Source: Cloeon dipterum (lineage: Eukaryota; Arthropoda; Insecta; Ephemeroptera; Baetidae). Taken from it: a stretch of 64,000 nt of DNA. Below the pieces are notes generated by a model. That model was not told the DNA's origin and did not search any database. It worked only from the letters and a program-made list of their open reading frames with translations. Shown here in pieces: positions 1 through 64,000 of the stretch. The DNA lies in NCBI RefSeq assembly GCF_949628265.1, contig NC_088787.1, positions 23,302,501 through 23,366,500 of the forward strand, written 5' to 3'. Made by a program: the position numbers and the translations under genes. Every line of letters begins with the position of its first letter. The stretch's first letter is position 1.

Positions 1-2660
1 CTCGCGACGAGAAACAATAATTTATCAGCTGCCGAAATTCTGTGCGACGCGTTTCAGATGGAGAGACAACCACGGTACGAGTACAGCAGAGTAAAATTGA
101 TTTTCGATGATGTAGGCGAGAAACTTGTGCGGTGAATTATCATAACGGCGTTGGAGACAATCTATTTGCCACTCAGTTACGGCGGCAAATGGCAAATATA
201 TGGAAAAACCCACTTTGCGAATTGTGCTTTTTATTCACGGAAGATAATTTTTCTAATATTATCAAGAAGGAATGGGAAATTTATGCCTTTGATTTTTCTT
301 ATAAAACGTGATTTAATCCATAGATCTCCGATTCTTTTTTACTTCCATGCCATTCTTTTTATAACTCACATTGCATAAACCATGGGTTGATAATACCTAT
401 TACTGATAATTACTTTTGAATCTAATACTAAATGGGAACTGCTCTATTCAAGTTCTTTTATTAAATTGTTGCTCATTTAGGACGAAAAATACTCCCATTT
501 AACAGTAGTCCAGCAGCCCAAAATCACGAGTGGTATGATGATAAAATTTGAGAGCATTATTTATGACCGCTATGGAGCTTAGTGTTGAATATGAATAAAC
601 GTAACATGTCTCCCAATCAGTTTACTAATTTTAAGTTACACGGTAAACTGCCGTGACTTGGACAAAGATGCGCGATGCACACCATTCGTCAAAATGTAGA
701 GAATTCGCTGGGGAAAAACTTCTGCCATTGGGGCCATCAAACATTATTTTTAAAAGTTTGCAGCCGCGCTTAACCGGTCTAAAGGCAACCAACTTAAATT
801 CTTTCAGCTGTGAGATTTATTAACACCATTTACTAATATGAATGCCTTTAGAGAAAGTCCACTATAAACACTTATTATTCTTGTTTTGTTCTTTACTAAT
901 GATACTTTCCAAAACATATTCTGTTGCCGTTCAGAAGAAAATTTTGAAATCTACTATGGCTAAAAATGTATCTTTTCGAGAGATTATCATGTATCAAATC
1001 GTTTTTGCAGTATTTTGCTAGTTTTGTACCCATTCTTTTATTGTCTTGTGCAAACGAATAAACATAAAAATGTTATCTCTTTGTCTCTTCATCGCTTATT
1101 AATCATTTTAACGAGCAATAACAATTTAATATATAAAAAATACTACACCGCAGTACCTCTAAAATAAGCTAAGACCTGCAAAAGACCAGAACTTTCCCTC
1201 GCATATCCCATCACTCCTTAAGTTACGGTTGGCGAAAATTTGCTTCTGACTCGAGCAAATTTTCATTGGGAACAAGTTCAAACTAGCACCATGTAACCAT
1301 GTATTCTTGGCGGTGGCGGCGATGAACGAACTTGCGAAAGTTTTGGACCTCTGGTGGTGAAACGTCTTCTTTAAGAATTTGCCGCGTGAAATCGCGCTCG
1401 ACTGGCGGAAAATAAAAGCCGAGAGTAGACATTTCGCCGGCCACTAACGTGCGCGCACGGATTCATTTCTTGGTCCGGCGCCTGTGCTTATTCAGGCCGC
1501 ATAAAGTTCACGAGCCCTCGTAAAAAACGGCACTCGTGCTCATTCCTGCAGACTTGTAATAATACATTCAACTCGTGGCTCTCGGCGAGAGAGTGCAACG
1601 ATGATGACCTCGTATCTTGCGAAATGAGATAAGGGGGAGAAAACGATCACAAAAGATTCTCTCCGCATTGCAGTTTCTCCACGGGAATGATAAAAATGTT
1701 GCGCAGATTTTGCTTGCAAAGTGTTTAATAGCGTTTCGCAAGTTTAATGAAAACCAAACTTGCCGAAAGAGACATTTTATCGGGGCATGCAAAATTATTG
1801 CAAAGTTATTTTCATTCACAGTGGTATGCTTAATACAAATGAGGTCATATTGAATTCGTTTAAAAACCGTTTTAATATTAGAAAAAAATGTTTATTTGAG
1901 CATTTCAATGAAATCGTCTGTGAGTAATACTTTCTATTTTGATGTTTTTAAGTATTTCTATCTTTTGAAAATTTATAATTATTTCTATCTATCATCAACA
2001 GTTGAACTTCATACGACAAAAGATCCCTCAACGTCAAGAACTTATAAAAAATGAAGTAAGACCAAATTAAAAAAAAAGCAAAACAGTGTGTTGGGTCACG
2101 ATTTTTTTAAGAGCATATTAACACCCATGTGTTTATTTCTTTTAACATTTCATAAGATTTTAAAGCAAATTTAAAAAAAAATGATGAACAATGAATTTTT
2201 TACTAAAATGAGAAGTCATTTGGTATTTAAAATCTTGTCATACACCAACAGTGTCTTTTGTAAGTCATCTGTTGGAATAGCTTCAATTAGAGGCGTCTGG
2301 TTGTGCAGAATGTTTGTTCAGGCTCGCAAATTAGATTGAACCCTTTCCTACTTGCGCTCGTGCTACTCCTCTGGTGTAAATTTCGCCAGCGGCCCACAGT
2401 TTGGCGGCCAGGCCACTCGACGAACTCTTGCTGCGACCCGGTTGGCTCGATTTCAGCGGAAGTGGTGAAAAATAGGCTACAAACTTTTTAATGCAGTTGT
2501 CGTGTCGTGATTTGCATTCGCAAGCAACCAACGAGGCAAAGACACAATGAATTCTATTTAGGTCTCGCGAGAGGCTGGCAAAGTTGGCCGAAACTTTTTC
2601 CTTACACAAAAGTGCGGTTGCACGTCCAACGCAAATGTGCACATAACACCAAATTTGTTT
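1..2660. other. AT-rich non-coding stretch
   Basis: No open reading frame here has coding character or plausible splice partners. The longest frames are under 90 codons and low in information. A moderately GC-richer patch lies at about 1300-1560, but I see no recognisable motif in it. The stretch is best read as intergenic or intronic DNA. Confidence 0.6.
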
Positions 2661-2661
2661 A

Positions 2662-2663
<2 letters not shown>

Positions 2664-2709
<46 letters not shown>
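2664..2709. repeat. (TC)n microsatellite
   Basis: About 46 bp of uninterrupted TC dinucleotide. On the minus strand it reads as GA, which explains the Arg-Glu run in a spurious minus-strand frame here. GA tracts can bind GAGA-type factors in insects, but nothing else here points to a promoter. Confidence 0.95.
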
Positions 2710-2713
<4 letters not shown>

Positions 2714-5250
2714 CCCCACGGGTGAAAACTAAAGGCAAACTATTGCTTTGAGAGCGTATTTTTTGATTTAGCAAAGAACACATTTTATTAGTTCTAATTC
2801 CCGCCGCATACACAAAGCTGCGTGTTTCGCAATTTTTCCATTTTTACGGGCCTCATTTTATCCACGTTACTTTCGCAAATCCTCAAAAATATTACTCCAG
2901 CTGTGTCATTTAACTTTATAAATGTGCGGCGAGGATAATAAATAGGACGCGGCCCCGGGTCTCTCGAGCTGAAACTTTATCCTGCTCGTTTTTTTTTTGC
3001 CTAAGTGCAATTTTTATCAGAAATGAGTCGTCTGCGCAGAAACACTCGTCGATGGGTGTCACTTTCTCTCTCTTCCTATTTCATATTGCGGCCAACTTGT
3101 GCTCCCAAGAGAGGCGAAATTCAAGGCGAAAACTGATACTGAGAGCTAATGGAAGGCAGTTTCTTTTTATTATGGTGTGAGATCATTGCATTCAGGTATA
3201 CATAATGCACACGCATAAATACCAGAATTAATGTATTTTCCAAATTTTGTTAGTTTGTTGGATGGCCACAACAGCAAATATTCTGGACTTTTCGAGTCTT
3301 CAATTATTTTCTTTATTCCAGAAGTGTTCCGAATCATGAGTTTTAAAACTGCTTCATCATTGGTTATATTTACTATATATTAACTATTATTTTTTCGTTC
3401 CATTTCATTCCTGAGAATGTGATAGGAGAAAAAGGAAGGCAATACGGATTACCGTAGTTTGGCTTCCTCTCTCAGCTTCAACTGCAATCTGCGTTTGTTT
3501 GCCTTTTTACTCGATAGTCTCTTTCGCGAGCAAACTAGCAATTTAATCAAATCAGTTTGCAATTTCAGTTCTGTTTGATACGACTCTCTGTGTGATCAAC
3601 CAACTGCTCGTGCCCGCAAGTGCTTGAGCAAAGACGAACTCATTACAATATATACTCCCTCTCTCGTCTCTTTGCGATGAAATTGCTTGTGCTGGACGTA
3701 TTCTCCTCATCAACAAGAAATATTTAATCCAACCACTTTCCTCCCACTGCATTTTTTATTTCAAACACATGAAATGGCTTTGACTCGCGTCCACGGAAAT
3801 GAGAATTCTCCGTCGCAACGCCGAGGGATGTTTTTCCTCGTGATTTTTATTTGCGAAACTTTGAATGATGAATCTTTTCCACGACAATTTTCAAAATTAA
3901 TAACAAGTTCGCGATATAAATTTAATTAAGGTCTGACAGAGACAAATTGCGCCGCCAATGATAAAGCGAGTCAGGGCTAATGGGGAATTTTGCTTGATTC
4001 GTCGTTATTTTCGTCGGAAACCGAGTTTGAAAGCGCCGCTTGTTTTGTAACCGTGTGAATATTTCAGCTCGCAGGGGCAGAACATGTTGCGTGCGAACGA
4101 AAAACTTTTTGCGACCATCCAACCACACGTTCCCCAAGGGCGTGCTGAAATTAGGCGTATATACACGAGTGAAATGTTACTGAACCTGCGCTCTTGAATT
4201 CGTGAGTAAAGTTTACTATTATGTTTGTTCATTACACAAAATCATATCCTCTCGACATTAAATTTCAAGCAACACAGGTTCAATTTTAGGAGCAAAATTT
4301 AGCACTGCAAAACTTACTGTCCTCATTTCCAGTTGTGTAAGCAATTTTTTAGTCTCTATTAAAATTATAAGAGTAAATTATATTTTAGTAATTAAAATAA
4401 TTTTGCATCTACAAATTCATGACAAAAAGTGTATTTTCTTTTAAAATGTCACTAGAAATTAATAAAGCATGAGTTTATAGCCAAAAGTATTGCTCCCAAA
4501 CTAGGAGGTCGTGAAAAACACATTAGTGGCACGCAAAACTTCATGATCTCCATATTCAGGAGCCTATACGAGTATCGGTTCGAAATCTAATTTCACCTCG
4601 GCAGTAATTTGCGAGAGAACAAAATGAAAAAGGCGATCGTATCGATTGGCCTCGACTCGCATGGTGCCTAAGGCCAATATGTATTTAACTGATGGAGAGA
4701 GGTAGAGGGAAAGAAATAAAAGACCCGCGTGTGAGTAATCGACTGTTAAAGCCAAAAATAAAAAGTAAAAATTTTATGTCCGAACAGTAAAAATTTTGTT
4801 TGCTCTTATCCATCAACCATACAGGCTGGCCCTGAAAATGACTCCTCAATCAGATCAATTTTTAACTATAATCCTCCAATGAACTTGTAATAGTACATCG
4901 TTATTTTAAGCAGTGTTTATTAATGAAATCCGCGTGCATTTGGCATATGATTAATCGTGATTTCATCCCCCCTTTCTTGGTTTAGGACGTTGAAATGATT
5001 CAACCTCGATTACATTTTCAGTTAATAAGAAATTTAACAATCAGCCAATTCTTAAAACAATCTTTTCCTTGACATAACTGCCTCTATTTTGGAAAAAATA
5101 AAATCATCCTCGAGAATGAAGCAATTTAGTTTTCGTTTGCCGAATCGCAGGCCAGGCCGATCGATTCACGTCCATAGATTGTGTTAAGGCCGCGTTCGTC
5201 CCGGCACATGCATAAATAATGCACAATCAGTGACGAAATGTGCGCACTGG
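2710..5250. other. AT-rich non-coding stretch
   Basis: No supported gene. Only short open frames without splice partners are present, and I see no repeat structure or RNA gene signature. Confidence 0.55.
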
Positions 5251-5253
5251 GTC

Positions 5254-6446
5254 ATGCAAATCGGCACAGAGGCCGGGTGAAACCAGCTTTTTCCAAATGG
5301 CAATCACAATCACGCGCTCCTTGCGCGATAATTCACGGATGCGATGCCCGATACATGCGAGATCGTGTCCGCGTACGTGATTTATGCAAATGGCTTTAGA
5401 GCTCTACGTCGAGATCCAAACAATATATCAATAGTAAAAAATGGAAATAACGAAAGCATCAATCAAGTGCTCCAATGCAATAGATAAAATGGAAAAATCA
5501 ATAATGTTAAATTTTTTAGAAAACATTGCGAACCGCTTCACTCAATGAACAATTTCGTTAGCTCAAGGAATAAACAAAAAAAAAATAATTGAAAAAGGAA
5601 ATAAGACACTCACATTAAATTAAATATAAAAGACTTAATTTCAATGAATTATACTTATCATAAAATGGTTAGAAAATTGATAGGGGACGAGATATGAAGC
5701 TAAACTCGCATTTATTTTTACTAAGTGTGAGAATAAACATCCAATTAATTAATTAAATTAAATTATTCAAATAAAGGATCCTTTACAGGATTGAGTGATT
5801 TTACTATCCACATCGGGTAACTCTTTAATTCTTCAACATTTAAAGACACCTATATCTAGTTTGAATCTGTTTGGCAATTTATAACAATGTTTCAGACTAT
5901 CAACTCTCATAGTGTGCAAGACAATTTTCACGTCTTTAAACAGTTTGATCAATAGACCTGACGATTCGTGCTGATCTGAAATGAGGTGAGGCAGAGATAG
6001 CATCGTCGGTCGTCTAGATTTCACAGCGCTATTGATTGTTGGCACATGCAGTGCATGTTGAATGGCCTGAAAAACAGTCGTTCGAGTCGTTCCGTTCCTC
6101 TGTTCGTTAGTTCATACATTTCTCAATCCAGCTCAACCGTCTCATCTCACAAAGATCTTGGCGCCCTTCATTAATCTTGGTAGCCGCGCGGGTGTCATTC
6201 AATTAGCATGCGTCCAATCAAAACAGATGCTCACTGGTGCAAAAAAATCTGCAATGCAAAAGCGGCGGCCTGAGCAGACGGAGATAAAAAATAATGCTTT
6301 TAATTATCCGTCCTAATTTGCATAGACGGCGCAAAAGAATGCAAATTCCAATAATTAAAATGCCTCTTGAGTCACGTCAACGTCGTCAAAGCATGCAAAT
6401 ACGGAGAAAGAGAAAAGCGCGCGGCTGTTGCAATAAAAATGCAAAT
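5254..6446. promoter_or_regulatory. Cluster of POU octamer motifs (candidate enhancer)
   Basis: Six perfect octamers (ATGCAAAT or its complement) occur at 5254-5261, 5384-5391, 6316-6323, 6339-6346, 6393-6400 and 6439-6446. Four of them fall within 131 bp. TAAT cores, typical homeodomain half-sites, lie next to the tight group. The octamer is the established binding site of POU-domain factors. Enhancer function is inferred from motif density only. No promoter or gene is visible within several kb. Confidence 0.4.
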
Positions 6447-9400
6447 TTTAGCTTTTCATTATATTTTTCTAGATTTTGAAAAAAGTGGAATCGAGGCCAG
6501 TGATTTCGCAAAGAGGTGCGGGTGAATCTTTTTCTTTTTCGTAGCTGCACACCTAATTACTCGCCGGCTGCCACACTTTTCGCAGCTGCTCGAGCGGAAG
6601 TGAAAATGAATTAAAAGACCCTTGAGGCATTGCACTCAAGAGTGGAATTCGCTAAATGCACGTGGCTGCACAACTTTGGCCTACTTTGTCATTACTGCCG
6701 TACTCTCCGCGCGCGCTCTCTCATCACGATTTTTCACCACTTCATGCAGCTGCACCCTTTCAAGAGGTTAAATGCGGGACATGTTAGTAATTTTAACGAG
6801 AGCTCGGGCAAAACTAGGTGTTGGAAACTGTTTTCCAACTAAACAGAAGATCTCAACTTTACCGTCCTAAAGAATTCTACAGCACAGTTTTTCCTTGAGA
6901 CAAAACTCTATTATTTCGAGTGTTTCTTAATAACAGTTAACAGTAAAAATATTTGAGTCGTACAGACTTATCTTCTTAGGCAATTCAAGAGAGTCCGTTG
7001 TGAACCTAACCATATTTCCCGGCTTATTTAAATGCACAGAGATCAGAACATTAGGAGAGCATGTTAGAGCTAGGCGAATGCAGGACAGGACTTATAATTA
7101 GCAGCCTTATGCAAAGGTCGTTAGTCGGAGGGGCAAACGCGGCCAATTTGGTGAGCAAATTGACACAGGACCATTTTCTGTCCACAAATACGCGAATGCA
7201 GAGCTGTAATTCAGTGCGACCATTAGCCGCGGAAAAGGGGTGAAACGTGGTTTTTAATGGCGAGAGAGCTGGGCGGCGAAATAACGATGCAGCCAGCACC
7301 AGAGAGAATAATAATTATTATTTTCCCAGCAGTCACACCTCTTTTCACCTCGGCAAAGGAGGAAATAATGTCTTTGCCTCACGCGCTGAAGTGAGGAGAA
7401 TGAAACAACGAGCACCGCCTGGTTTCTTTGACACTCTGCAAAATTTTCCACGGCAGAAAAGCCACTTGTGCCTTTTCCTTTTGTCCCACGGAGAAAAATT
7501 TCTTTCGCTACTATTCCGCGCGTGATTCATTTTTTTTCTTCTTCAAAATGTGTCCATTGCAGAGGGTGTAACCAGAAATAAAATATGATTTCAGTTTTTT
7601 AAGATTTTCCGGACTGAGTCGGGGTTTTTCGACACGCCCGCGATGGTTGACCAGAGTTGGAGGGGTGCTACACAAACAGGCACACGCCAACACGTCATGC
7701 GTGTCACGGCTTTCACTATCTACTGTGTATAAAATTAAAGGATTTCATACTGAGGCTCTTCCTGGCTGTGTCTGTAAACTTTGTGATAAGAGCATGGAAT
7801 TCTATCACTTCTTGAGCTGTGACAAAAATCAGATGAGTTTGACTCATGTCAGGCTGCAAAATTGCCAGCCAAATGACTGACCTTGTATTTTGTTACTTAA
7901 TAGAATCTGTTGTACACGAACTTGTGTTTAATAAACAAATTGATAGAGTTTTTTCTCCGCCTGCTTTGTGTTGACACAAACGGAGTTGACCGCACGGCCT
8001 GTCTGTGTTTTTGCATCCTAAGAGGAGACAATTTTTCCCAATGGAGGTTAGGTTAATATGCAGACACATATATATCTTTTATAATATAATTTTATGATGA
8101 AGTTTGCGATTGAAGGAATTTTCACGCGAACTGCTACTATCTCTATACCATTTTATAATTAAAATTCAACGAACCACAAAAAAATTTTCAGCAATAAAAA
8201 TTGGTAATACAACTGGTGTCTATGTACTATTAAAAAAAAGATTAAAAATTATACATAAAAAAGATATGATATAAATAATACATAATAATTTTGAAGATAG
8301 ACATGTATTTACTCGATTTGCATGCCATGGATATCACTATTTGTTCTGTGCAACTCAGATGTACCATTATGAACCTCAGGAGATTTGTAAATGTAGATTT
8401 TGTGGAGAACAGTGTGAAAAATATCATATTTTGAAATGTGTAGTAAAAAGAATTAGTTTAAGAACAGCAGCAAAGACTTGTAAGAATTGATTGTATAGGA
8501 TTAGTGTCGCACGCATATATGCGTTTAATAATAAATTCATTCATAAATAATTTTTCATGTCCCAATCCATGAAATTTTGCTCTGCGTGCACTGAACTCCA
8601 GAGCTAAACTGACTTTTCAGTGCATTTAATTTTGATCTGCCAAAGCTGTCAATTTTACCATTAAAATCCGCTTTTGCAACCATATATTCCCGCATCTCTA
8701 AATATTTCAGCATTCAGGTCTTTAAACCCTGTTAATGTCTAAGCGGATAATTTTCATCCCTCTATACTCGTATCCAGGCCGTGTTTCACTGCCGTTTTGG
8801 AATTCCATTCGTCTGCCAACCTTGACTAGGAAATTTCAAACTGGGCTGCAAAATTGCAAATGCCATTAGCACGCGCGGACAACAAACGCAAACAGGTTTA
8901 ATAGTTTTTTGCGCTGCGCGACACGAAAAGTGGCACAAATCCCGTGCCGGCGATAAATGCATTCAAACAGATTTGAACGGCTGTAAATCACGCTGTCCAG
9001 TGGCAATATCGCCGAGTCACGTTTTGTAATTCCAGCACGGATAAAATGATTTGGTCTGATTTTACCTCGGCAATATGGTGTTTGAGAGCACATGGTCATT
9101 TTTAAATGTGCACTTTTGGGAAAGTTCATGAAAAATTCATGTGTCCGGGCTGGCGAGAGAGATTTGACTTTTTGCCGGCGAAATGGGTTCGGTGAGGGCT
9201 GTAAAGGGTTTAATGGAAAAATAGTCTCCATGCCGCGCAGCAAATAAAACTCTTTTCACTGGCCGCATTTCCGCAAAAGCATACAACAGCACAAACGAAG
9301 ATTCAAAGAATTGAGATGAAAAGCTGGAATGGGTTGGTCGAGTTTTTTCAGTTTGAGTAAATTGCTGAGTCGGAATTGCTATGGTCAGTATGTAGGGTTT

Positions 9401-9820
9401 TTTCATTATTTTCAGTTGGATTTCATCCTCAAACACTGTACGTTCTGTAACGGTGCAAAAAGTTTAAATTTTTTACTCAACGCAAAACAGTGTAAATTTT
9501 CTACACGCGTTTTATAAGTTATTATTACTGTAATATTGATCTGTTTTGTAACTTTTGTCTACATATTATTAATTTTTTAATTTTTGAACGCGATATTATC
9601 ACTTAATAGTATAGTAGTTAGACATTACAAAAGCCTTTCAAATTTTTTATGAGATTTTTATAGTTTCCTCTAAGGTATATTTTTAAGCCAAAATGTTCAT
9701 TAAACACTATAAAGTACGTTATATTTTTCAATCAAATATCACTTAAATTATCTCCATTAATTAGAACATGGAAAAAACATCGATCAACTTCGATTATTGG
9801 CGACCTTGGCGAGGACCTAC
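6447..9820. other. Non-coding stretch
   Basis: No open frame has convincing coding character or homology that I recognise. Base composition alternates between GC-moderate patches (about 7050-7700 and 8860-9300) and AT-rich DNA, as expected of a long intron or intergenic region. Confidence 0.5.
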
Positions 9821-10082
9821 CTTAACCTTGAGTGAGGGGTGGTTGGGGCTCTAGCGGCAGAGGGTTGCTGGCTCTGGCCTGGTGCACATGATGTGACTGA
9901 AGCTGCAGCCTCGTGCCGAGAGCGGCGGAGCCGAGGGCGCCGCCTACTGCATGCGCATACCCGCCACTGCACGCACGCACTCGCCCCCTGCCATACACAC
10001 CATCACCACCGCGCCACCACCAACACAACAACAATAATCTTTTACGCCCGTGCCCTCGACGCACACAACACACTATCTCCAA
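9821..10082 (-). promoter_or_regulatory. GC-rich block with minus-strand splice donor; possible 5' UTR exon
   Basis: This is a sharply GC- and CpG-richer block within AT-rich flanks, with CAC/CA-rich low-complexity sequence at about 9960-10030. On the minus strand a strong donor (AAG then GTAGGT) lies at 9815-9823. The open minus-strand frame through the block stops just before the donor, so any exon here would be untranslated. The sequence is compatible with a first exon or promoter of a minus-strand gene whose coding exons lie left of the window. That would make the first 9.8 kb its intron. This is weak, and the block may simply be a GC-rich patch. Confidence 0.25.
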
Positions 10083-13000
10083 TTTTTTCAGACTCTCGTC
10101 GACGCGGGGATGTGAGAAATTGGCAATTTGCGCCTCGAAATGCTGCAGTAATGCATTTTCCCCTGCTATTAGTGGAGTGTGGAACAGCGATTGCCATTAG
10201 CAAGTGGGGCGAGAAATTCGAAAAAAAATGAGACCGGCGATGCCATGGTTTTGCCGTTCTGAAAGGTATTTTTTTTCTAACCCGTAAATTAATAGTTTCT
10301 AATTTAAATTTTGGATGTATAGATTTTTAAACACATATATAAATCAGGAAGATTAAGAGACGCACGTGATGAACGATTCAATATGAAAATTGAGAATTAA
10401 ATATTTTTTAATCAGGAAAATTGAATCCGTTGAAATAAAATAATAAAATCGTTTTTTCGCTTTCAATATCTTCGTGGAGAGTAGAGAGAAAGTTACTGAA
10501 CCACCTGCTGCAAGCATAAATATAGAACTGTTTGGTTATGTTTGAAGAAGACAATTTGGACGCAGAAGATTAAATTTAATATCTAGATATATTAGTTGTT
10601 TATTCTCACCTTAATCACAATTACATTATTAATGTTTTATAAATAGTAAAAATTTAAATTAAGATGAGAAAGTCAACAAAAATAGCGGTAAAATTTCTTG
10701 AATGTTTTAGTTAATATCAAATATTAATAACTTTGAATTATCTGTTACAGCAAATTAATTAAAAAATCTTTAAAGATACTTAAAAAATGACCTACAAAAC
10801 GCAAGCGTTTGATTTTTCTTTCGGAACTAGTTATGTTTAATTTCAGATTCCTTGCTCAACCACAGTTTAAAACGAAAAATGTATTGAAATAAATCATCAT
10901 AATATATCCAGAAGAATGCATATCAACTTATATCATGTCGATACATGTCTCAAAACTATTACGTAACTGACTCTGCAGAGATTCCATATTAGCATGGAGC
11001 TGACAGCATAAATAATCTCAGAAGATTATATTCTAAGTTCATGTTTTTTTCTTACAATTTCAATGTCATGAATATTTCCTAAATTTGAATATTCAAAACA
11101 TATTCATGGCATCAAAATTCTAGCTGAGAATGTGTTTTGAACTTTCAAATTTTAGGGAGTTCTCAAAACACTGAAATTGCTGGCTGGTTTTGGTATATTA
11201 TCACGCCCTAAATTATTTTTCACTATAAATTATCTTTCATTCTTTGAAAAGAATTGCATTATTATAATCATTTTGAATAAACATTTCAATGTGGTTAAGC
11301 CAACCATATTTCCGAAAAGCGCAGAGAGCGTAAGAAAACGCCTTTGGCTGTAATGTTTCACGTCCCCAGAGTGTGTGTGTTGTCATTGGGTTATCTGCAG
11401 CGACGGCAGAAAGCTACAAAAGGCGTTTGTGTCGCGTCTGCAGCGCATATAATGCAATTCACGAGCAGGTGACACACAATATTGGATTTTGTGTGCTAGC
11501 TGTTGTGTGTTCGCTCGCTGAATTCAAATCACACGTTCACGTTCTCGGCAGCGCTCCATACGGCTGGTGTTTACTCTCGTGCGATCCTTTGACACACTCT
11601 CGCTCGCTCGCGCAAATCCCGCGTGTTCAGAGCAATTATTTACTCTCGCCAGTGACTTCTGAATTAACGTCGGATTTGGCTGATTTATCAAGTGCCGCGC
11701 GAGGGATAAAACTCCCCTTCAAGACTTGCTCGCACAACTGACTCCGCACCGCGTAAATTATAGCCTGTTATAACTCCTTAAAGAAAGAAAGGAAGTTCAT
11801 CGCTTCCTTTTTTTCCTGCGTTATTTTGACGCTTTTCCAGCTCACGGCGAATATATCAGCTTCATTAAGTTTTGGGAGCAGTAACGCGCCCGTGATTTAG
11901 TGAAGCTGAACACGCTTTCCTGCTCTTTTCTTCCACGCAAAATTTAATTTAAGTTAGAGACTTTTCACGAGAGAAAGCCAACACAAGTGTGGTCTATTGT
12001 TTAATATTGTTTCGTGCTGCGTTGAAACCCCCAAAAGGCAGACATCGATTATTAAAGAACATCCTAGCAGATAAAGTTGGTTCAGCAGGAAAGACTTCTT
12101 TGGAACCAAAGGAGCTCAACAATATATGATATATTTACATTCGACATGATCACAGAAAACAGTCAAAGATAATTGGCACTCCTTATTTGTCTTTTGAACT
12201 CAATATCCATAATTATTATTAATTGTTTATTCTCATCTAAGTCATATAATAAACATATAGTACAAGTCAAAGCCAGAAAAATATAGCCATAATGTTTCAT
12301 TTAAAAATTGTTTTTCATGTGTAATCAAGAAAAATGTGTCTGTCGTGTCTGTAAAAATTAACAATAGCTTTCAGTTGAAATTAAATTCTGATACCTAACG
12401 TATATCGCAAGTTTCATATTTATTAGTTTTCATTGTTATAGAAATTTCGGCTTTAATCAAGGTGGCTGTATTTAATTACAAGCTGGAAACAGTGTGACCT
12501 CCTTGAGAACGTCCACCTTCATTAGCATCTATCAAAAATTAAATCTACAGTTTATAATTAACACATTAAACTGGGAATTTATACGAGATGACGTCTTGTT
12601 TGGGTTATTTTTGCTTTTCAACTCTTCTCGGCGCGATATTTCCACCAGTGCGTAGCTATAGCGAGGGAAATTCACTAAAGCAAGATGAATGGTGATTTTT
12701 TGTAGGCAAACAAAGCCAGTCGAAAAATATTTTACTTAACTTTGAAGCTGATTTTCTTGAAAATAAACTTGGACAATTTTACTCGTTTTCTAGAAAATAA
12801 AGGGAGATCAATGTGCAAAATGTGCTTTATGAATTAACTTTTAGTGGCATATATATCACATTTTTTCGGCAAATTCCACGGAATGATATGAGTTGTCCTT
12901 TGGTCAATAAGATATTAGCTAAATCATAGAGAAATTATGCCAAGCCGAAAATTAAATGTCGGCGTTTTTTTCTCACGAGGGAAAAATGATTCTGTACAAA

Positions 13001-13545
13001 CTATAAATGCAATGACGAATACTTACTTTATTCATTTGACAAAAGCACTCTGAGGCTTTTGTCTCACAGTTGCTGGCGTCGCTTCTTCATCTCGCGCAAA
13101 ACAGCAAACACATTAAAAACGACAGCGTTGTGCAGGCTAATCACATTGGCCGGCGCGCGGGAAAAGCTTTTAGGCGCCGCATCCGTCTCCACGACGTCAT
13201 TTTGCACTCGAAGCAGCGTGCTGCGACCGACAAAAGTGCTCAAATACGTGCGCTTGGCGCGGAAAAAGTTTCGAACACTCATTACCTGCCTTTTACGGCG
13301 ACATATGCGCTTCCTCCTCGGCGACGGGGTTGACTCACTGCTCAAGCACTCAACCTCCTGGCGACCTGTTCTCAGAAATATGAATTTGAAAATTTGATAT
13401 TTACGTGGGAATCGGCTTGAATGAAACGGAGGTAAGATCCGTAAAATCGAAGACTTGAATCGATGGCAACAAAAGTATTTTTATAGAAGGTATAAATATA
13501 CCGAACTGATCATTTATATATATTAAAACCTATTTTTTAAAACCT
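10083..13545. other. Non-coding stretch
   Basis: AT-rich, with a GC-moderate patch at about 11330-11760 that contains a 122-codon open frame lacking recognisable domains or splice partners. A second patch at about 13060-13350 is open in several frames on both strands, with arginine-rich predicted peptides, and none of these looks conserved. I call no gene. Confidence 0.5.
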
Positions 13546-13745
13546 ACTTTTAAAACCTATTGGAATTTTTGAAAATACAAGATGGTTGAATTGCCAAAAA
13601 TATCAACTTTTTATAATACGTTTTGGTGGTGAACAAATCGTAAATGGACTGACAGGGCTTTGAATGAAAATGTATAATAAAAAGTTGATATTTTTGGCAA
13701 TTCAACCATCTTGTATTTTCAAAAATTCCAATAGGTTTTAAAAGT
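13546..13745. mobile_element. Small inverted-repeat element (MITE-like)
   Basis: A 69-bp left arm (13546-13614) is repeated in inverse orientation at 13677-13745 with no mismatch I can see, around a 62-bp centre. The total is 200 bp with no coding capacity. The left flank carries extra tandem copies of a TTTTAAAACCTA-like unit at about 13523-13556, which blurs the left edge and hides any target-site duplication. The structure fits a non-autonomous inverted-repeat DNA transposon. The near-perfect arms suggest recent insertion or frequent arm conversion. The family is not identified. Confidence 0.7.
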
Positions 13746-14628
13746 CTTAAAATTGGAATTATTTATTTCAAAATCATGTTCTGTACTTTCTGTAGCCTCT
13801 CAATTGATTTGATTAAAAATTTTCTGTCCTACAGAAACGATCAAAATTGTAAAAACGAATGTTACTTACTTTCACACTAATTCATCCGGTATGCTTTATA
13901 GAAATTACAGAAATAATTAATTATCAACGGAAATCAATGAAAGTAAAGCAGCCAAGCATTATATAATATATTATTATTAAAAAGTGCCAGCAGAGGCAAA
14001 CCACCTTGCAGCCAAGTTGCACGGGTTGCATAACAGATGCCTACTGCAGGCGCCTTGTTTTGAGTTAATGTTTACCACATATTTTGCAGCTGCGGGTCGG
14101 ATGCAATATTATTTCCTGCACGGAGAGCATAATTAGTTTTGTCAGAAGATAACAACGCAAAACTTTTATGAAAAACCACAAGAGCTGCTTGAGAACAAGG
14201 TATGTTTACTTACAACAACTCGTAAACAACACGAGTAGTCTAATTAGCTGGCTCTGCGTACACTTCTATGGAAGAGTTTTCCAAAGAAAGTTTTGGTCTT
14301 CTTTTCACTTTTTCATAAGATAATATATTCATGATTTGATTTTCCTTGAGTTCCAGCGCCTTTTTAAAAATTTGAATAGGTCTTAGTTTTATGGAAAACT
14401 AAATCAATTTGTTGTGAGATAGTAAATGATTTTGCACATTTTAAAAAATCATCATGTCAACATCATTTAGACTAGCTGAGTGTTTAACGTTTAACCTCTA
14501 CAAGACAATTTAAGAGATCAAATTCGTCATGGTTGATGGTCGCGAGATAAATAAAAAATATCATTCACTGAAGAGCCGTAGCATTGTGAACGTAAAATTG
14601 TTTGAAATGATAACACTAGGCTAGATAT
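13746..14628. other. AT-rich spacer
   Basis: No coding frame or RNA gene signature was seen. This is the 3' flank of the minus-strand gene that ends at 14629. Confidence 0.5.
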
Positions 14629-15142
14629 CTACCTAGCATAAAAATTGTAAGGAAGTGTCATACGTTTCGCACAGTTGACGTTTGGAATAAACGAGTCAAC
14701 AAGTTCAGTCAACGGGCTGCCACTGTCCGACATGTCCACCTCGTCGTCGCCTTCTTCGCCACTGCAGAACTCGATTCCCCTTCTCATCAAGCCCATATCG
14801 CCTGAGCACGATACCAAGATTTCCATCGACACTTGCTCTTCTTTCCGAATAAAAGTAAAATATTTTTAAGGAATACAAGCATTGACGTAGACAGCTCGCA
14901 CCAGTGTTTACAAAGATGGGAGACGAGGTTAGAAAATTTTCCTGCCCGACGGCCCTGTCAAAGTCCTCTTGGTCATCAAGGTCCAGTTCACTGTCACCGC
15001 TGATCACCATGTTGTCCATTTGAAGATTAAGAGCCAGCACCTCGGCATCCACAACCGGACTGGAAGTGCTGTGCGAATAAGAGGACCAACCAGCACTCGA
15101 CTCTTTAGCTGAACTCTCAGCATGCTCCACAATTGGCTCCAT
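14629..15142 (-). CDS. Small acidic protein of unknown function
   Basis: Two-exon minus-strand model: 15142-14912, then 14835-14629, giving 145 aa. The start is the only in-frame ATG near the top of the frame. The donor is GTAAAC. The acceptor follows a purine-rich AAGAAGAG stretch, which is the weakest point of the model. The protein is acidic and serine-rich. Residues about 45-65 hold a dense Asp/Glu run, a second acidic run follows in exon 2, and the C-terminus ends in a hydrophobic/aromatic tail (LPYNFYAR). There is no signal peptide or membrane segment. I do not recognise a family. The acidic, probably disordered composition with a short ordered tail fits a regulatory or adaptor protein, but that is inference. 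It lies about 390 bp downstream of METTL2 on the same strand. Confidence 0.55.
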
Positions 15143-15530
15143 ATTATACACAGATGGATCTATATTAATTTAATCCAACGGTACTCAAACATTATAATTT
15201 GAAAATAGCTGATGACTTGAATAAACCAATTGTTGACAACAATTTGGCAAATAGAAGGATTACAAAAATGACTTTTCAAAAAACGCTTGCACCAAATTTA
15301 AAAAAGGTTATACACTACCTTTTAAATATGTATAACATAATCGGAACAATACGATCATGCACAATATCAAACTCAAGATGGTATAATTTACAACATTTCT
15401 CTCTTTACAACTCCATAATCTTTTCATTTATGTAAAAATCTGCTTTTAAGGGTTTGTTTACCATACCTCTGAAATTTTCAAGGAAAACTTCCATTCAAAC
15501 TTCAACGCATAAAAATATCATTAATTTATT

Positions 15531-16494
15531 CTACATCGGTTTTCGAAACTTGGCCTGTATCCAGACCCTGTACATCTTTAGCTTTTGGCCCCTGTTGACT
15601 TGAAGCCTGCGGTCCTCGAGCATTTGCTCTTCTTGAAAGCCCGCCTCACAGAAAATCCTGCGCAGGTCCTCCTTGGTGAAGAAGTAGGCCCTGGTGCCAT
15701 CGCCGCGCATATAAAAATTGTCTGTGATGCACTTGCCCTTCTTGAAACGCAACTGCGCCAAGTCATAGCGCCCATAGTCCCGGAAAAACACCATTCCGCC
15801 AGGCTTCAGGTAATTGAACAGCTGTCGAGCTACGTGGCCCATGTTGTCTGGGTGGACAGCAGACAGCATGAATACGAGCAGCACATGGTCCAGACTGAGC
15901 GGCGGGAAGGGAGTTGGCCATTCCTCGGCGGTCACATCGCACACAAAGCCCTTGCACCGTGACTCGTCGTAGCTGTCTTCCTGCTGCAGGAGCTTCACAG
16001 CCGTCTCAGAGAAGTCGCAAGCATACACGAAGAAGTTGGGGTCGGCCACCGTCCGCACCAGCGGGATGACACTGTTGCCCACTCCGCAGCCGACCTGAGG
16101 AAATCAATTTTTAAGTTTTGGCATATTTCAAAGGACAAACGTTAAAAAAACGTACTTCAAGGACGTTAATTCTTTCTTGATTTCCCTCTTTTGGCAGCAG
16201 CTCCGGGAACTCAGTGAACAGCCACTGGCGGTCTTTGAAGAATCGGTTCTGGTGGATGCCGTAGAACTTGTCCCACAGGTGTCCAGCCTCAGCCTCGATC
16301 CGCTGCGCCTCGTCGACACACATGCGCACTTCCGAATTCTGCTCGACCATCTTCTTAGCGTGCTCTTGCTGCTCCTCATCCCACTGCACATCGTCCCAAG
16401 CGTTGTGCTGGAAGACATCGTCAGGATTGCGAAGGTGCCGGTTGCCAAACTGAGGCCGCGGACCGTCGCCGCTCGACGAGCTCTCGCTGTCCAT
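15531..16494 (-). CDS. METTL2: tRNA N(3)-methylcytidine methyltransferase, METTL2/6/8 family
   Basis: Two exons: 16494-16156 and 16094-15531, 300 aa. Members of this family methylate C32 in the anticodon loop of certain tRNAs, using S-adenosylmethionine. The SAM-binding motif I (VLEVGCGVGN) is split by the intron after the Glu. Downstream are the acidic strand (VYACDFSETAV), the DVT motif, the VHPDNM segment and the closing YRVWIQAKF typical of METTL2-type enzymes. The N-terminal part (WDDVQWDEEQ and FKDRQWLFTEFPEL) also matches the METTL2/8 branch. The frame is open upstream to an ATG at 16593. That would add 33 mostly hydrophobic and basic residues that resemble a mitochondrial presequence (see findings). 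The gene is divergent from CCT8, and the two probably share a promoter region. Confidence 0.93.
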
Positions 16495-16979
16495 CCAGTG
16501 GATTTTGGAAAAATTTAATCTGAGGAGAATGCGATTGAGGCTGAGACGAGAAAGCATCAATATAGGAGATAAAAGTTCGAGCGCAATTTTCAATACAAAA
16601 TAATGTTATTCCGCTCAGTGCTCCTTATGTTTTCACTTTTCTCGATTTTTTGAAACATTGCGGGCACTGGCAATGGTGATTCTACCGGTAGTGTCATGAG
16701 CAGTAGCAGTATGATATTATTTGAAATATATAAACTCGTGGCAAAAATAAACAGGTTTCACCTAAATTTCATAATAGGTTTTTACTGTATTCGTAAACTT
16801 TTTATTTTATTAACTCACCCCCTGAATATTTGTGATTTTTAATCCTCCAAATAATAAAATCATCTTTCAGACAAAAGAACCGGTTATTAAGATTAGTTGG
16901 TGGCCGGTTTTTCTCTGATGCTCCGAATGCGAATCGGTCACGCCCTCTTCCTTTTCAGTCAGTGAAGCGAACAGAAACA
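16495..16979. promoter_or_regulatory. Divergent promoter region, METTL2 / CCT8
   Basis: The two start codons, on opposite strands, are 485 bp apart, or 386 bp if METTL2 starts at 16593. No TATA box stands at a sensible distance from either start, as is usual for housekeeping genes. A bidirectional promoter is inferred from the geometry. Confidence 0.6.
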
Positions 16980-19900
16980 ATGGCGTTGCACGTGCCAAGA
17001 GCGCCCGGTATGGCGCAAATGCTGAAGGATGGCGCCAAGGTAAGTCGGTCACCGATTTTCCGACGCTTTCCCTATTCTTTGAAAAACGAGCTTTCCATAG
17101 ACCCCTCATTCATGGGTGTCGGACTTGCAGCCGGACCCAGGGAAGCCTCTGAAAGCGCCATGTGGGCGACACCCAGCCGAGATTGCCGGCTCTGCTTCCA
17201 GATTGTTCTTTAATTAATTTTTTACTTAAATCATAATAATCCACACACTTTTGAACGTCTATGATACACAAATCGGATTGAAAAAGACTAAGTCATGATA
17301 CGAAATGGTGGTGTTTGTTTAAAAAGTTACGAAATTCACCATTTCAATCCATAGGGCCAGTGACAGAACCAGGAAACACCCAGCACCACCCACACAAACA
17401 CATTAATAGCTTTCTGTCATAATAGCAAAAATATAAATTAAGAGATGTCTTGGAGAACATGACTCATTTCTTGCGGGGAAGGGGCTCTTAAACAATGTTT
17501 TATTAAATATGTTCTCAAAGGAAGGTCTGAAAATGTCTGGAAGTCCAGTTTTTTATGTGGGGGACCACGGGGGACCGTATTAATATGTGACAGTTAAAAT
17601 GATTAAACCGTGTTGTTATTTCAGATGTACAGTGGCCTGGACGAGGTGGTGTACCGCAATGTGACAGTTTGCAAGGAGCTGGCACACGTCCTGCGCAGTG
17701 CTTATGGTCCAAACGGCATGAACAAAATGGTAATCAATCACCTGGAGAAGCTGTTCGTGACCAACGACGCCGCCACCATCATCAAGGAGCTGGACGTGGA
17801 GCACCCAGCCGCCAAAATGGTTGTGCTCGCTTCGCAGATGCAGGAGCAGGAGATCGGCGATGGCACCAATTTTGTCATTGTTTTTGCTGGAGCCCTCCTT
17901 GAGGCTGCCGAGGATCTCTTGCGAATGGTGCGTAAACCATTAATCACTGGGAAACCTTTAGATCAGCAACACACACTAAAATTTAAATTTCAACATAGGG
18001 TTAAGCAAAATTTAAATGAAATGTGAAATTATTGGTCTTCATTAATTATTCTAATCAAGAGGCTTTCTTTTTTTTTCAAATTTTCACTATGATATTTTTG
18101 CATTTGATATGGGCGATAGGCAGTTGAAGAATTTTCTATATAAATGAATATTTGGCTTGCTCTCAACAAGAAAAAAAACATTTTTGTCCTTAGGGTTTGA
18201 CACCAACAGAGGTGGTGGAAGGCTACGAAATGGCGCTGGAGAAGGCATTGGAAATTCTCCCCACGCTTGTATGCAAAGAGGTTAAGGATCTGAGGGACCA
18301 CGCTCAGGTGGCTGAGGCGATGAAGGCTGCTATTGCCAGCAAACAGTTTGGCCACGAAGACTTCCTCACCGACTTAATCACCAAGGCCTGCGTCTCCATC
18401 TTGCCAGACAGCACCACAACCTTCAACGTGGACAACGTTCGCATCTGCAAAATCTCAGGCTGCGGCATTTTCTCGTCCCAAGTGGTGCCTGGAATGGTGT
18501 TCAAGCGCTTTGTTGAAGGCAATGTCTCCAAAAAGACTAATGCCAAGATTGCGCTCTACACCTGTCCTGTGGACATCATGCAGACTGAAACTTCCGTAAG
18601 TGAACTAAAAATAATGATGTGCATTAAATTATTATGTAACACAAACTGAGCCTAAAATACCTTTTTTCTTTGTTCTCTGACCAACTATAATTTAATTTCA
18701 TTACTAAGGGCTCAAAGTCAGTGGAAAAATCACATCTAGAATGCTAAATTTGCTCCTCAATTGAAGTTATAGAGAACCCATCATTAAATCATTATGTCAA
18801 GTGTATTGGTTACTCTGGAAGTTAAAAATTAAAATACATAAATTATTGTAATAAATTTATTTCGCAATTATTGTTCGGTTGTTTATTTAGAGTGCTAATT
18901 TGTTGTAGGGCACAGTTTTAATTAAATCAGCAGATGAGCTGAAATCGTTCAGCCGTGGTGAGGAGTCGCAGCTGGAGGACCAAATCAAGGCGATCAAGGA
19001 GTCTGGTGCAGATGTCGTCGTCGCCGCTGGCAAGTTTGGCGACATGGCGCTCCACTACCTCAACAAGTACGACATCATGGCTGTCAGACTGACCAGCAAG
19101 TTTGATCTGCGCAGGCTGTGCAAGGCTACCAGCGCTACTGCTCTTCCACGACTGGTATGACTTTCCAATAAATGTTAGCAAACAATCAGCATATGTTACT
19201 TCTTGATGTTTCGTATCATTTTAATTTTCTAAATCTCATTTTTGGAAACCATTTGGTTTTGACTGAATACCACCGCACCTTCACAAAAAAAATGTGTTAA
19301 GTGTTAATTTTGAAATTTCAGACGCCCCCTAACAAGGAGGAATTGGGCTTTGCTGACTCGGTCCTTGTGGATGAAGTTGGAGACACTGGAGTGGTTATTT
19401 TCAGGATGGGTGAAGGTGGATCAAGGATTTCCACAGTTGTTGTCAGGTGAGTTTGGCTTTACAACTTTGTCAGTGTTCAACTTCCTGAAAAGATATAAAC
19501 AAACCATCACCTCAATTTAATCGTTTCTTTATGTACAGGGGTGCCACTGATAACTTCATGGATGACATTGAGAGGTGCATTGACGATGGAGTCAACACTT
19601 ATAAGGGCCTTACGAAAGACAACAGGCTGGTTCCTGGTGCAGGTGCAGTAGAAGCTGAACTCAGCCTGCAGGTAAGTCTCCATTGCTATATCAAAGTTAT
19701 TTTTTCCTCTTTTCAGCTTGTATATTTGGCTAAACATAAATTTATAAAAAATAAACCTTATGCATGGAAAAGAAATCAGACTTTTTATCAGATGGAAAGT
19801 TTAGAGGGATCAATGAAAATATAAGAACAAAATTTTTCTTTGCATCTGATTCAGTTGAGCTACATTTTTTTCCATAGTTAATTGATAGCTGTATTTTTGT

Positions 19901-20435
19901 ATGCCTTATGTAGTTTTCACCAATAAAGTTAAAAAAGTAATACTTTAAATCTAAAATAATTTTAATTGGTAGAAGTTAAGTTTGAACAAATTTTATTTTC
20001 TTTGAAGCTGAAAATATATTTTGTTTTTGGAAAGGCTTATAATATTAATGAAAATCTTCTATCCAGGTTGGTCGCTTTGGCGAAGCACGCGCTGGTTTGG
20101 AGCAGTATGCTATCCAGAGATTCTCAGCGGCTTTGGAGGCGCTACCCAAGGCGCTTGCTGAAAATTCAGGAGTCAAGGGTACGGAGCTGTTGGCCAAGCT
20201 GCAGGCTGCCCACGCTCTGGGCCAGTCGGCCAGCGGAATCGATGTTGATACGGGAGACCTTCTCAATGCGACCGAGGCCAAGATCTTCGATCTCTTCGTC
20301 ACCAAGTACTGGGGACTTAAGTACGCGACTAATGCGGCGTGCACCGTGCTTAAGGTCAACCAGATCATCATGGCCAAGAGAGCTGGTGGGCCTGCCGCCA
20401 GGGCACCTGGTGGCCAGGACCAGGATGATGACTAG
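16980..20435 (+). CDS. CCT8: T-complex protein 1 subunit theta (CCT8)
   Basis: Seven exons: 16980-17039, 17625-17927, 18194-18595, 18909-19154, 19322-19446, 19539-19671 and 20067-20435, 545 aa, the normal length for CCT subunits. CCT8 is one of eight subunits of the cytosolic TRiC/CCT ring, which folds actin, tubulin and many WD40 proteins using ATP. Group II chaperonin signatures are visible: SAYGPNGMNK and TNDAATI in the N-terminal equatorial domain, GDGTNFV with the catalytic Asp, and RLVPGAGAVE in the C-terminal equatorial domain. The segments LEQYAIQRFSAALEALP and NQIIMAKRAGGP identify the theta subunit. The tail ends in a run of Asp, as in theta from other animals. An AATAAA lies at 20599-20604. 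All splice sites are GT-AG. Confidence 0.97.
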
Positions 20436-20598
20436 ATTAAAATTTTCTTTTTGCCCGCCGTGCTGCACATTTACAAGAGAATCTTCAAAGACATTCTGTT
20501 CAAGCCACACTTATTTGCAGGCCTATTTTATAATTTATTAATATTTCCAATGAGATATGTTTTCAGCTGTGCAGAGACACTGTGAATTTTTCCGTCAT

Positions 20599-20604
20599 AA
20601 TAAA
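20599..20604 (+). terminator. Poly(A) signal of CCT8
   Basis: A perfect AATAAA 164 bp after the CCT8 stop. A second AATAAA at about 20640 could serve as an alternative. Confidence 0.6.
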
Positions 20605-20639
20605 CTCTGGAATAACAAAAAAATGTTTTAGTCTCATCT

Positions 20640-21191
20640 CAATAAACCATAACGTAATTAAAATCGTTAATTCTAATCATGGTAAAACTAATTCTATTCT
20701 CTCAATTTTGAAAATACTTACGTTGCCTGCGTAGGAATCTCTAATTACATAGACACACTTTTTCTTACTGGCTAAAATATGCAGTGTTTAAGTAAGTTAC
20801 TTTAATTGCAATCACCAACTGCAGAGAATTGGATTTATATTATAGAAAAACCTCAGCATGTGCAATTAGGGGAATTGAAAAATATCGATCATAAAAATTT
20901 GTATCTAATTTGATGATACCATTAGAAAATGCTTTAACATTAATTCATTTTCTCTATAAATTAGATCAATCAAAAGATTATTGTTAAGTGCTTCAAATCA
21001 TCTCCTAAGCGCACTCCCTAGCTTCTTGTGTGCGACACGCCCCTTTCTGACGAAACAACTGTTCTCACACATGTGAACATTCAAAATTGCTGTCGCTGTG
21101 TTTACGATTTTACTTCCCAAGATAACTGGGAAACAAACATTTTTTCGTCGAAGTAATGTCGCCGTGAGTGGAAAATCGAGAAGAGATCAGC
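20640..21191. other. CCT8-PAM16 intergenic region
   Basis: AT-rich until about 21000, then GC-moderate towards the PAM16 start. The last 190 bp probably contain the PAM16 promoter and 5' UTR. No TATA box was seen. Confidence 0.45.
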
Positions 21192-21650
21192 ATGGCCAAG
21201 TATCTAGCGCAAATCATCTTGGTAGGCGCGCAGGTGGTGGGTCGCGCCTTCGCCAGAGCGCTGAAGCAGGAGTACGCCGCAAGTCAGGAGGCCGCCCGGC
21301 GTGCCGGCGGAGGCCAGAAGGGAGCAGCCAGGGCGCAGTCCAACCTCAGGTCTGGCATCACCCTGGAAGAGGCGCAGCAGATTCTCGATGTCTCCAAGTA
21401 TGATCCAACAAACCCTATTATTTATTTATTTATTTATGGTTGATTATTTTACAGATTGGACCCAGAGGAGGTGCAGAAGCGCTACGAAACCCTATTCGCC
21501 TTGAACGACAAGACCAAGGGTGGATCCTTCTACCTCCAAAGCAAGGTTTTCCGCGCTAAGGAGAGGATCGACGAAGAAATGAAGCAGCAAGCCATGTCCA
21601 CCAGCCGGTCAAAACAAGAAGGGTCTAAAGAAAATCCTCCAGAGAGGTGA
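21192..21650 (+). CDS. PAM16: Mitochondrial import inner membrane translocase subunit TIM16 (PAM16/Magmas)
   Basis: Two exons: 21192-21397 and 21455-21650, 133 aa, separated by a 57-bp intron. PAM16 is the J-like partner of PAM14 in the import motor on the matrix face of the TIM23 channel, where it restrains Hsp70 stimulation. The N-terminal hydrophobic segment (residues about 5-20, [15 protein letters not shown]), the Ser-Gly-Ile-Thr-Leu-Glu-Glu-Ala motif before the J-like domain, and the helix [19 protein letters not shown] are diagnostic. The HPD tripeptide of true J proteins is absent, as the family requires. The short Ser/Lys-rich tail is poorly conserved in general. Drosophila calls the orthologue black pearl. 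Confidence 0.96.
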
Positions 21651-24600
21651 ACACATTTCGCCCTTCTTTTCAGCCTGGTGATACACTTGAACCATTGAAT
21701 TTGAATTGTTGGCATGTTCACAAACTAGTAAATATATTGTAGGTCTTAAGCAAAGAGAAAAGTCTTTCAATCCAAATAATTTTGACCAGAGGGAAAAAAG
21801 GGTTTGATGGTTTAACTTCTAATGCAATATTTTTCTTTAACTGATAGTGTAACTTTCGCACCTAATTTTGGTGCAAATAGGATAAAGAGAGGTCTGCTAC
21901 CCCTATATTTTAACTGATAATTATAAGTTTTAAAAATTAAATGTTAACATATTTTTTTTGAATCGTGCTGTATATATTCTAGAATCTATCTATAATAACT
22001 AGATTTAGATGAGTCTGCTGTGACTTCCAGTCCCTATATCTTGGACTATTTTTTGATAGATTAAGTTAAGTATATATTTGAATTTCATTAATTTATCAGC
22101 AAACAAAATTTAAATTTTCACAAAGAAAAATAAAACAGCAGGGTTGTAACAGCAAGTTAGTGCTAAAAGGATCAGAGAAAAAACGAGTGAATTTCTCTAA
22201 CTAGATACTTTAAAATAATTTCTCAAACAAATTTAACACAGCGTGTGGTAATTTTCCTCTAACAATTTTCTTCAGGTTGGGGAAATTTTAAGGATAGATG
22301 AATGGGAAGACTAAAGCTGAGCAGAGCAAAAATATGAGACGAACACTTCTGTAGTCTTAATTGTTGTGAAAATTTTACCTTGTATTTTTTCTTTTTTTTA
22401 AAAAAAACCTTGCGATAATATTTTAAGACAAAATCTGTCCAGCAGTGATTAACCTACAACTCTGAGATTGGCAATTTCTTCCAAACTGCTGTTTAGTGAA
22501 TGAAAATTCTTATCTTCGGCATATAACTTATATACAATGTGTTAGCTTATTTTTGCAGAGGAAAATAAACCCATTAACAGTAAAAGACCTTTTTATTTTT
22601 GCTGCCCCAGCTCTGACGAAAAATGGTTCTGAAGAGAAACTGAGCGCTTTTTTCGAGGCAAGTGATTAAGAGACAACACATGCGACATAGAAAGCAAAGG
22701 CAAAAAGTGCATCTTGCAATTCAAAAGTAAATCAGGGTTCGTTTGCAGCTTGGCTGGCTACGCGCCGCGTTGTTGCAGGTGAAAGACGCGCAAACTGTCA
22801 TTAGTGCATGCGCTCGGCAGCCTCATTCACAATCAGGGAAATTTCTCCTCGATCGCAGCTCGCTTTGTTTAATGCCGGCAACTTTTCTGTCTTGACGCTG
22901 ATGACAAAGGCGAAAGACGCTGACTCATTCGCGTGCCAATCCCTCCAAATCCTGCTCTATCATAGATGCATGCAGGCTTCACAGATCCGATCTCTGCGTC
23001 ATTATAAAAGATTTCTAATTTGACTGAATAAAATTTAAAAAATTATTATGCTCCACAATAATTATTGGAATTATATTCTTTTTTAAAATAGGAATTAAAA
23101 AGGGAAAAATTAATCACCACATGTGTACACATTCACGAGTAAGGAAAATAATTCAATCTTTGGGGTTTGGGGAACTGAGACTGCTGAAGAAAGGAAATTC
23201 CTCAAGCAATGGCGCTTCTTTCTGCATTAAACTGTTGTAAGTGATGCTTTCGTGCAAGTTTGATCAACCAGCCTCCAAGGATCAAGAAAAACCTGCTTCA
23301 AAAGAGTTGCCGTTTAGTCGACTGCCTTTTTACAATGGGAAACTTTTCTATAATACCACTTGACTTTTTGTGCAGAGAGAATGAAATAATGTTATTTCAC
23401 GCCTAGTTTGACTCAAAAGTTTAAGTAAGCTGCTGAACTCCCATTCATTTCGGATTGTTAACCATGGGTAATTTAAACAAAGGAATTAAATATTACTACA
23501 GCAGTGGCATAATGGTAATGAACTTCGCAACTATGTACCTTTTCCATTTCTAAATTTCTTTCCTTTTATTAATTACGATGGCTTGCAAAATTAGTTTCTC
23601 GAACCTCTGCTCGGCACTAATCTGTATCAATTATTTTCAGAGATTTTATCGGCAAGACATTTTTAATATTAATAGAAAAATTTATGGTAGAAATGTGGCA
23701 CTCCGATCTACACTGATAAATCTTTTTTCAATTTTATATGATATTTCATATAAAATTATTTTTTTCTGGCTTTCTGCTCTAGACAAGCAATCAATTAATC
23801 AAATTTTGACTAAAAAAAGGAAAGCAGAAACCGCTTCACTCTGGTATTTTCTGGCAAGATAATCCACGCATCGCCATGTGTTCTGTTTTCTCAAATATGG
23901 TCATATGGTGTCAGCGACCTTAAAATCACCGCACGTACGCCGGACCCGAATTTGAGTCGCGCAGGAATATATTAATTGGCTTTTGAGGCGAAGAAGAAGA
24001 CGCTGCAGAAGCTGGGCTGTCTGCTCTTCCTCTCGGCCGCCGAGGTCATTTCCTACATTCATGCGAGTACGCCAAGCTCCTGGTGACACACAGGGTGACG
24101 TCACGAGAGGCGCTCTCCTAGTGCCCAGGTGCCCTTGGCCGACCGACCCAGCCACCGTCCGTTACAAATCTGCGCGCCGACCCGACATGCCGCTGCCAAA
24201 TCTTGATTTTTGCACTGCGAAGTTAATTTTTAAGAATCTGGTTTTTTTCTCTCTCCAGCGTTCTTGATACAAGCCTCTTTATTTCTAAAAATATATTTGA
24301 AGGAAAATGTTGGTTCTTTAAAATAAAAAATACTCAATATTACGAAGTAATTTTACTGTGATGTTCTTATTGGTTTAAATTTTTGCACAAATTATTTTGA
24401 AATCATACAACACCATTTTTGTAGAAAATTATTTTTTATAAATTTATATGATTTACATTTAAAATAGACCGTGTAGCATCTATCTTAAAATGTATAGTCC
24501 TTCTCTCATTATAAGTAAAAAGTAAATTTGAGTAGAAAAATACTATTTACAATAGGAAAGTTATGAAATTAAAAATAACAAATGCCTGAAAGTTTTGCGC

Positions 24601-27420
24601 TGGTTAATTCAGGACGGAAAGACATTAGTGGAATTTAAAAATTAAAATTGAATAGTTCAATTATATTGAATGCAATTTAATTTCTAAACAATAGTTATTC
24701 TTAATGGTAAACCTGTTTTTTTTAAAAATGGCAAAAATAATCAATTAAAAAATTTTAGTATTTTGAATCTAAAATATTATTTAACCTTTTTCAAACCAAA
24801 ATACACTTTATATAAAAGATAATGTTTGTTATTGATATATTATGATGATTTGATAAGAGAAAAACAAACCAAACGCGGATTTGATAATCAGGAATGTGAA
24901 TAATATGAGAGAAAAATAATCTGTTTTTTTTGTGTCATATCAATATTTTAGTACTCTGCTGTACTCCAACAGTGAACAAAATTGACGTTCAAATAACAGA
25001 AGATCAAACAAGTTTCGTGCAGCATATGAAGCGAACTCGAAACAGTATATTAGAGGTTTCGGCAAATTGATCTCTCGTGTGTGTATGTCTTTCTGGCTCC
25101 GGAGAGTGAACACAAACACACGCACTGGCCGCGGAGGTAACTGTTACTTTCCTCAGGTCCTTGGCGCTGCCTCTACGTGTTGTAATGTAACAGTATTCTC
25201 GATTTGCATTGCGCCTTCAGAAAAAGGCTCCGTGTTTGTGCTTTCGGTCAGCGACGGACGTTATGAGCCTGTCAACGCTGCGCTGCACACATGATCCATG
25301 CACAAATAAATTCAAAGGCATTATATCAGCAATACATACAAACGCCGTGAAATGCAACGTGGCTCTGAGAGCGTTGAAAGTTCCGTTTCCTTTGTATTAA
25401 ATAATGATAGTAATAATTCCCTTCGCAACTGTATTTTAAAAATCGGCGTTTCATGAACTAATTAATTTTCAACTTGCAGTTTTTAATTGCAGCGTGTAAT
25501 ATGCTCGATAAATTAATTAATTTTATTCAATTTGAAGTGTTGAAATATTCTATCCACTTATTTCGGCACATTTAAACGGTTACTTTTAAACCATTAAGAT
25601 ATTTTTATGTTGCACAGTCAAAGTGTTAACATCAAAGATGAAGTGCTATACCAACTATAAATAAATTGCGGTATAAGCTAGAAGGAATACGTTGCAAAGT
25701 GGAGCGGCACGTTTACTTGCCAAGGAATTAATTCTGTAATAAAATGCTAGGAAATTTCATCTGTTTAATTTGCAAATTGCTTCTAGCTCCGTTATATATT
25801 TTAAAACTGATTAACTAATTCTCTCCTGCCTTCATGCTACTTTCCAAGATTATAGAAGTTTATTGTCTAGAGAAAAATTTGAGGACGAGTAAAAATCTTG
25901 AATAGTTCCTTAGAATGACAAGCTAATTATCTCTCAAAAATGGCAAATGCTAGTGACCCCTTAATTATGGTCGGAATAATGTCCAAATCGGGTGGAACTG
26001 TCACTAAGAGGCCAAAAAGCAAGTCAAGTTGATACTAACGCAACGGTACTTGCATCAATTTGCATCACTAACCTCTACAGAAAATGGCCATATCGTTTAT
26101 TTATATTTATGGAAGTGCCTCGCAAGTCCACATTTTTTGCACACACCAACGGAACAGACATTTGGGCATTTAATCGTCGCGAAATAGGTCAGATATGCGT
26201 GAGGCTTTCGCAAACGACGCCTCGCAAATCAGGGTGGAACACCAGTACCGCGCCTTTTTGTCTCAAAAAAAAGAACGCGAACAGTAAGGAACTATGCGTC
26301 TAAAATAAAAATAATTGCGTTGGAGAGTTCATTATTTTTAAACATGCATGTTGCCAGTCTTGCCAAATCATCAACATTTAATTTTAGCTAGACCCACAAC
26401 AGAATATTCATTTTTTACGTTTTTTACAAATAAATATTGCTGGACTATCTAAATGAATTCTAAGAAAGGGTATATTTTAATATCTACATTTTAAATATCA
26501 AACAGTTCTTAACTCATGCAGCAATGAGTATTTTAAAAATGAGTTAGAGTCGCACATTTTGCGAGCGATAAATCGCTTAAATTGTAAGTGGCTTGCAAAG
26601 TGGCTCATTTAATTTTGAATTTCAAATTTGAGTGTTTTTTGGTAAGGATTGTTTTAATTTCTCAAAAGGCTTGTGTTGCATGGATTGCACTCCTTCGTAT
26701 ATGCGAGTATTTTATATTTGAACAAAAGTCACAGTAGGGGCGGGGACTACTTATTCTTCCAATAGAATTTATTTCAGTTTAATATAGGAAGTAAAACAGA
26801 AAGTTATTGGACACCATCAAGACACGTAAAGCAAAACGATCTGGCGTGTTTTTTTCAGCAAATTTAGTCTGATATTTTTTCCAATAAATAGTTATTAAAA
26901 TAACTGACGTTAATTTGTGTTCTATTACTAGAAACATTCGAATTTCGAATCATCATACGCCCATAGATGCCCAATAATATTAAATGCCCGGCGGTGTTCG
27001 ATTTTACTCAGCAGTGAGTTCATATCCCACGAAATGTGCTGAGCAAAGAGAGAGGTTCAAGAATAAAACATGTATTTGATATTTGTGTCTTCTATACATA
27101 TAACCGTGCAAACAGAAAATTGTTTAACTGATTTTTTATATATTATAAAAATCATTTGAGTAATATCACACCCAAAATTTAGGTGTTGACTTAAACAATT
27201 CGTGATTCTAATCAAATCTCGACATCTTTAATTTAGTATCCTCTTCACGGAGAAATGGACAAATAATGTAGTACGCGCATTTTCTTCCGATGTGTCTTGT
27301 CTTGCTGGCGCAGAGGATGGGGCTTTCAGATGGTCTCGCGAGCAGTGGCAGGAATTCCGTGAGGCATGCACCGTTGGTCTGCAGGCGTTCAGCTCCCCCT
27401 GCTCCTGAGCCTGGCGTAAG
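21651..27420. other. Gene-poor AT-rich stretch
   Basis: No supported gene in 5.8 kb. The sequence is mostly AT-rich, with GC-moderate patches at about 22620-22930, 23910-24200 and 25060-25290. Open frames in these patches lack splice partners or recognisable domains. The patch near 24 kb is listed separately. Confidence 0.5.
23915..24185. promoter_or_regulatory. GC-rich block of unknown role
   Basis: A GC-rich island in AT-rich DNA. On the plus strand a 35-codon stretch (about 23977-24087) encodes a Lys-rich then hydrophobic peptide that could resemble a signal sequence. It has a possible acceptor before it and a weak donor in it. On the minus strand an 84-codon frame is open across the same bases. 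Neither has support beyond being open, so the block may be a regulatory element or an isolated exon. Confidence 0.2.
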
Positions 27421-27429
27421 TCGGCCAAG

Positions 27430-27552
27430 TATAAAAGCCAAGTTCAAGGCGGCCGCGCAACTCATTTGCACCGTGCGACGCAGACACAGACATTCACTCG
27501 ACGACAGGTACCCTGAGAGAGCATTCACCTTCGACGAGCACCTTCAGCTAAG
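27430..27552 (+). promoter_or_regulatory. TATA/Inr core promoter and non-coding first exon of the secreted-protein gene
   Basis: A TATAAAAG box at 27430-27437 is followed by an initiator matching TCAKTY (TCATTT, 27462-27467), placing the start of transcription near 27464. The A of the initiator is about 33 bp from the first T of the TATA box, which is canonical for insects. A donor (AAG then GTAGGC) at 27553 would end a roughly 89-bp untranslated exon that splices to the coding exon at 29386. The second half of the motif set (DPE) is absent, as expected when a TATA box is present. Confidence 0.6.
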
Positions 27553-28205
27553 GTAGGCACACTGACACATTTTCCGGCCTTTTCCTCCTTCCGGTTCTCC
27601 TTTAGCTGAAATTCCGGAAATCTTTCTGGAAACTGTCTAATATATGATCTGAATTGTTTCTGCAATTTGTTTTTGTTAGCATTTTAATCTCAACTTTGAA
27701 TCGTAAAGTTGAATTTAAACACAGGTGAAGAAATGTCGTTTTAGTGATTTTTTGGTACTTTTTGCTTCCGTAATTTTTGCCGACCTGTTATTACCGGGAG
27801 AGCATGACCTGCGCCGTCTGATTCATTGAGAAGGAGGATGCACAGCCGCTACCGCCACACGCTTGCATATACACCCGACTTTCTACTTTGTGCGTCGAGA
27901 GTGACGCACGCGAGAGAGATTTAGAAAAAGCGCAGTGGCGATCATTTAAAAAGAAAGCACCTTACAAAGGAAAATGCAAAATCGGTGACCCTCAATCAGT
28001 GACAAATCAGCAAATTTGCAAAGAAAATTAATTTCCGAGCACTGCTGTGCTTTTTTCTATTCTTTTACTCATCCTTTTGCAAGTCACGGAAGCTTTTTGC
28101 TTCGAAGCGCATCTGCGTTGCTAGAAAGGGCCGTATTTTGACCGGCAGTGAGAATTCATATTTGGAGAGGCAATAACGGGACCGCATTACATAATCAGTT
28201 GGGTC

Positions 28206-28240
28206 TATAAAGAAGAAGGCGCGCACGGCTCACTTCACAC
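28206..28240 (+). promoter_or_regulatory. Possible second TATA promoter inside the first intron
   Basis: TATAAA at 28206-28211 has a weaker initiator-like TCACTT about 24-30 bp downstream. It is followed by a GA-rich tract at about 28380-28409, of the kind bound by GAGA-type factors. It could be an alternative promoter of the same gene. The support is only motif spacing. Confidence 0.3.
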
Positions 28241-29385
28241 GCCGCCTCACAATGAGCGAGAGACACAGATGCCGCGCGATGAAAGAAACAGAGCGATCAA
28301 CCTGCCCTCAATTACCCGCTCTCGGTGAATATTTACGCCGCTGTATTCTCATTATATGAGCATAAAATAATAGCCGCGAGAGAGAAAGAAAGAGAGAGAA
28401 GAGAGGAGTTTTGTTGCAAGTGTCGCGGCGGCGGCTAACGGGACCGGCGTCGATCGCCACCTCGACTGCATTCCGCATGCCGACCTTTTCTGGACTTCCG
28501 ACCGGTTATTTGAGGAACGGCATCAAAATTGGCACTTTGCACGTAGAAGATTTAAAATGCTCATCCCTTCCTCCGCTAATCGCTGAAAACTGTACTCTTA
28601 ATTGGACTTCTCTGGAAACGATCTGCCCACTTTCAGTTTTAAACGCGGCCACTCATCCTGTTGCAAATTTATTGCTTAGTATTCAGGAGGAAAAATGTGT
28701 AATTTATTAGTTTATCAGCAATTAAATAGAAAGGGTAAAACTATATATCAATTTACTGCTTCCGGGTTTGCTAACATGAATAAAATCGCCTCTAATCCGG
28801 TCAACTGATTCGCCGATTTCCAAACAGGAATTAACCGTAAAAATAATGACGAATCATGCCTAGTATTTCCTGTGAATTAATTTTCTATTTTAAGTTTTTA
28901 GATTTTATTGAAATATGATTGTGATTCAAACATTTCCAATAGAAGCTCCTGCGTTTATTTTGCAGTCAAATTCCGAAAAGATGTGCCTTAAAAATATCAA
29001 TGTTGTGCCACGTAAAATCAAACCAATTTATAATTGATAATGTTGGATTACACTATAAAATTATTTCATTCAACTTCAATTAACAAGCATTAACTAACGC
29101 CAATTATGAGTGGATTTAAACAATTTTTCCTTTTTTTTCTTGCTGTATATGCGAATAAAATGTGGAAAATAATGTTAAAATAATTAAGGTTCTGAAACAC
29201 AGCTATTCCTCATTATACCAAGCTACAGAATCACTAATTAACCACGGATCATTAAAAAATTTCCGCAAGTGCTTTTGGTTCAATTGTAAAAATGTTATTC
29301 AATTATTTTCTGCTCTCTCAGCAAACTTCCGATGTTACATGAATACAAAATTAACTTTTTGCGTCGTGTGTGTTGCTTTTTGCAG

Positions 29386-32300
29386 ATGACGAGAGACAAC
29401 AGGACACTGAGCCTGGCATATTTGGTGCTGGTAGCGAGCAGCGGGCTGATTTTGCCCGTGCTGGCCGTGCCGCCACCCCCGAGCGCCCGCCAGGCGCGTC
29501 TTTCACCCGTCTACCAGCACTCCTACGTTGACGCCGCCTACCCCTCCGCGCAGCAGGAACGCAAATACGACAAACCCACCAAGAAGATTGCCAAGGATTC
29601 TGACAATGAAATCTCCCTCAACACCATCCAGGTTCGTGTCAAGAAATGTGATTTTACTCGTTGGCAATAAGCCGTTGTCAAATGGGAGAAACAAAAACCA
29701 GGACAATTTTTCATAAAACTAAGGCTCTATTTGTAAGTCATTTGTGATTTTTATAATTTTTTACTACAATTAATTTATTATTCCTGAAATCTTTTCTTAT
29801 TTGATGCAAAGTCTCTTTCAATCGGTGTCCAAAATTTTAAAAAAATCAGCTCTTTTGGTAGTTCTGACAGGGCACAGGATTCTTTATACCTGTGTCCCTC
29901 TGGGCGATGACGGTTTTTATTTTACATTTTTTAGAATAACCATTGCATAATATTCTTGTTAAATTTTTCTCAACATGACACTTAATTTTTGGGTTTGATT
30001 TGATTAAACAGGAGAATGGATTCTCTTGGGGAACCATGTTGAGCTCCATCATGCAGCTCTTGTTTACCCCTGCCCTCAACGCTGGACCCACCAAGTCCGA
30101 CAGCATTGACACTGACTCCGTAAGTTTAATTTGCAAAATCGTTTTTCCTTGCTTCTTAACAAACTTAGTGACCAAATATTAAGTGAACTTGCGTTTCTTT
30201 ATGAAACTGCAGCAATTTCATCTATTGAATTTACCTGTTGGAAGCTTTTTCTTTAAAAAGTTTGTGACTTTGACAGGGTGTTTCCAACTCTCCCTGGGCC
30301 AACATTCTGGCTGTCGGTCTGAAGATCCTCTCCGCAATCCTTGGTGGTGGTGCGGCCGCCGGCGACGGAATTGATAAGGTTGACAACGCATCTCCCCTGC
30401 AGGTAGGCATTATTTTGACATGTTAATAGTAGAAAATTATTTCGAAACTGCTCTCCCGACCGAAATGTAGAGAATGTACATTGTCTTTCAACATGCAACC
30501 GTTTTCGAGCCGCACAATTGACAAAAGGTTGCCGCTTCTATATCCTCTTTCGGGGCTGCTCGGTTGCACACCGCGACCTGAGATAATGTACCTTTTGAGG
30601 TGCTTATAATATATATTTTTCGTGTACACACACTCATTATATCATTTGGACTTTCACGCGCCGGAATTTTCCTTATTTCGCGCTCCATCCAACAAAGGAA
30701 AGTCGACGACACACATTCGAAGATGATCAGCTCAGTTTTTCGGTTTCATTGCTCTTCGGTCGGCTTGCCAAAGGAAAACCGAGCAATTTTTTACTTTCCG
30801 GGCCAGAAACCGAAGGTATATACATACACAATGCTTGCGAGGCCTACTTCCTTTCTGTGCCAACGCTGGAATTCGATTGTACTCGTCCTTTGGCTCGTGA
30901 ACACCATATATCCTTCAGTTTTCACTCTATTAGAAATTAATTTTAGTTTTAGAATATTGCACCTCCTAGTCATATCAGTTCATTGAAGACTTGGGATTAT
31001 TAGAGTTTTGTCTAGAATTCATAAGTTTTATTAGACCAATCAATCTATCACGCAATTATTGAAAATTAATTTAAGACTACTATTAGAATGTTTTCAAAAT
31101 GCAATCTTTTAAGTTGTTTTCGGGGTTTTGAGTCTTGAGAAAAGATCATGTCGTTTATAAATCTCAAATTATAATATTTTTAAACTTTCGAGGGAATTAT
31201 TTAAAATTAAAATTCTAAGAAACATTACTTTTTTATTCTAAATCCCACTTTTGCTGACAATGAGAATAGCACTAATATTACATTATTCTACATTGAAAAT
31301 AGTTTTAGCAGTATTTATATGTAGTTTGCTGGTGACAGATGTGTAAATAAAGTGCACGCTTCTGGTCGCAGGGTGTGCTGACTGCTGTGCTCTCTGCTGT
31401 CATGGGCGCCAAAGACCCTGAGCAGGTCTCCACTATGGCCAAACAGGCTGGCGAGGTACATTCACAATACAATTAAGTTTCATATAAATACTGTACAAAT
31501 ACACGCACAAATCCCTCTCGACTGCAACCTCGAAAAAGCCAATTCGTTAACAAACATTTCCACAGTTCATCAACATCGTGGTGAACCTCCTCGACGCCCT
31601 TAAGACCTCCTTCAGTCAGCGCTCCGCAAACGCCAGATCCATCGGCCAGAAGGACATCATGTCTGAGGCTGGAATTGCCGGAATTACCCTCATGAAGGTA
31701 CCATTACGTTTTTAATTATTTTAATTTGAGCAAATGATAGAGTTGCGTAATTTAGTTATTTAACAAAATTTATCTTTTGACTTTTGAGACTATGATTTGG
31801 TCTTCTTTTAATATTTCTAAAAACACAAATTGCAGGAACCCTGAACAAACTAAACAATTCCGTAATTCGATTTTAGGCGTACGTCAAGACAATCAACACC
31901 TCCAACGATGAGTGCAAAAAGCTGTACATTTGTGAAGGAAGCAAGAGCTGCCAGAGCGATCTTCAGGGTGGTGCCACCTCCCTTTGCCTCTTCTCAGCGT
32001 GAGTATTTATTCTACTAACTCATATCTGCGTCCGAGCGTGAATTTCTGCTTCGCTCCGCGCGCACGGAAGCAGTAAAAGGACGAAAAAGCTGACCAACTT
32101 TTATTGGTACTATTTTTAGCCGACTACAGTTTCAACGGCAATTGGAAACTGTACATTTGAGTGAGAGCAGAATTTTCAAACTGCATCCACTGGATATTTT
32201 ACAACCACTATCCAGTATTTTGAAAGTAACCAAAATTTCATCAGAGGAATTGTTGACTCCTATTTTTTTAAACAGACTGAATTTCACATTAAATCAGTAT

Positions 32301-32525
32301 AGACTTAATATTTAAAAAAAATTGTAGTCGAATTGAAATGCAAAGAAAGTCATTAATTAATATTCCTCATTCATTTTCTTATGTGCTTGCGGACTTGGCC
32401 AGGTGATAATTCGGTAAATAATTCATATATACAGCACGTATCGCGTTCGTCGACCCCGGCGCGACTCAAAAGAGATGCTGCCGCAGCAGACACAGCTCGT
32501 TGACCCATATTCGCGCGCATTCCTC

Positions 32526-32563
<38 letters not shown>

Positions 32564-33421
32564 CCGTCGACGCGGACGCTTGGCAGGCTCAATGAAAAAG
32601 CATTTGCTCCTATACTTGCGCACTATAACGAAGCAATCGTTTCCTTAATAATAATCCGGTAAAACCGCCAGCAGTCGTGCAGCCACAGCGCAAATCGAGG
32701 TTATCCGCTCCTTTTGTCCCGGTACGAGGAACATTGCACGCACGCACGCAATTTTCATACTCTGCAAACTTTCTGTGTTATTAACAAGATAGTCAAAAAC
32801 TTGCTCTATATTTTTGGTTTGCAACGGTCCAAATATTTTATGATCAATTTACTAATTGAAAAATCCAACTTGCCCTGACTAAACATTGTCATGCAAAATA
32901 TATGATTTTGTTTACATTTTCAATGATTTTTTTTGTATTTTGGGTTGGGTGTGTTTAAGATATTAAAAACAAAGTTTCTCTCTAATTACTTTTGATAAGC
33001 TTAACTGAGAAATAAGACTTAATAATGAAATCTTAAAGTATATATTTATTAATATTAAATTTAAAAATAGACAAAAGCTAATTGTTAAATAGTGTGTTGT
33101 GATCGTTGTGAGTTTGAGAGTGAATACGTCGTTAATTTAGCCGAATTCTGTGATTTTCTCATTCATTTTTTAATAATAAATAAAATTAATGCTAACCTGA
33201 TTCTCTTGGCAGCCATATTTGCGTGACCCTGTTCTCGTCTGCTTCATTTATTAGTATGCATCACGGTCGTGCTAATGATTAAAAAAATTCTCAGGTACAC
33301 GACCAGCATGCTCCTGGAGAAGACGAGCAGCTTGCCGTTCACGCAGTACTACGAAGCTAGCCGTCGCGGCAGAAGCGGCGTCAACTGCTCTACGGCCTAC
33401 GAAACTTGCAACGACGTCTAG
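29386..33421 (+). CDS. Secreted cysteine-containing protein, family not identified
   Basis: Seven coding exons: 29386-29631, 30012-30119, 30277-30402, 31372-31455, 31566-31697, 31877-31998 and 33295-33421, 314 aa. The start ATG follows directly on the acceptor AG of a non-coding first exon. Residues 1-27 form a signal peptide with likely cleavage after the Ala of PVLA, followed by a proline-rich stretch. The middle holds three hydrophobic or amphipathic helical segments, with small residues and a Gly/Ala-rich loop (AILGGGAAAGDG). The C-terminal third has six cysteines (DECKKLYIC, then single Cys at SCQ and SLC, then NCS and ETCN) and ends with a Tyr-Tyr-Glu-Ala ... Gly-Arg-Ser-Gly pattern. 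This C-terminal cysteine pattern vaguely recalls the arthropod DM4/12 family, but I cannot confirm it. The role is unknown; a secreted or extracellular-matrix location is inferred. Introns are up to 1.8 kb. Confidence 0.85.
32525..32561. repeat. (TC)n microsatellite in an intron
   Basis: About 35 bp of TC repeat with one interruption near its left end, inside the last intron of the secreted-protein gene. It has the same orientation as the tract at 2664-2709. Confidence 0.9.
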
Positions 33422-36000
33422 TTATCTGAACGAGCGATGGAAAAACCCCTCGGGATGCCAGTCACTGCGAAGGAACCCTCTCATCCTTTCACTCTTATTT
33501 AATGATATATTTAATTTATTTATTCCCAACGTACGTTCGACCCGGAGGAATGGACAAAACTTGGACTGAAATCGGCTCAATTATTTTTGGTGCTCCACCC
33601 CACGAACCAACAAACGAACAAACAAACTGACGCTTGACGAGTTTATGCGTACACGCAAATCCAGGTTAAAATGGGCAGACGCGGGAAAAGGTGGAGGAAT
33701 TGGACGGGCGCATCGAAGCAGCATTTATTTTTTACTCTTAACGACACTCAGACCGACTCTGGACCGATGTCAGACTGTGCGACCCAAACGAGTCCCCTTT
33801 TCTTCTTCTGCAGACTGTGAAACGATGTAATTTATTGTTTTCTCTCGCTCGCTCGTCGACGCATTTTAATTATTTATTTCAGCAGCGACCAACGCACTCG
33901 CGTCGTTATTTATTAATTTTTTTTAATTTTGTTGTCGTTCTGCCAGCAAAGAGTGTGGCTGCGAAATCTAGCTGGAAAAGCAGCCTCTCGGAGTGCTTGT
34001 CAAGTAAAAGCAGTTCATTTTCGTAGCTTGCAGCGCAGTGCAAGGTTCTGCTTAAAAAATGGAAAAAAGACAATGTATTATAATTGCACATTTAAATGTA
34101 ATAAAAATGTGGAAAAGGAAAAATGTGTTTTAATGAAAACAAAAAAAATATGAGTGGTTGAAAAATTTTGTGATCAGTTCAAAAGGCTGATTATGTGGGA
34201 CTACATCTAGTTGAACTGATTTTGTCCCGATAATACTTAACACAGTAGTATTTAATTGAGAACCTATTATTATTTACTTGGCTTCTTGCGGGACAAATAG
34301 GAAATCGGTTGAGTGACGGTAATTCACAGGAATAGGGTCATCCCTTGCGATCCCAGCAATCAAGTTATTTGTTTTTTATGTTACTTGGCGCAAATTGCCC
34401 GCTGACGGCCGAAGGAGGGATTTTACCGTTCTTTCTCACTGTCAGAGGAACTGTTCCCTGAACTACCACCTCCGATAAATAAGTAAATAGATAGGACTTC
34501 ACAAAGAATATAATAAAATAAGTATTACACTGTTTGGTATTAAAGACTAAAGCATTACATAAATTTATGGCTACTAGCTAAAATCAGCTCTGAACTTAAT
34601 GCATTCTTAGATGACTCTGCTGAAGTAAAATAGCAAGGAGGCTATCTTAACAGGAATGTATTGACGAGACTTGCATGTCACGGGTTTTATCATTTAATTT
34701 TTAAAAAATTGACCCCATCACTTCCGTGCGAGAGGGCACTCTGTGTGCTTACACTGAAAAAAATTTCTTACTTGCGAAATAAAAACAATTTTTGTTTCAC
34801 GCCGCAAGAGTAACAACCGTAACAACGGTATTTTTTTGCATTTTACCTCAGCATTATTTTTGTGTTAAGTAGTTTCATATCAAGTTAATTTTGCATCGAT
34901 AAAAACGTTAATAAAATTTTAGAAGATTTAAGCATAAACATATAATATATTTATAAGAAATAAGCATACATATATTGTTTGAGAGCTCAATAGTTGCCGC
35001 TATGAAATTGAATCCAAAACGCCTTGCAGGGAAATGATACTGCACTGCCGTGCAACCAGTCACCGCGGGCTGCATAATAATCCTTCTATTAGTTAAAAAT
35101 GGAACAAGATTATTTATTTAATAGCTAGTCTTTTTCTGTCGTACCACTAGGAAGTGTTTAAAAAAATGAATATTTAGATTACTTTTACCATGAAATTATA
35201 AATGCTGCAGGGTAAATAAAATATTCAGATTGATACTACCGTTTGGTTGATCTCATTAATTAAAGTGGATTAATACAGGGTAAAAATTAATAGAATTATT
35301 GCTAGTTAGACCAAGCAGCTGATCGAATTGTTAGTTTTATGTAATAATTTTCAACAATGTTAAACAGTCAAAATAGGATCATGCCTATTGCTACAATTTA
35401 AATTACATTTCTGCCAATTTATCTACAATTTACAGCGCCTTATGGCCATATTTTCTTCGCAGATTTTGATTACTCTTGACGAGATCTGTCCAACGGTGAA
35501 CTGCACTTTCCGGGGAAACTCCTTGTTGGGAAATAAGACAATACGTCAAGTAGGGAGATACTCCTCACTGTTTGAAAAGTATTTTAACTTTGCAGCCTCC
35601 TTTTTAAAATATTAGGTCAATATTGATTTTAACTGTATCCTTAGGAATTGATTCATACATTGGCAACAAAGATTACCTGGTATTTTGCAGTATCAAATAT
35701 TGCTCTTTAATAGATTTAAAAAAATACTACGATCACCCTATTTTCTAAAACTGTCTCTATGCCCTACTTTTCCATCATCAACTGCACTCGCAATTCAAAA
35801 GTATTTCAAGTATATTTAATTGCATAAAATTTGTTACGTCTAATCGATGCGTGTCTGAAATGGTGACAGCATGTCACACGCGGCTGAACATCTGTATTGC
35901 GAGCGTGTGTGCTCGTAGCATTCGGTGGTACAGTGTCAGGATCGGGGCCGCGACGATTATCAGACAGGCAGCAGACAATTAACTTTGCAGCTTTTGTCTC
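33422..36000. other. Intergenic stretch between the secreted-protein gene and paralogue A
   Basis: The first 0.7 kb probably contains the 3' UTR of the secreted-protein gene; AATAAA-like signals are frequent in it. The rest is AT-rich with no supported gene. The last 150 bp lead into the 5' UTR of paralogue A. Confidence 0.5.
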
Positions 36001-36001
36001 C

Positions 36002-36030
36002 AAGTCAGTCAGTCAATCAGTCAGTCAGTC
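36002..36030. repeat. (CAGT)n short tandem repeat in the 5' leader of paralogue A
   Basis: Seven copies of an AGTC/CAGT tetranucleotide with one variant copy, ending 15 bp before the start codon at 36045. It probably lies within the transcribed leader. Confidence 0.85.
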
Positions 36031-36044
36031 TGCCGCCGAGCAGC

Positions 36045-37791
36045 ATGTCGTACGGGCTCGCCAGCAGCCAGGCGACGTCCCTCAGGGCGCTGCCTATGCA
36101 GCACAGGGGCTTCCCCGCTCGAATGGACTACTACACCACTCCAGGGTATGCTGCTGTTGTCAGAATCTATTAATATTTTTGGAAGGGATTCACGTTACGA
36201 GCGTGAACATATGCTTCTAGTTTCCGACGGTTCAAAGTCAGGATATTGTATTAGAATTATTAATTATAAATTGCGGTAGAAAATACTAAGCGAATTTCTT
36301 TTGAGAGGAAATCGGGAAAACATTTTTAGCACTCTACTGTGCGATTGCAGAGCTTAAAATCACGTATAACACTTTGGGATATTCGTGTTTAAATTATTTT
36401 CTTATTTATTGGTTTTGAAAAGGTTGCTAACATCAAAATCGAAAAGACGGAGCGAGAGCAGTGGCTGGAGCAGCAGCAGCAGCAGCAGTGGCGGCTCCTC
36501 AAGTAGCACAACTGCGAGCAATGCGGCCGTCAGCGCCCTAGCCCTATTGTCCTTCCTCTTCTTTCTTAATATGCTGCAGGTGACAATCAATTTGAGAGGC
36601 CGTGACAAAATTTTACATAATTTTGGTTAAAATTTAAGTTTGCTGAGGAAAAGATATTAAATTCAATCCTTCTCTGAATACAAACAATTTGCTAAGGAAA
36701 AATCATTTTTCTGCGCAGCAAAATCTGGCTGCCGGACAGCAACAGACGCTTCTCTTCATGGTAAACAACACCGCAGCCACCGGCACGACTGCTAACGCGT
36801 CGCGGCTCACCCTCAACCGGCGGCGAAGACCGCTGATCGCCTTGGCGCAGGTGAACGCCAAGCAGGGCTTCAACGGCCGCACCAAGCTCACCATAAAAGC
36901 GATGAAAAAGATGCGACTCAAGAAGCGCAGGAGACCGCGTGACCTGAACGATGAACCAGAACCTTTCCTTGAATACAGCAACGACATAGACCTTCAGACG
37001 GTAAAAATTAATCTCTCGCGAAGTCCAAAATGAATCTAAAAAGCCAAACATATTCGCTTGTATGAATTTACATTCAGGATGGATAAAAATACTCTTATGC
37101 CCATCTTGCAAAAATTTTAAGCACGATCATTCAGAATCAAATGTATTATAAGCAATGTCGTTTTGCACAGGAGGATGAACAATATGATGACGATGACACA
37201 GACCTGACCATGGCAGATGAGGATGAAGAAGGAGAAGAGGCTCCGCCGGTGATGATGCCCGGACTGGAGCACAGCGGTGCCCTGCAACTTTCTGCATGGC
37301 TGCAGGGCCAGATCGGTGCCGATCAGATGCGTTACGACCTGGTCGACACTCTGACCAACTGCAGGGCCGTTGTCGCTTGCAATCTGCACAAAGCCAGCAA
37401 ACAGGGAACGCTGACTTCGACGCCAACATCATTGCCAGATGATAGCCTCAAGTGAGAAGCCAAACAAAACATTTCTTAACTTTGCAGCTTAATCAATAAA
37501 AGACTAGTTTGTTTTTAAGAGTGCGCTTTGGAGGGAATGACTTATTCATGCAAAATATTTGATTGCAAATGTGTTTAAAATGAAGGAATATCTTGCAGAA
37601 AGCTGCTTGGCGAAGCGGGCGAGTACGCCGAGTCGGGTCATTTGGACGAAGCGTGTGAGGATTTGCTGTTGGCCGCCGGCGACGAGTGCAACGCGCTGGC
37701 CAAGTCATTCTCCGCGCTGCTACCCAATCTCAATAGTCTCGGCCATTCCATCACTGGACACAAGGACGGAGAAGATAAACCCGATTTATAG
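36045..37791 (+). CDS. Paralogue A: type II membrane precursor with furin-type site and four-cysteine domain
   Basis: Five exons: 36045-36145, 36423-36579 (or 36447-36579), 36719-37000, 37171-37451 and 37599-37791, 337 aa. The cytosolic N-terminus opens MSYGLASS and is followed by a Ser-rich run (AGC repeats). A 19-residue membrane segment (about 68-86, ending FLFFLNMLQ) leads into the shared luminal motif GQQQTLLFMVNNT, which carries an N-glycosylation sequon. A tetrabasic RRRR at about 120-123 matches the furin consensus. An acidic run and PPVMMPGL then introduce the C-terminal domain. That domain contains GALQLSAWLQGQ, NCRAVVAC, a Cys in DEACEDL and a Cys in GDEC. Exons 2 to 5 align with copies B and C. 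No known family comes to mind. A membrane-tethered, cleaved and released ligand-like precursor is my inference. Confidence 0.85.
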
Positions 37792-38467
37792 TTCACCATT
37801 TTTGAGTTGTGGATTGTGCTATTAATTTTTCATAGCAACTAGTGAATACAATTTAAATTGTAAATAACTGTATTCATATTTTTTCGTAATTGAAGGGGTG
37901 AATTATATGAGTTATTATGCCTTGCTTCGTCATTATTTTACGCTAATTTATTGCTTTTTCTATTGATTATTAAAATACAAATTTAATATTGAAGTGAAAT
38001 AAAAAAACAAAACATTTGAGAAAGCATTTTATTTATTATTTCAAGCATTTTTCAGATTTAGACTAAAATACAATTATAAGAGACAATCGCTCCATAACTG
38101 AGCGACCTTTATCCGTGTGTTAACATAATGCAATAGTAGTTGATTTAATTTTAGATACACAATTTTATATTTAATGAATTTAAAAAATAAATCATTGATT
38201 TAAATATCCTGTTTCGAAGTTGCCGATTCATAAAAAAATTTACTAAAATTTTATGATTCTACAAGAAAAGTACTAAATCGTCTTTCAATTCCATAAAATT
38301 TACACACATCTTCATACATACGACCTTTACATTTTCCCGCGCTCACCCCTCCTTTAGGGGAGTGAGAAAACACCCTCTGTCGATCGTACCACCTGATTCC
38401 GAAGGGGGAGGAACATAAAATAACACTGCGCAGCAGACACGTGGGGTAAAAGTATTTGTAACGAAAA
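37792..38467. other. Spacer between paralogue A and the LRR-like gene
   Basis: This contains the paralogue A 3' UTR, with an AATAAA-type signal near 37998, then AT-rich DNA. The last 150 bp are GC-moderate and should hold the promoter of the next gene. No TATA box was seen. Confidence 0.45.
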
Positions 38468-41411
38468 ATGTTGGGGAGAAATCGGTGAGTAAAGATATTA
38501 ATTTAGTTTTTGAGTTGGCTGTGATTTATTTTGTATAGCTGAACACTCAAACTATATACCAAATGATGACCAAGCAGTTTCAAAAATTTAATTTACTGTC
38601 TGGAATGTATTTAATGTTAAGCGGTATGATCGTTCTATTCTCGCAGGAGTGACGTTTCGGACCAAAGAAAAGAGTTGACGAAAGTCAGATTGAATAACCT
38701 CTTTAGAAAGAAGAGCTTGTTAGACCTGACTGTTGATGTCATTTTGGGAAACATCATCGCAAACAAAGGAGGAAACAGATTAAATCCCAAATGTCTGCGT
38801 GAGTTATTGAGCTTATAATAGTGTTATTTACTTTTTAAAGATCTGAAACTGGAAGATGATTGAGTTTTTCAAAATGGAATGAATTGGATCGTTCCCGCAA
38901 CTCGGCTGGTAGCCAATAGCTTATGAGAACTATTTTGATGTAGACACTATGGCCACCAATTAAGTTTGTAATTCTCATTACTAGCGGGCAACCCATTCAG
39001 TGGATTAAAAAATCAGGGTTGCCAGCACTCTTAATCCTGTATATTGTATATTTGAACTTTCTTTTTTTGTAACTAAAATATTATAAATATGTATTATTAA
39101 TTGTGGAACGGAAAATTATGACGAGGATTGAATTACATAAAATAAGTTCGTGCCGTGGAAATTTCCGCAATTAGCCCTGGGCCATTATTTACAAATGCGA
39201 CGGTAAGAGATGGGCCGTATTTCCGCGGCATGAACGAATATATGAACACAAAGTTATAAGCGACATTGATAACTCCCATCTATTTTCAGCTGTATGTCTG
39301 CGCCAGAAACTGTTGTTCAGCTTGACGAACCTAACGTGCAAAAATGATAATGGAAACATGGACAAATTTAAAAAAATACTTCAAGCTTTTGTATATCTGC
39401 TTAGGGCGGATGCTCAGCCTAAGGAAATCGAGCTGTCCAAACTGTTGACATTTTGCCCAAAACACCAGATCCAATTAAAACAACTTTTAAGGGTAAACAC
39501 TGTGTGTAAATATTTTAATATATGTTAATAACGCTGTTTTGTCGATTGTTAACAGGTGCTGCATGTGATTGCAACCCATGCCCCTGGTCTTGAATCTCTG
39601 ACTATTACAAAGACTAATGTGTGGGGTGAACCGATCACTTGCGATGCCATCTTAAACAGTCAAATTTTGGCAGCAATTGCCAGGATGGAAAAGCTAAAAG
39701 TGTTTCGAGTTTACAATTTCAAAATCAAGTTTTTGGACTTAAGATTCATATGCAAGAAATTGAAAAATTTAGTAACTGTTGACGTGAGACTTGACCCAGA
39801 ATGTCTCGTTATAGGAGACCTCAATGAATTCAAAAGTAGCTTTTCACACTTAAAAGTTATTTTGTTTTCAGCAGCGCAATGTGCAGGTCATAGGAACAGA
39901 ATTGACCCCGATTACGTCTTGCAATTTATCAATCGGTTGATTAAACTATGCTATCAACACTTGCCAAATCTAAGTATTGTCCAGGACTGCTATACCATCA
40001 GAGTACCACGCAAAGTTGTTGAAATCTTCACTCTTGAATATCACACCAACGCTCAGCTACGGCACTTTAGCATTCCCTGCCCAAGCTCAAAAGTTGCAAA
40101 ACCATGGCACCTGCTATTTCCCAACGTTACACATCTCAATGTAAGTTCAGTTAAGGTTTTCTCAGGAGTGTCAAAGCAATGGAGGATATTTTATCATTTC
40201 GGGGGTCTAATGCTGGCTGCCCAATGTCAGAGATGGCAAAAAGTGGTTAGTTTAGTGGCTCGATGAAATGCTCAAATTGCTCAACGGGCTGGGAGGCGCA
40301 CCGGCGCCGACTCGCTACTTGCTGGTTTGCACCTTTCCAGCATGCGCGCGTGATTTGGCTTCACGGGACGAATGTCTAGCGTTTCAAAATAAAGTCCTCG
40401 GTGCGGAGGCAAGTGGCCCTTCAGTGGGCTGGGTCCCTGTGCGGCCTGGTGCGCCCATGTTATCCGTTCGCGGTGTTATTGAGTTCCGGGGGGTTTCAGA
40501 ATTCGTGATAGTGCAGTGCGCGCCCTTCCCGGTCCGAGAGGACAGGGATAAAAAAAAGATGTATATATTCATGTGAAACACATCGGCTGACTATTATTGC
40601 TTGTTTTCAGATAACTTGGCCTAACAATGAACTTGACGGTAACTCACTGCTGCTGTTTCCGCAAGTCCAACATTTAGTTTTGCGGAATATTCCATCAGCG
40701 GCCGTTTTGAGCCGATTCCTGGAAACATATGGACCCAACTTGCGCTCGCTCGTACTCGACAATTATTGGCATGGGACGAGTTTATTGTCTTACGAGCTTA
40801 AAAAATTATTTGCCTTTTGCCCGAAACTGGAAAGCCTGGCTCTACTGACTGGAATCGAAATAACTGATGATTCAACCCCGATTGAATTTTTTGCAGAGCT
40901 GCAAGATTTCTCATGGTTTTGCTACAGGTTGTAAGAAAAAAGGGAGCATATCACAAATTAATAATTACGACTTTTTTCATTATTTTACAGTCATGGAAAT
41001 CAAACATTCCTCTCCAACATACTTTCTGCACCAAAACTGAAACGATTGACATTAACAGGAATGAATTTTGACTTGAGCAACATGAGGGAAGTGTCTAGGT
41101 TAATCGTCAATCAGCAGATCCTCAGGCAGCTCGACCGATTCGCTTACATAATAACTGGGAATTACACGATTCAAACCGCTGATAAATATGAAGCGCTCAG
41201 CAACATGATTAAAAATGCTTCTGCGTATCTGCCTAACTTGGCCAGCATTGAAATTGTTGCAAGTCATCCCAAATCAATACTCAGAGAACTGAACCTTGCG
41301 AGTTTCCATGAAGCCTACAATGTAAAAAGCATGGTCTGGAAGGTAGCAAAACAAATTAGTTTCGGTCAAAGATTACAGCGGACCGTGACTAAATGCATTA
41401 TTTGTAAATAA
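38468..41411 (+). CDS. Leucine-rich-repeat-like protein of unknown function
   Basis: Six exons: 38468-38484, 38647-38798, 39290-39492, 39556-40140, 40611-40930 and 40991-41411, 565 aa. The first exon codes for only five full residues. The protein is made of irregular LRR-like units (for example APGLESLTI, MEKLKVFRV, LKNLVTVDV, GPNLRSLVLDN, CPKLESLALL, APKLKRLTLTG), resembling the ribonuclease-inhibitor/F-box type repeats seen in F-box proteins. The N-terminal 60 residues (KKSLLDLTVDVI) might be a diverged F-box, but I cannot confirm that. There is no signal peptide or membrane segment. If it is an F-box protein it would choose substrates for an SCF ubiquitin ligase. It sits between paralogues A and B, to which it shows no similarity. 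The C-terminal end at Cys-Ile-Ile-Cys-Lys is the last codon of a long open exon. Confidence 0.75.
40200..40580. other. GC-rich insert in intron 4 of the LRR-like gene
   Basis: The 470-bp intron 40141-40610 contains a block far richer in G and C than its neighbours. It is open for 102 codons in one frame and ends in an A-rich run (GATAAAAAAAAG, about 40549-40560). The protein it would encode resembles nothing I know. The A-rich 3' end suggests a short retroposed sequence such as a SINE, but no target-site duplication or polymerase III box is clear. Confidence 0.35.
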
Positions 41412-41612
41412 TGGCCAACGCGACTCCTGGCGCCGTTTGAGTGTCTCTCAGTGCCCCAGCGGTTATGGAACAATCTCTCGCCGACTTTGTGGCATGAACG
41501 AGAACTCGAGTGCATTAACAGATAATCATAGATCTGATGATCTATAATTATTGAACTTAAATTGATAATAACTTTCACTATGATAAATTTATCATCTATG
41601 ACTAATTATGAG

Positions 41613-41618
41613 AATAAA
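41613..41618 (+). terminator. Poly(A) signal of the LRR-like gene
   Basis: AATAAA about 200 bp after the stop codon at 41411. Confidence 0.5.
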
Positions 41619-41619
41619 A

Positions 41620-42307
41620 ATACATAAATAACAAACCACTGAATCAATGCTTTGATTTTATTTTTGATACCTGTTTTTTGATGTTGGTAAAGGCACGGGG
41701 CAAAGTTTCTCTGCTGGCTCACATTAAAATAAACAATAGGGTAATTCAAAATATCATATTCAAACGTGTACGGCAAGAAAATTGACTTTGAGGGAAGCAT
41801 AAAAACATGTACAAATTGTGTAGGTTTAAAAGTGTTGCACGAATATCTGAGTTTAATAAAATCATTAATTAATCAATTCTAAATATATCCCCTGCAAATA
41901 ATACGTGCATAAAAGAATAATTTTACAAATTTAAAACAAAAATTAATATTAAGTAAAACTGAAAAAACAGGACATAAAAGCATTAGATAACTCTCAAAGT
42001 TGAATAAATAAGATTTAATAGCAGCTAGAGTTGAATCAGAGGATTATGACATAATTTTGCAGTCTCACTCTACTAACTTCTGTCGTGACAAACTTCCCTA
42101 CCTTACCAAGCAACGGATGCGAATCAATAAGGACACAAAGCGGGACTGTGATCAGAGGTGCGTGTGCAGGGCAAGTCGCCCTTAATTTAGCGGAAATGTG
42201 TGGCAGTAGTGTGCACGGAGGTGACGAGCCGTGTCACTCACCAAACGATCAACCGCTGCGCCTGTCTGCCAGTCTCGGGCCAGACCAGCTAGAGAGCGGA
42301 CGCAGCG
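41620..42307. promoter_or_regulatory. Spacer and promoter/leader of paralogue B
   Basis: AT-rich to about 42060, then GC-richer up to the start codon at 42308. The GC-rich 250 bp probably include the promoter and leader. An open frame runs through it but is not in phase with the conserved protein. Confidence 0.4.
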
Positions 42308-44721
42308 ATGACTTGGGGCCTGGCCTCGTCGTCAGGCACCAACATGAGGCCCACCTTTGGTCGCATCTCCGACAGAGGTCAGGACTTTTCATATTCATCG
42401 CCAGGGTAGGTGCCAATCATTGTTGGAAAATTTTTATAAATTAATAATACCGCGCAAAAACACCATTGAATTTTTTATTTACATTTTCTTTTTAAATGTT
42501 AAGTGTACAAATCGAATCTTAATGAGATTGATCCGTACAGAATAAAAATTAAACTTAAGCTTTTAGTTTTTAGGTTTAAAGCAAAACAAAAAGAAAAATA
42601 TTAATCAAATTAAACTTTTTAGAAAAAAAATATTTAACTTTATGTAAAGCCATTAAATAGAAAATATGCTCAATTTCAGATCTCAAAATAAAGCCAGCGG
42701 AATTTCGAATAAAAATCCACTCATTTCGAAACACTGACTGGACTCCTAATTTCATGATTATTGGTATAGGTGGTCGTCAGGGCCGTCTGGACCATCAAGT
42801 GGCTGGAAGAGCGGCTGGAAAGGATCGAGAGGGGCGAGCAACGCGGCCGTCAGCGCCCTGGCCCTCCTGTCCTTCCTGTTCTTTCTCAACATGCTGCAGC
42901 AGAATCTATCGAGTGGCCAGCAGCAGACGCTACTTTTCTCTACAAATACATCGGGACGCAACCGATTCAACAGAAGGGTGCGACGCCCAGTGATCGCCGT
43001 CGCGCAGCTCAAGAACGACGCCGTTGAGCTCAAAACCAGGCCCAACGCAAAGTTTCTAGTCCGCAAAACGCGGCAAATCAACCCTTTCGCCCAAAATGAA
43101 GTAAATATCATCTTAAACATTTTTAACAGTGAACGTTTCTGTTTTCTTCAAAATATTTTTTTAATTTTCCTTATTCTCATTTATTTTCCAATAAATAGGA
43201 TGTCCCAAATATTTGAAATACAAAAATTTAATTGCATTTAACTATTGAATTTAAATATTTTGATATATTTCGATTTTAGTTATAAGAAATACAATTTTGT
43301 AGATTAAAAATGATCATAGCCACCAGTAGGTTTACAATTGAAAATAGGATACGATGGGATGATGCATGATGACAGCAATAAAATTTGCTTGCAACAAATT
43401 TTTTCCAAAGTCCCGCCTCAATATAAAAAACACACGGAAAATGTCAAATTTTATTAGCAAAATAAAAAGCCAAAATTTCGAATTAAGTGGCATATTTCTC
43501 ATCGCAAATTCTGTAGGAGCCGGAGAGTAGAGAGCCTTTGGAGGATATTGGCCCAACCGATCCACCTCCACCTGTGATGATGGAGGGACTGGCTCAGGGC
43601 GGCGCCCTGCAGCTCGGCGCTTGGTTGCAAGGCAAACTCAGCGCCGACCAACTGCGCACCGACCTGCTCGACACTTTGACCAACTGCAGGGCCGTCGTCG
43701 CCTGCGCCTTGCATACAAACGACAATGACCAAAAGATGCCGGCGGGTCAACTTAAGTATGGAAAATCTCCTTTTCTTTATCAATTCCACTACATAAATCG
43801 TTTGTTTAGCTTTCGGAATTATCACTAATCAAATTTCTCAAATATGTGCAGTGTTTTTTTTTTTTTGTAATAAAAATTAGCAATTGGTTTCAAAGTAGAA
43901 TATAATATGCTGCAGGTGCATCTAGATAAAAATAACAATATTAAAAAGATATGAATGTCCGTTATTTGGTTAAATTTATTATAAAAAGATGAGCATTATT
44001 TTGCTTCTAATATTCAAAAGAGGTCAAAATTTTAGTCATTTCAAGGAGCAAATTGATTGTGCGCTAAATCGATCCCTCTCCCGAGTGTTCCTCCTATAAC
44101 GTTGTATTGATTAATTGGCATTTGACGAAATAAACACGTAAATTATTCAAACAGACGAGTGATTTACTAAATCGCAGTGATATCAGTCACTTCAACCTCC
44201 TGTACGATGCCCAGGAGGTTTTAGTGACTGATATCACGGCGATTACTGGCGAGATTGCTCTTGTATCGCGATACCATTGCTGAAATTCGTGTTACTTAGA
44301 AATTTAGTAAATCACTCGTCTGTTTGAATAATTTACGTGTTGATTTCGTCAAATGCCAATTAATCAATACAACGTTATACTCCAATTAAGCTTTAGCTGA
44401 AATTAATTTTATCTACTACTTAATGCATTCAGAATTATTTCCAGGGCTGTTACACGAGATTTAAAATTGAATATTAAATTATGGCAACCCCATCCTGATT
44501 ATAATCAAATGATATTTAAATTTCTTTTGTTATTTGCCTCTAGGAAGCTATTGGGTGAGGCTGGCGAGTTCGCTGCGGACACGTCCGAGGACAATTTGAA
44601 GCAAGTGTGCCGCGACTTGACCCTGGCCGCCGGTGACGAGTGCAGCGCCCTAGCACTCTCGTTCGCCGGCCTGCTTCCGTCCACTGAGAGAGCAACCAAA
44701 GATTCTGCTGACGAGTTGTGA
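42308..44721 (+). CDS. Paralogue B: type II membrane precursor with furin-type site and four-cysteine domain
   Basis: Four exons: 42308-42405, 42770-43100, 43517-43755 and 44544-44721, 281 aa. It opens MTWGLASSSG, matching copy A. A Gly/Ser/Trp linker ending in basic residues precedes a membrane segment at about 58-76, nearly identical to copy A. The luminal GQQQTLLF motif is followed by an NTS sequon (about 92) and a furin-type RVRR at 102-105. The C-terminal domain holds PPVMMEGL, GALQLGAWLQGK, NCRAVVAC, VCRDL and GDEC. The intron that in A and C separates the membrane segment from the luminal motif is missing here, so exon 2 is a fusion of two ancestral exons. The first-exon junction (Pro then split Gly) is the same in all three copies. 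Intron 3 carries a foldback element. The function is inferred as for copy A. Confidence 0.85.
44095..44379. mobile_element. Foldback MITE in intron 3 of paralogue B
   Basis: Terminal inverted repeats of about 77 bp (44096-44172 and about 44302-44378) start with TATAACGTTGTATTG and are nearly perfect. One short gap (an AA) lies beside the CACGTAAATT stretch. A second nested inverted repeat (GTGATATCAGTCACT and its complement, with AACCTCCT/AGGAGGTT arms) occupies about 44179-44238. The outer TATA palindrome is compatible with a TA target-site duplication, as in Tc1/mariner-type elements. There is no coding capacity. The element makes a long hairpin in the pre-mRNA. Confidence 0.8.
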
Positions 44722-44768
44722 CGGTGGAGAACAATTAAAGTGTCATCTTGTGTTTGATATGCTGTGTA

Positions 44769-44774
44769 AATAAA
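44769..44774 (+). terminator. Poly(A) signal of paralogue B
   Basis: AATAAA 48 bp after the stop codon, only 174 bp before the start codon of paralogue C. Confidence 0.7.
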
Positions 44775-44947
44775 GGGTTCTAGCTATGTAATTAGACAGG
44801 TTAATTTCATTCCCCTTCCGCCACACACCCACACGCACCGCGGGCGCGACCGCGGAACAGCGTTTTCACCGTTTTTCGGAAGCAGGAAAGGGTCGGGCGC
44901 GCGTCGGGCCGCTTTTATTCCGCGGGCAGAGAGCGAGCAGACGAGAC
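44775..44947 (+). promoter_or_regulatory. Compact promoter/leader of paralogue C
   Basis: The 173 bp between the poly(A) signal of B and the ATG of C are GC-rich (ACACCCACACGC and GCGGGCGCGACCGCGG tracts), unlike the surrounding AT-rich DNA. They must contain the C promoter unless B and C are transcribed together. Confidence 0.45.
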
Positions 44948-46930
44948 ATGGATTTGGAATCGGCTACATATCTGCCCTTGGAGGCGCTGGACCCCATTTC
45001 GCGAATGACTGCTGAGCTACAGGACAGAGGCGGAACCTACAGTTACACGGCACCAGGGTGAGTGTCAGGGTGGTCAGGTCGTTGTCCAAGAATTGTTTTT
45101 AAATTATTATTTCATATGAAGAGAGGAAAATGGAATTTTGAGTTTAATAGAAATTATCTGAGGATCTATCTGTTGTCCAGAATTACTTACTGATCTTATA
45201 TAAGTTTTATATATGTTGCTCATATACATATTTCTTAAAATTGTCAATCAGCATTATCAGCAATCAGCTATTGAAGTCGAAAACTTTAATAAACAAACTG
45301 ATCTAAAATTTATTTTGCAATTCGCTCTAATTGCATATAAGTTAAAACTAACAAATTTACATTTAACTTTTATGTTGTGATATTCAACATTAATGTGTGT
45401 TATTAAAATCAAATGTAAATAAAAGCTATACTATATAAAAAAGAATATTGAATAAAAAAATGGCTATTGGATGATAATTAGGAACTGCATAAAATGCTCT
45501 GATGAGTTATTTTTGACACTGAACGTCATTAAATTTGCCAATCAAAAATTAGTAATAGCATTGGGCCAAAACCTTGTCAAATATTGTCATAAGCTAACTA
45601 AAAAATGGAACTAAAATTTTGAATATCTTACAGGTGGGCAGCTTACAAAGGAGTGGTGTCAAAAGCCGGAAGCCATGCCGCGTTAAGCGCCCTTACGCTG
45701 CTCTCGTTCCTATTTTTCCTGAATCTCCTGCAGGTAATTTCGCAAATATATATATTGTCCTCGCAAATTTATTAAATATTGTGTATGTTCAGCAACAACT
45801 GACGTCAGGGCAACAACAAACGTTACTGTTCATGGTGAACAACACGGCGCCGGTGAACCGAGAGGGCAAACGGGTGAAACGGGCGCACAACGCCACCTTC
45901 CTGGCTACACACTCAGAACGACGGTTGCGTGATTTGAGACAAAACGCCCTGCACGCTAGGAGAATCAAGGTACACTAAAGGCGCAGCCAGCTGCGACTCG
46001 ACTCAATCTGATAGCTTTTAATTAGCTCTAAAACTGTGAATGGAAACGACGATGTCACACGGAATTTATAGATTAAACAAAAACTCCTCTATACAGAAAG
46101 AATGCATGCTTCAAATTTTCTTAAATATTCTCTCAAAGAATATACCAATAGTTGTACTAATTTCTATTTAATGTGCGTCTCATTTTCATCAGGAATTTTA
46201 AAATGAAATTGTAGAGTTAAACTGATTATTGAAAAAAACTACAGCGATCCGCTAGCAAACTGCTAAGAGAGAGAAGCACCGAGCCAAGCATGCCAGCTCT
46301 GGAGTCTCCACACCCATTAGCAACGCCACCAACAGCCGAGCTGACACCACCGGTCATGCTGGAGGGCCTGCCACGGGGTAGCGCCCTTCAACTGTCCGCC
46401 TGGCTGAGTGGACAGATGTCCGCTGACCAGCTCATGACTGATCTTTCCGACACTCTAGCCAACTGCCGCGCAGCAGTCGCATGCATCGTGCACCGAGACT
46501 CCAACAATCACCCTAGCAATGAAAAAACCGTCAGGTGCGAAATTCAATGTTAAATTTTGACGAAGGATATTTTCTCTCTACATGTTACTTTGATAATCTA
46601 AAATAGGAAAATTTTAAGACTCATTAAACATTGCATAGAATTAGTTCTTAAATTATAAAAAGTTGAATATTAAATCCGAAGATTCTACGGCAGGCAAGAG
46701 ATTGAAATTTCAATTGCAACATTTAAATTATTACATTTAAGTGCTTTACTATCTAACAAAAGACAAATTTATTCTACAAATGATATACTATTATTTTTAG
46801 GAAACTGCTGCTTGAGGCTGGCGAGTTTACTGAAGTGGGTCGCATCAAAGAGGCTTGCGCCTCTCTTTTGCTCTCTACAAAAGAAGAGTGCACCACCCTA
46901 GCGCGCGCTTTCACCTCCCTGCTAGACTGA
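44948..46930 (+). CDS. Paralogue C: type II membrane precursor with furin-type site and four-cysteine domain
   Basis: Five exons: 44948-45057, 45634-45733, 45793-45969, 46245-46534 and 46801-46930, 268 aa. It has the same architecture as A and B but is more diverged. The N-terminus (MDLESATYLPLEAL) is unrelated in detail, though its exon ends with the same Ala-Pro-Gly split codon. The membrane segment is at about 52-70 (ALTLLSFLFFLNLLQ), followed by GQQQTLLFMVNNT with a sequon, a furin-type RVKR at 97-100 and then an NAT sequon. The C-terminal domain holds PPVMLEGL, ALQLSAWLSGQ, NCRAAVAC, ACASL and EEC. It retains the intron after the membrane segment that B has lost. The stop codon is only 90 bp from the stop codon of YLPM1 on the other strand. 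Confidence 0.85.
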
Positions 46931-46954
46931 TAATTTAAATTTTTGTGAATTTTG

Positions 46955-47000
46955 AATAAAATGTGTGTTTCTGTTGTATTTTAAATCACGATTTTTTATT
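46955..47000. terminator. Interleaved poly(A) signals of paralogue C and YLPM1
   Basis: AATAAA on the plus strand at 46955-46960 serves paralogue C. AATAAA on the minus strand (TTTATT at 46995-47000) lies 20 bp past the YLPM1 stop codon. Cleavage 15-25 bp beyond each would make the two transcripts meet or overlap by a few bases. Confidence 0.6.
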
Positions 47001-47019
47001 TTTAATAAAAAGTTAGCGC

Positions 47020-50000
47020 TCAAATATACTTGGTCCTGGTCAGAGCACCGCCGCCAAACGTTGGGTCCATCATTCGGTTCCAGTCGGTTTGTCCTACCAC
47101 GAAGCCGATGGCCCGCATCTTCTCCTGCTCCTTCCGCTCCACCACGTCGGCCCAGCGCACCTGTCCAACAAGAAATTCAATGAAAATGTTGAGGTTGAAG
47201 AGAAAAATGCGATGAAAGCTACATATTCAGGAATTCAGGGCTATTTTTCTCCAGGGTTTGGATACATGTTACAGACTTTTTTTCTGGATATTAATCTTAA
47301 GCTTTTATTACAAAATTTTAAAAATAAATAAATTTTCAATCTGCAACCTTGATAGAAATTTAAATAAAATATTTATTTAAATCCTGAGACTGAAAACAAT
47401 TTGAGAAGACAACTCAAACTCACTCTTTTCTTTCCTGGCTCGAGAGGAGCATCATCCATCTCCTCCAGACCTAGCCAATCTTCCATTGAGGAGGCCTCCC
47501 TGTTGGCGGGCCGCTTCTTGATGCCATCCAGCTTGTCTGTAAGCAAGCGAGCACATGGTCAGAAGGGTTCAACAGCAGAAAGGCGCAAACTGGGGTTCGT
47601 GGCTTGGGTCTAGCGGAAACTCACCTAGCTTGTCCTCGGTATCCACCGCGTCCCATTTACTTGTAGGGAGTTCGACATGGGCCTGGGAAAAGATTATTTG
47701 CTTTTCGCGTTACATTGGCGCGCATCAGCTGGACGCACCCCCAGAAACCAACCAAACACCTTTTTCTTTTGCTACCACCGACCACATTGGTTCATTTGCC
47801 GGCCTGACTTTGTTCTCATGTTCTAAATAATGCTTGTTCTCTTTCAGTGCTTACCGACTCAAGTGCAAAAGGAAAACTAAGCACGCGTTTTAATACTCAC
47901 AGAAAATTGATTATCCGCCTCTATGTCCTCAGTTCCATCCTCGTTGTCGCTCACCTCTTCAGTCTCAACCTGTGCAAAGCGACATTAAATAAGGAGAAAC
48001 TCCAAGACGCATTTATTTTATTGCCAGGAAGAATTTATACCCTAAAATTTGGTATCTCTATAAAAAAATGTTTCATAGATGACTGGGCAGATTGCTGTGG
48101 AATTGTATAATTTATGTTTAAGAAAATATTAATTAATGAAAATAAAACTGAAAGAAACAAAGATTCAGTAAGACAAGGAATGAATAAAAAAGGGGAATTT
48201 CAGCAGGGGAAAAGCTAGAGAGCAAGTTGAAAAGATTTGAATCTAAATGCCACTGGCACAAATAAATTAGACTCACTCCCAAGGAAAATAATACACATTC
48301 TACCATTTCCCATAAGCTAGAAAAAACTGTTCAATGGAGCTAGAGGACAGTAAAAATTATCCATTTGTCACGCTTCTCTCAGATACTAGCTGCTAATGTC
48401 AACTACTGACTCAATGACGGATTTAGTAGATTTTTCTTCAAATTTTGTTTGATACCTAGAGACAAGAGGTTAAAATAATCAAGCCAATCATAACAGAAAC
48501 AAAGGATTCATATAGTAATTTTAATAAAATATAAATGATAAAAAAAATATTTCTCTTAGGTTAGCCATTGCCAGCCAACGCAAAACTTGGCAGATGGCAA
48601 CCCTGGTGGCAGATTTATTCACCTCAATTGCAGTTTTGGTATTGTTGAGCAGGCCCTTGACCTCTAATTTAGTGAAGTTGGGTGGCGTTGGCTCCCACTT
48701 GGCCGCGATCTGCTCGATCTGCTGCAGCGTGCGGCCGTGCTCGTTGCGCGCCGCGCACACGCTCGCTTCCTCAGGCAGCTCGGCCACAAACGTCTTGACA
48801 CCCTTTGCGCTCGCGTAATGCCACATCTCTTCAAAGTGTTTCACTTTGTCGTTCACGCAGTCCACCACTATGATGGGGAAGAAGCCCTCATCGATTGTCT
48901 TGCGGAACGCCTTCACCAAGCTCTGCCGGTATGCGTCCTCCATCTCAGCCTCATACTCATACTTCATTTCCTGTCAACAGCAACCAATCAGATATTACAA
49001 AGGTTAGTGGGATTTTTTGGAAATACACATCAAAACAATACCATCTATTAAATTATCTCAGTTAATTGGTTTTTACTTAACCAATTTCTAGCTAAAAATT
49101 AATATACCTCATTATTCAAATTTTATTAAATTCTTTCCTTGGAAGTATAGTTGTTTATTTCGTACATTGTTCCAACAACTTCTCTCATCATTAAGACAAA
49201 TTCCTTAAACTGTCCCTCCGATTTCGGGTAAAGTCATTATGGAAGTGTAAATTTTGGTTGTGCATTTTTCAGTGAGTTTTATTCAACCAAAAAATATTTT
49301 GGCCCAATTATTGGCCATCAAAAATTCACTGGTTGATTGTACATACTTCTTGATTCACTAAACAGTTAAATACAATCCTGTTTGCGAGTGAATGAATTTC
49401 TAGTTTTCTCTAGTTGATTATGTGTGGAAACCAAGTTAAAAAAGAAAAATACAATACCATTAATTTGAGATTTCAATGTTAAGTTAATTTCAAGGCCAGC
49501 TATTTATTAATATATAAATAAGACAGACGATATATAAATTTATCAACAGTTGGAGGAAAGGTATCTCTAGTAATTCAAAGCTTTGAGTTTTAAATCAACA
49601 AAGGTTATGAAATTCCCACTTCCCACTTGAGAGCCACATACCTTGGATTTAATTTTCCTGTTAGTTTCAGGGTCTTGAACTTCTGTTTCAACTTCAACCA
49701 TGAAGTAATCATCGAGATTAAGGATCCTGGGTGCGTTTCCACCGTTTTCCACCTCCTTGTCCTTGATCAGCTTAGCTACGTGGCTTTTGCCGCTGCCAGG
49801 CAGCCCTCGCATGAAGATGGCGAACTTTGACGGTCGCTGCACACGACCTGGCAAGCACAACAGCTCCTCTATGCATGACTTCTCTGCCTCATCAGGGATG
49901 TTAAATATCTTTTGGGGCGGCCCGCTACTTTTGCTTGACGATTCCTGGTTGGAACTATGGCTATTGTTGCTCCTGCTGTTCCGCGACTGCTTTGGCGAAG

Positions 50001-53000
50001 GATGCCTGATCAAATTGAAGAAAGTGTTGACAAAATACCATTATCGTCCGCGCACATGACCCTATATTAATAAGTCACGCAAAGAACAAAAATAAATAAT
50101 TCATACTAAATAGCTATTCTCTAATTATCAAGTCAATTTGTGCATGGTGTGCCTCTTTAAATTAAATTTTAGATTTTGCAAGTGACTAGCCCATTTAAAG
50201 AAAAATTTGGAAGCCGCAGATGTCGGAAATCTTGAAAGATCTACCTCTCTGGCCGTGATTCTGAACTGTTTTCTCGCTCATCTCGGTCATGTGGTTTCTC
50301 AGGCCGGTCTTCTCTGTATCTGTGTTCAGATCGGTCTCTGGACCTTTGAATGCCTCTGTCTGGGAAAGAGTCACTTTTTTCACCCTTCTCTCTGCCTGCT
50401 CTATCCCAATCTCTGTGTCGAGAATATCGTCTCCTATCCTCCTGTATCCACCGCTCTCTTTCTCGTTCTGAAAGCCATAAATAAAAAATGTCTCTAAACG
50501 TTTCTGTATCATTCCACAACTTTTGAGCAGTACATCACAAAATTTAAATTAAAAAAAAAAATACTATTTATAAGTAACAAGCGTACCTCTCTCGTGCCTG
50601 CGTCTTTCTTCTTCCTCCCACTTAACATATTGTGTACGATCATACTCGAAAGGATCAGCTGGAATTGATACAAACATTTATTTTATGATGCAAACGAATA
50701 TTTTAGTGACCTCACGTGTGTGAATTGTGGGTTCACTTTCGGACGAGTGACAGTAGTCATAAATTTTGACAGGCGCCTTAAACACGCGCTTCTTTTTGTT
50801 TGCAGCAACTGGCGTTGCAGGCGTCATAGCGGGAGTCATCACGTTCAACTCCTTGTGGTCGTACTCGATTACTGTTTTCGCCTTGTACTCAGCCACTTCT
50901 TCCACTCGGCTTGGCAGTGGAGGTCCCCCGTGTCCGGGCCTGAATTTAATCAGGAACTTTAATTAATATATTCTAACAAAATAACACATTTTTGCTTATT
51001 TTCAAGCTAACCAAATTTCTCGAACACCATTGAAAGTGCCTTTGTGAGAATTACATTTTCTAACAATAGTCAGGAAATATATTTTTCCTTGTATGTACAT
51101 CAAATCTAGTTACAATTTTAACTTGTTTTGTTACTTATTCAATTTTTGGTTTTACACGTCTAGTTGTCTAAGTCTATGGTTGTCATTTTTGCTACTGTTA
51201 GTGTATATTAAGATATTTACTTGGAATGTAATGGGCATGAATCTTAAACAACAATAATATAACACACATTCACAAAACTAAAATAAAGGTCCCAACCCAT
51301 AACAATATTTAGGATATTTTAGGATTTAGTAGCTTTCTTCAAATAATTATCACAAAATGTGTAACTGACTATGTATCTAATTGAAAATTTAAAGTGGACT
51401 TCATACTTGTTGCATGTTAGTCAATCAATATTTCTTATTATTTAATGATTGTATTTCCCTACGAGTTTTTTTCATATCTTTCCCCAAGATCTTAATAGTT
51501 AAAGTTGCGACCAAATATTATATTGGACATAATGTCGATTTTTTTGTGAGAACAAAAGACTTTATCTTGTTGGCCTGTGCCTTTATTGGCAGAGCAGAAG
51601 GTACTACCTGTGTCTAAGGATAAAAAGTAATCGATTTTTAAATTCATTTCCACTCACCTTTGATCAGGCCTCAACATCTCTTCCTGATATGGTTTGAACG
51701 GGCCTCGGTTGTCTCCTTGTGGCAATAGCCTATCGTCAACATCGCGTCCCCTGTCATCTCTATCACGTCCCCTGTCATCAATGTCGTGTTCCCTGAATTC
51801 ATTCCACCGCTGGTTCTGGTCATTGGGCCTGAGACCAGTGTCACCCTGCGGACCAAAGTTCCCTCTTGGTGGACCAAAATCCATTCTGTTTGGACCAAAG
51901 TCCCCTCTGGACGGACCAAAGTCTCCTCTGGGTGGACCAAAGTCTCCTCTGGGCGGACCAAAGTCTTCTCTGGGTGGACCAAAATCTCCACTGGGAGGAC
52001 CAAAGTCCCTTCTAGGTGGTCCTTGGTCCTGGAAGTTGCCTTGGCTGCCTTGCCACTGCTGTTTCTCTGAGGGTGCCAGTTTACTAGGGCTTTTGTCGTA
52101 CATGTACGGTGGCAGCTCCTCGTCACTGTCCAGATCTATCCATGGGTTGAAGTCAGGAGGCAGTGTGCCGACATTGTCTACCTCAGACCTGCCGTTTTTG
52201 CGGCCATCGTTGCTGTCCTCAGAGAAGCGCTCATGCATGGCAGCCATTTCTTGGTTGTCATCCATGAAATCATCCTCAAAGAAGTTTTGCTCCTGTCGAA
52301 AGTTGTTTTGATGGAAAGGCGCACCCTGCGGAGGGCCTGGTTGATTCCTAGCCATGGGACCAGGCTGATTTCTGCCTATGGGACCTGGATGATTTCTGCC
52401 TATGGGACCTGGCTGATTTCTGCCCATGGGACCTGGCTGATTTCTGCCCATAGCTATAAACTCATTCCTGCCCATGTTACCTGGCTGATTTCCAGCCATG
52501 GGACCTAGCTTATTCCCAGCCATGGGACTAGGCTCATTTCCGCCCATGGGACTATGCTGGTTCATAGTTATAGGACCACACTGATTGCCGGCCATGAGAT
52601 TTGGCTGATTCCTGGCTGTGGGGCTGGGTTGATTTCCTGCCAAGGGACCCGGTTGATTTCCGGACAGGTGTCCAGGAGGCAATGGGTTGTTTGCCTGGTG
52701 TCCCTGGTTGAATCTGTTCGCTGGCGGCACAAAACCAGCTGAAGCAATTTAAAAACGTTAAAAATGAGATACAAGATCAAAAATCTATAAAAAATACTTT
52801 CAATTTTCTTGTTAATCATAATGAGATACTCCTATGCCAAAATGTTCATGATTATTAAATCTACCAGTTTTATTCACCATTGTAAACTGATAGTTTGATT
52901 TAGGATTTACATTAAGACAAAAAATTGAAACATTCTTAGGAGTTCTGAGCTAACTTTTAAGCACTGGCTTTACAAAACAAAAGGTATGAGTATGAGTCGC

Positions 53001-55585
53001 ACCACGAGAATCCAAAAGTGACTAACTGCGCTACATCCCTCACCATAAAAAATACACATAAAGACACACCAAATTATTTGAATATTTGCATTTATCGCCT
53101 CCCACTGTCAAGAGGATGTCATTTGCTCTTATCATGCAAGCCACAAATTCTATGAATTCCAAATTCTGCCTTCCAACAATAAACAAGGGACTGTGATGGC
53201 AGACAAATAATGGACAAGATATTGGGTATGTGTGCCACTTGCGTTACTTTCTTATTTTAAAAGTTAGTTTTTTTAAGTTACCATTTAAATTTGTTAGCAA
53301 TTTTTGCTATTTTATGTATGTATTTGATCGTTTTTGCAGACATCTGCTAGCAAGAGATACAAATCTCAACCTTAACCAACAGGGACAAGGTCCGATTATT
53401 TCTTCATTATCAGAAATATGCCTTCCTTGAGTGAAATTACTCTGATTTTTATGTCAATTAGATCCAAACTCAACACTATTTAGAGTTACAGCTAATGAAT
53501 TAGGGCTGCAACCAGCAGCCAAAACTAGTACAGCAGGAAGTCTGCAGAAATTTGGAAAACTAAACAGCTTGATATCACCAAGAGAAGTGGCATTTAATTT
53601 CAACTGAATTAACTTTTATAAACACCAGTTCCTTTTTATGACTAACCTGGGGGTGATGGAGGGGTTGGAGCTTCTTTAACTGGCACATTGGGTTTGGGGT
53701 TTTCCACTGGCTCTGTGCCTGGAGGCTGCAGGGTTTCCTCCTTGACGGTTGCATCCACATCCAGTCCAGGGATGCTGCTTGGCATCGCCCCTGTGACCGG
53801 CCTGTAGTTTGCCATCTGCTTGAGGGTTTCCTGAATAGTGTTGACTTTTGCTTTGGGGTCCTCTGCTGGCCCTTTCTCCCAGATGGCCGTGAAGGCGGCG
53901 AGCTCCGCCTGGAATGGAAAAAGGCTAATTTAAAAGACATCAGAGTTGATTATGAAATCCCTACATTAAGTATGGGGTTACCCGATGTCACATTTTGGCT
54001 TGCTTTGGTCTCCGCTTCCCGCTTTTTCTTCATCTGTTCCCGTCGAGACAAAAGCTGTTCCCTGAATTTCTCCATCTTTCTCTCATATTCTTCATACTGT
54101 CGCTGTTTAACATAAATCTGGTTGGTTACTCTAAGTATGTGGATGTTGTATTATTATGATTAAGGATTCGGATGTGTGAGACCTCTAATACATCGGACTT
54201 AAGAACTGTCAATTTTAATTGAAGCAAAAATAAATTGTAAACGTCCACTAACACTAAACGCATTAGAAATAAGACTACTATAAAGCAGGAAAAGACCTGC
54301 AACAGATCCCTATTGGCATGATTTTCGCACACAACATTGTAACATAAAAGTTTTGGTTACTCTGTCAGGATGCTGTTTGTTCTCTTCCTTCCAGCTGTTG
54401 AACTGTTCTTCCCAGTTTTTGAATTGCAGATCAAACTCTTTCTCAGCCTCAGACATTTCCTCTTTGACTTCGACAGCTGATTGCTGCACAATCGCCTGCA
54501 TCAGGGAGGGGATGGGGGGCATTGAGGGCTCCTCCTGGGGTGGAGGGGGAGGAGGCGGCTGTCTACTTAGTTCCAGCATTGCCGGTGGTGGAACAACCAC
54601 CGCTGCTCCTGGACCAGGCAACTCCTGTTGCTTACCGAAGCCACCCCCACGAGGAGTGCCCCCTCGCCCACGGCCCCTCATGTTGAACTGCTGCTGAGGC
54701 TGGTTGTCCACCTTTAAAGCCTGCGCGCCCCATTGCGGTTGCTGCGGCTGGTTTCCCCAAGAGTCGTCACTTTGCGGCTTCTGCCAGGAGTTTTCGTTTT
54801 GCTGATTATTCCCGCCTATATGAATAACCCACTCAGTTAGAATTAAAATATAGAATTGTTTGGTAAATTGGTCTGAATAACAGTTCCCATTTGGATAAAA
54901 ACCAATATAACAGAGTTGCAACCCAAAAGGCAAGAGTTAAATTTTTTAACTGAATCAAATACAACAAAATCAAGAATTTAAAACTGTGTGGAGGGGAACG
55001 AATCCACTGCAAGAACTTTATGCAGTCAATCAGAGTCTCCACTTTACTTTTGGGTACACAATACAAGCGTGAGCCTGGATTGTTGGCTTTGGGAAGAATC
55101 ACACAGACTCAGCCCATTGCCGTGTCCCAACTATACAAATTTTTCTACTAGCCCTTGCTTGGCTTTCCCTGTATCTACAACATGAAAACGTTTTGAAACT
55201 CATTAAATAGGCTGATACTGACCCCACTGTCCTGTGTTGTTGGCGCCTCCTCTTCTCATATTTGGTAATGAGTTGTTCCAGCCTCTGCCCCGCTGATTGG
55301 GCCCTCCGCCTGGCGACCACTGCTGCTGCTGACCACCGCGGCCTCGGCCGCCTCTGATTACTCCACCACGCCCCCCGCGGCCGCCTCTCGGCTGGAAGCC
55401 GAAGTCATTGGTTTGATGCGGAATTTGGCCAATGTTTTGTTGCATCATTTCGTACTAAAGATTTAAAATAATAGTTTACATCACGAAACAAACAAATAAT
55501 ATCAGCAAACCTGCAGTCCATACTGCGCTTGCCACTGAGCGTAATCCTGTTCCCATTGCAACCACTCTTGAGAGCTTCCATCCAT
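47020..55585 (-). CDS. YLPM1: YLP motif-containing protein 1 (YLPM1/ZAP3)
   Basis: Fifteen exons on the minus strand: 55585-55511, 55454-55223, 54815-54361, 54102-53992, 53908-53647, 52738-51658, 50939-50716, 50658-50587, 50467-50245, 50005-49642, 48970-48623, 47969-47901, 47682-47625, 47536-47424 and 47160-47020, 1275 aa. YLPM1 is a nuclear protein implicated in telomerase reduction and as a partner and inhibitor of protein phosphatase 1. The N-terminal part is Gln/Trp-rich, then RGG-rich (55223-55454), Pro-rich and coiled-coil. The large central exon carries two tandem peptide repeats. An RD/RE-rich stretch precedes a P-loop nucleotide-kinase-like domain (FMRGLPGSGKSHVAKLI) with ILNLDDYF and, further on, FFPIIVVDCVND. 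The end has RWADVVERKEQEKMRAIGFVVGQTDW and stops LTRTKYI, like the vertebrate protein. The start is the ATG directly after an acceptor, so the leader is spliced. The donor at 53992 and the first exon are the least certain points. Confidence 0.92.
51835..52020 (-). repeat. Tandem FGPPRGD-type repeat in YLPM1
   Basis: About nine copies of a roughly 21-bp unit encode variants of Phe-Gly-Pro-Pro-Arg-Gly-Asp in the large YLPM1 exon, starting after GQNRWNEF-side sequence. Spread between copies is low at the DNA level, suggesting recent expansion. The repeat is in frame and keeps the exon open. Confidence 0.85.
52325..52665 (-). repeat. Tandem GPMGRNQP-type repeat in YLPM1
   Basis: About fourteen units of 24 bp encode variants of Gly-Pro-Met-Gly/Ala-Arg/Gly-Asn-Gln-Pro in the same exon. 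All units have the full length of eight codons, so copy number changes would keep the frame. Confidence 0.85.
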
Positions 55586-56805
55586 CTGAAATTCCAGCGT
55601 TAATTTAAAAGGCGAATGTAAACCATCACACTGATACTTACACTTGATTAACTTTTTTATGCAGTTCAAAGTACACACACGCGTCAATTCATTAATAGAG
55701 CCTTCCTTCCAAAACGCACCTAAGAGTTAAAGAACGTAAAGAACAATATTACGCTGTGCTGAAAAATTAGCGCATAATTTCAATCAGCTAGCTTGCCCAA
55801 AAAAACATGGTACATAAGAGGGAACAGTTCGCTTTTGAGTTATATGCATATGTATATACTTAAACTCTAAGAAATAAATTCAAATACCTCAGAATATTTA
55901 ACAGGGCTAAGTTCGGAGTCATTTTTAATGAAACGAACTGAAATGTGTAGATACTGTCCGAATAACCCGATATTATCTTACCAAGTGAATCGAAGTTTAA
56001 TTCAAAAATCTTGAGTGCTCGAAAGGAATTATTGGCTGGAGAGTGCAACACAACACAACAAACACAGCTTGGTAAATATGCTGCAGAAGACCCATCGCAA
56101 CCAATCGATTAATCTGCAAACTAATAACAGCTCAAGATGCGCGCCCGGCATAGGACACGAAAAAGGCCCATTTTACGTACCGCGAGTCGCGAAACGCGAA
56201 ACTGTGTCTGACTTCTGACTGTCTGCGGGCGCTGGTCTCCTACCCTTGCCGTACCACTAGTCCACTCTTCTACTTACTTTCTTGCTTATCGACTCTTTAA
56301 ATAATCGCGCCTTGGTTCATGGTGGCACCTCGTATTCCTCTAAATTTCAATAAACATGCAGGATTTGAGAAAGAAGTTAAGGATATTTTGTATGATATTA
56401 ATCAAAAGTTCATGTTGAAATGAATAAATAGTGTATAATTAAATGAAAACTATATAAGAGAAAATATATTTCTGTATAAATAAAGCTATTAAATACAAAA
56501 ATGGGTAAACTCTAAGTTCTTTACATCTTCAGTTAAACTCGCCTACTTGTACACCAATGCCTCGCCTTCTTTTTGTAAACAGAACAACACACTGTTGTGA
56601 CGAGGACCAGACGAGGACTGATTTGAGAAATAAATTTACAAAATACTTTCTACAGGCCTCTGCATACAATGGATTGTTTTTAATTTTGTAAGTATAATGG
56701 CCGTTCTAGACATCCAATCATTCTGACGTTTGCAACAGTTTTTGTTTAGAAATTTAGGACTGAACCTTGTGATAAAAGAAGAAATTTGCAGCTCATTCGA
56801 AAAAA
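55586..56805. promoter_or_regulatory. Divergent spacer, YLPM1 / TRAPPC11
   Basis: This holds the spliced untranslated leader of YLPM1, probably an exon reaching to about 56.1-56.3 kb where the sequence becomes GC-richer, and the TRAPPC11 leader. The genes are head to head with 1.2 kb between start codons. There is no clear TATA box for either gene. Confidence 0.5.
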
Positions 56806-59800
56806 ATGGCTCAGTGCAGTGGCGAGCTGTTTGACGTGCCCGGTGAACTGAGCAGCAAAGCGCACACCTTCATTGGTTTGTCCGGGCTTGACACTTTGAA
56901 CAACGCCACCCACAGAGCCATATGGGACGCGTTCACTAACAACCGCAGGCATGACAAGGTCTCGGTGCACTACAAACTGTTCCCACCAGAGCACGTCTTT
57001 CCAACAGCCAAGCCAAAGGTTTTCAATCTTTCTCTGCGAATAAACATGATGATTGTCTCTTTGTGCAGAGGAACACCTATGAATGGTACATTCCAAAGGG
57101 CATCCTCAAAAGGAATTGGATGAACAAGTACCTTAATGTGGTGCCCTCTGTGGTAGTCATTTTTTACGACCTCGACTGGTTTGACCCCTTCTGGAATGAA
57201 AAGAAAATCGAGTGCGCCTCCAGGGTGCAGTCAGTGAGGTGAAAATACCTTTCATTTTTGCATGATTAAATCTGTTAAATCAGAGCATTAAAATAATATT
57301 ATATTCTTTAATGAGTGAAAAGATACAAAACAAATCTTTTTATCGATGTATACATTTTAAATGTTGTGTATATATATATTTTCACTTTTTAAATTCATTT
57401 TTTAATATTGTTTATATAATCTGCCAAAACATTTTAAATTAAATTCTACATTCCATATCGCAAGGGCGGCGCTGGAAGGCCGAACAACACGAATCGCTGT
57501 GGTGCTGATTCAGACAGGTCCACCCATCCCTGCAGGTGACGAGTCAATTACTGCCGAGCGGGCGGCCACCCTGTGCACAACTTGCGAGTTGAATGCTAAG
57601 AATCTGTTCCTGTTGCCACACAACGACCACCTGCACGGCTACACGCTGCGCTTGGAGAACGCCTTTTATGACCTGGCGCAGTCCTTCTACAACCAGAAGG
57701 TGCGCACGGTTCGTGGACACCGTGACCACCTCAACAAGACCACGCACCAGTACCTCTTTGTGCGGCACCAGTTCAAGATGGGCTTCCTCAATGAACTCAA
57801 ACAGGACGCCACCGCTGCCAGCAAGTAAGATCAAAATGAAGTAGATTCCTGCTTTTATACACATTAACATGGGCTCGTGAGTCTCAGTGGAGACTCACAA
57901 CCAACAAAATATATTAATGAATGTGACCACTAGTTTGAGAAAAAACATAAGGAGAGGTTAACTGAAATTTGACTATCGATTTGAATTTGCTATATATAAC
58001 AAAGAGAAACATAATGTTAGAAATACAGATGTTGCCCACAGAGTATTTTTTGTTGATACATCCTACAGAATATTTTCTGCTTATTGTACAGTCAGACTCA
58101 TGTGAAAAATAATAAACTTGCACAAATTTCCATTTAAATTTCCAAGATTTTATAGCTTCACTCCTCTTATGTCCTATACTTGACTCTAGCTATCCCGCCA
58201 CTCCTTTTTGTCATAGAACTAGTTCAATAGTAAATATTTTTCCTTGGCAGGCACTACGCACAGGCGTACAGCCACTTACTGGACGTTCGGGTGGTGGACA
58301 CGAACACCTTGGAGGTCAAGACGGTTGCAGCCTACATAAATTACAAGCTGTGCCGCATCGCCTTCAACCAGAATCTTCCGCGGGACGCCATCGCCCAGTT
58401 CAGGAAGCATATTGACCTTTTTAAGAATATGGTTGGCCCAATGGAGATTTCCTTTGAGCACCACGCGTGGCTTTCTAAGCAGTAAGTATTTGAGAGATTT
58501 ATGAGAAAATTGCTGCAGTTACATATTTTTCAAAGTGTTACACATTCATCAATTCTATATTTTGAACTATTCTCGTACTATTGAGAGATTGCGTAAGAGC
58601 ATGCGTGAGGAAAGATTAAAGTTAGTAGGGGGTCAGTGAGCAAGCTAAGTGCCTGTGTTTTATTATCCTAGACTTTACAATTACATACAATTCCTAATTA
58701 CAAATTGCATCTACAATTACGAGTACAATTCTTCTACAAAGTGATAAGTAACGATTTATTACAAAGGTTCTGCGTTTTTGGGGAGTTGTTTGATGAAGCA
58801 ATCCATCACGGCCTCCCTGCAGTACAGACACAGCATCCAGGAGTTTATTTCCACCAGGCGGCGCAGTACTCTATGGACCGAAAAAATGCATGCCTGGAAA
58901 ACTGCCAAGTAAATGTTAACACTTAACCATGGCAGAGTGGAATTTTAAATTAAAATTCTCAGGATATCAACATCTACCCTCAGCCTGACCCTCTTGATGG
59001 CCTTGAAGATCTAGAATTCTATGGACAGCGTCCGTGGCGTCCAGGCAAGCTGAGTGCCGAGCCTGCTGACGCTGTCAAGGAGAAGGAGGCGATACAGGCA
59101 CTGCAGTTCAAAGAGAAGTCTGTCAATCACAGTGTAAGAATTGGTTTTTACTCTCAACAGGTTGAAGTATTGTTTTCAAAAATTAGATGATAATCATATC
59201 ATTGCTGGGTAGTGCTATATCTCAAGCAAAAACCTACCGCTGCCCGAGGACAAGACGACAGTTGGGTAACATAATAAATATTATTTGAAAACGCGTGTGG
59301 ACTGTTTTATTGCAGTTGTCCAAATGGCTGAAGAATACTACCACGCAAAAGACTTCAAAAAGGCGCTGACGTAAGTTGAACTGTCATTATTGGAGTTAGG
59401 TTGTTAATGTACTCTCCCTTTGGCGTACAGTCTGCTAAGTCATATGCTTTGGGAGTTCCGAGGTGAGCAATGGTCACTTCTGATGACCAACGTATTGCTC
59501 AAGGCCCTGGAGTGCGTTTATTATTCACCCAGTGTGACGGAGTTTGTCGCTCTGGCTATTGAGGCTCAGAGTTCCACGGTTCTGATGCAACAGGAAGATA
59601 AAGCAGTTCTTTTTGAAAACATCTTCAGGATATTCAGGGTAAGAGAGCTAAGAAATATGATAAACTAATTTTCAATTATTGCTAATGTATATTTGAAAAT
59701 ATTTTTAACATTTGTCATGTATGAACAAGTTTTTAATTCTATATTATGATCAAAACGGACTTCATCCTTGTTGCTTAACTAAGTTTTTAGTTCAAGAATA

Positions 59801-62305
59801 GACCTTACAAAAACTAATAAAATCCATACAATCCTGAAAGAGTGATCAAGCTTATCAACATTATTGTAAGTTCCTTAAGTTTTCTACTGTTGCTGTTTTC
59901 CTAGGGTGAAGCACCTATTGTGCCGGAAAATATTCAAGTGGGTGCCAACTATGGCAAGGTGTGGAAGGCTGCATTTGCTGCCAGCAACGAATCAAATCCC
60001 ATCACTGTGGAGATGACTAACGCAACATCTTTTTTGGAAACCAAAACTTCTTTTGGTCACAGCAGTTTTCAGGAAGACAAAAGCACCAGTCTAAAAATTT
60101 GGATCAGGAACAAGTGCAGCCAGAAGGTGTCCATATGCAGGTCAACCGTGACAGTTTCCAGTCCCACAAACAGTACCGAACTGCAACTGGTTCCTGCCAC
60201 TGGAACGGTTCCCTTCACACTTGAACCGCACACAATTGGGGAGTTTGGTTGCTCCTTCAGCGCGAAGCAAGAAGACGTCGGGAAGGAGTTCACCATCAGT
60301 TCGGTAAACCTGTGTTTGGGACCGAAGTTGGACGAGAGCATTTTGCTGCGTTTCTCCGCGCAGAACAATCCACAGACCTTCACCAATCCAGCAGAACTTG
60401 TTCAATTTGGGTGAGATAACGTTTGTAAGCTTTCAGATGTAGTTTATCAGTAAAACTTTGATTTAGTACAAACCAATTTTTTTGGATTTTTATGATACAG
60501 ATTCAATGCAAAGGAGTTGCGCCAGTTCCAAGATCAAGAACAGTTGCTGTCGTGTAGCGTGTGCCCCAGAGAAGCGCATTTGAGTGCAAAAATCGAAAAT
60601 GAGGGGCCAGCCTTGCTAGGAGAGTGGTTTCCCGTGCAACTGCACTTGGAAAACAACGAAAGCGGCCCAATATCATCGGTGGTCATCAAAATTTCACTTA
60701 TGCAACCAAATGAGAAAGAACTTGACCAAGCCAGTGAGTTTTTTTTTTTTTTTTTTTGGAACTAAATCAAATTGTGTTCTACATAAAAGAGCAATGAATA
60801 TTCCATTCCTGTTTGACTGTAGGCATTTTTTCAGCACATCTCTGCTTAAATCCGTTGGCGGAGGTAATTTCTCCACCACCTATTATGATTGAGCTAGACA
60901 AATTGGATGTCAACTCGTCCTGCTCATACACATTCCACTTGAAGTCCCTGAGGGTAGGCCAGAAGAGCCTCGTCATTGATGTGAGCAACCCTTATACTTT
61001 ATAACACTTTATTTGATGTTTTTTCCCTATTTAGATCATGTATATTCTGAATGAGAGCACCAAATGCGAGAGAATTGAAAACTTGGACATTGAAATTGTC
61101 AAACCATTTGAAGCCGTCGCCAAATTCTTCACGCAGAAGTTTGACCAGGTGACCAAAGCATACTCGCAAGAGCCGTTTGTTGTGCTGCTTGAGCTCAAGT
61201 GTCTTTCTCCGTGGTCTCTAGCCATTGAAAACACCAATTTGGAACTGGTAAGTTTGTCCACCGTAACAGCGTTTTGACAGGCAAACCCTCCAAATGACTT
61301 AAAATTTTTTAATTCATTTCAAATGAGTTTTAAAACGTGACTCTAAAATGAAAAATATTAAAGTTCATCTTAACTGTGGATTTTTCCGCATGTCAGACCT
61401 CTCTTTCGACCACAGTTTGACTTAAACTTAATATTGTTTTCTTTCTGAACTTCCGACGGCAGGTGCAGCCACTGCAGAATGTGGGCAAAGCTTGCCAGTC
61501 GCAGCTGCAGAACGAAGTCCTCAACACTGGCGAGGTGGGCACTGAGGCGTACTGCGTGCTGGCAGAGAAGGAGAGCGAGCAGCCCGTGTCGGTGGGCATG
61601 TACACTATCCGGTGGCGCCGAAAAAATACGTTCGTTTGAACCCTTTTCTGTTCTGGACGCCAACTTGATCACCACTCTCTTTTGTTGCAGGCCCAAAGAG
61701 ATGGTAACAAGCAGCAGCATCACGCTGCCAGCGCTTCTCAAGGTAGACCCCGCACCGCTATTAGTCGAGATGGATCTACCTGCGCATGGCTGGGTCGGCT
61801 CGCCCATGGCCGCTTCAGTCAACATCTGCAACAGAACTAGTCAGCTGCTTGAGGTTGAGCTTAACCTGCAGGCCAGTGATGCGTTCATGTTTGCCGGACA
61901 GAAACAGGTAACTGACACTATTGCCCCAAGAATAGTTTAACTTTGAAGCCTCAAAAAGATATTAATTATTTTAGAATAATATTTAAAGCAGTTTCAATGC
62001 TCTAAACATTGTATTCTATTCATTCCTTTAGCTCAAACTGCGGTTGGTGCCCGAGTCTGTCCACACGTTGTGCTACAACCTGTATCCGTTGCTGTCGGGT
62101 CTGGTTGCTCTCCCTCAGCTCAAGTTGTCACCAGCTGACTCTTCTTCAGAGCTCAGAGCAAATCAATTGGCGGAATTGCTTGAGAGGTCTCTCCCGACTC
62201 ATATATATGTTATGGTAACTCTGAGTTTGGGTGGCTATGTTGTGACTGCTAATTTCTTCCCATTTTCAGCCACGTGCTAAAGGTAAATCTGATATTTCGA
62301 CTTGA
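56806..62305 (+). CDS. TRAPPC11: Trafficking protein particle complex subunit 11 (TRAPPC11, gryzun)
   Basis: Seventeen exons: 56806-57018, 57069-57239, 57465-57824, 58251-58481, 58767-58908, 58963-59133, 59187-59265, 59316-59370, 59431-59638, 59905-60410, 60501-60733, 60823-60980, 61035-61247, 61463-61629, 61692-61907, 62032-62214 and 62270-62305, 1113 aa, close to the 1133 of human. TRAPPC11 belongs to the TRAPPIII tethering complex, which acts in ER-to-Golgi traffic and autophagy and activates Rab1. The N-terminal half is the foie gras domain (residues about 250-500, TPR-like helices such as [22 protein letters not shown] and [17 protein letters not shown]). The second half is the gryzun beta-rich region (for example [21 protein letters not shown]). 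The exon at 59187-59265 is too short to show as an open frame, but its protein ([12 protein letters not shown] ... CPR) matches the family. The last donor of exon 14 (GTTCGT) is unusual but keeps the frame. Confidence 0.96.
60739..60757. repeat. Poly(T) tract in a TRAPPC11 intron
   Basis: An uninterrupted run of T of about 19 bp directly after the donor of exon 11. It belongs to the intron. Confidence 0.9.
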
Positions 62306-62531
62306 AGAAACTGCTTGGACAGAAAAATTTATTTGATATGGAAATAATTGTGATGATTGCGTAATTCTATTAAATCTATTACAAACGACTTTAGTGACTT
62401 GAATTACCATCTCAGCTTACACATTCAAGGTGATTCCATTATACCAGCGGTCTCATCTTTAAAACGACTTTGCTTATTGATCAGTATTATGGTTATTAGA
62501 ATAAGTTTATGAAGGAAATCAAATTATTTTG

Positions 62532-62585
62532 AATAAAAATATTTCAATGCGTGAGAGACCAAGATATTCTCCAAGTCAGTTTATT
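62532..62585. terminator. Facing poly(A) signals of TRAPPC11 and the GPR180-like gene
   Basis: AATAAA on the plus strand at 62532-62537 can serve TRAPPC11. TTTATT at 62580-62585 is AATAAA on the minus strand for the GPR180-like gene. The predicted 3' ends meet within about 10-20 bp. Confidence 0.55.
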
Positions 62586-62791
62586 GTGACAACATTTCCA
62601 ATACAAAAATATGACACGTTGTCGTTAGTTAATAAATAACCGTGTGAGCTAGGAGTAGCTCATTTACGTAATTCAGAACAATACTTGAGGATCAAAACCA
62701 ACACTTACACAATGAAAAAAATGAACACTCTTGAATCAACGTATAGCGCGACTGACGATAATTAAAATCTACAAGCTAGAATCACAAACAG

Positions 62792-64000
62792 TTAGGCGGT
62801 CACGGAGAAAGATTCTCGCGGCGAGGAGTTTGAAGAGCCAGTGAGCAAGAGTTCGCCATTGGAAACAAAGCCAGCGTAAGAATTGACCACATGCGGTGCC
62901 TCGTTGAACTCGTCCAATTCGTCACCAAGGTAGCCGCTGTCTGCCAACAGCAAGTATTGCTCGGAACGCGTCGGCCATAGCAGGTGACAGATCACGCAGT
63001 AAGCCAGCGCGTCAGCAGAATACGTGATGCCTGAAACAAAATTATTAATACATAGTGCGACTCCGCAAGATTTAGCACATTCTTCGATTGAACTAATAAA
63101 TTTATTTCGCAGTTTTCTATTTGATTTTTTAAATTTCCATTAGACCCATTACTGCTATTTTCCTGAACTTCCAGAAGACAGACAATGAAAAACTCACGCG
63201 TTCTAAAATTCTGACAAGAAGCAGCACCTCTGCCAATTTGGGAGAACTCAATTTAACTATATAAATGAGGAGCCAAGTTTTTTCCACGCTCAGAGTTTGT
63301 TGAAGCTCAGAAGCGTAAGCTTTTGAACAGATGCAAATTCTTTTTCAATTTGTATTTAATTAATCAAGCTAACCTACAGGTCGAGTAAAAAATTACACTG
63401 CTAGTTAAACCCTCACCTCGCCTGAAAATAAACCAGGCTACATAAAACATAAAAATGTAGTTGCAATTAATACAGCTCATGTTGCAACAATATACAGAAA
63501 TAATTGAACAGAAAAAAATTATTTAAACTTACCTAGAATGAGCTTGAATCTGTAGAGCGATGAAATCTGCAGGGCGATCAGAGCTATGATGGGCAAGTAG
63601 ATGAACCAGACAAGGGCAGAAGCGCCAAAGTGCAGTAGGAAGTTGAGTTTCTGAGCGTTGTGCTCGTGCAACATGGTGTAGCGCAGTTCCAGTAAGAACC
63701 AGCCCATGATCAGAGTGCGGAATATCAGGATCAACCAGCCCGGCCAGGTCTGGTACTCGTCGATGTCTTCGATAATGTCCACCTCGGTCTAAAACAGAAA
63801 AACAAAGTAGAGAATAAATATAATTATGGCAAGAACTATCAACGCTGCACGTAAAATAATAAATAAAATTAATTAATTAATTTAACAGAGCTTAACAATA
63901 GAGTTTGTTTGCTGTGCACTCACAGTGTTCCAGACATAGAGTAGGATGTGCACTACGCCATAGAGCATCCAAATACCGAAGACAAGCGGCTTCCAGGTAA
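62792..64000 (-). CDS. GPR180/TMEM145-type seven-transmembrane protein, 3' part
   Basis: Three exons of the C-terminal part are in the window: 64000 (partial, continues outside) to 63924, 63788-63533 and 63030-62792. The frame reads WKPLVFGIWMLYGVVHILLYVWNT, then DIDEYQTWPGWLILIFRTLIMGWFLLELR, a charged loop, LNFLLHFGASALVWFIYLPIIAL, and a last helix near YRFKLILGITYSADALAYCVICHLLW. These are the last transmembrane helices of the family that includes GPR180 (intimal thickness-related receptor) and TMEM145, which carry an extracellular GOLD-like domain. The cytosolic tail (GYLGDELDEFNEAPHVV) ends in Ser-rich sequence. The N-terminal extracellular domain lies outside the window. I cannot separate GPR180 from TMEM145 by this part alone. 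Confidence 0.85.

What the first reader, a model, noticed from the sequence alone, without database searches (positions are those of the whole stretch)
36045..46930. Array of three paralogues of an unrecognised membrane precursor family
Three neighbouring genes share exon layout, membrane segment, luminal GQQQTLLF motif, PPVM-x-x-GL motif, ALQL-x-AWL motif and four cysteines (NC-x4-AC, x-C-x-x-L, x-E-C). The split codon at the end of exon 1 is the same in all. I know no described family with this build. A and B are closer to each other than to C, including at the DNA level in exon 2. The set looks like a small local gene family in active divergence and is the best candidate here for an undescribed system.
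Basis: partly seen in the sequence, partly recalled or inferred. Interest (0 to 1): 0.78.

Follow-up and report, generated by a model that had tools for sequence, protein, structure and literature searches.

The report
Three old insect membrane-protein gene copies
Three neighbouring genes in an insect genome encode related one-pass membrane proteins of unknown function with a conserved four-cysteine end domain; they are real and match no catalogued family that was searched, but look like an ordinary old set of gene duplicates rather than a new system.

Summary
Three genes (A 36045-37791, B 42308-44721, C 44948-46930, all +) splice with GT-AG introns into proteins of 337, 281 and 268 aa. They share a phase-2 first intron (GG|G), one membrane segment, GQQQTLLF, a sequon 17 residues past the membrane, PPVM-x-x-GL, ALQL-x-AWL and exactly four cysteines, all in the C-terminal domain. 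Corrections: B lacks intron 2, and another predicted gene lies between A and B. The duplications are old: synonymous sites are near saturation, while the membrane block and cysteine domain change slowly, so 'active divergence' is not supported. No fourth copy was found in the 190-Mb genome. No match reached a Pfam or NCBIfam cut-off, and PDB sequence and fragment-fold searches gave nothing significant. Arthropod proteomes could not be searched, so 'undescribed' is only partly tested; I recall (no record seen) similar uncharacterised insect proteins. Best reading: type II (N-in, C-out) secretory-pathway precursors with a helical, disulfide-capable ectodomain. A good convertase site exists only in C; in A and B proline follows it. 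A strongly basic linker speaks against this topology. A surface or matrix role is a guess. Moderate to low interest.

The parts
36045..37791 (+). Gene A, CDS exons 36045-36145, 36423-36579, 36719-37000, 37171-37451, 37599-37791; 337 aa
   Evidence: GT-AG splicing, open frame; AATAAA at 37998
42308..44721 (+). Gene B, CDS exons 42308-42405, 42770-43100 (corresponds to exons 2+3 of A and C), 43517-43755, 44544-44721; 281 aa
   Evidence: AATAAA at 44769
44948..46930 (+). Gene C, CDS exons 44948-45057, 45634-45733, 45793-45969, 46245-46534, 46801-46930; 268 aa
   Evidence: AATAAA at 46955
36514..36579 (+). A: membrane-segment part of exon 2
   Evidence: family D2 (reference copy)
42834..42899 (+). 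B: membrane-segment part, 89% identical to A
   Evidence: family D2
45668..45733 (+). C: membrane-segment part, 70% identical to A
   Evidence: family D2
37241..37380 (+). A: PPVM-x-x-GL / ALQL-x-AWL / NC-x4-AC stretch
   Evidence: family D1 (reference copy); alignments
43566..43705 (+). B: same stretch, 76% identical DNA
   Evidence: family D1
46345..46484 (+). C: same stretch, 64% identical DNA
   Evidence: family D1
37599..37791 (+). A: last exon with the second cysteine pair
44544..44721 (+). B: last exon with the second cysteine pair
46801..46930 (+). C: last exon with the second cysteine pair

Best explanation
A, B and C are old tandem paralogues of an uncharacterised insect family of type II single-pass membrane precursors. 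An N-terminal tail of 50-66 residues stays in the cytosol, an uncleaved signal-anchor spans the membrane, and the C-terminal part enters the secretory lumen. There it is N-glycosylated at a fixed sequon 17 residues past the membrane. A fast-changing linker, basic in its first half (and acidic in its second half in A, weakly in B, not in C), leads to a helical domain of about 100 residues whose four cysteines sit in pairs on two long helices and probably form two disulfides. At least C could be released by a proprotein convertase (RVKR-A and RIKR-S). Most likely role (a guess, about 1 in 5): a surface-tethered or shed component of an epithelial apical matrix. Shown here: gene models, homology, conservation of motifs and cysteines, slow non-synonymous change in two regions. 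Inferred: topology, glycosylation, disulfides, processing.
For: One hydrophobic segment per protein (best 19-residue Kyte-Doolittle mean 1.85-1.89; next best elsewhere 0.89-1.22, none of those in the N-tail). Net charge of the 15 residues before the segment +3 in B, +2 in C, 0 in A, against 0 after it in all three. A sequon exactly 17 residues past the segment in 3 of 3 although its second and third letters change (NNT, NTS, NNT). Four cysteines in the C-terminal domain and none elsewhere in 3 of 3. Identity between pairs: membrane block plus GQQQTLLF 27-33 of 35, cysteine domain 55-67 of 104, linker only 14-25 of 68-76 aligned residues. Models of two single exons of B (3-row alignments) show helices only, with each cysteine pair on a long helix (H43-71, mean pLDDT 67; H15-43, mean pLDDT 74). 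R-x-[KR]-R at the aligned place in 3 of 3, with a one-residue gap in A. A release route of this kind is described for nematode cuticle collagens (PMC11304992, passages seen).
Against: The first half of the proposed luminal linker is strongly basic (A 11+/0-, B 9+/2-, C 9+/3-), which the positive-inside rule would rather place in the cytosol. C's N-tail is net negative (4+/6-) and A's N-side flank has net charge 0. In A and B proline follows the R-x-[KR]-R motif, a poor site for furin (recalled), so release is credible only for C. Cysteine spacing (x5 and x10) gives no obvious helix-helix pairing. The structure models are weak (pTM 0.38 and 0.40) and the two halves could not be folded together. 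No expression or localisation data.
Confidence: 0.5

Rival explanations
1. Membrane-tethered ligand precursors: the four-cysteine helical domain is a cytokine- or hormone-like signal, displayed on the cell or released by convertases.
For: Type II-like build, conserved small disulfide-capable helical domain, RVKR-A and RIKR-S in C.
Against: Good convertase sites only in C; no significant match to a solved structure by sequence or by fragment fold (weak models).
Confidence: 0.15
2. Resident proteins of the ER or Golgi (adaptor, cargo receptor or cofactor) with the C-terminal domain in the lumen, not released.
For: Single membrane segment with a cytosolic tail; proline after the basic motif in A and B argues against cleavage there.
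Against: No retention signal noticed by eye (no predictor run); no family match above cut-off.
Confidence: 0.2
3. Opposite topology: N-terminus outside, basic linker and C-terminal domain in the cytosol.
For: Strongly basic first half of the linker in 3 of 3.
Against: Sequon at +17 in 3 of 3 and placement of the cysteines; no second hydrophobic stretch in the N-tail.
Confidence: 0.15

Closest known systems
Nematode type II cuticle collagens (such as SQT-3)
   Same: Short cytosolic N-terminus, membrane segment, RxxR motif shortly after it, C-terminal part outside (PMC11304992, passages)
   Different: No Gly-X-Y repeats; a helical four-cysteine domain instead. Comparison of working only; no homology claimed
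BRICHOS proteins (BRI2 and relatives)
   Same: Type II membrane proteins (PMC5824958, abstract start in the listing); linker, cysteine domain and convertase site are recalled
   Different: No BRICHOS match in the Pfam scan at E up to 10
Osiris family (DUF1676, PF07898)
   Same: Insect tandem family with cysteines and a membrane segment (recalled); 31 match rows in this genome
   Different: A, B and C do not match PF07898 at E up to 10; none of the 31 rows lies in the window
Uncharacterised insect proteins with a similar membrane block (recalled, no record seen)
   Different: The stretch was typed after seeing A, B and C, so it is no independent evidence

Membership tests
Any Pfam family | Score above the curated cut-off | tested here: not met
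   3 of 3 proteins scanned at E up to 10: only OB_Dis3 in B, 16.2 bits against a cut-off of 22.8
Osiris (DUF1676) | PF07898 match | tested here: not met
   no match in 3 of 3; the profile is in the library
BRICHOS | BRICHOS domain profile match | tested here: not met
   no match in 3 of 3; that the library holds this profile is recalled
Nematode-type cuticle collagen | Type II anchor with RxxR soon after the membrane segment | tested here: inconclusive
   single segment and R-x-[KR]-R in 3 of 3; proline follows in A and B; topology not proven
Nematode-type cuticle collagen | Gly-X-Y repeats | tested here: not met
   absent from the three translations as read by eye
Insect-wide uncharacterised family | Orthologues in other insects with the same domains and exon pattern | not testable with these tools
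   no arthropod proteomes held; scans of genome contigs and viral contigs, two peptide patterns each, gave none
Type II membrane glycoprotein | C-terminus in the lumen and glycosylated | not testable with these tools
   sequon at +17 in 3 of 3 is consistent, basic linker is not

The most novel reading that the evidence does not exclude
A, B and C reveal a previously undescribed family of membrane-tethered, partly protease-released four-cysteine helical ligands or matrix organisers of insects, with a fold not in the PDB.
Probability: 0.1. Interest if true: 0.6.

Novelty: new member of a known kind. Interest (0 to 1): 0.28.

Why it matters
It gives three well-supported gene models and a clear domain definition (membrane block, +17 sequon, PPVM-x-x-GL four-cysteine domain) for a gene family that no catalogue searched here names. 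If it proves insect-wide, the conservation of the membrane block and cysteine domain would mark it as a useful unknown for secretion or epithelial biology. By itself it overturns nothing.

Tried and rejected
Active divergence or recent gene conversion: not supported. A fourth copy elsewhere in the genome: none found with A or C at E up to 10 or with B at E up to 0.001; the tool scores only its best candidates. Relatives in prokaryote and viral collections: none of 589, 408, 42 and 115 pattern matches encodes a relative. Known family: Pfam (OB_Dis3 below cut-off), NCBIfam (TrbC in A, E 0.084, 12.4 bits against a cut-off of 333) and PDB (E 0.31 or worse) give nothing usable. Fold search of two single-exon models: 12 matches with E 4.8 to 10 for one, 0 for the other, none below 0.001; the models are too weak to conclude from. 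Shared elements in the 500 bases upstream of the start codons: only 9-10-mers at E 0.18 or worse. Literature: two searches for peptide strings gave 0 papers, a weak test because sequences are mostly in figures; topic searches gave 33 papers with 20 listed, 0, 0 and 3, none about this family judging from the listings.

Organism: an insect by the odorant-receptor (5 match rows) and Osiris (31 match rows) profiles (that these are insect families is recalled). Places seen on C1-C5 reach 176 of 190 Mb, so five large contigs hold most of the genome. This fits a mayfly such as Cloeon dipterum (chromosome number recalled; a 180-Mb assembly in PMC7250882, passages). Against it: only 1 OBP-family match where that paper reports 191 OBP genes, though short exons may hide them. 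The species is not settled.

Full report
What is there. Splicing at GT-AG sites gives open frames of 337, 281 and 268 residues. The first intron is in phase 2 after GG in all three, and the last intron is in phase 2 as well. Intron 2 (phase 0, between two glutamines right after the membrane segment) is present in A and C and absent from B, where one exon covers exons 2 and 3. An AATAAA follows each stop codon (37998, 44769, 46955). A predicted gene of several open exons (about 38.6-41.4 kb, read by eye), LRR-like by eye but without a Pfam match above cut-off, lies between A and B, so the array is interrupted.

Likeness and chance. B and C are 55% and 42% identical to A, and 87 alignment columns are identical in all three. 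All motifs named in the finding are present. tblastn against the window finds matches between the genes down to 2.1e-20; outside the genes the best match has E 0.70. In the whole genome 32 of 33 listed matches are inside these three genes (B was searched at E up to 0.001, A and C at E up to 10, and only the best candidates are scored).

Age and selection. Nei-Gojobori counts give pS 0.69 (A-B), 0.72 (A-C) and 0.71 (B-C), near saturation, with pN 0.32, 0.45 and 0.41 over all aligned codons. By region, pN is 0.04-0.15 in the membrane block with GQQQTLLF, 0.25-0.34 in the cysteine domain, 0.42-0.67 in the linker and 0.47-0.59 in the N-tail. The duplicates are old, and two regions are held by purifying selection; the linker and tail change much faster. 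The 66-nt DNA likeness of A and B in exon 2 (89%) lies over a fully conserved protein stretch; the excess of identical codons there is not significant (14 of 21 against 53 of 124, p 0.058), so local conversion is neither shown nor excluded.

Anatomy. Each protein has one strongly hydrophobic segment (A 67-85, B 57-75, C 51-69). The next 14 residues, ending in TLLF, carry no charge. A sequon lies 17 residues past the segment in 3 of 3 and stays a sequon although its letters change. The first half of the linker is basic in all three; the second half is acidic in A (7+/22-), slightly so in B (5+/7-) and not in C (7+/4-). The last 105-133 residues, from PPVM on, hold all four cysteines, spaced C-x5-C, then 35-42 residues, then C-x10-C. 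AlphaFold2 on single exons of B with three rows gives helices only, each cysteine pair on a long helix; confidence is modest (mean pLDDT 67 and 74, pTM 0.38 and 0.40), and the two halves could not be folded together.

How it likely works. Sequon position, cysteine placement and, for B and C, N-side charge favour a type II protein with the C-terminal domain in the lumen. Against it stand the basic linker and C's net-negative N-tail. R-x-[KR]-R is at the aligned place in all three, but proline follows in A and B; C has RVKR-A there and a second site, RIKR-S. So I propose surface or secretory-pathway proteins of which C may be released. The nearest described way of working is that of nematode type II cuticle collagens, with RxxR shortly after the membrane segment (PMC11304992, passages); no homology to them is claimed. 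The epithelial role is a guess.

What is known. Pfam at E up to 10 gives nothing but a sub-threshold OB_Dis3 match in B. NCBIfam at E up to 1 gives one sub-threshold match in A. PDB sequence searches give E 0.31 or worse, and fragment folds nothing significant. Prokaryote and viral scans give none, as expected for an insect gene. Two literature searches for peptide strings found 0 papers. Arthropod proteomes are not held here, so the family may well be insect-wide and sit uncharacterised in databases; my recollection says so, but I saw no record.

Verdict. Real and carefully observed, uncatalogued where I could look, but ordinary in kind: a new member of the known kind 'small tandem family of single-pass membrane precursors'.

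Noticed in passing
window 44095-44379: A 285-bp element with 78-nt arms 99% complementary (MITE-like) in the last intron of B; its 72-nt arm recurs at dozens of places in the genome (88 match rows, both strands of one place counted; 40 of 82 candidates scored). Some arm pairs lie about 6.5 kb apart in the same orientation (e.g. C2:5631833 and C2:5638280), others closer and inverted (C2:11557816 and C2:11558700).
   Followed up: partly
window 40230-40560: Member of a very abundant dispersed repeat of about 325 bp (2573 first-look candidates, 40 scored; full-length matches other than itself 91-94% identical), SINE-like by guess, inside the gene between A and B.
   Followed up: partly
window 38630-41411: Predicted gene of several exons between A and B, LRR-like by eye; three of its open stretches have Pfam matches only below cut-off.
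   Followed up: partly
window 15534-16103 (-) and 17607-18023 (+): Methyltransferase-domain exon (E 2.2e-11) and TCP-1 chaperonin exon (E 1.1e-35); the names METTL-like and CCT8-like are recalled.
   Followed up: partly
window 49570-50040 (-): P-loop exon with a Zeta_toxin profile match of 20 bits, under the cut-off of 22.3; looks like YLPM1 (recalled).
   Followed up: no
own genome C5:12.28-12.69 Mb: Cluster of Osiris (DUF1676) matches, which supports an insect genome.
   Followed up: no
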